The position numbers and the translations under genes were made by a program. From assembly GCF_001592755.1 (NCBI RefSeq), contig NZ_LUKF01000016.1:1-64000 (forward strand): a stretch of DNA of 64,000 nt, read 5' to 3'. Shown here one piece after another: positions 1-64,000 of this stretch (within the stretch, counting starts at the first letter, position 1; every line of letters starts with the position of its first letter). Source of the DNA: Bdellovibrio bacteriovorus. GTDB taxonomy: Bacteria; Bdellovibrionota; Bdellovibrionia; Bdellovibrionales; Bdellovibrionaceae. Under the pieces are notes generated by a model. That model was not told where the DNA came from and did not search any database. It saw nothing but the letters and a program-made list of their open reading frames with translations.

Positions 1-137
1 CAAAACCAATCAAATGCGCTTTTGTGTATCTTGCGCTGACTAGTCTTTAGACGATAACTGACAATTGCGGGCCTCTCTTTGAGACCATTTCTCGCGTAAC
101 CTTAAACAAAAAAATTTTCTTAAAAACCTAGATAAAT

Positions 138-171
138 GTCTCGGCGTTAGACAAGCGTTTCAGCTTGAGAC
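138..171. promoter_or_regulatory. Hairpin in the leader region of the first fibre gene
   Basis: GTCTC (138-142) faces GAGAC (167-171), and inside it CAAGC (152-156) faces GCTTG (163-167); the two pairings share base 167, so only one can form fully. No T-run follows, so it is not an obvious terminator. It lies about 75 bp before the fibre start and could be untranslated-leader structure or an operator. Function unknown. Confidence 0.35.
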
Positions 172-205
172 ATAAATTTCTGTAATCTCTCCAGGTTTTT
201 AGCGG

Positions 206-226
206 AATTGCTCATATTAATTGCTC
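206..226. promoter_or_regulatory. Direct repeat AATTGCTC x2 upstream of the fibre gene
   Basis: AATTGCTC occurs at 206-213 and again at 219-226, 13 bp apart start to start, 20-40 bp before the fibre ATG. The outer bases GCGGA and TCCGC also face each other. This looks like a protein-binding site or duplicated promoter element. No SD sequence is visible between it and the ATG. The rest of 1-245 shows no gene. Confidence 0.35.
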
Positions 227-245
227 CGCTCTCCGATAGATAAAT

Positions 246-3200
246 ATGGTCACACTTCGGAACGTATTTATTATTGTGCTGTCCATATCAATTTGGTTTT
301 TACCCGGGGAAAGCTTCGCTTCGCCTCAGAGTTTAAGCTATCAAGGACGTATTCTAAAATCTGACGGGACACCGTTAGAGTTTAACAATGTCAGTTTTCT
401 TTTTGAAATCACTTCGGCCGACGGAAGTTGCGTCTTGTATCGTGAACAAAAAGATGGCGTGAATATGCAAAACTCTAACGGTGTGTTTGATGTTCCTATC
501 GGAACGGGCACGCGTCTTTACCCAACAGCCCCCGTCTTTGAACTTTCTGAAGTATTTGTAAACGGCAAGTCCCATAATTGTTATGGCAGTGGCAACTGGA
601 GTGCGAGCAACATCTCGGAACGTTTATTGAAAGTTCAGTTCCATGACGGACTGGGATGGAAAGTGATCTCGCCGGCGAACACCATTCGCTCGGTTCCATT
701 TTCTTATACATCTTATAGCGCACAAAAGATCTCTGATAAAAGCGTCAACGACTTGCTATTAAAATCGGCGGCCCCCGCAGCCACCTGTCTTTCGGGTGAA
801 GTGCTTAGTTGGAATGGAACTCAGTTTGTCTGTGTGACTGACGCCGGGGGCTCCGGCGTCATTTCCGATGTAACGGCTGGCACAGGAATCTCTGTTTCTG
901 GAACAACAACGAAAAACATCAGCCTTACAAATACCAGTATCGCGGCTGGTAGCTACGGTTCGCCAACTCAGGTGCCGACTTTCACCGTCGATGCCCAAGG
1001 CCGATTAACAACAGCAAGTTCTGTGACGATCACAGGTGTTTCACCTGGAGGCAGTGCCGGCGGAGATTTATCAGGATCTTATCCAAACCCTACTGTAGCA
1101 AAATTAGCTGGAAAGAATTTGGCAGTAACATCACCTAGTGGCGGGCAGTTTTTGAAGTACGATGGCAGCGAGTGGGAAAACGCGTCTCTTTCATCTGCAG
1201 ACTTAACAGATGCAGGTTCGCTTTTAAAGTCATCTCAAATGCCTGCCACCTGTGCCGTGAATCAAACGCTTACTTTCGTTTCACCGACAGGAGCGTGGAC
1301 ATGCTCTAATATCGGATTGAATTGGTCCCAAATCACTGCGGGAAAACCAACTACACTTATCGGTTATGGCATCACCGACAAAGTCATTAATAATGCAGGC
1401 ACCGACGCAGGAACGGATATCACGTCCCTGCAATCAGGTTTAAATTCTTCCAAGCCAGCGGCAAGTGCTGCTGGAAGAATCTATATCTCCACAGACACCA
1501 AAGAAATTTATCGCGACAATGGGAGCACTTGGATTCGTGTCGCTACGGAGTCCGGAACCAGCACCGCGACATTAACCGGAGTCACCGCGGGCACAGGACT
1601 TTCTGGTGGAGGAACCTCTGGAACAGTCACTCTCAATCTTTCTAACACATCGGTGACGGCGGGTTCTTATGGATCCAGCACTCAAGTTCCTACATTCACT
1701 GTCGACGCTCAAGGCCGCTTAAGTTCTGCTTCACAAGTCACAATTTCTGGCGTGGCCCCCGGAGGAACTGCGGGGGGAGATCTTTCAGGAAGTTTTCCCA
1801 ATCCCACGGTTGCAAAAATCCAGTCTACCAATGTATCTGCAACCGCGCCGTCTATAGTAGGACAAACACTTCGCTATCAATCGAGTCAATGGACGCCGGC
1901 GTTTTTAAATATTGCGGATATTCGCTCGACGATAACTCCCTTTGGTGGAGTTTTTGCTGCGACCGCGTGTGGTGCCGACCAATCTATGTATTACGAATCT
2001 TCGTCAGACACTTTTAAATGTCAAAATATCACTCTGGCCGCTTCGCAAATCACGAGTGGTCAAATTGCCTCGGCGCGATTACCTGCAAGTGCGAACTATT
2101 GGCAAGATGGAGGCTCAGGCAAAATCGTCTATAGCGGTGGTGCCGTTTCCGCAGCCGGTCTTATTGAATCTACCAGTGGTGGTTTTAAATTCCCTGATGG
2201 CAGCACCCTCACCTCTGCCAATGGAATCAGCGCTGCGGGAAGCGCATTTATCGGATCCGCAAGAACTGTCGCGACAGCGAACTGTAGTTGGGGCCTTGAT
2301 AGCACGACATTCGCGACGCTCAATACGGCCAATGCAAACTGTGCTTTACCCACATTGGAAGGGTCTGCTCTTATACCAAGTGAAGGTAAAATCCCAGCCG
2401 TGCGTTTTGCGAATTTGAAAGCAGGTCGATATTTAGTTTATGCCTATGGTGCCTTCTATTCAAACACCGGCAGTTGCTTCTTTCGCATTACTGATGGCAC
2501 TCAAACATCTGAAGCGACAAACACCCATTCCGCAACTACGGATCGAACAAGTCTGATCGTTGGCGAGTTCAACTACACTGCAGACCAACCCACAATCACT
2601 TATAAAATTGAAATACGCAGATGGACGGGCTCGGGTCCTTGTAACATCAGCAATGCGGTCGATTATGGCGCTGGACAGACTTTTAAAATGAGTCTGTACC
2701 GAGTCGAAAAACCCGCAGAAGCTTCTGATAATTTAGGTGATCATGTCGCCACAAACAATCTTGTCTTAGGCAATCACTACTTGTCCGGCGATGGCTCTAA
2801 CTCAGGAATTGGAATCACAGCTTCAGGCAATGTGGGCGTGGGTACCAACGCGCCTGTCACAACTTTAGATGCTCGCGGCGAAGTTCGTATTGGCAATACA
2901 GGAGCAAGTTGCAGCGGCGCGATTGAAGGCGCCACTCGATATAATAGCACCTCAAAGAAATTAGAATTCTGTGACGGCAGCACTTGGCGCCCCGTCACTT
3001 CAACCACCCGCAGAACTGTGTGCACCTATGATAACTCCGCCTACAGCACACAAGTGAATGGACAGAACTTAATAAACTGGGGAGCCGGTCATTGTGACAA
3101 CGGTTACCCTAGCAGTGGTTGTGTTGGTTATCTTTCTAAAGCCGTGGCCTGCGGAAGTGATAGCGATTGGGCCGCATTAGGTCCAAATGAAACACCTTAC

Positions 3201-3302
3201 GGCGGAGGCGTGGCGGTCGGAGCCAATGGCGGTATTTCATGGTCGATGGCGACTCCATGTACCGGAGTCTGGGTGCGCGCGGTGTACGAATGTTCTAACT
3301 AG
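246..3302 (+). CDS. MAT-like trimeric fibre protein, jelly-roll-like plus C-terminal tip domain
   Basis: Predicted exported fibre of 1018 aa. Residues 1-26 are a signal peptide ending near SFA-SPQ. Residues about 27-175 form the base domain (SPQSLSYQGRIL, SFLFEI) shared with the next gene. A shaft of phage-fibre-like repeats follows: TFTVDAQGRL and GGDLSGSYPNP around residue 270 and again around 510. Residues about 670-820, rich in aromatic strands, resemble a C1q/TNF-like jelly roll. VGVGTNAPVTTLD (near 865) is a chaperone-like fibre motif, and residues about 920-1018 are a Cys-containing tip. The architecture matches Bdellovibrio mosaic adhesive trimer proteins, which recognise prey surfaces. 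The ligand is unknown. No clear SD precedes the ATG. Confidence 0.85.
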   Translation: MVTLRNVFIIVLSISIWFLPGESFASPQSLSYQGRILKSDGTPLEFNNVSFLFEITSADGSCVLYREQKDGVNMQNSNGVFDVPIGTGTRLYPTAPVFELSEVFVNGKSHNCYGSGNWSASNISERLLKVQFHDGLGWKVISPANTIRSVPFSYTSYSAQKISDKSVNDLLLKSAAPAATCLSGEVLSWNGTQFVCVTDAGGSGVISDVTAGTGISVSGTTTKNISLTNTSIAAGSYGSPTQVPTFTVDAQGRLTTASSVTITGVSPGGSAGGDLSGSYPNPTVAKLAGKNLAVTSPSGGQFLKYDGSEWENASLSSADLTDAGSLLKSSQMPATCAVNQTLTFVSPTGAWTCSNIGLNWSQITAGKPTTLIGYGITDKVINNAGTDAGTDITSLQSGLNSSKPAASAAGRIYISTDTKEIYRDNGSTWIRVATESGTSTATLTGVTAGTGLSGGGTSGTVTLNLSNTSVTAGSYGSSTQVPTFTVDAQGRLSSASQVTISGVAPGGTAGGDLSGSFPNPTVAKIQSTNVSATAPSIVGQTLRYQSSQWTPAFLNIADIRSTITPFGGVFAATACGADQSMYYESSSDTFKCQNITLAASQITSGQIASARLPASANYWQDGGSGKIVYSGGAVSAAGLIESTSGGFKFPDGSTLTSANGISAAGSAFIGSARTVATANCSWGLDSTTFATLNTANANCALPTLEGSALIPSEGKIPAVRFANLKAGRYLVYAYGAFYSNTGSCFFRITDGTQTSEATNTHSATTDRTSLIVGEFNYTADQPTITYKIEIRRWTGSGPCNISNAVDYGAGQTFKMSLYRVEKPAEASDNLGDHVATNNLVLGNHYLSGDGSNSGIGITASGNVGVGTNAPVTTLDARGEVRIGNTGASCSGAIEGATRYNSTSKKLEFCDGSTWRPVTSTTRRTVCTYDNSAYSTQVNGQNLINWGAGHCDNGYPSSGCVGYLSKAVACGSDSDWAALGPNETPYGGGVAVGANGGISWSMATPCTGVWVRAVYECSN

Positions 3303-3321
3303 GAAAGGCAGAACGCTGGTT

Positions 3322-5679
3322 ATGAAGACCTTCTTGTACGTTTCAAAAATAACGATGCTTGTCTTCATCATCACTTATTCACTAGTGGCGAATGCATCGC
3401 CACAAAGCTTAAGTTATCAAGGCCGTATTCTAAAAACGGACGGCACACCCTTGCAGTTCAACAATGTCAGTTTTCTTTTTGAGATCACATCTGCGGATGG
3501 AAACTGTGTTTTGTATCGAGAACAAAAAGATGCCGTGAACATGCAAAACTCGAATGGCGTCTTTGACGTACCTATCGGATTAGGCACTCGCTTGTTTCCG
3601 ACAGGTCCCGTGTTTTCTCTTTCGGATGTCTTTGTTAACGGCATCACTTATTCTTGTGCCGGCAGCGGTTCTTGGATTGCCAGCAATGCGGCGGAAAGAC
3701 TTTTAAAGGTGCAGTTCCACGATGGCTTGGGTTGGAATGTCATTTCCCCCGCAAACATCATTCGTTCCGTGCCATTTGCGCACACAGCCTACAGCGCGCA
3801 AAAGATTGCAGATAAATCTCTGAATGATCTCGTACTAAAATCCACCATCCCTGGATCCTCTTGTACCGCAGGACAAGTCATTACTTGGGACGGAGGTGTT
3901 TTCAAATGTGTCACTGATGCCGGTGGAGCCGGCGTTATTACCGATGTCCTTGCAGGAACAGGAATCAATGTCACCGGCACAACATCCAAGACCGTAGGAC
4001 TGAATAACACAGCCGTCACACCAGGAGCCTATGGGTCTTCTACACAAGTTGCTACTTTCACTGTTGATGCTCAAGGCCGATTGACCTCGGCCTCGAACGT
4101 CACCATTACAGGCATCACTCCCGGTGGCGCCGCCAGCGGAGATTTAACCGGCAATTATCCGAATCCTTCTGTAGCGAAAATACAGGGCACAACGGTATCG
4201 GGATCCTCCCCCACTGGAACGGGTCAGGTTTTGCGTTATCAATCTAGTCAATGGACTCCCGCCTTCTTGAGTGTCGCCGACATTCGTTCAACTATAGCTC
4301 CCTTCGGTGGCGCTTTTGCTAATGCTACTTGCGGCGCAGATCAGTCGATGTACTACGAATCCTCAACGGACACCTTCAAGTGTCAGAACATTGGCCTTTC
4401 CGCATCGCAAATCACGAGTGGCCAGATCGACGTATCACGACTGCCTTCCAGTGCGACCCTTTGGCAAGAAAATGGTGCCGGCACAATTTACTACAACGGA
4501 AATAAAGTTGGGGTTGGCACAAATACTCCGCGAGTCGCTTTGGATATCGGGAGTAAAACAGATGCCTTGGCGGTTCCCGTAGGCACGACAGCACAGCAGC
4601 CCGCGACTCCTGCCATGGGCTTTATTCGATTCAATACGACACTGGCCGCGTTGGAAGTCTTCGATGGGACAACGTGGGTGGTGCTTGATAACGGCAATAA
4701 CTATGTCAGTCCTGCCGGTCTTATCACTGCATTTTCACGTAACACTTGTCCTGCGGGATGGCTTGAGGCCAATGGCGCCGCTATTTCGCGAACGACTTAT
4801 GCATCTCTTTTTTCTGCTATTGGAACAACATTTGGAACAGGTGATGGAAGTTCCACTTTCAATCTGCCTGATCTGCGCGGCGAATTTATCCGGGGCTTCG
4901 ATAACGGGCGTGGTGTCGACTCGGGCCGCGTATTTGGTTCAAAACAAAAAGGTTCGCTTCTTGTCGGTGACGATGGTAACGGCGTGAATTCCGTTTCCAT
5001 GTCGGGCACTTTCGCGGCCACCACTCAATCAGATCCTATTGTTGCTACGGACTATCCTGGCGTAGCCGCTTCAACCACTGCGGCAGATAGCGTAAATTAT
5101 TACACAACATCGGCTGTTCCTAATTATTACGGCGTGTCACGACCTCGCAACGTGGCCTTAATTTATTGTGTGAGTACGGCCAGTAGCTCGCAAAGAACGG
5201 TGGCGAGCGCGGGATCAGGAACGGCGAATACAGTTCCTGTTTGGACAAGCACTACAGCCCTGGGTGACAGTCCCCTCACGGTCTCTGGTGGAAATGTCGG
5301 CATCGGCACCAGCACACCTTCAGCAAATTTAGAAGTGAATGGAACGATTAAGTTTGGCGGACAGAAGATTGCACGAGTCACAACTTGTAAGCGCACCGGA
5401 AGTGTCTCGACATTCAATGCAAATTGCTTTTACTGGAAGTGGGCCGCGGGTGACTGTGATAACGGTTTACCTGTAGGCAATTGCACGGGCTTTATGGTGA
5501 AAGCCGCTCATGGAGGCGAAGATCAAGATTGGGAAGTATGGGTGCCCGGCGAGACTATGACTCCCGCGACCTGCAGTCCAAATACAACAGCGGCCCCTAA
5601 TGGCGGTATGTCGTGGTGGTGCACAGGGTGCGCAAACTCAGGACTGCGCGTATCGGCCACGTATATGTGCGATCAATAA
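3322..5679 (+). CDS. MAT-like trimeric fibre protein with phage tail-collar domain
   Basis: Exported fibre of 785 aa, a tandem relative of the gene before it. ATG 3322 gives a clean signal peptide ending VANA-SPQ; an in-frame extension to 3187 would run into the upstream gene. GGAAAGG next to the upstream stop serves as SD. The base domain and one GGDL-type shaft repeat are shared, as is the QSSQWTPAFL segment. Residues about 465-535 are a phage tail-collar domain (CPAGWLEANG, FNLPDLRGEFIRGFD). VGIGTSTP lies near 658, followed by a tip (about 685-785) related to, but clearly different from, the first gene's tip. Probably co-transcribed with it (19-bp gap). Likely a prey or surface adhesin; the target is unknown. 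Confidence 0.85.
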   Translation: MKTFLYVSKITMLVFIITYSLVANASPQSLSYQGRILKTDGTPLQFNNVSFLFEITSADGNCVLYREQKDAVNMQNSNGVFDVPIGLGTRLFPTGPVFSLSDVFVNGITYSCAGSGSWIASNAAERLLKVQFHDGLGWNVISPANIIRSVPFAHTAYSAQKIADKSLNDLVLKSTIPGSSCTAGQVITWDGGVFKCVTDAGGAGVITDVLAGTGINVTGTTSKTVGLNNTAVTPGAYGSSTQVATFTVDAQGRLTSASNVTITGITPGGAASGDLTGNYPNPSVAKIQGTTVSGSSPTGTGQVLRYQSSQWTPAFLSVADIRSTIAPFGGAFANATCGADQSMYYESSTDTFKCQNIGLSASQITSGQIDVSRLPSSATLWQENGAGTIYYNGNKVGVGTNTPRVALDIGSKTDALAVPVGTTAQQPATPAMGFIRFNTTLAALEVFDGTTWVVLDNGNNYVSPAGLITAFSRNTCPAGWLEANGAAISRTTYASLFSAIGTTFGTGDGSSTFNLPDLRGEFIRGFDNGRGVDSGRVFGSKQKGSLLVGDDGNGVNSVSMSGTFAATTQSDPIVATDYPGVAASTTAADSVNYYTTSAVPNYYGVSRPRNVALIYCVSTASSSQRTVASAGSGTANTVPVWTSTTALGDSPLTVSGGNVGIGTSTPSANLEVNGTIKFGGQKIARVTTCKRTGSVSTFNANCFYWKWAAGDCDNGLPVGNCTGFMVKAAHGGEDQDWEVWVPGETMTPATCSPNTTAAPNGGMSWWCTGCANSGLRVSATYMCDQ

Positions 5680-5740
5680 TTCCGCGACGAATAATTGGCC
5701 GCGATTCTGACAAAGCGCCAGCCCTTGGTCGGTTACGGAC

Positions 5741-5769
5741 TCGACAGGGTTCGCATGCTTTTCTATTCT
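5741..5769 (+). promoter_or_regulatory. Candidate sigma70-type promoter for the cell-wall amidase
   Basis: TCGACA (5741-5746), a 17-bp spacer, then TATTCT (5764-5769). The -10 ends six bases before ATG 5776, so the transcript would have almost no leader if that ATG is used. An alternative in-frame ATG at 5755 has AGGG upstream and would argue against this promoter. Confidence 0.3.
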
Positions 5770-5775
5770 AGAAAA

Positions 5776-6561
5776 ATGATTCTACTTAAAACCAAAAAGC
5801 TTTTGGCGCTGGGACTTCTTTCTTGGAGTCTTCCCGCCTCTGCCTTGCACATCATGATCGATCCCGGTCATGGAGGTGTTGATACGGGCGCCGTGCATGG
5901 AGCCGCAAAAGAAGCGGATTTGGTTTTAAAAGTCGCTCAACGTTTAAAAACCATCTTAGAAAAAAACACGGACTTCAAAGTCAGCATCACACGCACAACA
6001 GATCGCAACTTGGGTCTTCCTTCGCGGGTGAAGATGGCCGAGGATGCCAAAGCTGATTTGTTCGTCAGCCTTCACGCCAATGCGGCTTCTGATCAGCGCG
6101 CCAAAGGTGTTGAATTCTTTTTTCAAAACAATCTTCCCCCTGATGAAGAAAGTTTATTTCTAGCCAGCCAAGAAAATCAGATGGTTCTTAATAGCAAGGA
6201 ACTTCACGATATTTCTGGTGGTGACGAGCTTTCAAAAAAAGGGGACGTTGCCGCGATCGTCGAAGATCTGCGTCGTCAGAACCGCATGGAAAGCAGCTTG
6301 CACTTGTCAAAGACACTGACGCAAGTGTGGAACGCTGACAGCAGCGCCACGCACGCGACAATCAAACAAGCTCCGTTCTATGTCATTTCAAAAACATCGA
6401 TGCCGTCAGTACTTATTGAAATCGGTTTTTTGACGAATCCTCGCGAAGCTAAAAGACTTTTGACGTCGGAATACCAGAGTGATCTTGCTCAAAAAATCTA
6501 CAGCGCCCTGCTCTCTTACAAAGAAAAGATGGACAACCGCACAGCGAAGACATTAGATTAG
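5776..6561 (+). CDS. N-acetylmuramoyl-L-alanine amidase (Amidase_3 family)
   Basis: Zinc amidase that cuts the bond between muramic acid and the stem peptide of peptidoglycan, acting in the periplasm. Signal peptide 1-23 (LPASA). The catalytic domain starts at once: IDPGHGG with zinc ligand His32, Glu46 in AAKEAD, His100 in SLHANAA and the catalytic Glu near residue 216 in LIEIGFLTN, so all key residues are present. The 261-aa length means no AMIN or SPOR targeting domain. ATG 5776 gives the cleanest signal peptide, but ATG 5755, with AGGG upstream, is a real alternative. It sits 24 bp before rph. A role in septum splitting or prey-wall digestion is inference. Confidence 0.88.
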   Translation: MILLKTKKLLALGLLSWSLPASALHIMIDPGHGGVDTGAVHGAAKEADLVLKVAQRLKTILEKNTDFKVSITRTTDRNLGLPSRVKMAEDAKADLFVSLHANAASDQRAKGVEFFFQNNLPPDEESLFLASQENQMVLNSKELHDISGGDELSKKGDVAAIVEDLRRQNRMESSLHLSKTLTQVWNADSSATHATIKQAPFYVISKTSMPSVLIEIGFLTNPREAKRLLTSEYQSDLAQKIYSALLSYKEKMDNRTAKTLD

Positions 6562-6585
6562 CCCCATTCCCACCTGGAGGTTATC

Positions 6586-7317
6586 ATGCGCGTCGACGGC
6601 CGTCTTTTTGATCAATTAAGACAAGTTAAAATCACTCCTCATGTCTCTGAATATGCCGAAGGCTCTTGCATTGTTGAGTTTGGCAAAACCAAAGTTCTTT
6701 GCACAGCGACTTACGAATCGAAAGCTCCACAGTGGTTGATGGGCACGGGTGCAGGCTGGGTGACGGCGGAATATGGGATGCTTCCTCGCTCGACTCACAC
6801 GCGTATTAAACGTGAAAAATCAATGACAGGTGGACGCACGCAAGAGATCTCGCGCTTGATTGGTCGCTCTCTTCGCGCGGCTGTGGATTTAAAACTTCTT
6901 GGTGAAAAACAAATCATCGTCGACTGCGATGTTCTTAATGCTGACGGCGGAACTCGCACGGCTTCGGTCACAGGCGGCTTCGTTGCTTTGGCCTTGGCTT
7001 GTAAAAAACTTGTAGAGGTGAGCGAGATCAAAGCCTTCCCTTTGATCAACTATGTTTCTGCGATCAGTGTCGGTCTTCATAATAACAATGTTCTTTTGGA
7101 TCTAAACTACGATGAGGACTCTGCGATCGGAACAGACATGAACTTCGTGATGACCGATAAAGGTCATTTCGTTGAAGTACAAGGCACTGCCGAACACACT
7201 CCGTTTTCTCGTGAACAGCTTTTCACGATGATGGATGTCGCAGAAAAAGGGTGTCGTGAACTTTTCATTCACCAGGCTTCTGTTGTAAATGAAATCTATC
7301 GTTTGGCGGGAAGATAA
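6586..7317 (+). CDS. rph: Ribonuclease PH
   Basis: Phosphate-dependent 3'-5' exoribonuclease that trims the 3' ends of tRNA precursors; forms a hexameric ring in the cytoplasm. At 243 aa it is the standard length. The family motifs are clear: MRVDGR at the start, TEYGMLPRST-like AEYGMLPRSTHTR near residue 60-75, GGRTQEISRLIGRSLRAA, CDVLNADGGTRTAS and the C-terminal VQGTAEHTPFSR. SD TGGAGGT lies just upstream of the ATG. Its stop is separated by one base from the rdgB start, so the two are almost certainly co-transcribed and translationally coupled, a common bacterial pairing. Confidence 0.97.
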   Translation: MRVDGRLFDQLRQVKITPHVSEYAEGSCIVEFGKTKVLCTATYESKAPQWLMGTGAGWVTAEYGMLPRSTHTRIKREKSMTGGRTQEISRLIGRSLRAAVDLKLLGEKQIIVDCDVLNADGGTRTASVTGGFVALALACKKLVEVSEIKAFPLINYVSAISVGLHNNNVLLDLNYDEDSAIGTDMNFVMTDKGHFVEVQGTAEHTPFSREQLFTMMDVAEKGCRELFIHQASVVNEIYRLAGR

Positions 7318-7318
7318 G

Positions 7319-7912
7319 ATGGAACTTTGGATTGCCACTGGGAACAAAGGAAAGCTGACTGAATATAAGCAGCTTCTGCGCGAAATCGCCGAACTAAAAA
7401 TTTTCTCTCAAAGCGATATTCCGTCTTTCACTCCTCGTCCCGAGGATGGAAAAACTTTTGAAGACAATGCTCGTATCAAAGCCAAAACTTTGCGCGCGGT
7501 GAAAAACAATGTGTGGGTTTTAGGTGAAGACTCGGGCCTAGTTGTTGAAGGTCTTAATGGTCTTCCGGGCATTCATTCCGCAAGATACGCGGGTCCTAAA
7601 GCTTCAGATAGCGAAAACGTCGCTAAGCTTTTGAAAATGATCACATTAAAACCAATGCCGAATAAGAATGCGAAGTTCGTGTGTTCGACAGTGGTTTACA
7701 CGCCAGCTGGCGAAGAGTGGGTTTTCACGGGCGAGATGAAGGGCACGATTGCTCCAAAACCCGCCGGCCTTCATGGCTTTGGTTATGACCCCGTCTTCAT
7801 TCCTGAAGGACAAACTCAGACTTTGGCGGAATTGGGAGCTGGTTATAAGAGCCAGCACTCTCACCGTTCTCAAGCTGTGAAAGCGTTCTTAGAGAAACTT
7901 TTAAACGGATAG
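7319..7912 (+). CDS. rdgB: XTP/dITP diphosphatase (Ham1/RdgB)
   Basis: Cleans the nucleotide pool by hydrolysing dITP, XTP and ITP to monophosphates, preventing their incorporation into nucleic acid. 197 aa, normal for the family. Visible motifs: IATGNKGKLTEY at the N terminus, FEDNARIKA, EDSGLVVEGLNGLPGIHSARY with metal-binding acids, GFGYDPVFIPEG and the C-terminal SHRSQAVKAF. Translation most likely starts at ATG 7319, one base after the rph stop; a longer in-frame start at 7289 lies inside rph and is not needed. Confidence 0.96.
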   Translation: MELWIATGNKGKLTEYKQLLREIAELKIFSQSDIPSFTPRPEDGKTFEDNARIKAKTLRAVKNNVWVLGEDSGLVVEGLNGLPGIHSARYAGPKASDSENVAKLLKMITLKPMPNKNAKFVCSTVVYTPAGEEWVFTGEMKGTIAPKPAGLHGFGYDPVFIPEGQTQTLAELGAGYKSQHSHRSQAVKAFLEKLLNG

Positions 7913-7929
7913 TAACTCACATATTTGTG

Positions 7930-7959
7930 TTTACACGATAGACTTTCGTAATCTATTGT
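7930..7959 (+). promoter_or_regulatory. Candidate promoter abutting the metallopeptidase start
   Basis: TTTACA (7930-7935), 18 bp, TATTGT (7954-7959). The -10 ends seven bases before ATG 7967 and there is no SD in the intervening ACACAAA, so the mRNA may be leaderless. A second pairing (TTGTGT 7925-7930 with TAATCT 7949-7954) is also possible. Confidence 0.4.
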
Positions 7960-7966
7960 ACACAAA

Positions 7967-8698
7967 ATGAAGTACTTGTTTTTCCTTATTAGCGTAACTA
8001 TCTCTCCCCCCAGCTACGCTCAGACCTGCCCATCCAACGAACATTGGGTCTCGCCCCATACACGCAGCTCATATGTAACCGCAAATGGAAAAACCGTGCG
8101 ACCCGCTTTCATTAAGGGCCATTGCCGGAAAAATCCTGAAGGTTATACCACATGGCTCCCCAAAATTCAGGACAATTTACCTTCAAACTGGCCACATAAA
8201 AATGAGAGTTCAAGAACGTGGAGTACCGAAGAAAAAGAAAAAGTTCTAGAAGCAATGGCCACGATTCCTCCTGAATTATGGAGTCCCAAAATAACAGGTA
8301 TACACAGAGCAAAACGATCAAAAGATCATCCTAATCCGGCAACTTCTGCCGATGGGATTATTGTGGTTTATGATAGTGCATTTGAAAGAGAACGAAATCT
8401 CGCCCGAATTTTCACCCATGAACTGGCGCACCAGAAGTATTATGATATGACTCTTGAGCAAAGAGAAAGCTATTGGTATCCTATGAACTGGCTTCCGATT
8501 AATTCTCCGAAGAATATTTTCATATCCCGATCGGAAGGGTTTGTACAAGACGATGGTCGGGAGTCTCCAGAAGAGGACTTTGCAAACAACGTAGAATACT
8601 TTCTTTTTGATCCAAAAAAGTTAGAAAAAACTACACCCCATGCGACAAAATGGATAAAAAAGTACTTCGGTGATAAATTTAAAATAAGGGAGAAATAG
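7967..8698 (+). CDS. Secreted zinc-metallopeptidase-like protein (HELAH motif)
   Basis: 243-aa exported protein; signal peptide 1-18 (SYA-QTCP). Near residue 152 it has HELAHQKYYD, an HExxH zinc site, and about 47 residues on SPEEDFANNVEYFLFDP supplies an acidic third ligand, the gluzincin-like arrangement. Seen in sequence: both motifs, two N-terminal Cys residues and a basic C terminus. The family was not identified beyond this, and proteolysis is inference. It stands two bases before the BamE-like lipoprotein gene, so the two form an operon. No SD precedes the ATG. Possible substrates include prey periplasmic protein or self envelope protein. Confidence 0.7.
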   Translation: MKYLFFLISVTISPPSYAQTCPSNEHWVSPHTRSSYVTANGKTVRPAFIKGHCRKNPEGYTTWLPKIQDNLPSNWPHKNESSRTWSTEEKEKVLEAMATIPPELWSPKITGIHRAKRSKDHPNPATSADGIIVVYDSAFERERNLARIFTHELAHQKYYDMTLEQRESYWYPMNWLPINSPKNIFISRSEGFVQDDGRESPEEDFANNVEYFLFDPKKLEKTTPHATKWIKKYFGDKFKIREK

Positions 8699-8700
8699 TA

Positions 8701-9228
8701 ATGAAAAATATCCTATGTTTACTCCTCACCGCTCTCCAACTTTCAGCCTGCGCTCTCCTAGAAAAGCAGCATCGGGAACTCCCGGCTTCGGTTCTGGGTT
8801 TGCTTTCTCCCGGCCAATCCACTACGGGTGAGGTTACCGCAAAATTAGGCTCACCGAATATGAAGGTGAGCCTTCCTGATAATGAAACAGCTTGGATTTA
8901 CTTGAACAAAGAATCTAAAAGCACGCGTCTGTCCATAATTTTTGACACCCCAAAGAGTGTTATAAAATCTATACACTGGTTTGCTTCTTCGACAGATCCC
9001 GAAGTTCAATTAAATACAGCCAAAAAACAGTTTGCAAATGACACCTTCACGGCAGCATCCAGCTCTTGGATTAATCCACATGCCTCCCCTGACGAAGTTA
9101 TATATAACAATGCAGACTCTACTGTTCATATTGCTCTAAGAAAGAGTAGAAATGAAGTCAGCGCTATAAGTAAAAGCGATGGCAGTGCAGTCGCAGACCG
9201 TAAACCTGCTTCCAAATTCGAGCTATAG
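8701..9228 (+). CDS. BamE/SmpA-like lipoprotein
   Basis: 175-aa predicted lipoprotein with lipobox LSAC (Cys about 17). Residues about 35-60 carry LSPGQSTTGEVTAKLGSPN, the small-domain signature of BamE/SmpA/OmlA-type outer-membrane lipoproteins, followed by a strand pair ending in AWIYL. The C-terminal half has no recognised motif. It follows the metallopeptidase gene by two bases. It is longer than a typical BamE (about 110 aa) and need not be part of the BAM complex; many proteins share this fold. Role unknown. Confidence 0.6.
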   Translation: MKNILCLLLTALQLSACALLEKQHRELPASVLGLLSPGQSTTGEVTAKLGSPNMKVSLPDNETAWIYLNKESKSTRLSIIFDTPKSVIKSIHWFASSTDPEVQLNTAKKQFANDTFTAASSSWINPHASPDEVIYNNADSTVHIALRKSRNEVSAISKSDGSAVADRKPASKFEL

Positions 9229-9279
9229 CAGCCTCCTTTTTCTTACAGGCCTTTTAAAATTCGCCAGCAACATTCATTG

Positions 9280-9317
9280 GCAAGTGCGAAAAAGTGGACA
9301 AAGCCCTCTCCACTTGC
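9280..9317 (+). promoter_or_regulatory. Leader with two alternative stems before prs
   Basis: The same 3' arm can pair two ways: GCAAGTG (9280-9286) with CACTTGC (9311-9317), or AAGTGGA (9292-9298) with TCCACTT (9309-9315). The pairings are mutually exclusive. They sit 45 bp before prs. No T-run follows. An attenuator or processing site is possible but unproven. Confidence 0.35.
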
Positions 9318-9360
9318 TAGTTTCTTGCAAACGCACTTTTAACTCAGGAGACTACGAGTG

Positions 9361-10305
9361 ATGAAGGGCCTAAAAATCTTTACCGCCAATGCCAATCCGA
9401 CCCTGGCTAAAAAGGTGGCCGAAGCTGCTGGAGTAGAGCTCGGTTACTGTGAAGTCAGCACCTTTGCCGATGGGGAAATCCAAGTCGAAATTCACGAAAG
9501 CGTACGGGGACAACATGTGTTCGTTGTTCAAAGTACCTGCCCTCCCGTGAATCAAAACTACATGGAGCTTTTTGTGATGCTCGATGCTTTACGCCGAGCT
9601 TCCGCAGCCTCCATTACCGCCGTCATCCCGTATTACGGGTATGCCCGCCAAGATCGTAAGGTCGCTCCGCGCGCCCCGATTTCGGCAAAACTTATGGCCG
9701 ACTTGATCACGACCGCCGGTGCCGACCGTGTGGTTTCCGTGGATTTGCATGCCGCTCAGATTCAAGGCTTCTTTAACGTTCCTGTGGACCACTTATTCGC
9801 AATTCCGACTTTGGCTCGCGCTTGGCGTGAAGCCTATGGCCAAGGCACCGAGTTTGTCGCGGTGAGTCCAGATGCCGGTGGGGTTGAAAGAACCCGCGCC
9901 TTTGCTAAACGCATCGAGTCCTCCATGGCGATCATCGATAAACGTCGTTCCGGCCCTAATGAGGCCAAAGCCCTGCACCTGATCGGGGATGTTACGGGTA
10001 AAACGGCTGTTATCGTTGACGATATGATTGATACGGCTGGAACTCTTACACAAGCAGTTGACAGCCTTCTGAAAAATGGGGCAAAACGTGTGTTCGCCGT
10101 TGCTACACATCCCGTTTTATCGGGTCCTGCGATCAATCGTTTGAAAGAAAGCCCTATTGAAAAAGTATGGGTCACTGACACGATCCCGCTATCTGAAGCG
10201 GCGAAAAACTGTGGAAAAATTGAAGTGGTTTCTGTGTCGCCGGTTTTGGCTGAAGCGATTAAGAGAATTCACGGAAACGATTCTGTCAGTTCTTTGTTTG
10301 ACTAA
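9361..10305 (+). CDS. prs: Ribose-phosphate pyrophosphokinase
   Basis: Makes PRPP from ribose 5-phosphate and ATP, feeding purine, pyrimidine, histidine, tryptophan and NAD synthesis. 314 aa, normal length. Visible: FADGEIQVEI near the N terminus, the RQDRK-containing flexible-loop motif YYGYARQDRKVAPR near residue 100, SVDLHAAQIQGFF, and the PRPP-binding loop VIVDDMIDTAGTL near residue 218. The ATG at 9361 is preceded in frame by GTG 9358; both lie downstream of SD CAGGAG, so the exact start is uncertain by one codon. Followed by rplY. Confidence 0.97.
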   Translation: MKGLKIFTANANPTLAKKVAEAAGVELGYCEVSTFADGEIQVEIHESVRGQHVFVVQSTCPPVNQNYMELFVMLDALRRASAASITAVIPYYGYARQDRKVAPRAPISAKLMADLITTAGADRVVSVDLHAAQIQGFFNVPVDHLFAIPTLARAWREAYGQGTEFVAVSPDAGGVERTRAFAKRIESSMAIIDKRRSGPNEAKALHLIGDVTGKTAVIVDDMIDTAGTLTQAVDSLLKNGAKRVFAVATHPVLSGPAINRLKESPIEKVWVTDTIPLSEAAKNCGKIEVVSVSPVLAEAIKRIHGNDSVSSLFD

Positions 10306-10372
10306 ATTTAAACTGCTCTCTGCCAAGGGAGCTTATTATTAACATCCTCTATTGGACTAGAAGGAAGATAAA

Positions 10373-11020
10373 ATGAAAAACAGAATCGAACTCTCTGTTG
10401 GAACTCGCGAAACTGGTAAACACAACAGCCGCGCACTTCGCAACTCTCGTAACGTACCTGCAGTTATCTACGGAGCTGTAGAGCCTATCAACGTATCCGT
10501 TGGTGAAAAAGAAATCGTGAAATACAACACTCGTGCTTACGAGAATGCTCTTTTCACTTTGAAATCTGAAGACAAAAAAGCAAACGGCATCGTTGTGCTT
10601 GTTAAATCAGTAGACGTTCACCCACTTTCTCGTCGTCCTCAACACGTTGACTTCTTCGCTTTGGATCTTAAGAAAGCAGTTCGCGTTAACGTTGAAGTTC
10701 GTCTTGAAGGTAAACCAATCGGTCTTTCTGAAGGCGGTTTGTTGAACGTTGTTCTTCGTTCTGTTGAGGTTGAAGTATTGCCTACAGATATCCCAGAGTT
10801 CATCACTGCTGATATCTCTAACTTGGGCGTAGGTGACGCTCTTCACGTTTCTGACTTGCAAGTTTCTGGTTCTGTTAAAGTTATCACTGGTGCAGAACAA
10901 ACTATCGCGGTTGTTAACGCTCAAGAAGAAGAAGTTGCTGCGACTCCAGCTGCAGCTCCTGCGGCTGCTCCTGCTGCTGCGGCACCAGCTGCTGCAAAAG
11001 CTCCTGCTGCGAAAAAATAA
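10373..11020 (+). CDS. rplY: Large ribosomal subunit protein bL25 (CTC-type)
   Basis: 5S rRNA-binding ribosomal protein. 215 aa: the N-terminal L25 domain (GKHNSRALRNSRNVPAVIYG) and the C-terminal TL5/CTC beta domain (VEVRLEGKPIGLSEGGLLN, VEVLPTDIPEFITADISNL). Codon choice is strongly biased, as expected for a highly expressed gene. The last 35 residues are an acidic stretch (EEEV) and then an Ala/Pro tail ending in AKAPAAKK, a common accessory of this family. SD AAGGAAG. A clear terminator follows, but pth begins only 72 bp later. Confidence 0.96.
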   Translation: MKNRIELSVGTRETGKHNSRALRNSRNVPAVIYGAVEPINVSVGEKEIVKYNTRAYENALFTLKSEDKKANGIVVLVKSVDVHPLSRRPQHVDFFALDLKKAVRVNVEVRLEGKPIGLSEGGLLNVVLRSVEVEVLPTDIPEFITADISNLGVGDALHVSDLQVSGSVKVITGAEQTIAVVNAQEEEVAATPAAAPAAAPAAAAPAAAKAPAAKK

Positions 11021-11047
11021 TTCGCTTCGAGCCAAGTATGCATTTTC

Positions 11048-11078
11048 AAAGGCAGCTCTCATCGAGCTGCCTTTTTTA
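11048..11078 (+). terminator. Intrinsic terminator after rplY
   Basis: GGCAGCTC (11051-11058), 5-base loop, GAGCTGCC (11064-11071), then TTTTTT. Flanking A/T bases extend the stem. It lies between rplY and pth and would set rplY output apart from pth. Confidence 0.85.
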
Positions 11079-11092
11079 TTTGAGGAAGAACT

Positions 11093-11656
11093 ATGTGGTT
11101 GATTGTTGGTCTTGGTAATCCTGGCGGAGAATACAAACTCACTCGTCATAACATCGGCTTTATGGCCGTTGATTATTTCATGCAAGGCCTGGGCAATCCT
11201 CCGATAAAGAATCAATTCAAAGCCGAAGTGGCGCAAGTAAAGTGGAAGGAACATCAGCTTCTTTTCTGCAAGCCTCAAACTTACATGAATCTTTCTGGTG
11301 AGTCGGTTCAGCCTTTGATGGGCTTTTATAAAATCCCTCTTGATCACTTGATTGTGATTCACGATGAAATCGACATTCCTTTCAACGCCATTCGCATTCA
11401 TAAAAATCGCGGGCATGGCGGCCATAATGGTATCAAAAGTGTTTCGGGACTCTTGGGCTCTGCCGACTATGTTCGCCTAAAAATGGGCGTAGGACGCCCC
11501 GAAAACCCGCACATCCCGGTCCCTGACCATGTGCTAGGGAAATTCTCAAAAGACGAATTCGACAAACTTCCTGATTTCCTCAATCGCGGTATAGACGCGA
11601 TCGAGAGCATTATCCTTGATGGAGTTCAAAAAGCTTCGACAAAATTCAACGGTTAA
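11093..11656 (+). CDS. pth: Peptidyl-tRNA hydrolase
   Basis: Frees tRNA from peptidyl-tRNA dropped by stalled ribosomes. 187 aa, full length. Visible: IVGLGNPGGEYKLTRHNIGFMAVD with catalytic His near residue 19, KPQTYMNLSGESVQP near residue 62-76, HDEIDIPF with the conserved Asp near 95 and GGHNGIKSV near 115. SD GAGGAAG. The rplY-pth-ychF order is the familiar bacterial cluster. Confidence 0.97.
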   Translation: MWLIVGLGNPGGEYKLTRHNIGFMAVDYFMQGLGNPPIKNQFKAEVAQVKWKEHQLLFCKPQTYMNLSGESVQPLMGFYKIPLDHLIVIHDEIDIPFNAIRIHKNRGHGGHNGIKSVSGLLGSADYVRLKMGVGRPENPHIPVPDHVLGKFSKDEFDKLPDFLNRGIDAIESIILDGVQKASTKFNG

Positions 11657-11699
11657 GCTAGAGTCAGTTGATTTTTGACTCTCGAAAAATGAGGTTTTC

Positions 11700-12800
11700 A
11701 TGGCTTTACAGGTTGGTATCGTTGGTTTGCCCAACGTGGGTAAAAGTACGCTTTTCAATGCGTTGACTTCAGCAAAAGCAGAAGCAGCGAACTACCCTTT
11801 CTGTACAATCGATCCAAACGTGGGAGTGGTGACAGTTCCAGATCCTCGCATGGATAAAATCACGGGCTTTATCAAACCTCAAAAAGTGATTCCAACAACG
11901 ATGGAGTTCGTGGATATCGCGGGTATCGTTAAGGGAGCTTCGCAAGGTGAAGGTTTAGGTAATCAGTTCCTTTCACATATCCGTCAAACTGATGCGATTG
12001 TTCACGTGGTTCGTTGTTTTGACGATCCAAATATCGTGCACGTTGCAGGTTCTGTAGATCCACTTCGTGATATTGAAATCATCAATACAGAGCTTTTGCT
12101 TGCTGACTTGGACTCAGTTGAAAAACGTCTTCAACGTACTGAAAAACAAGCGAAGAACTCGACAGATAAAAAGCTTATCAAAGAAGTGGAAGTTGCTAAA
12201 CGCGTGAAAGAGGCTTTGGGTAAAGGTCTTCCGGCTCGTTCGGTGACTGTCGATGAATTAGAAGCTCCGATTCTTCGTGAGATGCATTTGCTAACAGCAA
12301 AACCTGTTCTTTATGCGATGAACGTGTCTGACACAGACTTCGCAGCAGGCGGCAATGACTGGACAAAATCCGTGGTTGCGCGCGCATCTGAAGAAAACAA
12401 TAAAACAATTTTGATCTGCTCTGCGATGGAAGCCGAAATCGCACTTCTTCCACCTGAAGAGCGCAAAGACTTCCTTGAAGCTATGAACGCCGAAGAGCCA
12501 GGCTTGAACCGTTTGATCCGTGAAGCTTACGCTTTATTGGGTCTGCAAACTTACTTCACTGCTGGCGAAAAAGAAGTGCGTGCTTGGACAATCCGCGCAG
12601 GAACGAAAGCTCCTCAAGCAGCGGGTGTGATCCATACGGATTTCGAAAAAGGTTTTATCCGTGCTGAAACTTATCACTGTGAAGACTTGTTCTCTTACAA
12701 ATCAGAACAAGCTGTTAAAGAGGCAGGTAAATACCGCCTTGAAGGTAAAGAGTACGTCGTGAAAGACGGTGACATCTTATTCTTCCGCTTCAACGTTTAA
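11700..12800 (+). CDS. ychF: Ribosome-binding ATPase YchF
   Basis: OBG-family P-loop protein that prefers ATP and binds ribosomes; linked to translation control and oxidative stress. 366 aa, standard length. G1 motif GLPNVGKST near residues 9-17, switch segment NYPFCTIDPNVGVV, G3 DIAGIVKGASQGEGLGN, the NMSD-type base motif (here YAMNVSD) near 203, and a C-terminal TGS domain with VIHTDFEKGFIRAE. SD GAGGT. Expressed downstream of pth and closed by a strong hairpin. Confidence 0.97.
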   Translation: MALQVGIVGLPNVGKSTLFNALTSAKAEAANYPFCTIDPNVGVVTVPDPRMDKITGFIKPQKVIPTTMEFVDIAGIVKGASQGEGLGNQFLSHIRQTDAIVHVVRCFDDPNIVHVAGSVDPLRDIEIINTELLLADLDSVEKRLQRTEKQAKNSTDKKLIKEVEVAKRVKEALGKGLPARSVTVDELEAPILREMHLLTAKPVLYAMNVSDTDFAAGGNDWTKSVVARASEENNKTILICSAMEAEIALLPPEERKDFLEAMNAEEPGLNRLIREAYALLGLQTYFTAGEKEVRAWTIRAGTKAPQAAGVIHTDFEKGFIRAETYHCEDLFSYKSEQAVKEAGKYRLEGKEYVVKDGDILFFRFNV

Positions 12801-12809
12801 CATCTTTTA

Positions 12810-12838
12810 GGAGAGGGGCCCACAAGGCCCCTTTTTAG
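12810..12838 (+). terminator. Hairpin with T-run after ychF; also lies between an SD and the next ATG
   Basis: GGGGCC (12816-12821), 5-base loop, GGCCCC (12827-12832), TTTTT (12833-12837). AGGAG (12810-12814) sits directly 5' of the stem and ATG 12842 nine bases after it. The hairpin could terminate ychF transcripts, or in read-through mRNA loop out and bring the SD about 10 nt from the start codon. Confidence 0.8.
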
Positions 12839-12841
12839 TTT

Positions 12842-14302
12842 ATGAATGAACTGCTGAAACTTTCCGCCACAGAAATCGCCGCAAAAGTCGCTCGTCGTGA
12901 AGTGACTCCGTCTGAAGTTTTAGAAGCGCACATCGCGCGTATCGAAGCGGTGAATCCATCACTCAATGCCATGGTTGAAAAAGACTTTGAGCGGGCTCGC
13001 AAGCTTGCTAAAGAGCAAGACGAACGCGTTGCTCAAGACAACACCAACCTTCCCGTCTTTTTCGGCGTGCCTTTCACCGTCAAAGAGATGTTTGCCTATA
13101 AAGGCATGAAGCGCACCGGTGGCAGCATTCATAAAAAAGAACTGATTCTTGATTGGGATGCAACCGTCGTAGAAAGAATGAAAAACGCAGGCGCCATTCC
13201 TATGGGAACGACCAATGTTCCAGAGCTGGGATTTTGGTTTGAAACTTTCAATCCGGTGTATGGTCGTACGAACAATCCTTACGATGTCACTCGCACTTGC
13301 GGTGGCAGCAGTGGTGGCGAAGGAGCTTTATTAGGAGCTGGCGCATCCCCAATGGGACTTGGCAGTGATATCGGTGGCAGCATTCGTATGCCCGCTTTTT
13401 TCTGTGGAGTCTCTGGTCACAAACCTTCACGCAAACTTGTTCCGTTGACAGGACACTTTCCTTTTGAACGCGAAGAGCTTTTGGGCTTGAGTGAGGAAAA
13501 ATATCCTTACACATCCATGGGACCAATGAGCCGCAAGGCTTCGGATCTTTATCCGATGTTAAAAGTGATGATGGGAGCTGATGGACTTGATCCTCATACG
13601 ATGGAAAAGCCCGTCTTGGAGGAGAGAACTCAAGAGTGGGCTGGAAGAAAAATTTTAATCTGCCCTGAACCTATTTTCCATCGCACGCGCTCGACCGACT
13701 ATGAACTTGCGCAAGTGGTTCGCAATTGCGGAAAATTATTTTCTGAATTAGGTGCGGATGTTCAGGAACTAGATCCAAGATTTTTCGTGCACGCAACAAG
13801 TCTTTGGTTTTCGGCCTTGAAGAGTTCAAAGAACCGTCATCTTTACGAAACACTGATGGGTCCCGAAAAAGATTTTTCTATCGGCAAAGAACTTCTGAAA
13901 GTTGCTTTGGGTCGTGGCGATTACACTTTCCCAAATCTGCTAGTGTCCTTGGGAGAAAAACTAAATATCGGAGGCGAAGACTTCGCTGAAGACATGCAAG
14001 CCTTAGCAAAAATGAAAGCTGACCTTGATGAGATGCTGGGCGAAGAAGGACTTCTGCTTCTGCCCCCACATCCAAGAGTCGCACCCAAACACCGAGCGCC
14101 TTTATGGTCGCCATTTGATTTTATCTACACGGCGATCTTTGTTACCACCGGCCATCCCGCAACAGTAACACCGACCGGCCTCAACTCCGAGGGCCTTCCT
14201 CTAGGAATCCAAATCGTTGCCGGCCACATGAAAGATCACCTTACTCTTTCCTGCGCTGAATTTATCGAAACCACCTTCGGCGGCTGGCAACCCCCGAAAT
14301 AG
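12842..14302 (+). CDS. Amidase-signature family hydrolase
   Basis: 486-aa member of the amidase signature family (as in GatA, fatty-acid amide hydrolase and broad amidases). The Ser-cisSer-Lys triad is visible: Lys in PFTVKEMF near residue 80, then the Gly/Ser-rich core CGGSSGGEGALLGAG and the nucleophile segment GSDIGGSIRMPAF around 155-185. No gatB or gatC is adjacent, and the C terminus (PATVTPTGLNSEGLPLGIQ) resembles stand-alone amidases rather than GatA, so a role in tRNA amidation is unlikely. Substrate unknown. The start codon lies immediately after a terminator-like hairpin. Confidence 0.9.
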   Translation: MNELLKLSATEIAAKVARREVTPSEVLEAHIARIEAVNPSLNAMVEKDFERARKLAKEQDERVAQDNTNLPVFFGVPFTVKEMFAYKGMKRTGGSIHKKELILDWDATVVERMKNAGAIPMGTTNVPELGFWFETFNPVYGRTNNPYDVTRTCGGSSGGEGALLGAGASPMGLGSDIGGSIRMPAFFCGVSGHKPSRKLVPLTGHFPFEREELLGLSEEKYPYTSMGPMSRKASDLYPMLKVMMGADGLDPHTMEKPVLEERTQEWAGRKILICPEPIFHRTRSTDYELAQVVRNCGKLFSELGADVQELDPRFFVHATSLWFSALKSSKNRHLYETLMGPEKDFSIGKELLKVALGRGDYTFPNLLVSLGEKLNIGGEDFAEDMQALAKMKADLDEMLGEEGLLLLPPHPRVAPKHRAPLWSPFDFIYTAIFVTTGHPATVTPTGLNSEGLPLGIQIVAGHMKDHLTLSCAEFIETTFGGWQPPK

Positions 14303-14303
14303 A

Positions 14304-14376
14304 AAGGTGCCTGCTTCTTTTTTGCACTTCAGCGCGGCAATGCCGCAGCGAAGTGCAAAAAAGAAGCAGGCACCTT
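14304..14376. terminator. 73-bp palindrome with 27-bp perfect arms, between convergent genes
   Basis: Bases 14304-14330 are the exact reverse complement of 14350-14376. The centre holds a 3x3-base internal loop and an inner GCGGC/GCCGC stem with an AAT loop. A T6 run and an A6 run lie inside the arms. It begins two bases after the amidase stop and covers the first two bases (TT of TTA, plus strand) of the stop codon of the minus-strand permease gene. Most likely a bidirectional terminator; the arm length suggests a repeat-element origin. Confidence 0.85.
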
Positions 14377-15199
14377 AAAGACGGAACTTGGATTTTAGGG
14401 CGTCTAGGATGATGTGGAAACTCCAGACTGTTAAAAATAAAATCAATGATGGATACAGAATAAGGTGTGGGAAGCTTGAAAGAGTTTTCCAGCCTTCGCG
14501 CACCAGGATGCCCCAGCTTGTGTAGGGCGGATGAATTCCTAGGCCGATGAAGCTCATGAAACTTTCGTATAAGATGTTTGTGGGAATTTGCAGAGCCACT
14601 AGGATGAGTAATGTTCCTAGCATGTTCGGGAGTACGTGGCGCAGAAGAATGTGCGTTCTTGTTCCACCCAAAGCCATCGCGGCTTCCACAAAAGGTTTTC
14701 TTTTTATTTCTAGAACCATGCCGCGTGTGACTCGCGCTAAGCTCATCCAGTGAGTGGCGGAAATGCCCAGACATAATGTTGCTAATGATTTTAAAAAGAT
14801 GTCGTCAAAAGGCAGAATCACCTGCAAGCTCATGCACAAAATTGAAACTAGGATGAAGCTTGGGATCGCCATTAGAATATCTAAAAAGCGCATCAATACG
14901 CGATCTGTAATACCTTCAAACCATCCGGCGATGGCGCCGTAAATAAATCCAAAAATAAAAGATAATAACGAACACAAAAGTCCCACTAACAAAGATATTC
15001 TTCCGCCTAAAAGAACGCGAGAAAGAAGTTCGCGACCTAGGGTGTCTGTGCCAAAAAGATGACTCTTCCCTGCCGGCAATAGAATATTATCGACGTTTTG
15101 TTCTAGGCCTGTGCCGAATCCCAACCATGGATAAAAAATCGTCAGCACCGTCAACACGACTAAAAAACTCACGGCGAAAATCAGAAGAAGCTTTTTCAT
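14375..15199 (-). CDS. Peptide-type ABC transporter permease (OppC/DppC-like)
   Basis: Inner-membrane permease, 274 aa, about six hydrophobic segments, the first at residues 3-25. Visible family motifs: HLFGTDTLGRELLSRVLLGGR near residues 47-67 (OppC/DppC N-terminal signature) and the EAA loop EAAMALGGTRTHILLRHVLPN that docks on the ATPase. Its start overlaps the end of the OppB-like gene by four bases, so the two are coupled. No binding protein or ATPase is nearby, so these must come from elsewhere. Substrate unknown; oligopeptides or muropeptides are the likely class. Confidence 0.88.
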   Translation of the reverse strand: MKKLLLIFAVSFLVVLTVLTIFYPWLGFGTGLEQNVDNILLPAGKSHLFGTDTLGRELLSRVLLGGRISLLVGLLCSLLSFIFGFIYGAIAGWFEGITDRVLMRFLDILMAIPSFILVSILCMSLQVILPFDDIFLKSLATLCLGISATHWMSLARVTRGMVLEIKRKPFVEAAMALGGTRTHILLRHVLPNMLGTLLILVALQIPTNILYESFMSFIGLGIHPPYTSWGILVREGWKTLSSFPHLILYPSLILFLTVWSFHIILDALKSKFRL

Positions 15200-16128
15200 G
15201 CTTCCTCCCTTAATCGCGGATCGGCCATTTTAATCAGAACATCGATGAATGAATTTACTAAAACTAACAAAGCACCATAGAACAATGTTAGACCTACGAT
15301 AAGCGTGTAGTCGCGGTCGTTTAATGCAGATATAAATTCTGTTCCCAATCCAGGAACGGCAAAAAGAACTTCTACTAAGAAAGAACCTGAAAGAAGAGAG
15401 ACGATCAAAGGCCCGACATAGCTTAAAAAAGGAATCAAAGAGTTCTTAAGAACGTGGTGAAAAAGAATATTCCAAACCTTTACACCTTTAGCGCGCGCGG
15501 TGCGCACATAGTCTTGTTGTAAGTTTTCATTTAAAGAATTTTTCAAAAGACGAATTAGTACCGCTAACGGACGAAGACACAATGTCAAAAGCGGCAACAC
15601 ATAATGAGAAGGCCCCGTCAAAAAGGCCACAGGGAAAACATTCCAGTAAAATCCAAAGAAATAAATTAAAAGAGGTCCCCAGAAAAGGCTGGGTAAAGAA
15701 AGAAACGCGATCACCGTTTGATCGATCAGATGTTCAACCCAGGTGTCTTTGAAACGAACCGCGACCAAAGAAATCACAAAGGCGCCGATTAAAATAAAAA
15801 GCAAAGCCAAGGCGTTTAAAGTCAAAGTATTGGCAACACCTTGAGAGATAATCTCGGTCACCGTGCGCTCAGGTCGAGTCATAGACACGCCCAAATCACC
15901 TTGAACTAAAGAAGTAAGATAAGACGTCGCCTGCCCGACCCAAGATTGATCGACTTTCCAGTGCTCTTGAAGTTTTTCTTTTACGAGAGGATTGAGGGCC
16001 GTCTCTTCATCAAAAGGGCCGCCAGGAAGTGCTTTCAGCAAAAAAAACGTTAGCGCCGCTAGGACTGCTAGCGACGCTATAATTTCGAATATTTTTTTAC
16101 AAACGAACCGAAAAACGTTTCCGCTCAA
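15196..16128 (-). CDS. Peptide-type ABC transporter permease (OppB/DppB-like)
   Basis: 310-aa inner-membrane permease and partner of the OppC-like protein. Visible: an N-terminal transmembrane segment (residues about 13-30) with LPGGPFDEE after it, the usual OppB start; the EAA loop RTARAKGVKVWNILFHHVLKN near residue 225-245; and a C-terminal helix with GALLVLVNSFIDVLIKMADPRLR. It overlaps the lytic transglycosylase gene upstream and the oppC-like gene downstream by four bases each, giving a tight three-gene unit. This coupling suggests the importer serves wall-derived peptides (inference). Confidence 0.88.
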   Translation of the reverse strand: MSGNVFRFVCKKIFEIIASLAVLAALTFFLLKALPGGPFDEETALNPLVKEKLQEHWKVDQSWVGQATSYLTSLVQGDLGVSMTRPERTVTEIISQGVANTLTLNALALLFILIGAFVISLVAVRFKDTWVEHLIDQTVIAFLSLPSLFWGPLLIYFFGFYWNVFPVAFLTGPSHYVLPLLTLCLRPLAVLIRLLKNSLNENLQQDYVRTARAKGVKVWNILFHHVLKNSLIPFLSYVGPLIVSLLSGSFLVEVLFAVPGLGTEFISALNDRDYTLIVGLTLFYGALLVLVNSFIDVLIKMADPRLREEA

Positions 16129-18494
16129 ATGTCATCCCAGTTTTCTTTTCCTGCAAGATCGGCCATGTGTTTTGCTGGCACTGAACCCGCCATGTAAGGG
16201 AAAAGATCTTTTTTGTTGCCGTACAAGTTAGAGTAAATATAAGCGTTTGAAACCACTCGCTTCACGTAGTTGCGAGTTTCCAAAAACGGAATGTGTTCGA
16301 TGAACTCATCTGTTTCTAAGTTACCAAAGCTTGCTAGCCAGTTCTTCACACGGTGAGGTCCTGCATTGTAACCGGCCGCCACCAACGGAATCGCATTTTC
16401 AAAACGATCCATCAAGCGCTTCAAGTAACGAGAACCGACTTTCACCGAAGTTTCTGGTTGCAATAACAAAGGCGCCTTGAATTCTTTTTCACCTAAAAGA
16501 ACTGCTACTTTATGTCCTGTGAAAGGCATCACTTGCATTAAGCCCAAAGCTCCCACCGGAGAAATCGCATCGCGACGGTAGTTTGTTTCCGCACGCATGA
16601 TACCCCAAACAAGTTCTTCAGGAACGGTGAACTTCTTTGTGTATTTTTCTACATATTCACTGTAAGCACGTGGGTAAGCAAATTCCCAAAGATAGCGAAT
16701 GCCATCAAGACCGTGAGCAGCTCTTTGACCGCTAAAGTTGATTTGCGCGATGTAAGAAGAGCGATTGAAGTGTCCTGCCGTATTGTACTCCCCCATCAAA
16801 GTGCGAAGGTACTCACGGTTGGACGTCTTTCTTTCGATATCATAAAGATCCCAACGAGCCCATTCGTACTCGCCTAGAATCATCATATCGCGAGCGCGTT
16901 CAAAGCGCTTCATCAACACAGGGTTTGAGAAAGTCGTCACTTTTTCGCCACTGACGTCAGGTATGGTTTCATCCGTCACAACTTCCACAGATTTCAAATC
17001 GGGATTGTCGACGGCGTCAGCTTCTTCATCTTCACTCTTTTCATCATCTGCAGAATATTGAGTCAAGACCAGCGTCTCTTCAGACTCTATTTCATCACTG
17101 CGATACTCTTGAATATTTGAAGGCATCAAGAACTCACCGGCCGAGAATCGAGAAATCACGCGAGGTTGAGTTGGAAGCGGCGACGCCGCCAACTTTGGAG
17201 TTTTAATTTCGGCCATCTTTTTAAGACGCGCTTGCGCCGTAATGGAATAATAACCCATCAACGGATCATTCGAAAGATCTTCCATCATGGCTTTGGCTTG
17301 ATCGACTTTACCTTGACGGAAAAGACTCATCGCCATCCAGTATTCCAAACGATCTTGCGGCAAGGACTTCCACGCTCTTTTGTTTCGGCGTTTTAATTCG
17401 TTTAAACGAGAAAACGCTTTATAAGAACCTTGATAGTCTCCTTTGAGATATTGCAACCAAGCCAAGTGCCATTGGGCATCTTTATTAAGACCTGACTTCG
17501 GATACACTTTCATAAACTCTTGGAAGCGACGAGCGGCTCCATCGTAGTCTTGAAATTGATAGCTTAGGAAAGCTGATTGATAAAGAGCCTGACGACCTGT
17601 CTTCGAACGAGGGCTTAACTTATAAGCCGAGTAATAAGAACCCACGGCCAATTGAACTTCCCCTGCTCGGGCCGCAGCCGAAGCAAAAAGAATCAAGTAG
17701 TCGAAGTTTCTTTTATTCGTTTCATAGTAAGGCTTTAAAATATCAACGGCCTTATTCACTTCTCCTTCTTGCAAGAAGAACTGAGCTTGAAGTTTGTCGG
17801 CAAGATATTTATCCGTCTTTGCCAACTTCTCTTTCATGATATTGATTTCGCCTTGTGCTTTTTGATCAAGACCTGCCCACAACAAATAACGAACGCGCGT
17901 GCGGAAATCTTCCGTCGTCACGTTACAATCTGTCGGCTTTCCTTCGAATTCATTCTTGGAAAGATCCACTCCCCAGTCTTGAACTTTTGGATAAGCTGGA
18001 TAGCGTTCATAAAGTTTGACCAACCACTTGCACATTTGACCGTGACGATTCAGACCTTTTTCGGCCACGGCCAAATTATAGATCACGTCCGGGTAGTCTT
18101 CCGTGTTGCGGGTTCTTTTTTCAAGCTTCACGAAGTAATTGCTTGCGAGCTTAAAGTTCTTCTTTTCAAGTGCGACTTGTCCCAGAAGATTTGACGCTTC
18201 AATGGACATCTTCACATTCGGAGAGAGATTGAGAACTTTTTTAAGCTCCACTTCGGCTTGATCCAGCTTGCTGGATTTCATGAACGACTGCGCCAAATAA
18301 AAACGCGCGTATTCTTCCAGAGTGGTTTTTTCTTTTAAAATACCTTCGAAGCCAGTGATGGCTTCTTCGTATTTCGAGGAGCGGAACTGCTCCAGCGCCT
18401 TTTTAAAAGAGTCTAAATCGGATTTTGGCGTTTGCGCTCCGGCCATGGAGCCCACCAACAAAGAAACGGCTAAGCACGCATGTGCAATCTTCAT
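16125..18494 (-). CDS. slt: Soluble lytic murein transglycosylase with TPR-like superhelix
   Basis: Periplasmic enzyme that cuts peptidoglycan glycan strands to 1,6-anhydro products. 789 aa from ATG 18494, which gives a signal peptide ending AGA-QTPK; a longer start at 18518 would only add a polar prefix. Residues about 25-450 are helical TPR-like repeats (YLAQSFMKSSKLDQAEVELKKVL and similar), then an acidic linker (about 470-530). The SLT domain lies near the C terminus: catalytic Glu in GIMRAETNYRRDAISP, GALGLMQVMP, and AAGYNAGPHRVKNW. First gene of the slt-oppB-oppC unit. Divergent from radA with a 46-bp gap. Confidence 0.92.
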   Translation of the reverse strand: MKIAHACLAVSLLVGSMAGAQTPKSDLDSFKKALEQFRSSKYEEAITGFEGILKEKTTLEEYARFYLAQSFMKSSKLDQAEVELKKVLNLSPNVKMSIEASNLLGQVALEKKNFKLASNYFVKLEKRTRNTEDYPDVIYNLAVAEKGLNRHGQMCKWLVKLYERYPAYPKVQDWGVDLSKNEFEGKPTDCNVTTEDFRTRVRYLLWAGLDQKAQGEINIMKEKLAKTDKYLADKLQAQFFLQEGEVNKAVDILKPYYETNKRNFDYLILFASAAARAGEVQLAVGSYYSAYKLSPRSKTGRQALYQSAFLSYQFQDYDGAARRFQEFMKVYPKSGLNKDAQWHLAWLQYLKGDYQGSYKAFSRLNELKRRNKRAWKSLPQDRLEYWMAMSLFRQGKVDQAKAMMEDLSNDPLMGYYSITAQARLKKMAEIKTPKLAASPLPTQPRVISRFSAGEFLMPSNIQEYRSDEIESEETLVLTQYSADDEKSEDEEADAVDNPDLKSVEVVTDETIPDVSGEKVTTFSNPVLMKRFERARDMMILGEYEWARWDLYDIERKTSNREYLRTLMGEYNTAGHFNRSSYIAQINFSGQRAAHGLDGIRYLWEFAYPRAYSEYVEKYTKKFTVPEELVWGIMRAETNYRRDAISPVGALGLMQVMPFTGHKVAVLLGEKEFKAPLLLQPETSVKVGSRYLKRLMDRFENAIPLVAAGYNAGPHRVKNWLASFGNLETDEFIEHIPFLETRNYVKRVVSNAYIYSNLYGNKKDLFPYMAGSVPAKHMADLAGKENWDDI

Positions 18495-18540
18495 ATGTAC
18501 AGTCCTTGTATCTCTCATCCAATAATGATACCGAATAACT

Positions 18541-19932
18541 ATGGCAAAATCGAAGGCGAAAAGTATCTATACCTGTCAAAATTGTGGAGCCCAACGACCA
18601 AGGTGGGAAGGAAAATGCTCGGACTGCGGCGCGTGGAACTCCTACGTCGAAGAATTGCAGCTTCCAGAGGTGAAAACCAGAGGTTGGTCTACGGGAACCT
18701 CTGAAAAAGGCTCCCCTTCGGCGAAGCCGATTTCACTAGACCAAAGCCTTGAAGAAGTGAAATTGGATCGTTTTGATACAGGGTATGAAGAGCTCAACCG
18801 CGTTTTAGGCGGCGGACTGGCACGCGGAAGTTTCGTGCTGCTGGGCGGCTCTCCAGGTATTGGTAAGTCGACTTTGCTTTTGCAAATGGCTGGCGGCCTT
18901 GCGAAGAACAAGCACAAAATTCTTTATATCTCGGGTGAGGAAAGCGTTTCGCAAACCGGATCGCGTGCTCATCGTTTAGGCATTCGCTCCCCGCTGATCG
19001 AAATTGGCTGCGAAAGCAATCTTCATAGCATCATGGAACTAGCACGTCATAAAAAACCCGATGTGCTTGTCGTCGACTCTATCCAGACGATGTATCTTCC
19101 AGATTTGCAGGCAGCACCTGGCTCCGTTTCACAAGTGCGCGAGTGTGCGGGGCATCTGATGGGTCTTGCAAAACAAGACAACATCACTGTGATCCTCATC
19201 GGTCACGTCACAAAAGATGGAAATATCGCTGGTCCTAAAGTGCTTGAGCACATGGTGGACTGTGTTCTTTCTTTTGATGGAGACGCCTCTTACAACTTCC
19301 GCCTTTTACGTGCTTTAAAAAATCGTTTTGGTGCCGCTCAAGAATTAGGCGTATTTCAAATGAACCAAAAAGGATTGGAAGAGGTTTCTAACCCTTCCGA
19401 GCTTTTCTTAGAAGAACGTGGCAACCAACTTATTGGTTCGGCGGTTTTTGCTTCGATGGAAGGCACTCGTCCTTTGCTGTGTGAAGTGCAAGCGTTGACA
19501 TTATCTAGCCCCATGGCCATGCCTCGCCGCACAGCTTTGGGTATTGATGTGAATCGTCTGCATTTGTTGACGGCAGTTCTGGATCGCCACTTGGATATTC
19601 GCTTAGGCCATAATGATATTTTCATCAACGTCGTTGGCGGACTGAAGCTGATCGAACCCGCGGCGGACCTTGCCGTCGCGGCCGCCATTCTTTCAACGGA
19701 AGGTCGTCGCGATCTAGATTCGAAAACATGTTTCTTTGGTGAGATAGGTTTAACTGGTGAAGTGCGCGGAGTTTCTTTCGTAGAAAACCGCATTAAAGAA
19801 GGCGACAAGTTGGGTTTCCAACACTTCGTCATTCCTTATTCGAACAAACGCCATCTTGCGGATTTAAAATTATCCAAAGATAAGAAAATTTCTTTTATAC
19901 GAAACGTGCAAGATTTGAGTAAACTGATCTAA
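18541..19932 (+). CDS. radA: DNA repair protein RadA
   Basis: RecA-related ATPase that promotes branch migration in recombination. 463 aa, full length. N-terminal C4 zinc finger CQNCGAQRPRWEGKCSDCG (residues about 11-29), Walker A GGSPGIGKST near 101-110, Walker B-type VLVVDSIQTM, the RadA-specific LKNRFGAAQE near 260, and a C-terminal Lon-protease-like domain (LGIDVNRLHLL, GEIGLTGEVRGV). No obvious SD precedes ATG 18541. It is followed 15 bp later by a cyclic-nucleotide-binding protein, probably in the same transcript. Confidence 0.97.
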   Translation: MAKSKAKSIYTCQNCGAQRPRWEGKCSDCGAWNSYVEELQLPEVKTRGWSTGTSEKGSPSAKPISLDQSLEEVKLDRFDTGYEELNRVLGGGLARGSFVLLGGSPGIGKSTLLLQMAGGLAKNKHKILYISGEESVSQTGSRAHRLGIRSPLIEIGCESNLHSIMELARHKKPDVLVVDSIQTMYLPDLQAAPGSVSQVRECAGHLMGLAKQDNITVILIGHVTKDGNIAGPKVLEHMVDCVLSFDGDASYNFRLLRALKNRFGAAQELGVFQMNQKGLEEVSNPSELFLEERGNQLIGSAVFASMEGTRPLLCEVQALTLSSPMAMPRRTALGIDVNRLHLLTAVLDRHLDIRLGHNDIFINVVGGLKLIEPAADLAVAAAILSTEGRRDLDSKTCFFGEIGLTGEVRGVSFVENRIKEGDKLGFQHFVIPYSNKRHLADLKLSKDKKISFIRNVQDLSKLI

Positions 19933-19947
19933 AGAGGTTTAGCAACT

Positions 19948-20340
19948 ATGACAGACGCACTCAGCGCAATTCAAAAAGAAACTTACAAGCCCGGGGATTA
20001 CATCTTCTTTGAAGGCGACATCGAAAATCACTTTTACATCGTTGAAACCGGCGTTGTGAACATTTTCACTAAAGATCAGATGGGAAAAAGAATTCCGATC
20101 GTCGATATCGTTGATGGGGAATCTTTCGGTGAATTTGCGCTGATTTCTAAAATGCCAAGAAGTGCTTCTGCTCAAGCTGTCACGGATGTGGTGTTGGTGA
20201 AAGTTTCTGAAGACGGATTCAAGCAGCTTTTAGAAGAGCTTCCGACATGGGCCGAGTGCATGCTGAAGTCTTTCGTGGATCGTTTGCAGAACATGACCGA
20301 AAAAGTGCGAGAGCTCGAACAATTTAAAAAACACGAATAA
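19948..20340 (+). CDS. Single-domain cyclic-nucleotide-binding protein
   Basis: 130 aa, consisting almost only of a cNMP-binding (CAP_ED) domain: YKPGDYIFFEGD, FYIVETGVVNIF, then the phosphate-binding cassette GESFGEFALISKMPRSASAQA around residues 53-73, including the Glu and Arg that contact cyclic nucleotide in the family. No DNA-binding helix-turn-helix follows, only a C-terminal helix, so it is not a CRP-type transcription factor. It may act as a stand-alone sensor or partner. SD AGAGG. It ends just before a strong terminator. Confidence 0.88.
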   Translation: MTDALSAIQKETYKPGDYIFFEGDIENHFYIVETGVVNIFTKDQMGKRIPIVDIVDGESFGEFALISKMPRSASAQAVTDVVLVKVSEDGFKQLLEELPTWAECMLKSFVDRLQNMTEKVRELEQFKKHE

Positions 20341-20346
20341 AAAAAA

Positions 20347-20371
20347 GCCCCAAGAAAACTTGGGGCTTTTT
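20347..20371. terminator. Bidirectional intrinsic terminator
   Basis: GCCCCAAG (20347-20354), AAAA loop, CTTGGGGC (20359-20366), TTTTT on the plus strand and a matching T-run on the minus strand. It serves both the radA/cNMP unit and the convergent secreted-protein gene. Confidence 0.93.
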
Positions 20372-20393
20372 GCTTTTTATCTCATGCAATAGC

Positions 20394-21164
20394 TTACGGG
20401 TAACGAACTGCATAGATTTGTGGAGTTCCATTGCTAGAACTCACTGTCAGACGAACGTCACCGTAATTGCCGTAAGATTCCAAACGAAGATCAATGGCTA
20501 CGATTCTTTCTCCGGCTGTGATGTATTCAGAAGTGTACGAGTTTCCAGGGTACAACATCTGAGACGCCAAGTTACGGATCACCAATTGACGACCGCTTTG
20601 AGTATGAAGAATCGCTTCATGCACCATGATAGAGGCTGATGAAGCGTAGGCGCGAACATGATCTACGTAAGAGGCGTAGCTGAAGTTCACGCGAACCCAT
20701 TCTCCCCCACTGCGACGAGTGATATCGCTGAAGTACACGCTGTTGTCATAAGATGACGGTGGCGTTGGATAAGTTGGGTAATTTGGATAGTTCGGGTATG
20801 TTGGATAATTTGGGTGCGACGGATATGTCGGATGTCTTGGGTAATCCGGATATCTTGGCGGAGGATTTGGATCACGACGAGGAGGATTGTGACGATGGCG
20901 GTCACGTTCTTCTTTTTCGCGACGGTCGCGCTCTTCACGGTCGCGACGATCTCTTTCTTCGCGATCACGGCGGTCTCTTTCAATGCGGTCGTTATCACGA
21001 CGATCATCGTGGCGATCATTTCTATCATGACGATCATTGCCAGGACGGTTGTCTCCAGGGCGTACAGGCCCGTGATTGTCACGGCCACCGCGGTCTTGAG
21101 AGAAGGCTGCAGGTGCTTGCAAAAGAACCGCAGAAACTAAAAGACTTGTTAAAAGTGGTTTCAT
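20394..21164 (-). CDS. Secreted protein with Arg/Asp-rich and Pro/Tyr-rich repeats
   Basis: 256 aa, signal peptide 1-22 (AAFS-QDRG). Three zones follow. Residues about 23-95 are almost only R, D, E, H and N, with tandem DRRDREER units. Residues about 96-140 are a Pro/Tyr repeat (YPTYPNYPNYPTYP). Residues about 145-256 are a beta-rich domain (GGEWVRVNFSY, VIRNLASQML, ERIVAIDLRLESYGNYG). The C-terminal domain looks globular and exported; the repeats look like a flexible charged linker or polymer-binding stalk. Family not recognised. Its SD is inside a predicted hairpin. Function unknown. Confidence 0.75.
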   Translation of the reverse strand: MKPLLTSLLVSAVLLQAPAAFSQDRGGRDNHGPVRPGDNRPGNDRHDRNDRHDDRRDNDRIERDRRDREERDRRDREERDRREKEERDRHRHNPPRRDPNPPPRYPDYPRHPTYPSHPNYPTYPNYPNYPTYPTPPSSYDNSVYFSDITRRSGGEWVRVNFSYASYVDHVRAYASSASIMVHEAILHTQSGRQLVIRNLASQMLYPGNSYTSEYITAGERIVAIDLRLESYGNYGDVRLTVSSSNGTPQIYAVRYP

Positions 21165-21193
21165 AAAAACTCCTTGTTAAATCAGACAAGGAG
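21165..21193 (-). promoter_or_regulatory. SD-masking hairpin in the leader of the repeat protein
   Basis: On the minus strand CTCCTTGT (21193-21186) is the perfect complement of ACAAGGAG (21177-21170), with an 8-base loop. ACAAGGAG is the SD, five bases before ATG 21164. Folding would hide the SD, so translation could depend on temperature, a ligand, an sRNA or a protein. A further AGATCCG/CGGATCT pair (21205-21240) lies upstream in the leader. Confidence 0.6.
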
Positions 21194-21247
21194 GCCTTAT
21201 TCCAAGATCCGTGCCGGACAAGATGACACCAGCCGGATCTGGTTGAT

Positions 21248-21967
21248 CTATTTTTTAGGGTATTTAAGGAAAATTTCGCGTTGCAAATCCATCATCAAGC
21301 TTAAAAGACGGCTTTCAAGAAGGTTATCAACGTGTAGAAATTGCAGCCCGGCCATCTGCGTGGGCGGAGCGGCCCCAACCGGGTCTTTCTTTTGGGCAAA
21401 ACGCACTTCCACTTCAAACTCGATCGCGCGACGCACTCCTAGGCGGAGATTGCCTTTTAAGATGTCCCCGATTTTAACTTCAGGTGCGTTCGCGGGAAGT
21501 TCGATCTTAATTCCACCCGCACTGATATCTTTCACACGGCAATCTAAAAAATAGGCCTTGCCCCCAGCGCTGGTCAGAACAAAAACACCGTCGTACTTAT
21601 CTGGTAAATCAATGCGCGCATTCGCGCGACGCTGCAATTGAAATAAGTCGGTATCAATTTTTAATACAGCCCATCCCGATTCAAAATACAGTTCCGTTTG
21701 AAAGAAATAACGCTCGCTCTTAAACGCAAAATTCACCACACACTTTTGTGCTGTCGTGATGCCTTTTGAATCCGCTGTATGATGACATAAAAGAGCTTCA
21801 TCTTTTTCTGTCTGCACTGCGATTAGATGAAAAATGTCTTCCTGAACAGCGCCCTTCACTGACACTTGCATCTTGTCGTGAGCCACCTCGCGAAAAAGCA
21901 TTTTCTTTTCTGAATGCGCGACCTTTTTAAAGATCATTTGCGGAGCATTGGGATTATTCGAATTCAT
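21248..21967 (-). CDS. PilZ-domain protein
   Basis: 239 aa with a YcgR-like layout. Residues about 1-110 form an N-terminal beta domain, then the PilZ domain begins with the c-di-GMP-binding RxxxR (RRANARIDLP, near residue 117) and the DISAGGIKIE motif (D/NxSxxG, near 145). Both halves of the binding signature are intact, so c-di-GMP binding is expected from family knowledge. It starts on the last base of glpK (TAATG), implying coupled translation. Its target could be motility or glycerol metabolism; the sequence does not say which. Confidence 0.85.
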   Translation of the reverse strand: MNSNNPNAPQMIFKKVAHSEKKMLFREVAHDKMQVSVKGAVQEDIFHLIAVQTEKDEALLCHHTADSKGITTAQKCVVNFAFKSERYFFQTELYFESGWAVLKIDTDLFQLQRRANARIDLPDKYDGVFVLTSAGGKAYFLDCRVKDISAGGIKIELPANAPEVKIGDILKGNLRLGVRRAIEFEVEVRFAQKKDPVGAAPPTQMAGLQFLHVDNLLESRLLSLMMDLQREIFLKYPKK

Positions 21968-23451
21968 TAAACTTTCTCCAACGCCTTTTCCCAGCGCTGC
22001 ATGCGCTCTTTACGTTTTGCAGAAGTCATTTTCACTTTGAACTCTTTATTAATCTTCCACACGCGGCGAATTTCTTTCAAATCCTTCCACATGCCGCAAC
22101 CCAAGCCGGCGATGAAGGCGGCACCTAAAGCGGTCGTCTCCAGGTTTTGAGGGCGCACAACATTGACGCCACAATAGTCTGCTTGCATTTGCATCAAAAG
22201 ATCATTCGCAGCCGCGCCTCCATCGACCCGAACACTGCGAATTTTTTTACCTAAATCTTTTTGCATAGTAACCAAGATATCGACGTTCTGAAGTGCCATC
22301 GCTTCTAAAGTCGCACGCGCCACATGGGCCTTCGTCGTTCCGCGAGTCAAACCACTGATCACGCCGCGAGCCTCAGGCTTCCAGTGAGGAGCCCCCAAGC
22401 CTGTAAGGGCTGGAACAAACTCAACACCTTCAGTATCCTCCACAGTTTTTGCTAAAGCTTCGATGTCAGAAGATTGTTGGAATAATCCCAATCCGTCACG
22501 CAGCCATTGAACAGCGGCTCCGCAAACGAAAGCACCGCCTTCAAGAGCGTATACCAGATCTCCATCTTTCAGCTTCCACGCGATCGTCGTCAGAAGTTTG
22601 TTCTTCGACTTCACGGCTTTTTTTCCTGTGTTCAACAAAAGGAAACTTCCGGTGCCGAAGGTGCATTTCGAATCTCCGATATCAAAACACGTTTGCCCAA
22701 AAAGGGCTGACTGCTGATCCCCTAAAATTCCCGTGATAGGAATACCGTCCGGCATGAAACCCAGACCTTGTGTAAGACCGAAGTCGGCATTGGAGGGACA
22801 GATTTCCGGCAAAATGGACTCTGGAACATTGAACAGTTTTAAAAGTTCGTCATCCCACCACCCGGTGTGGATATTCATTAGCATAGTGCGTGAAGCATTG
22901 CTGACATCTGTTTTGTGAGACTGACCATTGGTGAGTTTCCACAAAAGAAAAGTGTCCACCGTCCCCGCAAGAACACTTCCTTCACGTGCCTTCTTCATTG
23001 CGTTCGGGACATTTTTAAACAGCCACTGAATTTTTGTCGCCGAAAAATACGGGTCTAATACCAGCCCCGTCTTGGCAGTGATCATTTTTTCTTTTTTGGC
23101 TTTTTTTAAGCGTTCGCAAATTTCCTGTGTACGACGGCACTGCCAGACAATGGCGTTGTGAAGGGGCTTTTTCGTTTTTTCATCCCAAAGCATCACAGTT
23201 TCGCGCTGATTTGTAATACCGATAGCTTGAATTTGCGAACCTTTAATACCCGCCTTTTCCAAAGCTAAGCGCATGGATCTTTGCGTAGAGTACCAAATGT
23301 CCTCAGGATCATGTTCCACCCACCCTGGCTTTGGAAAAATTTGTTTGAAAGTTTCGCGGGCCTCTGCGACAAGACCTCCGGCTTGATTGATAATGCAAGT
23401 CCGAGAGCTCGTTGTACCTTGGTCAATCGCCATGATAAAAGTAGAAGACAT
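21967..23451 (-). CDS. glpK: Glycerol kinase
   Basis: Phosphorylates glycerol to glycerol 3-phosphate using ATP. 494 aa, normal length. FGGY-family motifs: AIDQGTTSSRT at the N terminus, the glycerol-site segment GITNQRETVMLWD, VSNASRTMLMNIHTG, GDQQSALFGQTCF, FGTGSFLLLNTG and DGGAAANDLLMQMQADYCG. ATG 23451 is preceded in frame by GTG 23457; GGGGTG just upstream of the ATG is the likely SD. Divergent from the acyltransferase gene with a 35-bp gap, so glycerol 3-phosphate supply and lipid acylation may share a control region. Confidence 0.97.
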   Translation of the reverse strand: MSSTFIMAIDQGTTSSRTCIINQAGGLVAEARETFKQIFPKPGWVEHDPEDIWYSTQRSMRLALEKAGIKGSQIQAIGITNQRETVMLWDEKTKKPLHNAIVWQCRRTQEICERLKKAKKEKMITAKTGLVLDPYFSATKIQWLFKNVPNAMKKAREGSVLAGTVDTFLLWKLTNGQSHKTDVSNASRTMLMNIHTGWWDDELLKLFNVPESILPEICPSNADFGLTQGLGFMPDGIPITGILGDQQSALFGQTCFDIGDSKCTFGTGSFLLLNTGKKAVKSKNKLLTTIAWKLKDGDLVYALEGGAFVCGAAVQWLRDGLGLFQQSSDIEALAKTVEDTEGVEFVPALTGLGAPHWKPEARGVISGLTRGTTKAHVARATLEAMALQNVDILVTMQKDLGKKIRSVRVDGGAAANDLLMQMQADYCGVNVVRPQNLETTALGAAFIAGLGCGMWKDLKEIRRVWKINKEFKVKMTSAKRKERMQRWEKALEKV

Positions 23452-23486
23452 ATTCACCCCAGATTTCAGATGGACGTTATTACATC

Positions 23487-24257
23487 ATGAAGAATTTCTT
23501 GCAGAAACCCAACGAAAAAATTTTTGGTCTTCGGAACCTTGACCGAGACACATTGATTTTTCGCGTGCTGCCAAGATTCCTTCTGGAGATTCTGCGCAAG
23601 TACTTCCGCCTAGAGATCACCGGCGCTGAAAACATTCCTCGCCGCGGTCCTGTAATTATCGCTCCCAATCATTCGGGGTACACCGGCTTTGACGCTTTTC
23701 TTTTAGGTCACATCGTGCAAGAGGAAGCTCGCCGCGTTCCCCGCGTTTTGACCCATCACTTTTGGTTTTTAACGGAAACAACGGCCATTCCCGCGCAAAA
23801 GATGGGATTCACGGAAGCCACTTTTGAAAATGGAATGAACGCGCTAAAAAAAGGAAACGCCATCGTGCTATTTCCTGAAGGAGAGCAAGGCAACTTCAAA
23901 CCGACTTCCGAGCGTTATCAGCTTCAAGAGTTCAAGCGCGGTTTTGTGCGCATGGCCCTAGAAAGCCAATGCCCTATTGTACCCGCAATCATCTTGGGTG
24001 CAGAAGAAACTCACATCAACTTGAAGAAATTGAAATTTACAAAATTTTTAAAGGGCAGCGTCATTCCGTTGCCGCTAAATATTGTCCCGCTACCAGCAAA
24101 ATGGCGCATTCATTTCTTAGAGCCCATTTATCTTCCCTACAAACCAAGTGCTGTGAATGACTCGGAGCTTGTGCATGAAATTGCGCAAGATATTCAAGAA
24201 AAAATGCAGGTCGCAATTAAGGAAGAACTTTCTAAACGCGGGAATCCATTTCTTTAA
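23487..24257 (+). CDS. PlsC-like lysophospholipid acyltransferase family protein
   Basis: 256-aa acyltransferase of the LPLAT superfamily. The catalytic block is PNHSGYTGFDAFLL near residues 57-70: His and Asp are separated by six residues (HX6D), as in MGAT-like members, not the HX4D of classic PlsC. FPEGEQGNFKP near 130 is the substrate-binding block, and PIVPAIILGAEE follows. The likely reaction is transfer of a fatty acyl group to a lipid-like acceptor at the inner membrane; the exact substrate is unknown. Its TAA stop overlaps the convergent PAP2 gene's stop at TTAA (24254-24257). Confidence 0.85.
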   Translation: MKNFLQKPNEKIFGLRNLDRDTLIFRVLPRFLLEILRKYFRLEITGAENIPRRGPVIIAPNHSGYTGFDAFLLGHIVQEEARRVPRVLTHHFWFLTETTAIPAQKMGFTEATFENGMNALKKGNAIVLFPEGEQGNFKPTSERYQLQEFKRGFVRMALESQCPIVPAIILGAEETHINLKKLKFTKFLKGSVIPLPLNIVPLPAKWRIHFLEPIYLPYKPSAVNDSELVHEIAQDIQEKMQVAIKEELSKRGNPFL

Positions 24258-24979
24258 AATTCCATCGTAAAACTAAGGCCTTTGGTTTCCCCATCTAAAA
24301 TCGGCATGACAGTCATAAAACTTTTTCCGGTATTAAGAGCCGCGGCCCGCCCCCAATAAATTCCTAAGACAGCTCCCGCGACAACATCGCTCGCCCAATG
24401 GATGTTTTCATTTACGCGCGATACTCCAATGAATGTAGCAGCCAGATAAGCCGGAATCCCCGCTTTATAACCATAGGCGTATGCTAAAGACGTCGCTGTC
24501 GCAAACGCCGAGGAAGAATGTCCTGAGGGAAATGACAGTCGATCGCGACCACTAGGACGTTCCCGATTCACGATGAAAGCTGTTGTGATATGCGTGGCTG
24601 CAGTAAGCATCAACGCCTTGCTATGAGCAACGCCATTGATCGGATCCAGCGCCAGTTGCAAAACAGCGATGGCGATGCCAGGTCCCCCACTGCCCAGGTA
24701 ACCACCCATATCTGCGACGTTGGAATCCATCCATTTATCGTCTTCTCGAAGATTGTGCAGATAAATCGTGCGGTCGTATTGCTTAGCCGCGGCGACAGAC
24801 AGAGCCCCACTTAAAAGAATCATCTGCCCGCCGGTATCAAACGAATTCACGATAGTGGGTTTCAGTTCATTTTCCCAAAAGTTGCGCGGCTCTAGCACTT
24901 TGAGGTTTTCTTTAACATCTTGCCCATTTGATAGGGAAGCCGTGAAGAACACTAACAGAGAAAGAAGGTATCTCATCAC
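24254..24979 (-). CDS. PAP2-family phosphatase, exported
   Basis: 241 aa with a signal peptide (SLSNG-QDV). Lipid-phosphatase core: RERPSGRD near residue 140, SFPSGHSSSAFA near 150, and SRVNENIHWASDVVAG near 188, which together give the three PAP2 blocks with catalytic His residues. Only a few hydrophobic helices are visible, so it may be periplasmic or outer-membrane associated. It overlaps the upstream PAP2 gene by four bases. Candidate substrates are lipid A, undecaprenyl diphosphate or phospholipids; the sequence cannot decide. Confidence 0.85.
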   Translation of the reverse strand: MMRYLLSLLVFFTASLSNGQDVKENLKVLEPRNFWENELKPTIVNSFDTGGQMILLSGALSVAAAKQYDRTIYLHNLREDDKWMDSNVADMGGYLGSGGPGIAIAVLQLALDPINGVAHSKALMLTAATHITTAFIVNRERPSGRDRLSFPSGHSSSAFATATSLAYAYGYKAGIPAYLAATFIGVSRVNENIHWASDVVAGAVLGIYWGRAAALNTGKSFMTVMPILDGETKGLSFTMEF

Positions 24980-25536
24980 ACACCTCTAGCTCTTTTGCTA
25001 ATGAATCGAATAAGAACAGAGAAAGCTTTTCCGAGCAAAAGACCAAGAAGTGCCCCCGCAATCACATCCCCTGGAAAATGAACACCGCAATAAATGCGCG
25101 AATAACCCATTAAGATCGCCAGAGGATATAGCAAGTACGCCGTTCGGGGATAAAATGAAGTTACAAAAGCCGCGACGGCAAAAGCATCAGCGGCATGACT
25201 AGATGGAAAAGAGAATCCTCCGGCCGCGGGGCCTCGTAAGATCACCTCTTCAAAAAGATTTGAATTTAAAGGCCGAGCTCTTTCGAAAATATCTTTTAAG
25301 AACGATCCCGATAAAAAGTCAGCAGCACTGGCCGCTACGCCAGAACCCAGAAGAACGCCAAGTCCTCTCCATCTTTCTTTATAAAAAATCGCGATCAAAA
25401 GAAGTGGCAACACAATGTAATAAAAAACCGAGCTCTTAAAAAAGTCCGTCCACACGGGAAAGAAGGCATCAAACCACGAGTTCGCGGTCGTGTTGTTGAT
25501 CAGATGAAAAAGCGCGTGATCTAATTTTTCCAACAT
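24976..25536 (-). CDS. PAP2-family membrane phosphatase
   Basis: 186-aa integral membrane PAP2 enzyme with about five helices. Motif blocks: ERARPLNSN near residue 92, FSFPSSHAADAFAV near 115 and YSRIYCGVHFPGDVIAGALLG near 150, complete with both catalytic His. The compact form resembles undecaprenyl-diphosphatase or LpxE/PgpB-type enzymes. It is the third gene of a four-gene operon, nine bases after the beta-barrel gene and overlapping the second PAP2 gene. Two PAP2 enzymes in a row suggests two related lipid substrates or two compartments. Confidence 0.88.
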   Translation of the reverse strand: MLEKLDHALFHLINNTTANSWFDAFFPVWTDFFKSSVFYYIVLPLLLIAIFYKERWRGLGVLLGSGVAASAADFLSGSFLKDIFERARPLNSNLFEEVILRGPAAGGFSFPSSHAADAFAVAAFVTSFYPRTAYLLYPLAILMGYSRIYCGVHFPGDVIAGALLGLLLGKAFSVLIRFISKRARGV

Positions 25537-25545
25537 AAGCGCTCC

Positions 25546-26196
25546 TTAAAATGCCAAAATTCCGACGGTCCAACTCAAACTGTAGATGTTTGAGTTGTCC
25601 GTCCTGGAGCTAGAAGAAACAACCACAGGCACGTCTCCATCCATGCGGACGTCATCTTCTTGCTCTAAAGATTGAATCGTGAAGGAAATCTCTGAAAACC
25701 AAACTTGGCCTTTTTGGGTTTTATTTAATAATCCCCAACCAATGCCCGCCACGGGCCCGTCAAAATGGATTCGGCTGACTGAAGGATCCGACACATTCGC
25801 GGGAGTATCTCCGTTTAAAAAAATCACCGTCGGCGCTCGTCCGATAAAAAGGCGTGCGTAAGGCATTCCCCACTCGGGAGTTTCAAGATCTGGAATCTGT
25901 GCTCTTAATCCCAAGGTGAAAAGCGTGTCCCACACTAAATAACTGCGCACACGATTGAATTTAACGTTCGCACTCCACTCCACCGCCCATTGGGGATGAA
26001 AGACGTAAAGCAAATCCGTTTTTAGGTTGAGTCCTAAACCGGCGTCATCGCGCTCGTGCTTTGAGATATACACGGAAGAATTCAAACCGCCACCCGCAAG
26101 AAGATGAATCCCTTCACTCCAATATGACGGAGTGAATTCGTCCGCGAAGCTGGGAGCAGAAAATAAAATCGTGAAAAGAAAGATCCACTTTTTCAT
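25546..26196 (-). CDS. Exported probable outer-membrane beta-barrel protein
   Basis: 216 aa, signal peptide 1-18 (SFA-DEFT). The rest alternates hydrophobic and polar residues with many aromatic strand ends (AVEWSANVKFNRV, YSLSWTVGILAF) and finishes in Phe, the usual signal for beta-barrel assembly. No family was recognised. Its start abuts the stop of the DUF3943-like gene with no gap, and the PAP2 genes follow, so it belongs to this envelope operon. It may be a channel or enzyme working on the same lipid; this is inference. Confidence 0.65.
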   Translation of the reverse strand: MKKWIFLFTILFSAPSFADEFTPSYWSEGIHLLAGGGLNSSVYISKHERDDAGLGLNLKTDLLYVFHPQWAVEWSANVKFNRVRSYLVWDTLFTLGLRAQIPDLETPEWGMPYARLFIGRAPTVIFLNGDTPANVSDPSVSRIHFDGPVAGIGWGLLNKTQKGQVWFSEISFTIQSLEQEDDVRMDGDVPVVVSSSSRTDNSNIYSLSWTVGILAF

Positions 26197-26820
26197 CTAA
26201 AACCCCACAACAACTTGCAAGCCGACAGAGCGATCTGAGACTTGCGGAAGGGCTGCGATGTTTTCGGGATGATTCGGCAGCAAAGTGAACGGATTTAAAA
26301 TGTAGCCTAAAGACTTTAAAGCGACGGAATCTTTGGCGCGGAAATAAGTACTTAAGCGCTCAAACCCCATTCCCACCAAAGTTCCATAGATGGGAGTTTG
26401 ATAGATATCTTGAATGCTGGGTTTTTCAGTGTAAGTTTCGACGGCAAATTCAAAAGCGAGTGACGACAAAAACGTCCACAAAAAGGCGTCGGTCTGTTCG
26501 TAACCTCGATAGCGATAATAAAGATAATAATAATTTCCCGAAAGTGCGTGCTTAAAGATATTGAAATCAAAACTGTCTTTATCAAACTCGGGATGCAGAG
26601 GATAACTGAAGAAATTATCCCAAGACCCATGATCCGTGATCGTGTCTTTCTGAGTGATCAGATAGACCGTCCACTGCGCACCATAGACAGCGGAAAAATC
26701 TAGGACCTTCTGCTGGAAAGTAATTCCAGCAGAGGTGTTATCTTGCGAGGGATTGGCGAAAACCAAAGACGCGCTGAAAAGAACCGCGAACAAACTAAGA
26801 ACATGAACTCGGAAGTTCAT
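26197..26820 (-). CDS. DUF3943-like exported protein
   Basis: 207 aa from ATG 26820, which has SD GGAG and gives a signal peptide ending VFA-NPSQ; the longer start at 26850 adds a hydrophobic prefix and is less likely. Residues about 70-165 resemble the DUF3943 family: HPEFDKDSFDFNIFKHALSG, a Tyr-rich YYYLYYRYRGY run, SSLAFEFAVETYTEKPS and QDIYQTPIYGTLVG. Family function is unknown. First gene of the PAP2 operon; two operator-like dyads lie upstream. Confidence 0.65.
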   Translation of the reverse strand: MNFRVHVLSLFAVLFSASLVFANPSQDNTSAGITFQQKVLDFSAVYGAQWTVYLITQKDTITDHGSWDNFFSYPLHPEFDKDSFDFNIFKHALSGNYYYLYYRYRGYEQTDAFLWTFLSSLAFEFAVETYTEKPSIQDIYQTPIYGTLVGMGFERLSTYFRAKDSVALKSLGYILNPFTLLPNHPENIAALPQVSDRSVGLQVVVGF

Positions 26821-26898
26821 AAAAAGCTCCACGAACCACATGAAAAACAAACTCGTGGGCCGAACTAACTATTTAGAACCTCTAATATTTTCGACCTC

Positions 26899-26920
26899 TA
26901 AGTATGTATGTGATTACTTA
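26899..26920. promoter_or_regulatory. Operator-like dyad 1
   Basis: TAAGTATG, 6 bases, ATTACTTA. Six of the eight half-site bases match the perfect form at dyad 2, and the spacing is identical. It lies about 80 bp upstream of the DUF3943-like start on the minus strand, where a repressor or activator site would be expected. Confidence 0.5.
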
Positions 26921-26952
26921 CTTATATGTCCGCAGATTACACCCAGTTGAAA

Positions 26953-26974
26953 TAAGTAATCAAGCAATTACTTA
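26953..26974. promoter_or_regulatory. Operator-like dyad 2 (perfect)
   Basis: TAAGTAAT, 6 bases, ATTACTTA: perfect inverted repeat with the same 22-bp layout as dyad 1 and exactly 54 bp from it, about five helical turns. Two same-face sites suggest cooperative binding of a dimeric regulator. The regulator gene is not evident in the window. Confidence 0.55.
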
Positions 26975-27058
26975 AAAATTAAGCAGTGGGGGCCGAACTA
27001 AAGAAAGAAATATCGAACGCAGGAACGACTGTGTTGGGAAATACACGAAAAGATAAGA

Positions 27059-27244
27059 CTATTGCTTACGTTTATCCGGAACGTCTTGAGCGACGACGTT
27101 AAGAATGTTGTGCCATTTTGAAACAAGCACACCTGGCTCATCAGAGTTGCGACTCGCTAACTGCTTCACTAGCAGCGCCGAGAGTCCGACGGCGATGGTG
27201 AGGAGGAGCACGTACTCCACCACGATTTGACCACGTTTATTCAT
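27059..27244 (-). CDS. Flp-like small pilin with class III signal peptide
   Basis: 61 aa. MNKRG-QIVVEYVLLLTIAV has the prepilin peptidase site after Gly5, Glu5 and Tyr6 of the mature form, and a single hydrophobic helix, as in Flp/Tad pilins and archaellin-like class III leaders. The short polar C terminus (about 35 residues) has no recognised domain. No tad or prepilin peptidase gene is nearby. No SD precedes the ATG, but TACTAT (27252-27257, minus strand) ends seven bases before it. It could form a fine pilus or be a membrane-bound assembly part. Confidence 0.72.
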   Translation of the reverse strand: MNKRGQIVVEYVLLLTIAVGLSALLVKQLASRNSDEPGVLVSKWHNILNVVAQDVPDKRKQ

Positions 27245-27257
27245 GAATTAGATAGTA

Positions 27258-27689
27258 TCACACTTCCGCAAGAGCTAAAGCAGGAGCTGTGACAGCTGGA
27301 CGCCAGTTTTCCATTGTGAGACGCAAAGTCTCTATCAAAAGATCTAGGTTTTCATCCTCGATAGGTCCGCGAAGCCCAATGACAACATCATCGTGCCACT
27401 TCTCTACTTCCAGTGGGCCTGGCTTTGCGACGGCGCCTTCGAAAGAAAGAACAAAGCTATCTACCGTGGGATAAACCATCACGAGGATGTTCGCTCCCGA
27501 TGCTTTAGAAACTTCTTTGGCTTTAGTCATCTCCGCACCCAACTTCTGTTGAATCAGGAAATAAATTTTCAAAGCCAGAGCTTCATGAAACTGAGCAAAA
27601 TAAATGCGAACGGGACCATCAAAGATGGCACTGTTAAAAGCAGGATTAAAATACTTCGACTGCATTAAAGTGGTGTATGACGATCTCAT
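27258..27689 (-). CDS. Conserved-looking cytoplasmic protein of unknown function
   Basis: 143 aa from ATG 27689, where GGAGGGG lies 10 bases upstream; a longer start at 27713 lacks this. No signal peptide or transmembrane helix. The sequence is mixed alpha/beta with an amphipathic helix (VRIYFAQFHEALALKIYFLIQ), a strand run (NILVMVYPTVDSFVLSFEG) and an Ala/Val-rich end. It lies 13 bp before the Flp-like pilin and may share its transcript. No family recognised. Confidence 0.65.
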   Translation of the reverse strand: MRSSYTTLMQSKYFNPAFNSAIFDGPVRIYFAQFHEALALKIYFLIQQKLGAEMTKAKEVSKASGANILVMVYPTVDSFVLSFEGAVAKPGPLEVEKWHDDVVIGLRGPIEDENLDLLIETLRLTMENWRPAVTAPALALAEV

Positions 27690-27792
27690 GTTGTAGCTTC
27701 CCCTCCACGACACAGCTCAAGACTAGGAAGAAATGCAGTGTTTATTCAAAGGAAATTTTAAGAATCTTAAATTTTCTGACGCAGCAGATTAT

Positions 27793-29034
27793 TTAAAGAC
27801 TACTAAAAACCTTCTTTCCTCTCGAAAAAACCATCTTCTTCGGCGCATCCCCCACGCTGTAAAATAGGGTTCGCCAATCCTTCTCGATGCACAAAATATC
27901 AGCAGACTTCCCGACTTCAATAGAACCCACCTCTTGCTGCAGATTCAAAGCATGAGCCGCTCCGACGGTGTACGCCCCAATGACTTCAGGAAGTGTCATC
28001 TTCATTTCTAGGCGTGCTAACAACCCCACAAGATTCAAATCCTGCGTGGGTGAAGTCCCCGGATTAAAATCAGTCGCTAAAGCCACGCGTGCCCCTGCGG
28101 CGATCATATCGCGGGCGCGTGGATAATTTGTTTTTGTATATAGATCGGCTGCGGGCAAAAGCACGCAGGTCACTTCTGATTTCGCCAAAGCTTGAATTTC
28201 TTTGTCAGTCACTTGCAAAAGATGGTCACCTGACAAAGCTCCTAAGCGAACAGCCACATCACTGCCTCCACTTAAAGACATCTGATCTGCGTGAATCAGA
28301 ATTTCAAATCCCATCTCTTGAGCTTTGCGCAAGTACGCTTCGGATTCCGCTTTCGGGAAAAATCCTTTTTCAATAAAGACATCCACGCGACGAGCGAGCT
28401 TCTTCTTTTTAACCATCGGCAAAACTTTATCGCCCAAGAAATTTAAATACTCTTCATAGGTTTTAAATTCCGGCGGGAGTGCATGCGCTCCTAAAAATGT
28501 GCAAACTGTGCGCAGATTTTTAATCGCGTTCGCCGCTTCCAGCATTTTTAGTTCATCTTTTAAGTTCAAAGCATAACCGGATTTGATTTCCACCGTTGTC
28601 ACACCTTGAGAGATGAAGTGGTTTGCTCTGTCCTGCCCCTCTTTCGCAAGTTCAGAAACTTTCGCGGACCGCGTTTTCTTCATCGTCGATAAGATACCGC
28701 CACCGCGCGCAGCGATTTCTTGATAACTGACACCTTGATTGCGCATTTCAAACTCTGCGGCGCGATCGCCTGCAAAAATCAAATGCGTATGACATTCCAC
28801 AAAACCTGGCAGGACCGTGAGTCCCTTCATGTCGATTTCTTTTAAGTTCTTTTTTCGGGACCATTCTTTTGGAAGTTTTTTATGCGGCCCCACCCAAGCG
28901 ATACGGTCCTTTTCAAGCAGTACGGAAGCGTTCGTTTGGATACTAAGATCTTCTTCTTGCACGTGACGCCCGCCTTTTGCGGAAGCCCCTTGCAATGTCA
29001 GAAGTGTGGAAATATTTTTTAAAAGAATGCCCAT
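27793..29034 (-). CDS. hutI: Imidazolonepropionase
   Basis: Third step of histidine degradation: opens 4-imidazolone-5-propanoate to N-formimino-glutamate. 413 aa, standard. Metal-dependent amidohydrolase motifs: ECHTHLIFAGDRAAEFE near residue 80, GAHALPPEF near 185, HADQMSLSGG near 248 and ATDFNPGTSPTQDL near 325. It is 24 kb from hutH-hutU. There is no SD before ATG 29034; TTGATC, 16 bp, TTGAAT ends five bases upstream, so the transcript may be nearly leaderless. A terminator for the pseudopilin operon stands just upstream. Confidence 0.95.
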   Translation of the reverse strand: MGILLKNISTLLTLQGASAKGGRHVQEEDLSIQTNASVLLEKDRIAWVGPHKKLPKEWSRKKNLKEIDMKGLTVLPGFVECHTHLIFAGDRAAEFEMRNQGVSYQEIAARGGGILSTMKKTRSAKVSELAKEGQDRANHFISQGVTTVEIKSGYALNLKDELKMLEAANAIKNLRTVCTFLGAHALPPEFKTYEEYLNFLGDKVLPMVKKKKLARRVDVFIEKGFFPKAESEAYLRKAQEMGFEILIHADQMSLSGGSDVAVRLGALSGDHLLQVTDKEIQALAKSEVTCVLLPAADLYTKTNYPRARDMIAAGARVALATDFNPGTSPTQDLNLVGLLARLEMKMTLPEVIGAYTVGAAHALNLQQEVGSIEVGKSADILCIEKDWRTLFYSVGDAPKKMVFSRGKKVFSSL

Positions 29035-29039
29035 GGTTT

Positions 29040-29067
29040 ATTCAAACACATGCACGCCTAGGATCAA
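29040..29067 (-). promoter_or_regulatory. Candidate hutI promoter
   Basis: Minus strand TTGATC (29067-29062), 16 bp, TTGAAT (29045-29040), ending five bases before the hutI ATG. It lies between the upstream operon's terminator and hutI, where a promoter is required. Confidence 0.4.
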
Positions 29068-29069
29068 GC

Positions 29070-29102
29070 AAAAATAAAAACGGCGCCCGTAGAGCGCCGT
29101 TT
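29070..29102 (-). terminator. Terminator of the pseudopilin/EF-hand operon
   Basis: AAACGGCGC (29078-29086) pairs with GCGCCGTTT (29094-29102), 7-base loop. On the minus strand it is followed by TTTTTATTTTT. It lies 24 bp after the EF-hand gene stop and isolates hutI from that operon. Confidence 0.9.
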
Positions 29103-29126
29103 CACCATCTTAACTGTAATAAAATA

Positions 29127-30269
29127 TTATTGCGGAGAGAACCACATATCGATGATGGATCCCTGCTTCTCTTTGCCTTTTTCTACAAAGACAAAGGTGC
29201 TGCGCTCACGCGCCTCTGCTCGAGAACCAAACGGTGTCTTCGCGGTGTCGTCGTATTTCAATGAAATCGACTTGATGCGCGACTTCAATGGCACAAGCTC
29301 GGAAGCTTGCGATTTACCATCACCGTTCTTATCAAACCACAGAAGAAGTTTTGCAAAGTCTTTGTCGTTTTTGTCGATCACGCCGTCGCCATTAGAGTCA
29401 AACTCTCGCAATGCTTCGAAACCGTTTTTAAACTTCTCACCTTCGTTACCAAAAAGCTCGTCGGCTTTTGAGATCTTCTTATCGCCATCACGATCAATAG
29501 CCACGAAAGCTCCCGGAGCCTTCTTTTCCGGCCATGATGTTTTGCCTGAAGGGTTCAGAGGGAACTCTGAATGACCTTCAAAACGAGGACGATTGTCGTC
29601 GAAGAAGACCATTAATGGAGAGAAATAACCACCGCAGTACCCGTTTTCTCCAGGGAAGAAAGCAGAAATACTGTATTGGCGACCGTCTTTAGATGAACTT
29701 GTATAAACGCTCGCAGAAAGAGGACCGTCAGTCCCCATGTATTCTTGTCCTGCTTTTGGTGCATGCGTCTGCCTAAATGCAGTACTATGAAGCTTCACAT
29801 CGAAATCTTCACTGATATTCCCCTGTTCATCCACTGTCGTAGTCACGGAGATTGGAACCACCATGCGCACGCTGTTGCCGGCAAAAGAAGCCGTCACGCC
29901 TGGAGAAACATTCGCTCCGGTAATATCAGTAACCGTGTCATTCCCCGCATTAGAGACAACATCGGATGGATATTTTACGGTGAAAGTTTTAATGGTTCCC
30001 TTGTCATTGATAGCGACATTGAACTCAACAGTTGCGCCCCTTGCAATCGGATTTGAAACCGAGCGAAGATTTGTACCAAAACAAGTATTCGTAATATTTA
30101 TGGTGATGGAATTTTGTGCCGCTCGAGTCACTTGCCCGGAAAGCACGACACCTTGGAAACCGGCGGTGCCACCCACGCCGGAATTCACGGCTGCGGGTTC
30201 TTGTTCCGCATGTGCGTAAACCCCGATGCCGAATAAAAGTGGCAGTGGTAGCCATCTTCTAAGAAACAT
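29127..30269 (-). CDS. Secreted EF-hand-type calcium-binding protein
   Basis: 380 aa, signal peptide near 1-21 (VYAHA-EQEP). Residues about 35-230 are beta-rich with no recognised family. Three Asp-rich loops follow near residues 257-315: DRDGDKKISKADE, DSNGDGVIDKNDKDF and DKNGDGKSQASEL, which fit the 12-residue EF-hand/dockerin calcium loop. The end is basic and helical. It is the last gene of the operon with three pseudopilins, 35 bp after the third, so it may cap or ride on the pseudopilus. This recalls the calcium-binding tip proteins PilY1 and GspK only in outline. Confidence 0.8.
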   Translation of the reverse strand: MFLRRWLPLPLLFGIGVYAHAEQEPAAVNSGVGGTAGFQGVVLSGQVTRAAQNSITINITNTCFGTNLRSVSNPIARGATVEFNVAINDKGTIKTFTVKYPSDVVSNAGNDTVTDITGANVSPGVTASFAGNSVRMVVPISVTTTVDEQGNISEDFDVKLHSTAFRQTHAPKAGQEYMGTDGPLSASVYTSSSKDGRQYSISAFFPGENGYCGGYFSPLMVFFDDNRPRFEGHSEFPLNPSGKTSWPEKKAPGAFVAIDRDGDKKISKADELFGNEGEKFKNGFEALREFDSNGDGVIDKNDKDFAKLLLWFDKNGDGKSQASELVPLKSRIKSISLKYDDTAKTPFGSRAEARERSTFVFVEKGKEKQGSIIDMWFSPQ

Positions 30270-30304
30270 ACAAGCCCCCTTGTTTTCCCCTTAACGAGCC
30301 CCTA

Positions 30305-31270
30305 CTATTTACCCACGTCTTGTGGGCGAATAATTTGGTAATAAATCAAAGAATCACGTGCGTTGTTTCTAGAGAAGACAACTCTAGTCACATCGGCTGC
30401 GAACAACTGACCCTTGGAAAACGTATTATTCATATAAACGGATCGCAAAAGATTGACTGTCTTCGTTTTCGGGTCTCTCTCTAAATAATACTTGATAATA
30501 TTCACGGCTTTCAAGCGCACAAGAGGAGCGGCTCCCCCCATCGGCGGTATATCTCTTAAGAACTTATCTTCGTCGTTAATCGTCTCATTCGGATACAAAG
30601 GATGAGTCTTATTTAAGAAGCCCGTGAGATTGAAGGGAGTCAGTCTAGATTCCCCTGGCGCGTTTACAATTCCCACGAAAATCGGTGACCGGGCTGGCAC
30701 ATTGTAATTAGGTCCCGTCGGTGTCATTTCGCGAACGGCCGCTGGAGAATCCAACATCAAAATTGTGCCCACTTGCCAGAAGCCTGGATTCGATTTTAAA
30801 ACTTCGTTTCCTTTATTCAAAGATCTGAAAATCAAAGCCGCTTCTTGATTGGCACTTGTCGGAAGAGCCCCTAGGTCATAAGCCAATGCTGGCGTGTACA
30901 TCATAGTCCCCAGCTTGTCGTTGGACGTCATGAAGACAAATTCATTTCGACGGCCAAACTCTAACGTCAACTTTCTGGGAGCATCAAACTCTTGGTCTCC
31001 ACCAGAATCCGAAACATAGTCGAAGAAGCGAAAGCCTGTATCGTCGGGAATCAACACATTATTGAAAGAAGGCTCAGAGTATTTGAGATCCTTCAGAATC
31101 ATACGCTCCGCGATGATGTTATCAACCTTGTCTTCGATCTCATTAGTGATTTGATCCTTCGTCTTTGCCGTGAAAACAAAGAAAGAGGCTGCAACCATCC
31201 CCATGATCCCGAGGAGGGCAACACCGACGACCATCTCTGCTAATGAGAAACCTTTTTGATTTAACTTCAT
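30305..31270 (-). CDS. Type IV-like minor pseudopilin (GspJ/PilW-like)
   Basis: 321 aa. Short basic leader KLNQKG then FSLAEMVVGVALLGIMGM: prepilin cleavage after Gly, mature Phe1 and Glu5, a hydrophobic helix of about 22 residues, then a long globular domain. The N terminus is intact for processing. Length and position after an I-like pseudopilin fit a GspJ or PilW role. It overlaps the upstream gene by four bases. No secretin or ATPase lies in the window, so the machine's core must be elsewhere. Confidence 0.85.
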   Translation of the reverse strand: MKLNQKGFSLAEMVVGVALLGIMGMVAASFFVFTAKTKDQITNEIEDKVDNIIAERMILKDLKYSEPSFNNVLIPDDTGFRFFDYVSDSGGDQEFDAPRKLTLEFGRRNEFVFMTSNDKLGTMMYTPALAYDLGALPTSANQEAALIFRSLNKGNEVLKSNPGFWQVGTILMLDSPAAVREMTPTGPNYNVPARSPIFVGIVNAPGESRLTPFNLTGFLNKTHPLYPNETINDEDKFLRDIPPMGGAAPLVRLKAVNIIKYYLERDPKTKTVNLLRSVYMNNTFSKGQLFAADVTRVVFSRNNARDSLIYYQIIRPQDVGK

Positions 31271-31758
31271 TGTGAGTTCACCACGAACTGATAATCTTGA
31301 AAACCATAGTTTGCCGGATTGCTAGGAAGGCTGCCATCACCTTGAGCCTGAGACCAATCTTTATGACTCATTCTTACCGTTACTAAATACAATCCCTTAA
31401 ATTCTGGTGATGCTTGAACTACGAAACCATATCTCCCCGGGCATTCAGAGCATTCTTTCGCCGGCAAAATCTTACCATTTCCCCAGGCCATAGGAAGTTT
31501 ATCCAAAGCCAGAGCCTCACTGCGTGACTTGTCTGACGTGGAATAGTTAATCTGATACATACGAACATTGGGACGGATATTTTCAATCACGTCGTTAATT
31601 TGTTTGTACAAGGAATTCTTGGTTCCACTTTCTTTCGCAACCTTACGCATGTTGATTGTTCCTGAAATAAAGAAGGAACCAACCAGAGTGATCATAGCCA
31701 TTCCAAGCAGGGATTCTAAAATAGAGATACCTTTTTGATTCTTGAGCTGCGACATCAT
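31267..31758 (-). CDS. Type IV-like minor pseudopilin (GspI/PilV-like)
   Basis: 163 aa. Leader SQLKNQKG then ISILESLLGMAMITLVGSFF: cleavage after Gly, Glu5 present, hydrophobic helix. The globular part contains a CSECPGRYGF segment that may form a disulphide. Size and motif resemble GspI or PilV. It sits between the 917-aa protein and the 321-aa protein with four-base overlaps on both sides, so the three products are made in step. Confidence 0.85.
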   Translation of the reverse strand: MMSQLKNQKGISILESLLGMAMITLVGSFFISGTINMRKVAKESGTKNSLYKQINDVIENIRPNVRMYQINYSTSDKSRSEALALDKLPMAWGNGKILPAKECSECPGRYGFVVQASPEFKGLYLVTVRMSHKDWSQAQGDGSLPSNPANYGFQDYQFVVNSQ

Positions 31759-34508
31759 ATGCCGGACTCCCGCGAAATTTCTAAGACATAAAAGTGAACA
31801 AGACGGTTTTTACAAGTCGTCGCTGTTCCGGTCGAACTTGAAAGACCACAGTCTGGGTCTATGGAAGTCCAACGGAATGGATCAGCCTTCGAACGAAGAG
31901 CGATCGAGTTACAGCGATATAGATTTGCCACATTCAACATCGAAGGATAGGGATGCCATACGGGATAACGAGCAATCGTCGAACAATCCTGCCCGTTCAC
32001 ACCTTTAAGCACACGCGCTTGGCGCAACTCATAAGTGGACATCGGATGATAAATCGTGCTCCAACGAATTCCTTCGTTGTAAGCCGTGTCGTCGATTTCG
32101 ATACCATTGGTTACTATAAAGCTGCCGATAATGCGAAGGGCTGAGTTGCGTGGTTCGATAACTAACTTTTCACAAGTGAAAAAGCCTGTTACGAAATTCG
32201 CTGTGTTCTTAATAATACAACGACGAGCTATGGACTTCACGATGAATTCTACTTTTGAAAAACTCCCCGACTTGTACGAGTTATTACCATCTAAAACAAG
32301 GTCGGCCCGCTCTTCATACTTGTCTGTGAAGGCCCAAGAGAATTTCGAATTCGGCGCAAATGAAAGCCCCCAGTCACTCAATCCGAAGGCTGAGTTTTCT
32401 GGAGTTTTGCATATTATGTCGTAGTTTTTATAAGCGTTTTCATTCGGAAGTTCCCCACGCCATTGACCATATTGGTCACCAAGATACTGAGATCCCTTAA
32501 TTGCCGTACCCTCACGATTGAATTGCAAAGTACCTACGTTATTATTAGACCAGGGTCTCAGAGAATACTTTTTATAATAAGAAACGTCGTATGCCTCTAA
32601 GCGCATATTCAAAGAAAGCGGATTGCCGTTACTATCAAGCAGCATCTCTTCATTTTCGAAAGACACTTCAAGATCGCGGAATGAAGCATTCCCTGTGTTT
32701 GTCGAGTTCGGGTTGTTAGGGTCTTGAGGATATTTTAAAGTGATATGGACTTTGGGTTGAATACCTTCTTTAGATTTAACCGCCGCCAACTGTCTTTCGT
32801 AAGTCGTAATTTGCTCTGTGGCGCGAGCGAGATCGATGTTTTTAAGCTCTTTCGCGCGATTGAGCTCACGAATCTGTCTTTTGATGTCTTCGATACGATC
32901 TTCAAGACGAGCTACACGGTCTCGATCTTTTTTATCACGCGCTTCCCGTAAATTATCTTCTGCTTGCTCAAGATCTCTGTTTGCACGAGCCAACGCATTT
33001 TCAATGTCTCTGATATCCTGATCCACTCTTTCTTTGGCAAATTGAGCGTCTGCTAATTTACGTTTGATAGTGTCTTTTAAACCGGAAAGATCAATTTTAG
33101 GCTCGAGGGTCACAGTTCCGTTATCTGGAAGCTCACCCAATACAACAACCGACTGCCCAAAACTCATTGTGAACTTCGCGACCGCCTCTTCTTTCTTCGT
33201 CAAATTGAAGGCATTCAAAATACCACGGATTGCGTTCGGCGCATCGACCTCACCCGTTTGCGGATTGAATCGGTTTTTATCCGTCATACCTAGACGGTAT
33301 TGGTGTTTACTCCCCGTATTTCTAAGAATCTGACCACGTAGCTGACTATTGATCGTGCTTTTCAAATCATATTTCGAAAGATTGTACTGAACACACTTTT
33401 TAAGGTCTGAAGGATCCACAGTGTCGCCACTGGTTTGAAAGCCTGACAGAAAGTCTAAACCGATGTCGCGCGCGCCATCCAGCTCAACCCCTTTTTGAAA
33501 GCCACCAAACTGGCGGATGTTAGCCCAAAACTGATCTGAGTCGGCTCCCGCGCTTCGAGGTTGAAACTCGGCATTCTTACGAAGTACCGGACCTTCACCT
33601 AAAATGATCTTATCTTTGAATGTCACCGGAGTATAAACCGTATCAACACCTTTTTCGTCAGATTCCAAGTCGGGTGCCGCAGGTAAGCGAACCGCTCCAT
33701 TTACAAACACCGGACTTTCAAAAATAAGTCCTGGAAATCTTAAACGATCATTTCTAGAAGAAAATTGCTTTAGCGCTGCATCCCCTTTTGCTTCAGGAAC
33801 ACCGGATCTATTCTCTTTATCTAAGTGAAGATCACCAGCAACGAGCAAAGCAAAGCTTCCCACTTCGCGAGGATATACACCGATTTTTGAAGTCGTCGTT
33901 AATTCACTGCCACCGACAAGAATCGGCTTTCCTGAAGCATCCAACAAACTTATTTTGACCGTCAGATAAAGCTCACGGCCATATTCAGGAATAACGCCCC
34001 GATTATCACGAGCAATGTCGATGCGAATCGCTTCCGTCTTATAGCCCTTCAACTCAGACACGATTTTGTAAACAGGATGAAGAGCACTGAAAGTTTTTAA
34101 GTTGATCGTCTCACCAAATCGAATCAAGGGAGCTTTTTCTGGATTTGTAACACCAGCCAAACGCAAAAAGTTCACCGTCTCGGACTTCATCAACATACGC
34201 TCGATAGAGCGCGGATGCGCAAGCACTCCGTTCATATTATCGCCGCATTTTTCCGGCATCCAGTCTTTAGAAAAACACCAGCGCTGTTTGATACCAAACA
34301 ACGTAAAGTCCATCATCGAATGCAATGCCAAGCGCGCGGTGATGATGGAAGCGGTCTTTGTAACTTGTTGACGATGTTTGATGACTTGAGGAGATAAGAA
34401 ATAAAGCATAACACCCACGACACCAACGGCGACGAGGGCTTGGACAAAGGCGCTGCCTTTGTTATTCGGCTTCAAGATAGAACGTTCTAGCCAGAAGAGT
34501 GGTTTCAT
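31755..34508 (-). CDS. Giant prepilin-like protein with coiled coil (GspK-like position)
   Basis: 917 aa from ATG 34508 (SD AGGAG seven bases upstream). Leader KPNNKG then SAFVQALVAVGVVGVMLYFL: prepilin cleavage after Gly, but the mature fifth residue is Gln, not Glu. GspK-type tip pseudopilins also lack Glu5. Residues about 485-600 form a long charged coiled coil (DNLREARDKKDRDRVARLED and similar). The rest is a large beta-rich exported part with Cys pairs near the end. It is about three times the size of known GspK. First gene of the four-gene operon. Likely tip or adhesin of a pseudopilus. Confidence 0.78.
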   Translation of the reverse strand: MKPLFWLERSILKPNNKGSAFVQALVAVGVVGVMLYFLSPQVIKHRQQVTKTASIITARLALHSMMDFTLFGIKQRWCFSKDWMPEKCGDNMNGVLAHPRSIERMLMKSETVNFLRLAGVTNPEKAPLIRFGETINLKTFSALHPVYKIVSELKGYKTEAIRIDIARDNRGVIPEYGRELYLTVKISLLDASGKPILVGGSELTTTSKIGVYPREVGSFALLVAGDLHLDKENRSGVPEAKGDAALKQFSSRNDRLRFPGLIFESPVFVNGAVRLPAAPDLESDEKGVDTVYTPVTFKDKIILGEGPVLRKNAEFQPRSAGADSDQFWANIRQFGGFQKGVELDGARDIGLDFLSGFQTSGDTVDPSDLKKCVQYNLSKYDLKSTINSQLRGQILRNTGSKHQYRLGMTDKNRFNPQTGEVDAPNAIRGILNAFNLTKKEEAVAKFTMSFGQSVVVLGELPDNGTVTLEPKIDLSGLKDTIKRKLADAQFAKERVDQDIRDIENALARANRDLEQAEDNLREARDKKDRDRVARLEDRIEDIKRQIRELNRAKELKNIDLARATEQITTYERQLAAVKSKEGIQPKVHITLKYPQDPNNPNSTNTGNASFRDLEVSFENEEMLLDSNGNPLSLNMRLEAYDVSYYKKYSLRPWSNNNVGTLQFNREGTAIKGSQYLGDQYGQWRGELPNENAYKNYDIICKTPENSAFGLSDWGLSFAPNSKFSWAFTDKYEERADLVLDGNNSYKSGSFSKVEFIVKSIARRCIIKNTANFVTGFFTCEKLVIEPRNSALRIIGSFIVTNGIEIDDTAYNEGIRWSTIYHPMSTYELRQARVLKGVNGQDCSTIARYPVWHPYPSMLNVANLYRCNSIALRSKADPFRWTSIDPDCGLSSSTGTATTCKNRLVHFYVLEISRESGI

Positions 34509-34645
34509 GGCGAATCTCCTATCTGTCCATATCGACACACAGGATATCAAACTTAAGATACAAAAGTCCGGTAGGTCCTCAGTTTTACCTGACTTTCACT
34601 CTTAGTGATTCACTCTGAAACACTCCCCGTTTCGATTCGGGAATG

Positions 34646-35392
34646 CTACTTCGCTTTCCCTTGGTTGGCGACGGCTTCGATAGCCGCTTTCACTTCTTCA
34701 GGGTCCCCGATGAACTCCTTTTTCAGGACCTTAAAGTTTGCGTCCAACTCGTACATCATAGGAATACCCGTCGGCATATTCACTCCCATGATTTCATCGG
34801 GAGTCATACCTTCAAGATGTTGCATCAAGGCACGCAAGCTGTTTCCGTGCGCCACGATCAAAACATTCTTTCCCGATTTGATCGTTGGAGCGATCGTGTT
34901 GTTCCACAAAGGTAAGAAACGCGCGACCGTATCTTTCAAAGACTCTTGGCTTGGCAGAATTTTTGGGTCCACATCTTTATAACGCGGATCATGAGAAGGA
35001 TGGCGAGGATCGTTCACATCCATTGCTGGAGGCGGAACATCATAACTACGTCTCCAAATTTTCACTTGGTCTTCACCATGACGAGCCGCGGTTTCAGCTT
35101 TGTTCAAACCTTGCAGAGCTCCATAATGACGCTCATTCAAACGCCAGTCTTTGTGTACTGGAAGCCACACTTGATCCACTTCATCCAAAACGAAGTTCAG
35201 AGTTTTAATCGCTCTTTTGAGCATACTTGTGTAAGCGATATCAAAGCTAAAGCCTCTATCTTTGAGTGCTTTCCCGCCTTTTAGAGCTTCGGCTCGACCT
35301 TTTTCTGAAAGATCTACGTCTTGCCATCCGGTAAAACGGTTTTCCTGGTTCCACACACTCTCACCGTGTCGAATTAGAACTAACTTATACAC
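34646..35392 (-). CDS. gpmA: 2,3-bisphosphoglycerate-dependent phosphoglycerate mutase
   Basis: Interconverts 3- and 2-phosphoglycerate in glycolysis and gluconeogenesis. 248 aa, full length. Catalytic block [27 protein letters not shown] at the N terminus with the phospho-His near residue 9, [16 protein letters not shown] near 88 and [17 protein letters not shown] near 183. All three active-site regions are intact. Divergent from sucA with a 152-bp gap. The pseudopilin operon starts 137 bp downstream on the same strand; no clear terminator was found between them. Confidence 0.97.
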
Positions 35393-35544
35393 AGTTTAAA
35401 CTCCTTCAATTTACATAGAAAAAGAGCTATCATGGCAGGGCCTTCTTTTACATCAAAAGCTTGTGATATCGCCGCGCATTAAGGCGTGTCAAACTCCCAA
35501 GATTTTGAAAAATTAGCAGGCGTCTAAAACGTGGAGAAAACACC

Positions 35545-38256
35545 GTGAACAATAGCAGTGGCATCAATCGCGCCAACCTTGAATACATTGAACAGCTTTA
35601 CGCAGATTTCAAATCCAATCCGGATTCGCTTGCCGTTGAGTGGAGAAGTTTCTTTGAGGGAGTCGAGTTTGCTCAAGAAGGCAAATTCGGAATGTCCGAC
35701 AAAGAGCTCGCGGTTTTTCAATTGATCCAAGCTTATCGCGCTGAAGGCCACACAGAAGCGAACTTGAATCCTCTTTACGCTCCGAAAGAAAGCGAATTGC
35801 TTTCTTTGAAACGTTTTGGTTTGAGCGAAAAAGATTTGTCAGCAAAATTCCAAGTCGGATCTTTGATTGGCAAACAAGGTGCCACACTTTCAGACATTAT
35901 CGCGCAACTTAAAAAAATCTATTGCGGCACTTTGGCTTTGCAAGCTGCCGATGCTTCTCCCAAAGAAGTGCAATGGTTGCAAACAGAGTTTGAAACGGCG
36001 AACGCCGGCAAACTTTCTTTGGATGACAAGAAAAACGCTTTGTCTTCTTTGACGAAGGCCGAGACTTTAGAAAAATTCGTGCACACACGCTACGTGGGTA
36101 AAAAACGTTTCTCTGTGGAAGGGGCCGATTCCATCCTTCCAATGATGGACACTTTGGTGAACAAAGGCACAGGCCTGCAAGTTCAAGAAGTTTTCGTCGG
36201 CATGGCTCATCGTGGTCGCGTGAACATTCTTGTGAACTTCTTCGGTAAAGGTGAAGAGTACGTTTTCGGTGACTTCAACGGACCGCTTGAGTTGGCGGAA
36301 CCGGTTGAAGGTTTCGATGGCGACGTGAAGTACCACTTGGGTTATGTCTCTGAAAAGAAAACAGCCAATGGAACTTGCAAAGTAACGATGGCTTACAATC
36401 CTTCTCACTTAGAAACTGTGAATGCGGTTGCTGTCGGTATGGCTCGCGCGGCTCAAGATACTTTGGGTGACAACACTCGTAAAAAAGTAGTTCCTGTTCT
36501 TATTCACGGTGACGCGGCTTTCGCCGGTCAAGGTATCGTGCAAGAAGTTTTGCAGATGGCGGGAGTCAAATCTCACACTGTCGGCGGAACTATTCACGTG
36601 ATCTTGGATAACCAAGTTGGTTTCACAACAAACGGCTTTGATACACGTTCGACTCGCTATGCTTCTGATGCGGCGAAGATGACTTTCACACCGGTTCTTC
36701 ATGTGAATGGTGACGATGTTGAAAGTGCCGTGCGTGCGATGGACATCGCTCTTCGCTATCGTCAAGAGTTCGGCAAAGACGTTGTTATCAACCTTATCTG
36801 TTACCGTAAATACGGACACAATGAAGGTGACGAGCCTGCGTTCACGCAACCACAAATGTACGAGCTCATCAAAGCTCACCAAACAGTGCGTGAAATCTAC
36901 GGCAAAAAACTTGTCGCTGAAGGCAGCTTAGATCAAAAGTTTATCGACGATCTTTACCAAAAAGCGATGGATCGTTTGCAGTCTATTTTTGAAGAAACAA
37001 AGAAAACACCGCCGAAGCTTAAAAACTTCAAATTCGAAGGTCCTTGGAAAGGTCTTCGTCGCGCGACGGATGCGGACTTTGAAAAACCAGCGAATACAAA
37101 ATTCGATATCGGCACTCTGAAAAAGATCGGTGAAAAAATCGGTTCTTTCCCAGAGGGTTTCACTCCTCATCCTAAATTGATCAAACTTCTTGAGGCTCGT
37201 AAAAACATGGGCACAGGAAAAGATCCTATCGATTGGGGCATGGGAGAACTTCTTGCTTACGGGACTCTTCTTCACGAAGGTTCTAGCGTTCGCTTGACCG
37301 GTGAAGATTGTGTGCGTGGTACGTTCACTCACCGTCATGCTGGTATGTATGATTTTAAAACGGGCAAAGCTTACTTCCCGCTGGCGGATTTAAATCCAAA
37401 AGCCAATTTGCTTGTGGCTGAAAGTATTCTTTCAGAATACGGCGTACTTGGTTTTGAGTATGGCTACTCAAACCAAGATCCTCGCTCGCTGGTTATGTGG
37501 GAAGCGCAGTTTGGTGACTTCGTGAACGGTGCCCAAATCGTGATCGACCAATACATCGCGGCGGCTGAATCTAAATGGCAACAAATGTGCGGTCTTGTGA
37601 TGCTTCTGCCTCACGGCTATGAAGGGCAAGGACCAGAGCATTCTTCCGCACGTCTAGAGCGTTTCTTACAACTGGCAGCGCAAAACAATCTGCAAGTATG
37701 CAACTTAACGACTCCAGCGCAGATCTATCATGCTCTTCGCCGTCAAATGCACCGCGATTTCCGCAAACCACTTGTCGTGATGTCACCGAAGTCTTTGCTT
37801 CGTCACCCACGCGCGGTTTCCACTTTAGAAGAGCTGGCTAACGGTCAATTCCAAGAAGTGATTGCGGACACTGTTGATAAATCCAAAGTGGATACAGTGG
37901 TGTTTGTTTCCGGCAAACTTTACTACGAGCTGTTGGAAGAAAGAGAAAAAACGAAAAAGGACAATATCGCTTTAGTTCGCCTAGAGCAGATCTATCCTTT
38001 CCCTGCAAAACAAGTCACTGAAGTTTTGAAGTCTTATCCAAAGGCAAAAACTTTGATCTGGGCCCAAGAAGAACCTAAGAACATGGGGGCTTTCCAGAAT
38101 GTGTACTTCAAGTTTGTCGACGTGGTTGGTAAAGCCGGCATGAAGCTGGGCTTTGAATATGCGGGTCGTCCTGAGAGATCTTCTCCGGCGACAGGTTCTA
38201 CGTACCGTCACGCGATTGAGCAGGCTGAAATTATTAAATCCATTTTTGGCGCCTAA
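35545..38256 (+). CDS. sucA: 2-oxoglutarate dehydrogenase E1 component
   Basis: Thiamine-diphosphate enzyme that decarboxylates 2-oxoglutarate in the TCA cycle and passes the succinyl group to SucB. 903 aa. Starts with GTG 35545 after GGAG. The N-terminal tail (ANLEYIEQLYADFKSNPDSL) is the part that binds E2. Visible: FVGMAHRGRVNILVNFFGKG near residue 214, IHGDAAFAGQGIVQEVLQM near 318, CYRKYGHNEGDEP near 417, and the C-terminal transketolase-type domain with LLPHGYEGQGPEHSSAR. sucB follows after 22 bp. Confidence 0.97.
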   Translation: MNNSSGINRANLEYIEQLYADFKSNPDSLAVEWRSFFEGVEFAQEGKFGMSDKELAVFQLIQAYRAEGHTEANLNPLYAPKESELLSLKRFGLSEKDLSAKFQVGSLIGKQGATLSDIIAQLKKIYCGTLALQAADASPKEVQWLQTEFETANAGKLSLDDKKNALSSLTKAETLEKFVHTRYVGKKRFSVEGADSILPMMDTLVNKGTGLQVQEVFVGMAHRGRVNILVNFFGKGEEYVFGDFNGPLELAEPVEGFDGDVKYHLGYVSEKKTANGTCKVTMAYNPSHLETVNAVAVGMARAAQDTLGDNTRKKVVPVLIHGDAAFAGQGIVQEVLQMAGVKSHTVGGTIHVILDNQVGFTTNGFDTRSTRYASDAAKMTFTPVLHVNGDDVESAVRAMDIALRYRQEFGKDVVINLICYRKYGHNEGDEPAFTQPQMYELIKAHQTVREIYGKKLVAEGSLDQKFIDDLYQKAMDRLQSIFEETKKTPPKLKNFKFEGPWKGLRRATDADFEKPANTKFDIGTLKKIGEKIGSFPEGFTPHPKLIKLLEARKNMGTGKDPIDWGMGELLAYGTLLHEGSSVRLTGEDCVRGTFTHRHAGMYDFKTGKAYFPLADLNPKANLLVAESILSEYGVLGFEYGYSNQDPRSLVMWEAQFGDFVNGAQIVIDQYIAAAESKWQQMCGLVMLLPHGYEGQGPEHSSARLERFLQLAAQNNLQVCNLTTPAQIYHALRRQMHRDFRKPLVVMSPKSLLRHPRAVSTLEELANGQFQEVIADTVDKSKVDTVVFVSGKLYYELLEEREKTKKDNIALVRLEQIYPFPAKQVTEVLKSYPKAKTLIWAQEEPKNMGAFQNVYFKFVDVVGKAGMKLGFEYAGRPERSSPATGSTYRHAIEQAEIIKSIFGA

Positions 38257-38278
38257 GGCGCAGTTTAGGACTTTGTAA

Positions 38279-39544
38279 ATGAAACAAGAGATTAAAGTTC
38301 CTACGGTTGGGGAATCCATCACAGAAGCAACCATCGGTAGCTGGACAAAAAAATCCGGCGACTTCGTAAAGCGCAACGATGTTTTAATGCTGCTTGAAAC
38401 AGACAAAGCCAGTGTTGAAGTAGTCGCTGAAAATGACGGTGTCTTGACTATTCTTCCAGGCAGCGAAGCTGGTGCCGTTGTAAAAATCGGTGCGACAGTA
38501 GCTACTTTGGATACTGATGCAAAACCTGCAGCGGGTGCTGCGGCGGCTGAGCCTGCGAAAGCAGAAACAGCTCCGGCGCAAACTCAAGCGGCTCCTCAAC
38601 AAGCAGCTTCCACAGGTAAAGATGCTTCTGCGCACCTTTCCCCTGCTGTGCAAAGAATTGTGACTGAAAAAAATCTAGATCCTTCTTCTATTCAAGGAAC
38701 TGGTAAAGACGGTCGTTTGACGAAGGGTGATGTTCTTGAGGCGCAACCTCAAGCAAAGGCTGCTCCGGCAGCAGCCCCTGCGAAGTCCGCAGCTCCGCAA
38801 GTTTCTGCAGCTGATGTGATGGCTGCTCGTGGTCCTTCAAAACAAGGTGATAAAAAACTTGTGGCGATGACGACGATCCGCAAACGTATCGCTGAAAAAC
38901 TAAAAGAAGCACAAAACACGGCCGCTCTTTTGACGACTTTCAACGAAATCGACATGACGAAAGTGATGGAGCTTCGTGGAAAATACAAAGACAAGTTCAA
39001 AGAGAAATACGGCTTGAACTTGGGCTTTAACGGCTTCTTCGTAAAAGCCGCGGTTGAAGCATTGAAAGCTTACCCTGCAGTAAATGCTTGGATCGCGGGT
39101 ACGGACATCGAGTACCACAACTACTACAACATCGGTATTGCGGTATCGACGGAAAAAGGCTTGATGGTTCCCAACGTGAAAGATGCTGACACTCTTTCTT
39201 TAGCGGGAATTGAAATGGCGATCCGTGATTTAGCAACAAAAGGTCGCGATGGAAAAATCACTCCAAATGATTTGGGTGGCGGTACCTTCTCGATCACAAA
39301 TGGTGGTGTGTTCGGATCTCTTCTTTCAACTCCGATCCTGAACTACCCTCAATCCGCTATCTTAGGACTTCACAAAATCCAAGACCGCCCTATGGCGATC
39401 GACGGAAAAGTAGAAATCCGCCCTATGATGTATGTGGCATTAACTTACGACCACAGAATCATCGACGGGAAAGAAGCCGTCAGCTTCCTTGTTAAAATCA
39501 AGGAACTTGTCGAAGATCCAGAAAGACTTTTACTAGAAGTATAA
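38279..39544 (+). CDS. sucB: Dihydrolipoyl succinyltransferase (E2 of 2-oxoglutarate dehydrogenase)
   Basis: 421 aa, core of the complex. One lipoyl domain (residues 1-75) with the lipoyl-lysine in [10 protein letters not shown] near residue 43; an Ala/Pro linker; the E1/E3-binding domain ([20 protein letters not shown]) near 120-155; a second Ala-rich linker; then the catalytic domain from about 190 with TFNEIDMT and the active-site [14 protein letters not shown] near 393. Starts 22 bp after sucA and ends at a strong terminator, so sucA-sucB is one unit and lpd is separate. Confidence 0.97.
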
Positions 39545-39550
39545 TCAAAC

Positions 39551-39584
39551 AAAAAAGGCCCGTCTCAAAACGGGCCTTTTTTTT
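39551..39584 (+). terminator. Terminator of sucA-sucB
   Basis: A-run then GGCCCG (39557-39562), 8-base loop, CGGGCC (39571-39576), and TTTTTTTT. A/T bases extend the stem. The structure is typical of rho-independent terminators in this window. Confidence 0.93.
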
Positions 39585-39605
39585 ATTTACCAAAATTTGT
39601 TTATA

Positions 39606-39636
39606 GTCAGATAAAACAACATCCGATTTATCTGAC
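39606..39636 (+). promoter_or_regulatory. 10-bp inverted repeat touching the lipoprotein start codon
   Basis: GTCAGATAAA (39606-39615) and TTTATCTGAC (39627-39636) are perfect complements with an 11-base loop; the next base begins ATG 39637. No SD is present. As RNA it would put a stem against the start codon; as DNA it is a 31-bp operator-like dyad. Confidence 0.55.
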
Positions 39637-40266
39637 ATGAAATCTCTTTTTCAATCTTCACTGAGTGTCTTCTTCTTGGCTTGCGCAGGTTGCACCGGAG
39701 AACTTTCCACAGCGACATACGGCTCGATTCAGAGCATTCACGGAAACTGGACAACGGGATGTAAGGCCGAAGGAACCGTCTTTGTTAAAATCAACGCTTT
39801 GATGAACGAAGACGCCACTTATAGATTGGAAACTGTCACTTACTCCGACCCAACGTGCACAACAAAGCTTCTTGCTGTGGATGAAACCGGCACATTTCAA
39901 ATCACGCGCATCACAAACACAAAGCTAGACTATTCGGGAGACCTTACTTGGATACTTTCTTTGGCGACGATCACTCCCCTTTCCGTCGATGCAGAAACTA
40001 TGTTCAACACATCCGCCTACTGCGGATTCACGGACTGGCAACTCGATACACCCAAAGATATCATGGGTCAGACATGCGACGGAAAGGCCATAGGAACAGT
40101 TGGTAACAAAAACTATGACCTGTTCGACGTAGCAACAACAGACAATCCTTACATAGGACGTAAAACCGGCGATCTCAGATTCGGCTATCGATCCACAGAT
40201 CGCGACGGAACTTCAGAATCCCGAAGACCCAATTCCTTAAATACCAACCTCATTTATCGAAAATAA
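39637..40266 (+). CDS. Small lipoprotein of unknown function
   Basis: 209 aa. Signal peptide with lipoprotein-type Cys residues at about 16 and 19 (FFLACAGC); either could be the lipidated residue. The rest has about six Cys in mature positions (TTGCKAEG, DPTCTTK, YCGFTD, QTCDGK) and beta-rich stretches (TYRLETVTYS, GTFQITRI), reminiscent of small exported beta-barrel or lipocalin-sized proteins, but no family is recognised. Isolated between sucB's terminator and the 124-bp element. Its start region is an inverted repeat without an SD. Confidence 0.65.
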   Translation: MKSLFQSSLSVFFLACAGCTGELSTATYGSIQSIHGNWTTGCKAEGTVFVKINALMNEDATYRLETVTYSDPTCTTKLLAVDETGTFQITRITNTKLDYSGDLTWILSLATITPLSVDAETMFNTSAYCGFTDWQLDTPKDIMGQTCDGKAIGTVGNKNYDLFDVATTDNPYIGRKTGDLRFGYRSTDRDGTSESRRPNSLNTNLIYRK

Positions 40267-40385
40267 TACGGCCATCAAATCGCCCCATAGCCCTATGGCA
40301 TAACACAACAAATCGCCCCATAAGCAGCGATAGCCTCGTCTACAAAAAACAACAATAATCCCCCCAAAGAAAACCCAAAACACTA

Positions 40386-40509
40386 GGACCGTTCAAAAAG
40401 ACCCAGCCGCAAGGCGGAGGGCCCCTTCTGTCGCGGAGGCGTGCTCATAGCACGTTGGAGCAGAAGAAGGGACCCGACAACGCAGCGGATGGGCCTTTTT
40501 CAACGGTCC
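40386..40509. repeat. 124-bp nested-hairpin element
   Basis: Outer stem: GGACCGTT, AAAAAG, CCCA and CCGC (40386-40410) pair in order with GCGG, TGGG, CTTTTT and AACGGTCC (40485-40509), broken only by three single mismatches. Middle stem: GGG and CCCTTCT (40419-40429) with AGAAGGG and CCC (40465-40475). Inner hairpin: CGTGCT/AGCACG (40440-40454) with a CAT loop. It lies in the 326-bp gap 40267-40592 and looks like a dispersed repeat or structured RNA rather than a terminator. No coding gene is seen in the gap. Confidence 0.7.
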
Positions 40510-40592
40510 GGGTAATGCGAAGCTTCTTTGGTGACCCTTATGCTACTATGGCGTATAAAAGCTTAAGGTGCTTTTCACTAAAGGATGCTTCT

Positions 40593-42002
40593 ATGAGCGA
40601 GACACAATTTGATCTAATCGTTATTGGTTCTGGACCCGGTGGTTATGTGGGTGCGATTCGTGCGGCACAGTTGGGATTAAAAACAGCTGTTATCGAAAAA
40701 GATAAAACTTTCGGTGGCACGTGCTTGAATGTGGGTTGTATTCCTTCAAAAGCTCTTCTTGAAAGTTCTGAAAACTACGTGGCGGCTCAACACGATTTTG
40801 CGGCTCACGGTATTAAAGTTTCTAAAGTGGATTTAGATCTTCCAACGATGTTGGCTCGTAAAGACAAAGTCGTTAAACAAAATACAGAAGGTATCAACTT
40901 CCTCTTTAAGAAAAATAAAATCACTCCCTTCACAGGCTTCGGTAAAATTGTGGGCCAAGGAAAAGTGGAAGTGAAAGCAGACGATGGTAATACGCAAGTT
41001 CTTACAACTAAGAATATCTTGATTGCGACGGGCTCTGCACCCGTTGAACTTCCCTTCTTAAAGTTCGATGAAAAGCGCATCGTCTCTAACACGGGGGCCT
41101 TGGCTCTATCACAAGTGCCAAAAACAATGATCGTTGTTGGTGGTGGCGTGATTGGTCTTGAACTAGGTTCTGTGTGGCAACGTTTGGGTGCCAAAGTCAC
41201 AGTGATTGAATACGCAAATCGCCTTGGTGGCACTATGGACCAAGACTGCATGAACGTGCTTAAGCGCGGCTTAGAAAAAGAAGGCATGAGCTTCCTTCTT
41301 TCGACGAAAGTGACAGCGTCCAAAACATTGAATGACGGCGTTGAAGTGACTTATGAATCTTTGACCGATGGTAAAACAGCTTCCATGAAAGCCGATGTTG
41401 TTCTAGTAGCAACAGGTCGTAAGCCCTTCACTAACGGAGTGGGCTGCGAAGAAATGGGCATCCAAAAAGATCCTCAAGGTCGCATCGTCGTTGATAAACA
41501 CTTCCAAACAAATGTTCCGGGCATCTATGCTATCGGTGACGTTATTGCCGGCCCAATGCTTGCGCACAAAGCGGAAGAAGAAGGCGTGGCTTTGGCCGAG
41601 ATGTTAGCAGGCCATGCAGGACACGTGAACTACAACACAGTTCCAGGCATCATCTACACACACCCTGAGATCGCCGCTGTCGGTTTGACAGAAGAGCAAT
41701 TGAAAGAAAAAGGCATTGAATTCAACGTTGGTAAATTCCCGTTCATGGCTAACGGTCGTGCGCGTGCAAAAGGCTTCACAGAAGGTTTTGTGAAAATCAT
41801 CGCTGATAAAAAAACAGATCGCATCTTGGGTGCTCACATGGTCGGACCCAGCGTTTCTGAAATTATTCACGAAGTGGTTGTATGTATGGAATTCGGAGGC
41901 AGCAGTGAAGATCTAGCTCGCTCTTTCCATGCGCATCCAACCCTCAGTGAAGCGGTTCGCGAAGCGGCCTTGGGTGTAGAAAAACGCACAAGACAGATGT
42001 AA
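40593..42002 (+). CDS. lpd: Dihydrolipoyl dehydrogenase (E3)
   Basis: FAD enzyme that reoxidises lipoyl groups of SucB (and of other 2-oxoacid complexes) with NAD+. 469 aa from ATG 40593, which has AAAGGA upstream; the open frame extends back to 40455 through the hairpin element, but family similarity starts at MSETQFDLIVIGSGPGG. Redox disulphide GGTCLNVGCIPSKALL near residues 39-54, NAD site VVGGGVIGLELGSVW near 180, and the C-terminal catalytic HAHPTLSEAVREA near 446. Ends at a bidirectional terminator. Confidence 0.97.
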   Translation: MSETQFDLIVIGSGPGGYVGAIRAAQLGLKTAVIEKDKTFGGTCLNVGCIPSKALLESSENYVAAQHDFAAHGIKVSKVDLDLPTMLARKDKVVKQNTEGINFLFKKNKITPFTGFGKIVGQGKVEVKADDGNTQVLTTKNILIATGSAPVELPFLKFDEKRIVSNTGALALSQVPKTMIVVGGGVIGLELGSVWQRLGAKVTVIEYANRLGGTMDQDCMNVLKRGLEKEGMSFLLSTKVTASKTLNDGVEVTYESLTDGKTASMKADVVLVATGRKPFTNGVGCEEMGIQKDPQGRIVVDKHFQTNVPGIYAIGDVIAGPMLAHKAEEEGVALAEMLAGHAGHVNYNTVPGIIYTHPEIAAVGLTEEQLKEKGIEFNVGKFPFMANGRARAKGFTEGFVKIIADKKTDRILGAHMVGPSVSEIIHEVVVCMEFGGSSEDLARSFHAHPTLSEAVREAALGVEKRTRQM

Positions 42003-42022
42003 TTTTTGAACTTCTAAAAACT

Positions 42023-42055
42023 AAAAAGCCTTCAGGGATCCTGAAGGCTTTTTTA
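42023..42055. terminator. Bidirectional terminator after lpd
   Basis: A 14-bp stem (42023-42036 with 42040-42053) around a GAT loop, A-run and T-run on either side. It serves lpd and the convergent small secreted-protein gene that ends at 42058. Confidence 0.93.
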
Positions 42056-42057
42056 TT

Positions 42058-42489
42058 TTATCGACAAAGAGATTGAAGTACATCCCAACCCGGTCGCACC
42101 GCAGGCTCAATCGGAGCCTCTTCGGCAGTGGGTTCAAACTGACTGACCAGATCGTTTTCATACTTATAACAGTCACGACGTTTGAAATTTTTCTGCTGAG
42201 GCAGGCTTTCTAGCACGGTCACCATCAGATCCATATGAGCTTCATCAAGAGCCCCTTGCGGAGCACTGTTATCGCGAAGAGTTTTGATTTGCCCAAGAAC
42301 TCTATGCACAGAGCTGAAGCGTTCTTTATTGTTTCGAGCTTTGACGACTTCTTTTTGCAGAAGTTCCGCGTAACTATCCACTTGTTGACGAAGACTGCGC
42401 TGGCTTTGAATGGGAACTTCTTGGCGGATCGCTGCCGAAGCATCCAAGACTAAAAGCCAAGTAAATGCCGCTAAAAAGATACTTTTCAT
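42058..42489 (-). CDS. Small exported protein, paralogue of the one at 43200-43616
   Basis: 143 aa from ATG 42489 (SD GGAGG); a longer frame to 42747 would run across the divergent neighbour and is rejected. Signal peptide ends DASA-AIR. The mature part is helical and charged, with MVTVLESLPQQKNFKRRDCYK then VRPGWDVLQSLCR; two Cys close the pattern. It aligns by eye with the 138-aa product at 43200-43616, which shares the SL, Lys/Arg, Cys-Tyr/Glu and final Leu-x-Cys-Lys/Arg pattern. Family not recognised. Periplasmic location inferred. Confidence 0.65.
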   Translation of the reverse strand: MKSIFLAAFTWLLVLDASAAIRQEVPIQSQRSLRQQVDSYAELLQKEVVKARNNKERFSSVHRVLGQIKTLRDNSAPQGALDEAHMDLMVTVLESLPQQKNFKRRDCYKYENDLVSQFEPTAEEAPIEPAVRPGWDVLQSLCR

Positions 42490-42598
42490 GCTCGCCTCCA
42501 ACATTTTTATCGTATGACTTCCCGTTTTTAGCAATCTCGACTGTGGGGAAAGCCTAAATGCTGATACTTTTTTAATTAAGAACGTTTGAGGAACCACA

Positions 42599-43132
42599 AT
42601 GAAATGTCTATTTACCATCAGTATTATTCTTTTTTCACTTGCATCAGCCGCATCAAACAAAATGGATATGGCTTGCGTTACAGAGTTCCCATCTACAAGC
42701 TTCGTTGTCCGCGAAGCTGCCGACACCGTGATTGTTGAAATCTTCAATCACAATGGTCCGCAGTACCGTCCCGTCTATGACGGCGTCGTCACTCCGAACG
42801 ACCTCGGTACTATTGCAAAACGTGCGAACGTTGTCAGCAAACTTCCGACGATTTTACGCTTTGAATGGCCAAGAACGAAGTGTGAATACCATGGTCCATT
42901 AGTAAAATCGTGCATGGGGACCACCGACGAACAAGATGTGAACGGCTTCAAAGTCAGCGGTTGGTCTTTCACTTCATCAGAAGTGACGGAAAAAACTTTC
43001 GCGGGAGACTTTAAATCACATAAGGTGGCTGTGCATTTCAGCGTCGATGGCAGCAGCTATTCCGTGCCGATGACGTATCAGGAACATGACTGCGAACCGA
43101 ACAGGTACTTTAGGAAAAACATCCTACAGTAG
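42599..43132 (+). CDS. Exported protein of unknown function
   Basis: 177 aa, signal peptide 1-18 (ASAA-SNK), SD GAGG. The mature part is beta-rich with five Cys (MACVTE, TKCEYH, KSCMGT, HDCEPN and others), for example VIVEIFNHNG, GFKVSGWSFTSSEV and KVAVHFSVDGSSYSVPMTY, so disulphides are likely. It resembles small immunoglobulin-like or beta-sandwich periplasmic proteins without a family match. It lies between two small paralogous genes on the other strand and ends at a bidirectional terminator. Confidence 0.65.
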   Translation: MKCLFTISIILFSLASAASNKMDMACVTEFPSTSFVVREAADTVIVEIFNHNGPQYRPVYDGVVTPNDLGTIAKRANVVSKLPTILRFEWPRTKCEYHGPLVKSCMGTTDEQDVNGFKVSGWSFTSSEVTEKTFAGDFKSHKVAVHFSVDGSSYSVPMTYQEHDCEPNRYFRKNILQ

Positions 43133-43150
43133 TTGAAGCTTTAAAAACGA

Positions 43151-43180
43151 AAAAGCACGGTTCGTCACCGTGCTTTTTTT
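43151..43180. terminator. Bidirectional terminator between convergent genes
   Basis: AAAAGCACGG (43151-43160), 7-base loop, CCGTGCTTTT (43168-43177), T-run. It separates the exported-protein gene (plus) from the 138-aa gene (minus). Confidence 0.92.
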
Positions 43181-43199
43181 ATTTGCAGTAAGAGGACTC

Positions 43200-43616
43200 T
43201 TACTTGCAGATAAGATCCACGACTTGGAAGGCCTTATCCACATAAGCCTCTTTCTGGCTTTTATCGTAAGACTTCATCATGGACGTCACTTCTTTCTTAT
43301 ACTCAGGACACTTCTTAGCCTGAAATTCTTTTTTATCTGGCATGTAAGACAAAGACTCCATGAAAAGACTCATGTTCAATTCTTTTTCTTCAGATTGACG
43401 TGGATTCTTTGCACGCAAATCACTTAAGTCTTTGTAGCTTTTTAAAAAAGCATCAAAACGTTTGTTCACGTCTTTTTCTTTTTTCAGCTCGGTTTCCAAA
43501 GCGGCTACTTTTTTATTGAACTCTGAAAATACATCCACTTTCGCGGCAGCAACCGGAGTTCCTGCCGTGAATAGAGAAACAGAAATTAAAGCTCTAAGAA
43601 TTTTTGTTCTGTGCAT
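43200..43616 (-). CDS. Small exported helical protein, paralogue of 42058-42489
   Basis: 138 aa, signal peptide ending PVAA-AKVD. Mature part: Lys/Glu-rich helices (KKVAALETELKKEKDVNKRF), SLFMESLSYMPDKKEFQAKKCPEYKK and the end KAFQVVDLICK. The C-terminal pattern matches the 143-aa neighbour. Its ATG (43616, SD GGAAC-like) lies 31 bp inside the 3' end of the lysozyme-fold gene, so translation of the two is probably linked. Function unknown; one idea is a periplasmic partner or inhibitor of that enzyme. Confidence 0.65.
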   Translation of the reverse strand: MHRTKILRALISVSLFTAGTPVAAAKVDVFSEFNKKVAALETELKKEKDVNKRFDAFLKSYKDLSDLRAKNPRQSEEKELNMSLFMESLSYMPDKKEFQAKKCPEYKKEVTSMMKSYDKSQKEAYVDKAFQVVDLICK

Positions 43617-45016
43617 GTTCCTGCTCCTAAACCTTTATCCAACACACGGGCTTGCGCTTTCACGGCTGGGATGTAAATAGAATCTTTGTAAGCAAACAAG
43701 TATTGCGCCAAAGTTAAAGGCTTACCGCCCTTAGAGATGGCTTTTGCACGAGCTTCCCCGGCCTTGAATTTACCCTGGCCCGGCTCATACCAATAGTTCA
43801 TGTCAAAATCCGCTTTCGTGATCGGATACTTTTTCAAAGTCGCGATACGATACTTCAACCACTCGCGGAAGAACATCGCCGGACGACCTGGGCCTGAATT
43901 GTAGGCCATTACGAAAAGCATCTCTTTGATAGTCTCTTTGTCAAAGCTATCAATTCCCGCATCCTTCATCAACTGCTCAGCCCCTTTGAAGTTCGGATCT
44001 TTAGTGTCTTTAGAACGAGCAAAGGCGTTGTTCGCATTGCGTTTTGTCGCATGATAGAAAATTCCGTAATACACAAGGCTGCGCAATGGATTCGGAGGAG
44101 ACGAAATCGCGTGACAGCGATTGGCATCATCCGCTTTGATATCTTCCGCACTCTTAGGAACGGCGCCAGGGATTTTCATCAAGCGTTTGCAAGACTCTTT
44201 TTCGCTGTTCGTAATACGACCTTTGAAGTTCGGATAGTTTTGCTGAACGTCCACAAGGGCTTGATCTGTGAATTGACCAATACCACCGTCGTTCACCAGA
44301 CCAAATGCATTTACGTGCAAACCACTTTCATTTGAAAGTTTAGGCGCAATGAATTTCGCAGGCACATCAAGACAGTCAGCCACATCAATCAAAGAGTTAT
44401 AGACCAAGTTAACGTAATCTTCCGTTACACAGGCTTTGTGCCCATAGCGCTCTGGTTTACCTTCAGGATCCTTATCACACTTAGAGAACAAGTGCGGATC
44501 ATGCTTATAATCCTTAACGTCCTTCACTTCACGTTGTTCCGTAGGACCTTTGGTGCGATTGTAAGCAATGTCGGCTTCCCTTTTTTCTTCTGGAGTCAAC
44601 GCACGGTCTTTCCAGAAGCGTCTCATGATATAAAGCGCGCATTTGCGAGGCAGAACTTCTGCAGTCTTAGAATAATCACGAGTTCCAGAAAACAATCCTT
44701 GTGGATCTGCCTTCTTGAAAGCTTCGAATTTGTCTTGAAGATAGTTACGGTCTTTGCCGCAATCTTCAGGTTTTTCAAAGCTCAAAATATTAGGTGTGCT
44801 GCCAAATTGACAGTTGCAAGTCATGTCTTCTTGAGAAGCCGTCATCGTTGAAACGGACTGATTCGCCAAGTTGATTTTTTGAATGACTGTTTCTTCTGCT
44901 GAAGAAGCGAAGTCGCCTCCGTCAGGTCTGTAATACAAGCCATACCAGCCGAAAACTGCAAAGCAAGTAAAACAACAAAACGTGTAAAGCCAGAAGGATG
45001 TCCTTGATTGCTTCAC
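43586..45016 (-). CDS. Membrane-anchored lysozyme-fold (lytic transglycosylase-like) protein
   Basis: 476 aa, GTG start at 45016 with SD AAGGAG. A transmembrane anchor near residues 8-28 (WLYTFCCFTCFAVFGWYGL) is followed by a Cys-rich periplasmic region. Around residues 240-265 is LSNESGLHVNAFG...GIGQFT, matching the SLT Glu-Ser-Gly and Gly-x-Gly-Gln blocks, and near 375 MAYNSGPGRP matches the AYNAGPG block. A long insert (about 270-370) separates them. So this is a divergent lytic transglycosylase, likely acting on peptidoglycan; catalysis is inferred from Glu position only. Confidence 0.75.
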   Translation of the reverse strand: MKQSRTSFWLYTFCCFTCFAVFGWYGLYYRPDGGDFASSAEETVIQKINLANQSVSTMTASQEDMTCNCQFGSTPNILSFEKPEDCGKDRNYLQDKFEAFKKADPQGLFSGTRDYSKTAEVLPRKCALYIMRRFWKDRALTPEEKREADIAYNRTKGPTEQREVKDVKDYKHDPHLFSKCDKDPEGKPERYGHKACVTEDYVNLVYNSLIDVADCLDVPAKFIAPKLSNESGLHVNAFGLVNDGGIGQFTDQALVDVQQNYPNFKGRITNSEKESCKRLMKIPGAVPKSAEDIKADDANRCHAISSPPNPLRSLVYYGIFYHATKRNANNAFARSKDTKDPNFKGAEQLMKDAGIDSFDKETIKEMLFVMAYNSGPGRPAMFFREWLKYRIATLKKYPITKADFDMNYWYEPGQGKFKAGEARAKAISKGGKPLTLAQYLFAYKDSIYIPAVKAQARVLDKGLGAGTCTEQKFLEL

Positions 45017-45137
45017 CCTACTCTCCTTTTTGATAGTGCATCAGCTTCTTATCTGTTTATTCAAAGCAAAACTAAAGGTACGAAAGTCCAGATGCTTCCA
45101 CAATTCTTGAAGAGTTCTAATTTTGAGACGGTGAAAT

Positions 45138-45692
45138 TTAGAAACTGTAAGAGATGGCAAGGACGGCGTTCGCCCCACCTAAGAAATAAAAAAGACCGCG
45201 CATGTCTTCATCTTCGGATTGGCTGGCGCTATAAATATTCACAGCCGCAATCAAAGCATGAGTCGCGACTCGAATCCAACGGCGATTTTCACGCAATTCG
45301 TTTTGTTTCAAAAGATATCGTTGCAGCACTTCATTCTTCTGTGCGAGCGAGAGCGATGAACCCTCTAACGCATAATAAAAAGATGAGGTCTCGCTTCCCG
45401 CCCAATAGTAGCTGGCGCCGACACCGATCGCTGCCAGTCCCACATTCGATGTGATCGCAAAAAGTGTCTGACTGAAAATCTCTTCAGAGTGAAAGTATCC
45501 TACCGTTCCACCGACAGCCGCCACCGCGCCTGAAATCATGTAACTCAAGCCTTTTATTTCCTGCGCTTTTTCTTCTTCTAAAACATGTTTACGAAATTCG
45601 TTCCATTGAACGGGACCGTCATAATGTCCGTCTTCAGAAAATGATTTCAATGGGCTTAAAAGAAGAATGAGCAAGAAGAGACCCAGCTTCAT
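45138..45692 (-). CDS. Exported or membrane protein of unknown function
   Basis: 184 aa. Signal peptide (SFS-EDGHY), then a soluble helical part with LEEEKAQEIKGLSYMISG and about four hydrophobic helices (AAVGGTVGYF, VGLAAIGVGASYYW, ALIAAVNIYSA, FYFLGGANAVLAI). It ends in Phe. Location is probably the inner membrane. Last gene of a three-gene operon with a TPR lipoprotein and a beta-barrel; it overlaps the barrel gene by four bases. No family recognised. Confidence 0.6.
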   Translation of the reverse strand: MKLGLFLLILLLSPLKSFSEDGHYDGPVQWNEFRKHVLEEEKAQEIKGLSYMISGAVAAVGGTVGYFHSEEIFSQTLFAITSNVGLAAIGVGASYYWAGSETSSFYYALEGSSLSLAQKNEVLQRYLLKQNELRENRRWIRVATHALIAAVNIYSASQSEDEDMRGLFYFLGGANAVLAISYSF

Positions 45693-46702
45693 AGCGTGAT
45701 TCCCATCTGAATAAAGACGCCTCGACTGACTTTTTCGCTCCAGTACGTTAAACCACTGGTGAAGTTTTTAAATGTTAAAAGAAAGCCGGCAGAATGATCG
45801 TATTCTGACACACTGGCCACCGCATGAAGAATACCCAATTCATAAGCCGCAGCCACGCGGAAAGCATCCCGCGCATTTTCAGTTTTTGAATGTAGATGAA
45901 ATTGCACTCCCAATTCGAAAAGCCCCAATGGCACCAGAGGTTTTACAGAAGCCCCTAGAAGACCTTCTGGTTTAATTGGATATTCTTCTGTTTTTCTGTC
46001 AGAAAAACCCCATTGACTTAACATCGCTGAAATCTGTGGCTGCCAGGCTAAATCTTCCCACGCATAAAGAAGACCGGGTTCGACGTAAACCAGCTCTTGC
46101 GTCTCCGGTGCTAATATTTCTTTCGAGTTCCCGGCAAAAGCTTCGCTCAAAGCGAAATACTGCCCAATAAATCGCACATGCGTGTAGCGCACCTGAAGAC
46201 CCGCATAGAGATTGTCGTACAAATAAGTACCGACTTGTGCTTTCACGCTTTGCTCTTCGGCCAAAAGTAAATCAATCATCGGCAAAGAGGGATTTTCCAT
46301 CCGAGAGATCGCAACGATACGATAGGGCTCAAAAGAAACGCCCCATTTCGGAGCCTGAAAAGAGGCTTCAAAAGAAAACTCCCCTTCAATATTTTCTCGA
46401 CGAGAAAAAAACTTAGCCACGGCGGCTTCGTCTTCGTTGCCTTGCAAAAGGTCTTCGGCTTCTTTGATGTACTCAAGATTGCTTCCCATAAAAATGTCAG
46501 CGTCAAATCGACGAGCCCGATCTTTGGCGACAGCGGCGGGATTGCACGGAAGACCTTTTTGAACACTGTCCATGGTATAACAAGAACTGCCCAACGAGCG
46601 CGCCAGGAAACGAGTGGATCCATCACGCAATGCTGATGGCAATGTATTTGCTGAAGCCAAGCAGGAAACAAAAAGTAAAAACAAGATGAGCCTTAGAAGC
46701 AT
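45689..46702 (-). CDS. Outer-membrane beta-barrel-like protein
   Basis: 337 aa, signal peptide 1-18 (LASA-NTLP). The mature part has a Cys pair (SSCYTMDSVQKGLPCNP), then alternating aromatic strands (VSFEPYRIVAISRM, YAGLQVRYTHVRFIG, VYVEPGLLYAWED, FQLGVQFHLHS-type) and ends GVFIQMGITL, which fits a barrel of the PMT/conjugation-like outer-membrane type. Middle gene of the three-gene operon; overlaps both neighbours (10 and 4 bases). Substrate unknown. Confidence 0.6.
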   Translation of the reverse strand: MLLRLILFLLFVSCLASANTLPSALRDGSTRFLARSLGSSCYTMDSVQKGLPCNPAAVAKDRARRFDADIFMGSNLEYIKEAEDLLQGNEDEAAVAKFFSRRENIEGEFSFEASFQAPKWGVSFEPYRIVAISRMENPSLPMIDLLLAEEQSVKAQVGTYLYDNLYAGLQVRYTHVRFIGQYFALSEAFAGNSKEILAPETQELVYVEPGLLYAWEDLAWQPQISAMLSQWGFSDRKTEEYPIKPEGLLGASVKPLVPLGLFELGVQFHLHSKTENARDAFRVAAAYELGILHAVASVSEYDHSAGFLLTFKNFTSGLTYWSEKVSRGVFIQMGITL

Positions 46703-47421
46703 ACACGCTCCCGCGGCCAGGGCTTCGCCAAGGCTTCTGCTTTTATCTTTTCAATTTCGTTTTCAAAACGCTCGCAGTCTTTTTGTTTTTCAGGAAAAGA
46801 TTTTTGCACATCTTTCACTAACAACTTCACCACATCTAGAATATTTAAAGACCAAGTAAAGAACGGACGTAAATCTTCAGTACATACCTTGCCTTGAGTG
46901 GTGATGAGATAATTCTGCAGACCTTCGCTCACAAGGGATTTGATATATACAACTCTTAAAGTCGCGGAATACAACGCTGCTCCTGGTTCTGTGACGTCTT
47001 CAAGAACTTGCAGCGCGCGCGAAATATCTTCACGCGGAGCCGAAGAAAGTTCTGGCACTTTTTCCCAATGCGCAGACACCTGGCGAAGCACGCTTAAAAG
47101 TCCCGTGGTTGGCTCCCCCGTCTTCGCATGTGCAATCTCAATCTGCGGAATTTCCTTCACAACGACGAATGAATAAATCTTTTCGATCTTCACGCCGGCT
47201 CGGGCAGCATAGGCCGAGGCTAACGCCAGCTTCACGTGATAGTGCGGATCTTTTGCGGATAGTTCCGCGAAATAAGAAATGGCCTCATCCGTGCGTCCGT
47301 CATCCAACAAAGAAAATCCCCTAGAAAGTGCTTTTTCTCGGGTCATGGGATCTTCTTTTGACTGGCACGACGAAAGTCCTAACAGTAGGACGAGTGCTAA
47401 TTTAAGCGGGTTTCTATGCAT
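46693..47421 (-). CDS. TPR-type lipoprotein
   Basis: 242 aa, lipobox LSSC near residue 19. Residues about 30-75 form helical pairs with TPR spacing (ALSRGFSLLDDGRTDEAISYFAELSAKDPHYHVKLALASAYAARAG); the rest is helical (VYIKSLVSEGLQNYLI, EIEKIKAEALAKPW). No SD is seen before the ATG. First gene of a three-gene operon; likely an outer-membrane or periplasmic scaffold for the barrel that follows. Function unknown. Confidence 0.65.
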   Translation of the reverse strand: MHRNPLKLALVLLLGLSSCQSKEDPMTREKALSRGFSLLDDGRTDEAISYFAELSAKDPHYHVKLALASAYAARAGVKIEKIYSFVVVKEIPQIEIAHAKTGEPTTGLLSVLRQVSAHWEKVPELSSAPREDISRALQVLEDVTEPGAALYSATLRVVYIKSLVSEGLQNYLITTQGKVCTEDLRPFFTWSLNILDVVKLLVKDVQKSFPEKQKDCERFENEIEKIKAEALAKPWPRERVCF

Positions 47422-47550
47422 AGGACACGGATGTTAACGCCTTGCATTGGAAAATTCGACAGGGCACGCGACGCAGTAAAAATTATTCATTGATCCTTAC
47501 TTCGCCGCAATATACCCCTGCCACCGTGTAACACTTCTAAGGATGGTGTC

Positions 47551-48858
47551 ATGTTTCGTCTACTATTAGTAACAACGACTTTTTTTGCTAGTTTTTCTGC
47601 GTCTGCGGCCGTTTGGACGTCCGTCAACGATTGGTCTTCTGCCTGGGAAGATCGTTACGCAGAGTGGGTTCGCACAGAATGGCGCACGGACTTCTTTTCT
47701 CGTCGCACTTTAGCCAATGGCCAAAGCAATCCTTATTATGGATTGAAAGTGGATTGTGCCGACACGGTTTATTCTATGCGTATTATCTTTGCGTATGAAA
47801 ACCGTCTGCCTTTCGTCGCGCAAGACCCGACAGCTTCAGGAAAAACAATTTCCAATAAAATGAGTCGCTGGGACAGCCAAAGCGAGACGAATCGCGTTCG
47901 CAATTTCTTGTGGTTCATCTATGAAACGATGAGCACACGCTCTCTTCCGAATGATACTTACCCTGTCGCGATCAACCGCAATGTGATTCGCTCAGGTTCG
48001 TTGATCTTAACGACGAAGAAAAATCATCACTCATGGACGGTAAAAGAGATTTTGCCTATCGGTGTACCTCACCTAGTTTACAACTCTGTTGTTGGTGCAA
48101 CGACGGGTTTGGGTTTGCAAGAACGTCAATCTTGGCCCAATCCTGAATGGGTTTTTGAAGGTGAATACGCAGCTTCAGGACACGCGGGCTTCCGCGCTTG
48201 GAGACCGGCTTCTGCTTTGAACATCCCGGTATGGCAAGTGCCTGGCTATAGCGAAGAACAGTACCGCATTCCATTGAACAAATGGGTTCGTTACGTGCAA
48301 AACCGTTTGGCTCTTCGTCAAGAAACAGACGATCAAATGGTGGCGCGTATGTTGAAAACGATCTGTGTAGGCTTTGCTGATCGCGTGAATTATGCGCGTG
48401 AGGGTATCGACTATATCAGAAAGAATCCGCGTTGCATGAACTACGCAACCTACGACAATTATTCGACACCTAATCGCGATCAACGCGTGTTTGACGATAT
48501 GATGTCATTGCGTCGCGCTTACCGCGAAATCTTGCAAATCAATGGTGGCAATCAATTGAGTGCGGCTTCGGTTCAGCAATTGAATAAAATCTTCCCATTC
48601 ATCCAACAAAGTGCGGCTTACGAAGCTTCTAAAATGACATCTTTGGGTATCAGCAGCGCCTCTGTTTGCGTTACTGAGTACTATCCAGGGCGCAAAATGG
48701 ATTTGGCTGAGTTCAAGCGTCGCATGTTTGCAGGCCTCATTTCCAACAACCCGCACGATGACCTTGAGTATCGCTGGGGCGAAGCGCGTGGACCTTCGCA
48801 GCGTGCAAGATCATGTCAATCGTGGGATTCTTGGAGTCCGGATCTTTCAAACAACTAG
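47551..48858 (+). CDS. Exported protein with possible cysteine-hydrolase fold
   Basis: 435 aa, signal peptide 1-19 (SASA-AVWT), SD AAGGA. Near residue 70 is LKVDCADTVYSMRIIFA, and near 158 KKNHHSWTVKEI: the Cys-Ala-Asp then His-His/Ser-Trp pattern is like NlpC/P60 or transglutaminase-type enzymes (Cys nucleophile, His). The third catalytic residue cannot be placed. The rest is helical with six Cys, ending CVTEYYPGRKMDLAEFKRRM. Followed nine bases later by a membrane-anchored gene. Enzymatic role is inference. Confidence 0.6.
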   Translation: MFRLLLVTTTFFASFSASAAVWTSVNDWSSAWEDRYAEWVRTEWRTDFFSRRTLANGQSNPYYGLKVDCADTVYSMRIIFAYENRLPFVAQDPTASGKTISNKMSRWDSQSETNRVRNFLWFIYETMSTRSLPNDTYPVAINRNVIRSGSLILTTKKNHHSWTVKEILPIGVPHLVYNSVVGATTGLGLQERQSWPNPEWVFEGEYAASGHAGFRAWRPASALNIPVWQVPGYSEEQYRIPLNKWVRYVQNRLALRQETDDQMVARMLKTICVGFADRVNYAREGIDYIRKNPRCMNYATYDNYSTPNRDQRVFDDMMSLRRAYREILQINGGNQLSAASVQQLNKIFPFIQQSAAYEASKMTSLGISSASVCVTEYYPGRKMDLAEFKRRMFAGLISNNPHDDLEYRWGEARGPSQRARSCQSWDSWSPDLSNN

Positions 48859-48867
48859 ATAGGAACT

Positions 48868-49575
48868 ATGAAACCGATCACTCTTAAAGTATGGATTCTG
48901 TGGGCGCTGGTGTTATTCATCCTTGGCGTCCTTGCAGATTATTATTTCTTACACATTCTTTTTCACGAAAAACAAAATGGCAACGGAACCCAAATCGAAG
49001 CGATGGGGACGCCAGCTGAAACGCCAGCGGCCCAACCGACTCCAGAGACGGGGGTTGACTCTTCATTTCTTGACCGCAATGCCAGCGACGAATCAGCAAA
49101 CAGTTTGCCTCAACAGGACAACTTCCTAGCGTCTTTGAAAGCTTGTGCTCCTGAAATTGCAGCCCAAGCTATCGCAACCCCCGAGGCTTTGCTTGAGTAC
49201 TTGCAAAAAAGCGTGGGTGTGGCTCGCGAAGAAATCGCCGTTGAAAACTATCACCTGACACTGAAAGACGGAACTCTTCGTCGCGTTCACGTGATCGCTT
49301 CTGACAATACGAACTCCGCTGATAAAAAAGAAATCCGTTATTTCAAATTGGATGCGGAAGGTTACCCAGAACGTCTTCCGCTAAAAGGCGACGAAACTGT
49401 TGAATCCTTGATCGCTCAAGGAACGGTGACGAAGCATGAAGTAAAATCAAAGTTAGATCTTAAAGATGGATCTAGCGTCAGTCTTGAAATGCACGACCAG
49501 CGTGCCTTTGAATTCCAGTACGACAATCACGGAAAAGTGCTTTCCTGCCGTCTGCGCGCCTGCCAATGTCCTTAG
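48868..49575 (+). CDS. Membrane-anchored protein of unknown function
   Basis: 235 aa, SD AGGA. One N-terminal transmembrane helix (residues about 8-28) then a Pro/Thr/Ala-rich linker (about 45-60) and a soluble domain with two segments: LKACAPEIAAQAIATPEALLEYL near 90 and beta strands (NYHLTLKDGTLRRVHVIA, VSLEMHDQRAFEFQYDNHGKV), ending RACQCP. Cys at about 93 and two at the end could form disulphides in the periplasm. It lies nine bases after the putative cysteine-hydrolase gene, so the two may work together. Confidence 0.65.
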   Translation: MKPITLKVWILWALVLFILGVLADYYFLHILFHEKQNGNGTQIEAMGTPAETPAAQPTPETGVDSSFLDRNASDESANSLPQQDNFLASLKACAPEIAAQAIATPEALLEYLQKSVGVAREEIAVENYHLTLKDGTLRRVHVIASDNTNSADKKEIRYFKLDAEGYPERLPLKGDETVESLIAQGTVTKHEVKSKLDLKDGSSVSLEMHDQRAFEFQYDNHGKVLSCRLRACQCP

Positions 49576-49669
49576 GACCTTCCTTGGTCTAGGACCGCAT
49601 TAAGTTGCTGTCACAGTATTTCAAATCACAGTCCCTCTGATACAGTAAATGTTAGAGGGTCTTTGATCT

Positions 49670-50101
49670 ATGCCAAATGCGCAGTCCTTTTTACATACTA
49701 GAAGTTTGTGGACGTACTATGTGCTCTTTTTTTCAGGCTCTACGGTACTGCTTTATCAAGCTTTTGGATGGAATGTCTTTGGCGACTCGGTCAACTTTTT
49801 GTGTCTGCTGTTTCTGATTCATGGATTTGCCGCAAAAAAATTCCTACACATTATTGAAAACTCTTTGCTGGTAACATTGGGCTACATTCTTCCCCTGCTC
49901 ATTCGAAATTCACTGAAGCTTTCTTATTCCGAAGCCCCTTCGATGAAAGATTTCTTACATCTAGGTTTGATCTCTACAGTGACGACGTTGGGTTTTGGAT
50001 TTGCGTTTTCACTTCTGGGCTATGTTCTGCGTTGGGCTCGTCACAAAATTCTGCGCATGTCGCGCGGTAAGATCAACACCCGCGCTTTGCAAGACGATTA
50101 A
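49670..50101 (+). CDS. Small integral membrane protein of unknown function
   Basis: 143 aa with four predicted membrane helices (YYVLFFSGSTVLLYQAF, VNFLCLLFLIHGF, LLVTLGYILPLLI and LISTVTTLGFGFAFSLLGYVL) and a basic C-terminal tail (RWARHKILRMSRGK), so the C terminus is cytoplasmic. No family recognised. Convergent with the ABC transporter operon; its last four bases overlap the end of the ATPase gene. Start ATG 49670 has no strong SD. Confidence 0.65.
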   Translation: MPNAQSFLHTRSLWTYYVLFFSGSTVLLYQAFGWNVFGDSVNFLCLLFLIHGFAAKKFLHIIENSLLVTLGYILPLLIRNSLKLSYSEAPSMKDFLHLGLISTVTTLGFGFAFSLLGYVLRWARHKILRMSRGKINTRALQDD

Positions 50102-50898
50102 TCTCCGGTCGTCCCGCGCAGTTGAGCTTCTTCAAAGCGGTTTTGTTCTGCCATCACTAACTCGGACAATTCTTTTTTAAGCGCATTGAATTCGGGCGAG
50201 GCTGGGTTGCGTGGGCGTTGAATTCCCACATGAATATCTCGCTTCACCGTTCCCGGTCGATAGCTCATAACGATGATTCTATCCGCAAGATAGATCGACT
50301 CTTCAATCGAGTGAGTCACAAAGACAATGGTCTTTTTAAACTCACTCCAAATTTTTAAAAGCTCATCTTGCAGACTTCGTCGAGTGAGGGCGTCTAAGGC
50401 ACCAAACGGTTCATCCATCAACATAATCGGCGAATCCAAGGCCAGGACCCTTGCAATGGCCACACGTTGCCTCATTCCTCCGGAAAGATCTTTAGGGAAA
50501 CGTTTTTTGAAATCGGTCAGTTTTAAAATTCTTAGAAGATCATCCAACTTCTTGGTGATTTTATCTGGATTCTCTTTACGAATCTTAAGACCGAAGACGA
50601 TGTTTTCTTCCACCGTCATCCATGGGAAAAGAGCATACTCTTGAAAGACCATACCGCGGTCAGGACCGGGTTCTGAAATCAGCTTTTGCTCAACTTTGAT
50701 TTGTCCCTCGGTCGGCAAAGAGAAACCGGCAATGGCGTTGAGTAAAGTACTTTTGCCACAGCCCGACGGTCCTAAGAGGCACACAAACTCGCCTGGTTGA
50801 ATATCAAAGGTGATATCCTTTAAGGCCACGACGTCGCCGCCGTCACCTTTAAACACCTTATGAACATGTTCGATTTCGATATGGGCTGAAGGTCTCAT
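50098..50898 (-). CDS. ABC importer ATPase (NitT/TauT family)
   Basis: 266 aa. Walker A GPSGCGKST near residue 40-48, Q-loop MVFQEYALFPW, ABC signature LSGGMRQRVAIARVL near 140, Walker B IMLMDEPFGALD near 160, and H-loop VTHSIEES near 195. The family is that of nitrate, taurine, sulfonate and pyrimidine-precursor importers (SsuB/TauB-like). Substrate class follows the binding protein of the same operon and cannot be fixed from sequence. It overlaps the permease by four bases. Confidence 0.92.
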   Translation of the reverse strand: MRPSAHIEIEHVHKVFKGDGGDVVALKDITFDIQPGEFVCLLGPSGCGKSTLLNAIAGFSLPTEGQIKVEQKLISEPGPDRGMVFQEYALFPWMTVEENIVFGLKIRKENPDKITKKLDDLLRILKLTDFKKRFPKDLSGGMRQRVAIARVLALDSPIMLMDEPFGALDALTRRSLQDELLKIWSEFKKTIVFVTHSIEESIYLADRIIVMSYRPGTVKRDIHVGIQRPRNPASPEFNALKKELSELVMAEQNRFEEAQLRGTTGD

Positions 50899-51707
50899 TC
50901 AAGCCCCCGATGCCAGCGCAAAAGATAGTTATTTAATTTGCTAACGGCAGAGTCGATGGCGAGTCCCAAAAGACCGATAGAAAACATACCGGCAATAATT
51001 TTGTCGGACCAAAAGAATTCGCGCGCTTCAAGAATGCGATAGCCCAGGCCATTATTCACCGCGATCATTTCAGCGACGATCATACAGATAAATCCCGTTC
51101 CAATACCGATGCGTACACCGCTTAAGATGTACGGCATGGCTGCGGGCAAGATCACCTTCATAAACATGACTCCGGGAGTGGCTCCCAGATTCTTGGCGGC
51201 GCGAATGTAAATGCTATCGACAGCACGCACACCCACAATCGTATTCATCAAAACAGGAAAGAAGGCTCCCAAGGCTATCAGAAAGACAGCGGGAGGATCG
51301 CCCAGACCGAACCACAAAATCGCCAGCGGAATATACGCAATCGGTGGAATGGGTCTTAACACTTGAATTAAAGGATTGAGGTAATCATAGACGTGAGTGC
51401 TCGCCCCCATCATAAGACCCAATGGCAAAGCTAAGCCCGCTCCGATCAGAAATCCCACGGCGACGCGATAGGTGCTTGAGATCAAATCGCGAATAAGTTC
51501 CCCTGAAAACATCCAGGAAAAATAGGATTCCTTGGCGGGATCATAGGGTTCATAAGGTAATAAGTATTCATACCATTTGATAAGAACGGATGACGGTGCC
51601 GGAAGAACTTGAGGGTTGACCCAGCCCGCGCGCACCACCAGCTCCCAAAGGGCGATGACCAAAAAAGGAACCCAAATACCCTTTAAAGATGAGGACCAAT
51701 TCTTCAA
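50895..51707 (-). CDS. ABC importer permease (NitT/TauT family)
   Basis: 270 aa, about six membrane helices, first at residues about 12-30. Visible: the SsuC/TauC-type start VPFLVIALWELVVRAGWVNPQVLPAPS, SSTYRVAVGFLIGAGLALPLG and the EAA loop RAAKNLGATPGVMFMKVILPAAMPYIL near 170-195, the ATPase contact. Middle gene of the importer operon, 12 bp after the binding-protein gene. Confidence 0.92.
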   Translation of the reverse strand: MKNWSSSLKGIWVPFLVIALWELVVRAGWVNPQVLPAPSSVLIKWYEYLLPYEPYDPAKESYFSWMFSGELIRDLISSTYRVAVGFLIGAGLALPLGLMMGASTHVYDYLNPLIQVLRPIPPIAYIPLAILWFGLGDPPAVFLIALGAFFPVLMNTIVGVRAVDSIYIRAAKNLGATPGVMFMKVILPAAMPYILSGVRIGIGTGFICMIVAEMIAVNNGLGYRILEAREFFWSDKIIAGMFSIGLLGLAIDSAVSKLNNYLLRWHRGLE

Positions 51708-51719
51708 AATGATCTCCTA

Positions 51720-52730
51720 CTATTTAACACCGACGGCTTTTTTGGCGTCAGCCAACAGATCCAACTTCACCCAGTCCGCCGCCTTCGGAGGATTTTTCAT
51801 GCGACCCACACCATACTTTGCCATCATGTCCGTTGTGATTTGCATGTGTTCGACAGTCAGGTCATAGGTGTAATCAGCGTTGTCCATGGCATCTTTAAAG
51901 TCTTGGGGCGTGATTTGGCCTTTGAACATTTTCTGAATAACAAACTTTTCGGCCACCTCTGGTTTATCAATGAAAAGTTTCGTCGCTTCGACAAAACACT
52001 TCATGAATCTTTCTGCCACGGGTCTTTTTTCTTTGTACATCTTTTCGGTCATCACCATGGTACGAATCGGTTCGCCCATCGCCGTGTCGTAAGGTTTTAA
52101 AAGCTCTACGCCAAAGCCTTTATTGATAGCTTGTGAAGACTGCGGTTCACTTTGTGACATCGCCATGATGTTCTTAGATTGCAACGCCTGATTTAAATCG
52201 GCAAAAGCCATGAAGACGATCTGCACGTCTTTCCCAGGTTGATCAGACCAAGTCAGATTGTGCTTTGCGAGTTCCGCATAAAGTAATAATTCTTGAGCTC
52301 CCCCACGGGCGACCCCGACTTTTTTTCCTTTAAGATCTTTGACTGTTTTTATTCCCGAATCTTTTGCGACAACGATGCGGGCTCCGCCTTTAGAGAATCC
52401 CGCCACCGCATACACGGGAGCTCCACCTGCACGCCCTGCGATCGCGGCGTCAGCGGCGCTGGCTGCCACATCGATTTCACCGGCGATAATTGCCGGCACG
52501 ATGTCTAAGCCTTTTGCAAAGATACGCTCTTGCACATTCAAATTATATTTATGGCAGTATTCGGAAAGATAGCTGATGGCGCCGTAGTGTGCGAACTTAA
52601 GGTTGCCGACTCGAACTAAGTCGGGAGCGGCCTTTGCATCTAGATTAAAAATGCTTAAGAGTAAGAGGAAGAAGAAACCCAAAACCAATTTCGAATTCTT
52701 ACCGTTCTTCTTAACACCAAGATGTTGCAT
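51720..52730 (-). CDS. ABC importer substrate-binding protein (NitT/TauT family)
   Basis: 336 aa, SD GGAGG seven bases before ATG, signal peptide about 1-34 (LDAKA-APDL). Periplasmic SBP_bac/NMT1-like fold: VRVGNLKFAHYGAISYLSEY, LDIVPAIIAGEIDVAASAADAAIAG and DLKGKKVGVARGGAQELL are the typical ligand-pocket segments. Possible ligands are sulfonates, nitrate-type anions or pyrimidine precursors. First gene of the importer operon; its 5' region holds AAGTACGCCGTACTT. Divergent from the histone-like gene. Confidence 0.88.
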   Translation of the reverse strand: MQHLGVKKNGKNSKLVLGFFFLLLLSIFNLDAKAAPDLVRVGNLKFAHYGAISYLSEYCHKYNLNVQERIFAKGLDIVPAIIAGEIDVAASAADAAIAGRAGGAPVYAVAGFSKGGARIVVAKDSGIKTVKDLKGKKVGVARGGAQELLLYAELAKHNLTWSDQPGKDVQIVFMAFADLNQALQSKNIMAMSQSEPQSSQAINKGFGVELLKPYDTAMGEPIRTMVMTEKMYKEKRPVAERFMKCFVEATKLFIDKPEVAEKFVIQKMFKGQITPQDFKDAMDNADYTYDLTVEHMQITTDMMAKYGVGRMKNPPKAADWVKLDLLADAKKAVGVK

Positions 52731-52745
52731 AAACGAGCCTCCGTG

Positions 52746-52760
52746 AAGTACGCCGTACTT
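52746..52760. promoter_or_regulatory. Palindrome AAGTAC-GCC-GTACTT upstream of the importer
   Basis: Perfect 6-bp arms with a 3-base centre, 16 bp before the binding-protein start on the minus strand and upstream of the divergent histone-like gene. A CCGTG/CACGG pair (52776-52787) follows. Operator site for the importer is possible. Confidence 0.35.
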
Positions 52761-52927
52761 TTGTTGTCGGATGCACCGTGAGCACGGCCATTTCAGTAAA
52801 CGCTTCTATGACCCGACTCGCAATAAGTCTTATGACAGGCCTTTTCAATGTCGGCCTACAGATGTCATTTCTGAAACTTTGTTAAATGAAGGTCTTCCGT
52901 AATAATGCAATCAACTAAGGAGTAGTC

Positions 52928-53284
52928 ATGGCACAAAGAACAAGATCGGCTACGGCGGCTGCAAAAAAGAAAACGGTTTCTCGTAAGAAAGCAAAATCCG
53001 CTTCTGCGAAAACTAAAAAAGCGCCAAAGCTAACTCAAACAAAAATGGAAATGAAAAAAAGTCGCGCGACTCAAAAAGCCCCTCCCGCATCGCCTAAGAA
53101 GTCTCGCGCTAAAGCCGGAGTTGAAACCACAATGGATTCTCCGCGCGAACCCGCACGTGAACTTGAAGAAGGTTTCACGGCGCAACCGAAGATGAAATTA
53201 TCTAGAAAAGGCAGCGGTGATTTTCGTGAAAGACAAAGATCTGTTTCACAACCGAATGCTGTCAATCCCGCAGGAAGACGATAG
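52928..53284 (+). CDS. Lysine-rich histone-H1-like basic protein
   Basis: 118 aa, strong SD AAGGAG six bases before ATG. Residues about 12-65 are rich in Lys, Ala, Ser, Thr and Pro (TAAAKKKTVSRKKAKSASAK, PPASPKKSRAKAG), like the tails of eukaryotic H1 and bacterial H1-like nucleoid proteins. A short acidic stretch (ARELEEGF) follows, and the C terminus is basic (KLSRKGSGDFRERQRS). No folded domain is visible. DNA binding is likely from composition, not proven. Ends at a bidirectional terminator with hutU. Confidence 0.7.
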   Translation: MAQRTRSATAAAKKKTVSRKKAKSASAKTKKAPKLTQTKMEMKKSRATQKAPPASPKKSRAKAGVETTMDSPREPARELEEGFTAQPKMKLSRKGSGDFRERQRSVSQPNAVNPAGRR

Positions 53285-53308
53285 TACTGACTAAAGATTG
53301 AAAGAAAA

Positions 53309-53340
53309 AAAGAGCCTTCTTATTCAGAAGGCTCTTTCTT
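53309..53340. terminator. Bidirectional terminator between the H1-like gene and hutU
   Basis: AAAGAGCCTTCT (53309-53320), 5-base loop, AGAAGGCTCTTT (53326-53337), with an A-run before it and T-run on both strands. It closes both genes. Confidence 0.94.
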
Positions 53341-53342
53341 AT

Positions 53343-54989
53343 TTATAACCAAAGACTTTTCACACCGCGCTCTTCAGCGACTTCTTTTGCAAGCTCATAG
53401 CCTGCATCCAAGTGTCTGAATACGCCCATTGCGGGATCAGCAGTTAAAACGCGCTCTAAACGACGAGCGGCTTTTTCAGTTCCGTCAGCCACGATAACTT
53501 GTCCTGCGTGTTGACTGTAACCCATACCAACGCCACCGCCGTGGTGCAAGCTCACCCAAGTTGCCCCGCAAGCTGTGTTTACAAGGGCATTAAGAAGAGC
53601 CCAGTCACTGACCGCGTCTGAGCCATCTTTCATCGCTTCTGTTTCACGATTTGGACTTGCGACAGAACCGCAATCCAAGTGGTCACGACCAATTACGATC
53701 GGTGCTTTCACTTTTCCTTCAGCCACAAGCTGATTGAATATCAAGCCCGCTTTGGCGCGTTCGCCATATTCAAGCCAGCAAATACGCGCTGGAAGACCTT
53801 GGAATGCGATACGCTCTTCAGCCATATCCAACCAACGAAGAAGATCTTTTTTGTGAGGGAAAAGCTTTCTCATCGCATCGTCTGTCACTTTGATGTCGTT
53901 AGGATCGCCTGACAAAGCCACCCAGCGGAAAGGACCACTGCCTTTACAGAAGAGCGGACGAATGAACGCCGGCACAAATCCAGGATAGTCAAAGGCATTC
54001 GTTACACCCGCTTCATAGGCGCGCGCACGAAGATTGTTGCCGTAATCAAAAGTCACAGCACCTTTGTCTTTCATCGCCAGCATGCCGCGAACGTGTTTTG
54101 CCATAGAAGCATAGGCCGCATCCAAATAAGCTTTTTGATCGCGTTCACGGAATTCTTTCGCCGTCTCGACCGTGTAACCTTCAGGAATATATCCCACCAA
54201 TGGATCATGCGCTGAAGTTTGATCCGTCAAAAGATCCGGAGTGAAACCTTTTTCAATCATTTGATGAATGACGGTCGCCATATTGCCTAGAAGAGCGATG
54301 GATTTTGCTTCGCCAGACGCTGTGTATTTCTTCACGCGTGCTAAAGCATCATCAAGATCCGTGGCGACTTCATCGACGTATTTTGTTTCAAGACGTTTTT
54401 GAATACGAGTTGGGTCAATTTCAACCGCCAAAACTGTGGCACCGGCAAACACACCGGCAAGAGGTTGCGCTCCACCCATTCCGCCTAGGCCCGCCGTCAA
54501 AATCACGCGACCTTTCAGGCTTCCGCCGAAATGTTGGCGGCCGGCTTCAACGAAAGATTCGTATGTGCCTTGGATAATACCTTGAGTTCCGATGTAGATC
54601 CATGAACCCGCTGTCATCTGACCGTACATCATCAGACCTTTTTTATCGAGTTCGTTAAAGTGTTCCCAAGTCGCCCACTTCGGCACAAGGTTCGAGTTCG
54701 CAAGAAGCACGCGAGGAGCATCTTCGTGAGTTTTCAAAATTCCAATGGGCTTACCGGATTGAACTAGAAGTGTTTCGTCGTTCTCTAGATTTTTAAGAGC
54801 TTCAAGAATTTTATCAAAGCTTTCCCAGTTACGAGCCGCTTTACCAATACCACCGTAGACAACCAGATCCTCGGGACGCTCAGCCACGACTGGATCCAAG
54901 TTGTTTTGAATCATTCTGTAAGCAGCTTCTTGCAACCAGCCCTTACAAACCATCTTATTCCCCGTAGGAGCCTTTACAACACGAGACAT
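53343..54989 (-). CDS. hutU: Urocanate hydratase
   Basis: Second step of histidine degradation: urocanate to imidazolone propionate, using tightly bound NAD+. 548 aa from ATG 54989, where GGAGGG lies close upstream; a longer start at 55010 adds an unneeded prefix. Visible: [15 protein letters not shown] near residue 42, [16 protein letters not shown] near 175 (NAD site), [14 protein letters not shown] and [24 protein letters not shown] near 480. It follows hutH by 35 bp and is the second gene of the operon. Confidence 0.97.
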
Positions 54990-55024
54990 TTTCCCTCCAA
55001 AAGGTGCCAAAATAAAAAATTAAA

Positions 55025-56560
55025 TTACCATTCCATCGGACCGACGGCTTTTTCAGCCACAGTCACTAGCTCGTTTGAAAGCATCATCGCTTTAATAGCT
55101 TCGATGTCCTTGTAGAAGATACGATCTTCTTTAGCGTATGGAACTGTTTTACGAATATGATCGAACACGGCCTTTACTGCTGCGTTCGGTTGAAGTGGTG
55201 CCAACATGTCAATGGCCTGACATGCTGACAACAGCTCCATGGCAACAACGTGCTCTGCGTTTCTAAGAATTTGCGCGAACTTTCTTGCGGCGATCGTGCC
55301 CATAGAAACATGGTCTTCTTTTTCCGCCGACGTCGGAATGGAATCCACAGACGCTGGGTGCGCCAAAACTTTGTTTTCGCTGACCAAGGAAGCCGCCGCC
55401 ACTTGCACAATCATGTGACCTGAGTTCAAACCACCATTCGGAGTTAAGAACGCGGGAAGCTCACTCATCTGGGTTGAGATCATTTTAGAAATACGGCACT
55501 CACTGATACTAGCTTGAGAAGAAATGGCGATACCGGCGAAGTCCATCGCATGCGCCACCGGCATTCCGTGGAAGTTACCGCATGAAAGAACCTTGTTTTC
55601 ATCGGCGAACACCAACGGATTGTCTGTCGAAGAATTGGCTTCTGTTTCCAAAACTTTGACAACGTAACGAAGAGCATCTTTGGCGGCTCCATGAACTGCG
55701 GGCATACAACGAAGTGAATACGCATCTTGCACGCGAGGGTCATTGATGGAATGGCTTTCGGAAATCTGGCTGGTCTCGCCCAAAATCTTCATCAGGTTGC
55801 GCGCCGTTTTCGCTTCGCCTGGATGAGGACGAGTGGCCGAGATCAAGGGATCAAAAGCTTTGCGTGTGCCACGAAGGCCTTCTAAAGACATCGCACCTGC
55901 GATATCCGCAAGCCACAATAAACGGCGTGCTTCCCACAATGAAAGAAGACCGACAGACGTCATCACCTGACAACCGTTGATCATTGAAAGACCTTCTTTG
56001 GCTTTCAACTCTAAAGGCTCGATGTTTTTTTCTTTCAATAATTCACGAACGTCGACAGCTTGACCGTCTTTACCCCACGCCAAACCTTCGCCGATGATTG
56101 TTAGCGCTAAATGCGAAAGCGGAGCCAAGTCACCGCTCGCCCCCACAGAACCTTGTGAAGGCACAACCGGAATGATGTCGTTGTTTAAGAACTCCAGGAT
56201 TTTATCTACGACAAGAGGACGAATACCACTGTGTCCTTTAGCCAAAGCATTGGCACGAAGAACCATCATCGCACGAGTTTCTTTTTTCGTGAAAGGAGTG
56301 CCTACACCCACTGAGTGTGAACGGATCAGATTTCTTTGCAGCTGTTCAATTTCAGCGTCAGAGATACGAACGGAAGAAAAAGCACCAAAACCTGTATTCA
56401 CTCCGTACATCACTTCGCCACTAGAAATGCGGCCTTCAATATACGAACGAGATTTCTGCATGGCTGCTCTACCACTGGCAGCCAACTCCACCTTCATGCT
56501 AGGCGTAGTCGCGATTTGGTAAAGGTTTTCCAAAGTGATGTTTTCACCGTTAATTTGCAT
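55025..56560 (-). CDS. hutH: Histidine ammonia-lyase
   Basis: First step of histidine degradation: removes ammonia to give urocanate. 511 aa from ATG 56560 (SD GGGAG nine bases upstream), and the longer start at 56590 is rejected. The Ala-Ser-Gly that cyclises to the MIO prosthetic group is in SVGASGDLAPLSHLAL near residue 143. Other motifs: MYGVNTGFGAFSSV near 50, and GNFHGMPVAHAMDF near 325. First gene of the hutHU unit. The gap 56561-56858 before it holds a terminator and otherwise no gene. Confidence 0.97.
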   Translation of the reverse strand: MQINGENITLENLYQIATTPSMKVELAASGRAAMQKSRSYIEGRISSGEVMYGVNTGFGAFSSVRISDAEIEQLQRNLIRSHSVGVGTPFTKKETRAMMVLRANALAKGHSGIRPLVVDKILEFLNNDIIPVVPSQGSVGASGDLAPLSHLALTIIGEGLAWGKDGQAVDVRELLKEKNIEPLELKAKEGLSMINGCQVMTSVGLLSLWEARRLLWLADIAGAMSLEGLRGTRKAFDPLISATRPHPGEAKTARNLMKILGETSQISESHSINDPRVQDAYSLRCMPAVHGAAKDALRYVVKVLETEANSSTDNPLVFADENKVLSCGNFHGMPVAHAMDFAGIAISSQASISECRISKMISTQMSELPAFLTPNGGLNSGHMIVQVAAASLVSENKVLAHPASVDSIPTSAEKEDHVSMGTIAARKFAQILRNAEHVVAMELLSACQAIDMLAPLQPNAAVKAVFDHIRKTVPYAKEDRIFYKDIEAIKAMMLSNELVTVAEKAVGPMEW

Positions 56561-56810
56561 AGAACTGACTCCCTTAAAAACGACCCGCATCCTAGCGCAA
56601 GGACTCTAGTTTAGGTACTTTCTGTGTGGTTTGCGCCTTGCGTAATTTGCAGCTTTTTAGGCTCAGGATAAGGGGGAGTCTTGAATGTTTCTTTAAAGGG
56701 AACAGCCCTTTGCTGAGTCGTTAAAATGGGTTTATCTGCGTTAGACCTAGCTTAGGTAGCTGATTTGGGCTGTGTTTGGGTGCCCGCGCCTGGAAGTTGT
56801 TCGAAATAAA

Positions 56811-56840
56811 AAAAGGAGTTGGTTGACCAACTCCTTTTAG
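56811..56840. terminator. Terminator for the beta-barrel gene
   Basis: AAAAGGAGTTGGT (56811-56823), TG loop, ACCAACTCCTTTT (56826-56838). On the minus strand it is followed by a T-run (TTTTTTTATTT). It lies 20 bp after the barrel gene stop and keeps that transcript out of the hut region. Confidence 0.92.
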
Positions 56841-56858
56841 TTTTGTTTCTAGATTTTA

Positions 56859-57380
56859 TTAGAACTCAAGAGGCAAAGAAACTGAAAGAACGTAAGAGTC
56901 ATTTTTAGCATCAACGTCTACGCCGTCAATCTCGTCGAAGCTTTCATTTAAATATTCAAGATTCAATGAAATGAAAGGCAAACCTGTGAACGCAACCCCA
57001 ACTTTATAGTTAGTTCCCTTTAACTTACCAGAATCTTCCAACTTGATTTCGTTCATGAAACCATAACCAACCCACGCTCTAAGCAAAATTGGAAAGTCGA
57101 TCCCAACAACACCATAAGCTGTGCTTCTTTTTGCATCTTCGTTTGCCGCATTATCTGGTTTTGATTCCGCGCTAACTCCTAGAGTGTAATCAAGTCCCGC
57201 CCAGAACATAATTGGCGTTTTGTAGGCCAAACGAAGTCCTAGTTGAGTACCGTCCAATTTACCATCTGGATCTTTAGTTTTACCCATCTCATAGCCAAGA
57301 TAAGGCTCCACTAAAAGATCGGCGTACGACACACTTGTAAAGCCAAGAACTAAGGCAAAAACCGCCATGAGCTTTTTCAT
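56859..57380 (-). CDS. Small outer-membrane beta-barrel-like protein
   Basis: 173 aa, signal peptide 1-20 (VSYA-DLLV). The mature part is full of alternating aromatic strands (VEPYLGYEMGKT, LGLRLAYKTPIMFWAGLDYTLGV, YGVVGIDFPILLRAWVGYGF, VLSVSLPLEF) and ends in Phe, the usual signal for an eight-stranded OmpX-like or porin-like barrel. Family not recognised. Single gene with its own terminator; SD AAGGAG lies ten bases before the ATG. Confidence 0.75.
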   Translation of the reverse strand: MKKLMAVFALVLGFTSVSYADLLVEPYLGYEMGKTKDPDGKLDGTQLGLRLAYKTPIMFWAGLDYTLGVSAESKPDNAANEDAKRSTAYGVVGIDFPILLRAWVGYGFMNEIKLEDSGKLKGTNYKVGVAFTGLPFISLNLEYLNESFDEIDGVDVDAKNDSYVLSVSLPLEF

Positions 57381-57524
57381 AAAATTCTCCTTTTGTAATC
57401 CAAAACACTTAGGATTCGTCTAAAATTTTGAAAGGACTCGGCGAAGAGGTCAATGACACTTCTACTGCGTACACGACCTTCTAAGGGTTCTTCTGGTTGA
57501 AAAACCAGTCCAGAGGAAACGCTT

Positions 57525-58022
57525 ATGTTACGAACCTTCAAGGATGACAAAGAGTTCTATGCTTCCCTGTCCAAAAAGCGTATTGGCGTGGGAGTTTTAC
57601 TCTTCTATAAAGGCGAACTGTTAATAGTGCAGCCAACTTATAATCCAGGATGGATTTTGCCTGGCGGCACTGTCGAAGGAGAAGAGTCTCCGCTAGAAGG
57701 ATTGCATCGCGAAGTCCGCGAAGAGCTGTCGATCGCCATTGATCCCCGCGATCTTATTTCTGTCGATTATATTTCAAACAAAGACGTCAAAGGCGAATAC
57801 ATCCAATTTCTTTTTACCGCCAAAGAGCTGACGGAAACGCAAGCGCAAAGCATTCGCTTAGATCCGTATGAACTTCGCGATCACAAATTTGTCGACATTG
57901 AAAACGCGCTAACGCTTCTGACGCCTTCGGTGGCAAAACGCGTGGGGCACAGTCTGATTGCGATGGAAGAAAAGAAAGGGGCTGTTTACTTAGAAAATGG
58001 ATCGCCATTTGTGAACTTATAA
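57525..58022 (+). CDS. Nudix hydrolase
   Basis: 165 aa. Nudix box starts GGTVEGEESPLEGLHREVREEL near residue 47-68: Gly, Glu and the REVREEL core with the metal-binding Glu residues are all present. Start region LKDDKEFYASLSKKRIGVG-like strand and the C-terminal KFVDIENALTLLTPSVAKRV complete one domain. It hydrolyses a nucleoside diphosphate linked to another group, but the substrate cannot be told from sequence. A small CTGGTT/AACCAG hairpin lies upstream (57493-57508). SD AGAGGA. Confidence 0.9.
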   Translation: MLRTFKDDKEFYASLSKKRIGVGVLLFYKGELLIVQPTYNPGWILPGGTVEGEESPLEGLHREVREELSIAIDPRDLISVDYISNKDVKGEYIQFLFTAKELTETQAQSIRLDPYELRDHKFVDIENALTLLTPSVAKRVGHSLIAMEEKKGAVYLENGSPFVNL

Positions 58023-58066
58023 AATCACGATTTAACAGCGCTATTTTTTCGGCCGCGATAAGGAAG

Positions 58067-58702
58067 TTACTTTAAAGCCGCAATCGCCGTCTTATAGTCT
58101 TTACTGAAAACATAACTGCCCGCTACAAACACGTCAGCCTCATGACAAAGCTTTGCGGTTTCGGCGTTGATGCCACCATCGACTTCAATCAGACAATTCA
58201 AATTTTTCGTTTTGATTTCTTGGCGCAGCTTCGAAATTTTTTCGATTTGATCGTGCATGAAAGACTGTCCACCAAAACCGGGCTCGACAGTCATCACTAG
58301 CACCAAGTCACATAAAGGCAAAAGTGGCAGAACGGTCGCTAACGAAGTTTTAGGTCGCAAAGTAATGCCGGGTTTAGCACCCAACTCACGAATACGACGA
58401 AGAACCGCCGCAGGATCTTTTGTAGCTTCCACATGAATCGTTAAATAATCACTGCCCGCTTTGATAAAATCTTCGACGTAGCGTTCAGGTTCTTCGATCA
58501 TCAAGTGAACATCCAAGGGAAGTGGTGACACTTTCTTTAAAGACTTAACAACAGGAATCCCGATTGTGATATTAGGAACAAAGCGCCCGTCCATCACATC
58601 CACGTGAATCCAGTCTGCGCCCGCCTCGGCAACGGCCTTGATTTCTTTTTCAAGATTTGCAAAATCCGCCGACAGAATGGAGGGAGCGACCATTTTAGAC
58701 AC
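58067..58702 (-). CDS. rpe: Ribulose-phosphate 3-epimerase
   Basis: Pentose-phosphate pathway enzyme converting ribulose 5-phosphate and xylulose 5-phosphate. 211 aa, normal length. TIM-barrel motifs: ILSADFANLEKEI near the N terminus, HVDVMDGRFVPNITIG with metal ligands near 34-49, HLMIEEPERYVEDF, VMTVEPGFGGQSFM near 136-149 and EVDGGINAETAKLC. Overlaps fmt by eight bases; the def-fmt-rpe order is a common bacterial cluster. Confidence 0.97.
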   Translation of the reverse strand: MSKMVAPSILSADFANLEKEIKAVAEAGADWIHVDVMDGRFVPNITIGIPVVKSLKKVSPLPLDVHLMIEEPERYVEDFIKAGSDYLTIHVEATKDPAAVLRRIRELGAKPGITLRPKTSLATVLPLLPLCDLVLVMTVEPGFGGQSFMHDQIEKISKLRQEIKTKNLNCLIEVDGGINAETAKLCHEADVFVAGSYVFSKDYKTAIAALK

Positions 58703-59642
58703 CGAGCTTGTCTCCTACTTTAAGATCATGACCTTTTAGGAAATCTGCAACCTTCATGCGATTGCGAGACTCTGGTTGCACTTCGTATATTTTTAAAATG
58801 CCATCACCTGTCGCGACGGACAAGTGATCCGCGTTGATTGTCGTAATGCTTCCCGGTTCCGCACTCACCGAACCACTCACGGGAATCGCTTTATGTAGCT
58901 TTAACTTTTTGCCTTGAAGCAAAGTGAAAACTCCCGGCCCATAAACGAAACCACGGATTTTTCCATCAATCGCTTTGGCAGAAAGATTCCAGTCTACTTG
59001 TGATTCATGCTTTTCAATTTTTTTAGCAATGGTGACTTGCGATTCATCTTGCGGCGTCGGCGCCAAGTTTCCGCGCACATAGTCCATCAACTCGACACGC
59101 AAAAGATCTGCGCCCAATTCAGCAAGCTTGTCGTGAAGTTCTAAAGCGTTCATTTCGGGAGTGATTTTCACGCGACGAATACCAATGATGTCGCCAGCAT
59201 CGAGCTTCTTCACCATCTTTTGCAATGTCACGCCACTTTCAAGATCCCCTGCTTCGATCGCGCGTTGAATCGGAGCCGCCCCCCGCCAGCGCGGAAGAAC
59301 AGAGCCGTGAACATTCACACAGCCAAATCGAAATGAATCCAAAAAACTTTGCGTAAGAATTTGTCCAAAGGCGACAACGACGCCGACTTCAGCTCCCCAG
59401 CTTGCGATTTCTGCAACCGCAGCCGCGTCGGCCTTTAAAGACTCGGGAGAAATAACTTTCAAATTATGTTCTTGAGCTAAAACCTTCACCGGGCTTGGTG
59501 TCAGTTGCAATTTACGTCCTGCGGGACGATCGGGTTGAGTGACAACTCCGACGACCTCAAAGTGCTCATCCTTCAGAAGAGCTTGCAAAGAGGTCACGGC
59601 AAATTCAGGGGTTCCAAGAAAACAGACGCGGACCTTACTCAC
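58695..59642 (-). CDS. fmt: Methionyl-tRNA formyltransferase
   Basis: Formylates initiator Met-tRNA for translation start. 315 aa, full length. Visible: VCFLGTPEFAVTSLQAL near residue 5, VNVHGSVLPRWRGAAPIQRA near 105-125 (catalytic Asn-His-Ser-like region), and a C-terminal anticodon-binding-type domain with RGFVYGPGVFTLLQGKKLKLH. Overlaps def by four bases upstream and rpe downstream. Functionally paired with def, the deformylase. Confidence 0.97.
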   Translation of the reverse strand: MSKVRVCFLGTPEFAVTSLQALLKDEHFEVVGVVTQPDRPAGRKLQLTPSPVKVLAQEHNLKVISPESLKADAAAVAEIASWGAEVGVVVAFGQILTQSFLDSFRFGCVNVHGSVLPRWRGAAPIQRAIEAGDLESGVTLQKMVKKLDAGDIIGIRRVKITPEMNALELHDKLAELGADLLRVELMDYVRGNLAPTPQDESQVTIAKKIEKHESQVDWNLSAKAIDGKIRGFVYGPGVFTLLQGKKLKLHKAIPVSGSVSAEPGSITTINADHLSVATGDGILKIYEVQPESRNRMKVADFLKGHDLKVGDKLGV

Positions 59643-60277
59643 ACTTCCAACTTTTCTTTGCCTGGTCCTGCTCCAGCTTTCGCATCCGCTCCAGCACTGC
59701 CGGCGTCCGCCGCTTTATCTTTGTCTTTCACAGGGTAGCCGTATTTTTTGATTTGGTTTTTAATTTTGTTTCCTTTAACGAAACTCAAGTGATCGACGAA
59801 AAGAGTTCCCTCTAAGTGATCAAGCTCATGCTGCATGCAGATCGCAAGAAGACCATCGGTTTTCACAATGAACTCTTTGCCATTCAAATCGAAGGCTTTC
59901 ATTTCGATATAGTTGTAGCGCTCCACAGTTTCGTAATAACCAGGGATAGACAAGCAACCTTCGTCGAAAGTTGTTTTGCCTTCGCCTTTAACGATTTCTG
60001 GGTTGATCAAAATCAAGGGTTGAGGAACGGCTTTTTCAAGATCCGTCATGTCTTCGTACTTATAACGACGACCTTTATCATCTTTAGGGCGAGTGTCGAT
60101 AACAACCATACGCACCAACTCACCCACTTGCGGAGCCGCAAGCCCGATGCCATTCGCGTCGTACATAGTTTCGATCATATCCTCGGAAAGCTTTTTTAGC
60201 TCAGGACCAAACTCCGTGACAGGTTTAGAAACTTCACGCAATTTCGGATCTGGAAATGTGAGGATTTTCATGATCAT
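59639..60277 (-). CDS. def: Peptide deformylase with extra C-terminal tail
   Basis: Removes the formyl group from nascent proteins. Metal-site motifs intact: GIGLAAPQVG near residue 44, EGCLSIPG near 95 (Cys ligand) and QHELDHLEG near 138 (HExxH). Start ATG 60277 has GGAGG five bases upstream; ATG 60271 is possible. 212 aa, longer than the usual 170 because of a Lys/Ala/Gly/Asp tail of about 30 residues (AADAGSAGADAKAGAG). The tail is low complexity, of unknown use, and not part of the enzyme core. First gene of def-fmt-rpe. Confidence 0.96.
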   Translation of the reverse strand: MIMKILTFPDPKLREVSKPVTEFGPELKKLSEDMIETMYDANGIGLAAPQVGELVRMVVIDTRPKDDKGRRYKYEDMTDLEKAVPQPLILINPEIVKGEGKTTFDEGCLSIPGYYETVERYNYIEMKAFDLNGKEFIVKTDGLLAICMQHELDHLEGTLFVDHLSFVKGNKIKNQIKKYGYPVKDKDKAADAGSAGADAKAGAGPGKEKLEV

Positions 60278-60303
60278 AGGAACCTCCGAGAGGCCCCATT
60301 ATA

Positions 60304-61383
60304 TCAGCGTTTCAGCCTTTTGAGAAGGACCAAGGCCACGACCGTCATGACAATGTTGGGCATCCATGAAGCCACATAGGGAGGCAAAGTCCCGTGCTGC
60401 CCTAAAGTGATTCCGGACGAATAGAAGACGTAATAAGCGAAAACCAGGCCTAAGCAGATCCCGACATTCAGCATTGTACCGCCTGAACGGGCTCTACCGA
60501 CGCTGAAAGGGATGCCTAAAAGACACATCACAAGGCCCGCAAAGGCAAAACTGACCTTGGCGTGATAGTCGACCTCATAGGCCACCGTATCTAGCCCCGC
60601 GTTTTTATTCTTTTCGATAAAGTGCTTCAGCTCTGCCTGCGACATCATATCGGCCGTTTGACCCGCGCTTTGCAAGTCTTTGGAGTCCTCGGCCATAACG
60701 ATGTTTTTCTTTTTAAATTGCGTCGTTAACGGAAAGCTGGAGTTTTTAGTAAAGACCGTCACAGCCCCATTTTCGAGCAGCCACTGCGACCCCTGAATGA
60801 TGACTTCGCGAGACGTGATCATCTGCACCAGATCCCAAGCATCGTTAAAGAAGTACATCGTCAAACCTTGAGCGCGGTCTCCTTTGGCATTCAAGGTTTG
60901 AATATTGAAGATTGAATTTTTAGAGCGGTACCAGATCTTATCAGTTTTGATGGTAGAAAAACGGTGCGGCTCTTTTTTTAGATCGTAGTAAAGAATGTAG
61001 TTCTTTTCTTTTGTCGCTTTTGGAATCAGGCGATCCGAAGCGTAATAACCCAGAACAGAAATAAAGATCACGCAAATCAGGATCGGCGTGGAAATTCGCA
61101 GAAGACTCATTCCGCTTGCAAATAACGCAACGAGTTCATTTGCTTTATTCAAACTTGAAAGCGTCAAGATTGTGCCCAACAAACAGGCAACAGGAAGAAG
61201 CTTCGAAATGATTTCAGGGAACGAATACAGATAGTAATTTAAGAGTGCCGAGGGAGCCACATTCTTATAATTCACCATCGTAGACATGGCGTCGACAGCG
61301 GTGAAGATCGTCAAAAACACCAAAAGACCACCCAGGAAATATCCCCAAAACAGCCATGTTGTGTATCTGTCGATTCTGTTCAC
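60304..61383 (-). CDS. LptF/LptG-type permease (YjgP/YjgQ family)
   Basis: 359 aa, inner-membrane protein of the lipopolysaccharide exporter. The N terminus (RIDRYTTWLFWGYFLGGLLVFLTIFTAVDAMS) gives the first helix pair, followed by helices near 60-75, 100-120, a periplasmic jelly-roll-like region (about 125-260), and three C-terminal helices ending VALVLLKRLKR. It is not possible to assign LptF or LptG firmly; LptG is the more common single-name call. Partners LptA-D are not in the window. Its start region overlaps the divergent receiver-gene region. Confidence 0.88.
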   Translation of the reverse strand: MNRIDRYTTWLFWGYFLGGLLVFLTIFTAVDAMSTMVNYKNVAPSALLNYYLYSFPEIISKLLPVACLLGTILTLSSLNKANELVALFASGMSLLRISTPILICVIFISVLGYYASDRLIPKATKEKNYILYYDLKKEPHRFSTIKTDKIWYRSKNSIFNIQTLNAKGDRAQGLTMYFFNDAWDLVQMITSREVIIQGSQWLLENGAVTVFTKNSSFPLTTQFKKKNIVMAEDSKDLQSAGQTADMMSQAELKHFIEKNKNAGLDTVAYEVDYHAKVSFAFAGLVMCLLGIPFSVGRARSGGTMLNVGICLGLVFAYYVFYSSGITLGQHGTLPPYVASWMPNIVMTVVALVLLKRLKR

Positions 61384-61418
61384 TTGACTACTCCCGGTTT
61401 TCCTATTCTACTTTCCAT

Positions 61419-62519
61419 ATGGCTTTACGCGTCTTGCTTGCAGATGAGAGTTCCACAATCAAAAAAGTAATGCAACTGGCATTGTCTGACTTCGGTGTCG
61501 AAGTGAAGGCCGTACCCGTGGGACTTGATGTATTAGCCGTCACCAAAAGCTTCAAACCCGACATTGTGTTTGCCGACGTACTTTTGACAAAGCGTTCGGG
61601 TTACGAAGTTTGTTCTGATCTTAAGAACGACTCTGAAACAGCCCACATCCCTGTTGTGTTGATGTGGAGTGGTTTCATGGAAATCGACGAAGCCAAAGCC
61701 ACGCAATGCCAAGCCGATCGCCGCTTGGAAAAGCCCTTCGATGCAGATCTTTTGCGCTCTATCGTCACAGATTTAGTGCAAAAAACGAAGTCCAATCCTA
61801 TCAGCAATTTCTTGGCGTTCCCAGATATGCCAGAGTTTGAAGAAACTCCTTCGACCCCTCAAGAACAGCAGGTCGCAGAAGTCACGTCTTCAAAAAGCGG
61901 CAATATCTATGCAATTCCTGAAGCTGGCGAAAACGAATTCGATCACATTCCTGAAATTGAAAATCCAGATGTGAATCCTTTGGAGTTGAACGACGAAGAA
62001 TTTTCTTCAGTTCCATTGACGAATCCAAAAATGGCGGATGAGCATGACGAAGGTGGCTGGGCTCATCAGGATTTGACGAAATTTAAAATCAATTTGCCTG
62101 AGAATGAAAATAACGATTTTGCCTCTAAATTTGTCATCCCGCAGGATGATGAACTGTCGCAAGCTCATATTGAAGTTGCCGGTGATTTCGAAGAAATCAG
62201 CTTTGAAAAGCCCGCAGCACAGACAAAGACGAAGATTCCTTTAGAGTCTGATTCTTTTATCAACAAAGTTGAAAAATCAGTGAAAGAGCAGATGATGGAA
62301 ACATTGTCGAAGGGGCCACAAAAAGCGGCACCTTCTAATGCTCAGCCCAATTCTCAATCCAAAGTAGACTTAAACGGCAATATGATGGAAAAGGTTATTC
62401 GTGAGGAAGCTCGCGAAGTGATTGAATCCATCTGCTGGAAAGTCCTTCCAGAAATCGCGGAAAGAATCATCCGCGAAGAGATCAATAAAATCCTACGCGA
62501 AACCGAGAAATCTATTTAA
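61419..62519 (+). CDS. Response-regulator receiver protein with long linker and C-terminal helical domain
   Basis: 366 aa from ATG 61419; the open frame extends back to 61356 but the receiver domain begins at ALRVLLADESSTIKK. Residues 1-125: acidic pair in LLADES, phospho-Asp in DIVFADVLLTKRS near 52, conserved Lys in RRLEKPFD near 105. Residues about 130-320 are an acidic Pro/Ser/Glu-rich disordered linker. The last 45 residues form a conserved-looking helix, EKVIREEAREVIESICW then EIAERIIREEINKIL. No DNA-binding domain. This layout recalls RomR-like polarity regulators of deltaproteobacteria, but identity is not proven. Confidence 0.8.
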   Translation: MALRVLLADESSTIKKVMQLALSDFGVEVKAVPVGLDVLAVTKSFKPDIVFADVLLTKRSGYEVCSDLKNDSETAHIPVVLMWSGFMEIDEAKATQCQADRRLEKPFDADLLRSIVTDLVQKTKSNPISNFLAFPDMPEFEETPSTPQEQQVAEVTSSKSGNIYAIPEAGENEFDHIPEIENPDVNPLELNDEEFSSVPLTNPKMADEHDEGGWAHQDLTKFKINLPENENNDFASKFVIPQDDELSQAHIEVAGDFEEISFEKPAAQTKTKIPLESDSFINKVEKSVKEQMMETLSKGPQKAAPSNAQPNSQSKVDLNGNMMEKVIREEAREVIESICWKVLPEIAERIIREEINKILRETEKSI

Positions 62520-62567
62520 GCATCAGCCTTTTTCAAAGCCTGGTGCTTTTGAAAGAGGTCGACTGCT

Positions 62568-63392
62568 ATGACACTGTTGGAGCTCATCCGCGCTGCCATC
62601 AAAGAAGACATGCCTCAAGGCGATGTCACTACTGAATCTTTAGCACTTAAACCACGCATGGGCCGTGCTCGCTTGAAAGCGAAGGAAGACATTGTTCTTT
62701 CGGGCGCTATGGCTTTTGAACAATCCATGCAAGCCTTAGAACCCAGTGCCCGCGTGAAATGGCATTTCGAAGAAGGCGATGAGATTTTAAAAAATCAAAT
62801 CATCTGCACGATCGAAGGTGACTTAGTGCAAATCTTGAAAGCCGAACGCGTGGCTTTAAACTTCTTGGGTCACCTTTCTGGAATTGCCACCCACACTCGC
62901 CGTTTTGTGAAACAAATTGCCGGAACTAAAACTAAAATCCTGGATACTCGTAAAACGACACCGGCTTTCCGCGAACTGGAAAAGCGCGCGGTAGTTCATG
63001 GCGGTGGCGTGAATCACCGCATGAATTTAAGTACGGCAATTTTAATCAAAGACAATCACATCTCTGTGATGGGTGGAATCACGGCGGCGGTGAATCGCGT
63101 GCGTGAACACTCTCAACTTCCAATCGAAGTGGAAGCCCGTACTTTGGAAGAAGTGAAAGAAGCTGTTGGCCTGAATGTGCAACGTCTTCTTTTAGACAAT
63201 ATGGATAACGAGACTTTGAAAAAAGCTTTAACTATGATTCCCGCTGAAGTTGAAACGGAAGCTAGCGGCAACATGAATTTAGAACGCGTGCGTTCTGTGG
63301 CTGAAATCGGCGTGAACTTCATTTCTGTCGGTGCACTGACTCACTCAGCACCATGCGCGGACGTCAGCCTTATCTTCCATTGGGAGGAATAG
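62568..63392 (+). CDS. nadC: Nicotinate-nucleotide diphosphorylase (carboxylating)
   Basis: NAD synthesis: quinolinate plus PRPP to nicotinate mononucleotide. 274 aa, standard length. Visible: EDMPQGDVTTESL near residue 13, ERVALNFLGHLSGIATHTRRFV near 95, KILDTRKTTPAFRELEKRAV near 122-140 with HGGGVNHRMNLS following, IEVEARTLEEV near 190 and SVGALTHSAPCADVSL near the end. Its TAG stop shares a base with the birA GTG start, so the two are coupled. Confidence 0.97.
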   Translation: MTLLELIRAAIKEDMPQGDVTTESLALKPRMGRARLKAKEDIVLSGAMAFEQSMQALEPSARVKWHFEEGDEILKNQIICTIEGDLVQILKAERVALNFLGHLSGIATHTRRFVKQIAGTKTKILDTRKTTPAFRELEKRAVVHGGGVNHRMNLSTAILIKDNHISVMGGITAAVNRVREHSQLPIEVEARTLEEVKEAVGLNVQRLLLDNMDNETLKKALTMIPAEVETEASGNMNLERVRSVAEIGVNFISVGALTHSAPCADVSLIFHWEE

Positions 63393-64000
63393 TGGATACA
63401 CCTTTAGCAGACATCCGTATTGGACAAGTGACATCACAGTGGGCGGAAAGCAATCACTTGTATGTCTCTTACAAAACACAACAAGACAGCACAAACACGC
63501 TAGCTAAAGAAGAAGCCTTTGAAGAAAATCTTCTGGAAGAGTCTTTGTGTCTTTACGTGACAGATCACCAAACGGCCGGTCGTGGCCGCGGAAAAAACAC
63601 TTGGCTTGATGCCCATCACGGAAGTGCTTTGTTAAGTTCATGGTCTTTCCTTTTGGGGATTAAACCTCAACCGACGACATCGTGCTTGGTGGGTCTAGCG
63701 GTCTACCGCGCGTGTTCGACGACGTGGCCGTTTTTACCTTGGAACTTAAAAGCTCCAAATGACATTTACATCGGCGATAAAAAAGTGGCCGGCATTCTTT
63801 TAGAAAGCCTGGTTCAAGGAAGTGACGTGCGTTTGATCATTGGCCTTGGTTTTAATATCACGGCGTCTCCTGAAGAGGTTGAGACGGCGACAAGCCTGAT
63901 TGAATCCTTGCCTCAGGGGGCTCCGCTCTTGGGCCAAGACTATATGGCCTTCTTGGACCGTTTGTTGTTTGAATTAACAGACGCGGTTTCTCACTGTGAC
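63392..64000 (+). CDS. birA: Biotin--protein ligase, partial at window end
   Basis: Attaches biotin to acetyl-CoA carboxylase's carrier protein. Starts at GTG 63392 (SD GGGAGGA), overlapping the nadC stop by one base. Open to the window end (about 203 residues visible). Family motifs: QDSTNTLAKEEA near residue 32-43, VTDHQTAGRGRGKNTW near 60-75 (ATP/biotin loop), NLKAPNDIYIGDKKVAGILLES near 125-146, and LGFNI-like LIIGLGFNITASP. No N-terminal helix-turn-helix is present, so it is the non-regulatory, single-function form. Confidence 0.93.
   Translation, partial: MDTPLADIRIGQVTSQWAESNHLYVSYKTQQDSTNTLAKEEAFEENLLEESLCLYVTDHQTAGRGRGKNTWLDAHHGSALLSSWSFLLGIKPQPTTSCLVGLAVYRACSTTWPFLPWNLKAPNDIYIGDKKVAGILLESLVQGSDVRLIIGLGFNITASPEEVETATSLIESLPQGAPLLGQDYMAFLDRLLFELTDAVSHCD

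Follow-up and report, generated by a model that had tools for sequence, protein, structure and literature searches.

The tandem gene pair and its neighbourhood

Near the start of the window, a 64,000-nucleotide stretch of Bdellovibrio bacteriovorus DNA, two adjacent genes for MAT-type fibres are found, here called A and B (Table 1). Both lie on the + strand, and 19 nt separate the stop codon of A from the ATG of B. The open reading frame called mechanically for B begins at 3187, within A; the start that yields a signal peptide is the ATG at 3322. In each protein, SPQSLSYQGRIL comes straight after the opening signal peptide. The modules of A are, in order, a base, shaft 1, a middle block, shaft 2, a TNF-like domain, a stalk and a tip, while B consists of a base, a single shaft, a collar with its following segment, a stalk and a tip.

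Table 1 Features of the gene pair and its downstream border (window coordinates)
Feature	Position	Strand	Basis
Gene A, MAT-type fibre, 1018 aa	246..3302	+	Open frame, signal peptide, MAT-type base
A base domain, aa 26-201	321..848	+	20 genome copies; 77% identity to B base
A shaft 1, middle block and shaft 2, aa 202-655	849..2210	+	A-B comparison by BLASTP/BLASTN; PHROG matches to phage tail fibres
A TNF-like domain, aa 656-820	2211..2705	+	PDB 8okw (Bd2734 tip), E 5.9e-15; sole copy in genome
A stalk, bearing the capping-loop-like motif GNVGVGT, aa 821-918	2706..2999	+	Comparable stretches in further MATs
A Cys-containing tip, aa 919-1018	3000..3302	+	39% to B tip; 78-97% to same-site relatives
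Gene B, MAT-type fibre, 785 aa	3322..5679	+	Open frame, ATG 3322, signal peptide and base in the register of A
B base domain, aa 26-200	3397..3921	+	Base comparison and base tree
B shaft plus the pre-collar segment (KVGVGT motif), aa 201-459	3922..4698	+	Alignment of A and B
B phage-type tail collar domain and receptor-binding-type segment, aa 460-625	4699..5196	+	Pfam Collar E 1.1e-23; C-termini of phage fibres ~50% identical
B stalk/adaptor with GNVGIGT motif, aa 626-685	5197..5376	+	57-65% identity behind collars in other-genus MATs; 63% in L064
B Cys-containing tip, aa 686-785	5377..5679	+	Tip comparisons
amiC-like N-acetylmuramoyl-L-alanine amidase, bordering the variable site downstream	5779..6561	+	Synteny in 12 of the loci from relatives

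Downstream of B, the gene order is amidase, rph, rdgB, two more genes and prs. Scans for promoters and terminators returned matches at about chance level. Positions 7950-9300 of the window, between rdgB and prs, have no counterpart in a related genome (G018), with the genes on either side 92-98% identical in DNA. Two proteins are encoded in this segment, one secreted, of 243 aa and with a HELAH motif resembling that of zinc proteases, and one of 175 aa that is probably a lipoprotein. In the relatives whose sequence extends that far, the other border of the site is a divergently transcribed gene; it encodes a secreted-looking coiled-coil protein of 400 aa that has no Pfam match (L062, 3744-4946).

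Base and shaft

In a search with A 26-201, the base of B was 77% identical over 176 aa, and the next best match in the genome reached 58%. By their bases, A and B are mutual closest paralogues among the 20 MAT-type genes of the genome, in agreement with the preliminary description, which had reported two adjacent genes with the same MAT-type base. A beta-rich domain of ~130 aa placed straight after the signal peptide, as in MAT bases, was recognised in both proteins through alignment with paralogues of the same genome. The conserved base and diversified distal end that make MATs mosaic are found in A and B alike. Peptidase_S74 was detected near the C-terminus in six of the eight base paralogues scanned with Pfam (the genome holds 18 further base genes). 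Neither a Pfam S74 domain nor an SDxxxK motif within the last 250 residues was found in A and B, which are thus of the NS74 type.

The shafts are likewise similar, as had been noted. The shaft of B aligns with shaft 2 of A in BLASTP and BLASTN comparisons of the two genes, at 64-76% identity. Relative to B, A contains an extra shaft block of ~238 aa.

Unrelated domains below the tips

The divergence announced in the preliminary description is seen in the distal parts, and both of the domains named there were recognised. The jelly-roll-like module of A corresponds to a TNF-like domain, residues 666-803 aligning to 8okw 10-146 (E 5.9e-15). No match to it was found in the phage collection. The tail-collar domain of B passes the Pfam gathering score for PF07484 Collar by a wide margin (83.4 bits vs a cut-off of 24; E 1.1e-23). 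B resembles phage collar fibres (KA2-1 gp16, Arya gp16; PHROG 523, 327) at ~50% through the collar and the segment that follows it, up to the ending RPRNVALIYC. The match stops 6 bases short of the gene end, stop codon included, in both Klebsiella phage KA2-1 and Enterobacter phage Arya, whereas 160 residues come after it in B. The collar part is therefore C-terminal in both phages examined but internal in B, in a secreted cellular fibre.

The stalk that follows the collar in B is found behind collars in MATs of three other genomes (G014, G061 and G086), with stalks 57-65% and collars 41-53% identical. It is also found behind a different domain in the single gene of L064 (63% identical). In other Bdellovibrionota, collars occur inside large MAT-like proteins (L115 3344-8200, G014; L116 2001-6986, G061; L117 3478-9003, G086).

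The Cys-containing tips

The last ~100 residues of A and B are 38-39% identical and homologous, and within the genome they are found solely in these two proteins. Ten relatives align with 16 invariant columns, four of which are Cys. The tips had been described as related yet distinct. Their relatedness stands, but they belong to the same tip family, and the unrelated part is the module just below. Since A and B share a tip family and differ beneath it, the exchanged part is mainly sub-terminal. The earlier proposal of duplication followed by tip swapping is supported for the tandem duplication and for modular exchange by the base tree, by the orthologous site and by the divergence of the single modules, and is to be amended as regards the tip.

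In the tip tree, B tips group apart from A tips, together with a tip of G332, a member of a distant family. A grouping that forces the A and B tips together was rejected with the G332 sequence included (p-AU 0.005) but not without it (p-AU 0.13). Because the p-AU rises to 0.13 once G332 is removed, separate acquisition of the B tip is suggestive only. The tips of A and B had no match in the phage collection, and a scan of viral contigs for the tip was also empty.

The A tip, modelled as a monomer with AlphaFold (10 sequences), had a pLDDT of 66, with a best Foldseek E of 1.0 and a best VIA Z of 4.5. The Foldseek and VIA hits, to lactococcal phage receptor-binding heads, ENA fibres and Helix agglutinin, were all non-significant. 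Actinohivin repeats gave a whole-sequence profile E of 0.0018 with no individual stretch significant, and this match was taken as chance. For B 455-785, the monomer model had a pLDDT of 43, so that both models are weak.

Module exchange at the same site in relatives

The variable site is bounded by the coiled-coil gene and amiC. In G018 (L062), it holds the same tandem pair. In G008 (L063), A is kept, with a tip at 92%, and a second gene follows whose base and shaft are 79% and 68% identical to those of B; its middle and tip bear no relation to B. A single gene occupies the site in G002 and G013 (L064 and L065; the corresponding records are Bdellovibrio sp. RX1_metabat.bin.37 and DR_7_2.37). 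In this gene, the A shaft (~75%) and the A tip (78%) flank an unrelated middle domain. Its identity to A is ~75% to residue ~650, drops to 4-30% over most of 651-850 and returns to 60-92% across most of the stalk and tip. No MAT lies between the border genes in L071, L072, L073 and L075; in B. bacteriovorus kdesi (L071), a small unrelated ORF is found at the site.

The bases of all eight genes of the site fall into a single clade (support 100/99). No significant BLAST similarity links the middle domains of A, B, the second gene of L063 and the L064 gene to one another, so that four middle domains and two tip families are encountered at one site. A link to solved MAT structures is provided by A, which matches 8okw, and by same-site genes of relatives, which match 8ond. 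The alternative alleles come partly from draft or metagenome assemblies; as the two single-gene genomes agree mutually, assembly chimeras are unlikely there. A test on the order of the duplication and the split from the single-gene genomes gave a p-AU of 0.138 and did not separate the two orders. Among the sister genomes, a cassette is seen to be cleanly exchanged beneath a retained tip.

Mosaic divergence and possible joining points

The preliminary description had expected divergence to be uneven along the genes, and the module-by-module comparison is indeed mosaic. Against G018, dS is 0.06-0.63 in the flanking genes and 0.27-0.52 in the distal half of A, vs 1.96 in the base of A; from the shaft to the stalk of B, it is ~1-1.7 or saturated. 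At fourfold sites, the difference amounts to 59% in the A base and 22% in the A TNF-like domain (base vs distal A, Fisher p 1.3e-7). As synonymous sites are affected, the simplest reading is the import of diverged alleles by recombination. Gene conversion between the bases of A and B was rejected, the orthologues being mutually closer than the neighbours.

These data also bear on plain tandem duplication followed by ordinary divergence, in which an exposed distal part evolves fast without any exchange of modules. The homologous tips of A and B, whose separate origin is not firm, speak for such a history. However, A and B have middle domains of different families (TNF-like vs Collar) with no detectable similarity, set between homologous flanks, identity of A to the L064 and L065 genes falls abruptly and then returns, and the blocks of raised synonymous divergence point to recombination. 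Ordinary divergence is hence considered highly improbable.

The homology of the swapped genes stops at or beside a VGxGT capping-loop-like motif (position 396 in B, 396 in the second gene of L063 and 631 in L064), and between L064 and A it returns around a second VGxGT-type copy ahead of the tip. The capping-motif borders may thus be tolerated joining points.

Comparison with described MATs

The MAT class is known in Bdellovibrio, as had been stated at the outset. Its role as surface adhesins, its TNF-like tips and tip swapping (Bd1334/Bd2133) have already been published (Caulton et al. 2024, PMC10769870), with a count of 21 MATs in HD100. A and B resemble the HD100 MATs in the signal peptide, the N-terminal base, the long shaft with capping-loop-like motifs, the diversified distal part and the ~20 members per genome. 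They differ in being tandem sister genes, in placing a binding-type domain beneath a further Cys tip and in their exchange at one orthologous site. In Bd2734, given as the source of 8okw (PMC10769870), the TNF-like domain is terminal, whereas in A a stalk and another tip follow. The word 'collar' is absent from the main text of that paper, and a search of the literature collection consulted found no MAT paper with 'tail collar'. The tandem sister pair, the Cys tip family, the position of binding-type domains under another tip and the cassette exchange at one orthologous site are apparently new.

Proposed function and significance

At the level of sequence, A and B share base and shaft, bear unrelated sub-terminal domains under a shared Cys tip family and belong to a site of distal-module exchange. 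They are interpreted, with a probability of about 0.8, as MAT surface fibres that arose by tandem duplication beside amiC, in which distal exchange alters binding and keeps anchoring. Anchoring to the predator surface would fall to the base of each fibre and trimerisation to the shaft, and the domain and tip would touch differing prey-surface structures. Recombination with diverged alleles may exchange domains between conserved shaft and adaptor borders, which are marked by capping motifs of the GNVGIGT type. Such an exchange would change the binding target of the fibre with its anchoring intact. It is plausible that the pair broadens prey recognition.

The same architecture could also belong to fibres other than prey-recognition adhesins, with module exchange driven by phage escape or by self or biofilm adhesion. 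The selecting agent is not revealed by variation alone, and single MAT deletions seldom gave a significant predation defect (PMC10769870). Nevertheless, the published MAT tip of Bd2439 binds prey glycans, and MATs are displayed on attack-phase predators, some of them entering the prey compartment (PMC10769870). Phage escape or self-adhesion as the driving force is accordingly regarded as unlikely, and a role in prey contact is preferred.

The presence of other domains at the same spot in relatives makes it look like a place where the predator exchanges its prey-touching parts. A wider proposal, put forward tentatively and with somewhat less than even odds, is that the stretch enclosed by the coiled-coil gene and amiC serves as a locus of cassette exchange and a site of prey-recognition diversification. 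Receptor-binding modules, some of phage type, would be repeatedly replaced there by recombination at shaft and capping-motif borders, with the base and often the tip kept.

How Bdellovibrio recognises its broad prey range is an open question, for which this site offers a natural experiment. Since related strains differ by single modules on similar fibres, the part of a module in prey choice can be studied by strain comparison and single-gene deletion. Moreover, the findings indicate that MAT exchange is possible beneath the tip as well, and that collar domains of phage type serve as internal MAT modules beyond this species.

Other MAT-type genes and Cys tips

Cys tips were also encountered at other loci. 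In G020, at a different site next to a histidine-kinase-like gene, the tip occurs together with YadA head repeats in a MAT in tandem with an S74-type MAT (L066, 4079-10922). In the distant family of the phylum represented by G332, it ends a 260-aa frame beside MAT-like stalk frames (L118, 3148-3930); this gene may be broken or fragmentary. In the genome that holds A and B, a 626-aa MAT on C3 was considered as a relative of Bd2740, and the check gave no support. Elsewhere in this genome, MAT genes are clustered as well, three being consecutive on C16 (L026, G000 C16:538500-554500) and two neighbouring on C7 (L024, G000 C7:1-10500). In the base tree, these neighbours are not mutual closest relatives, in contrast to A and B.
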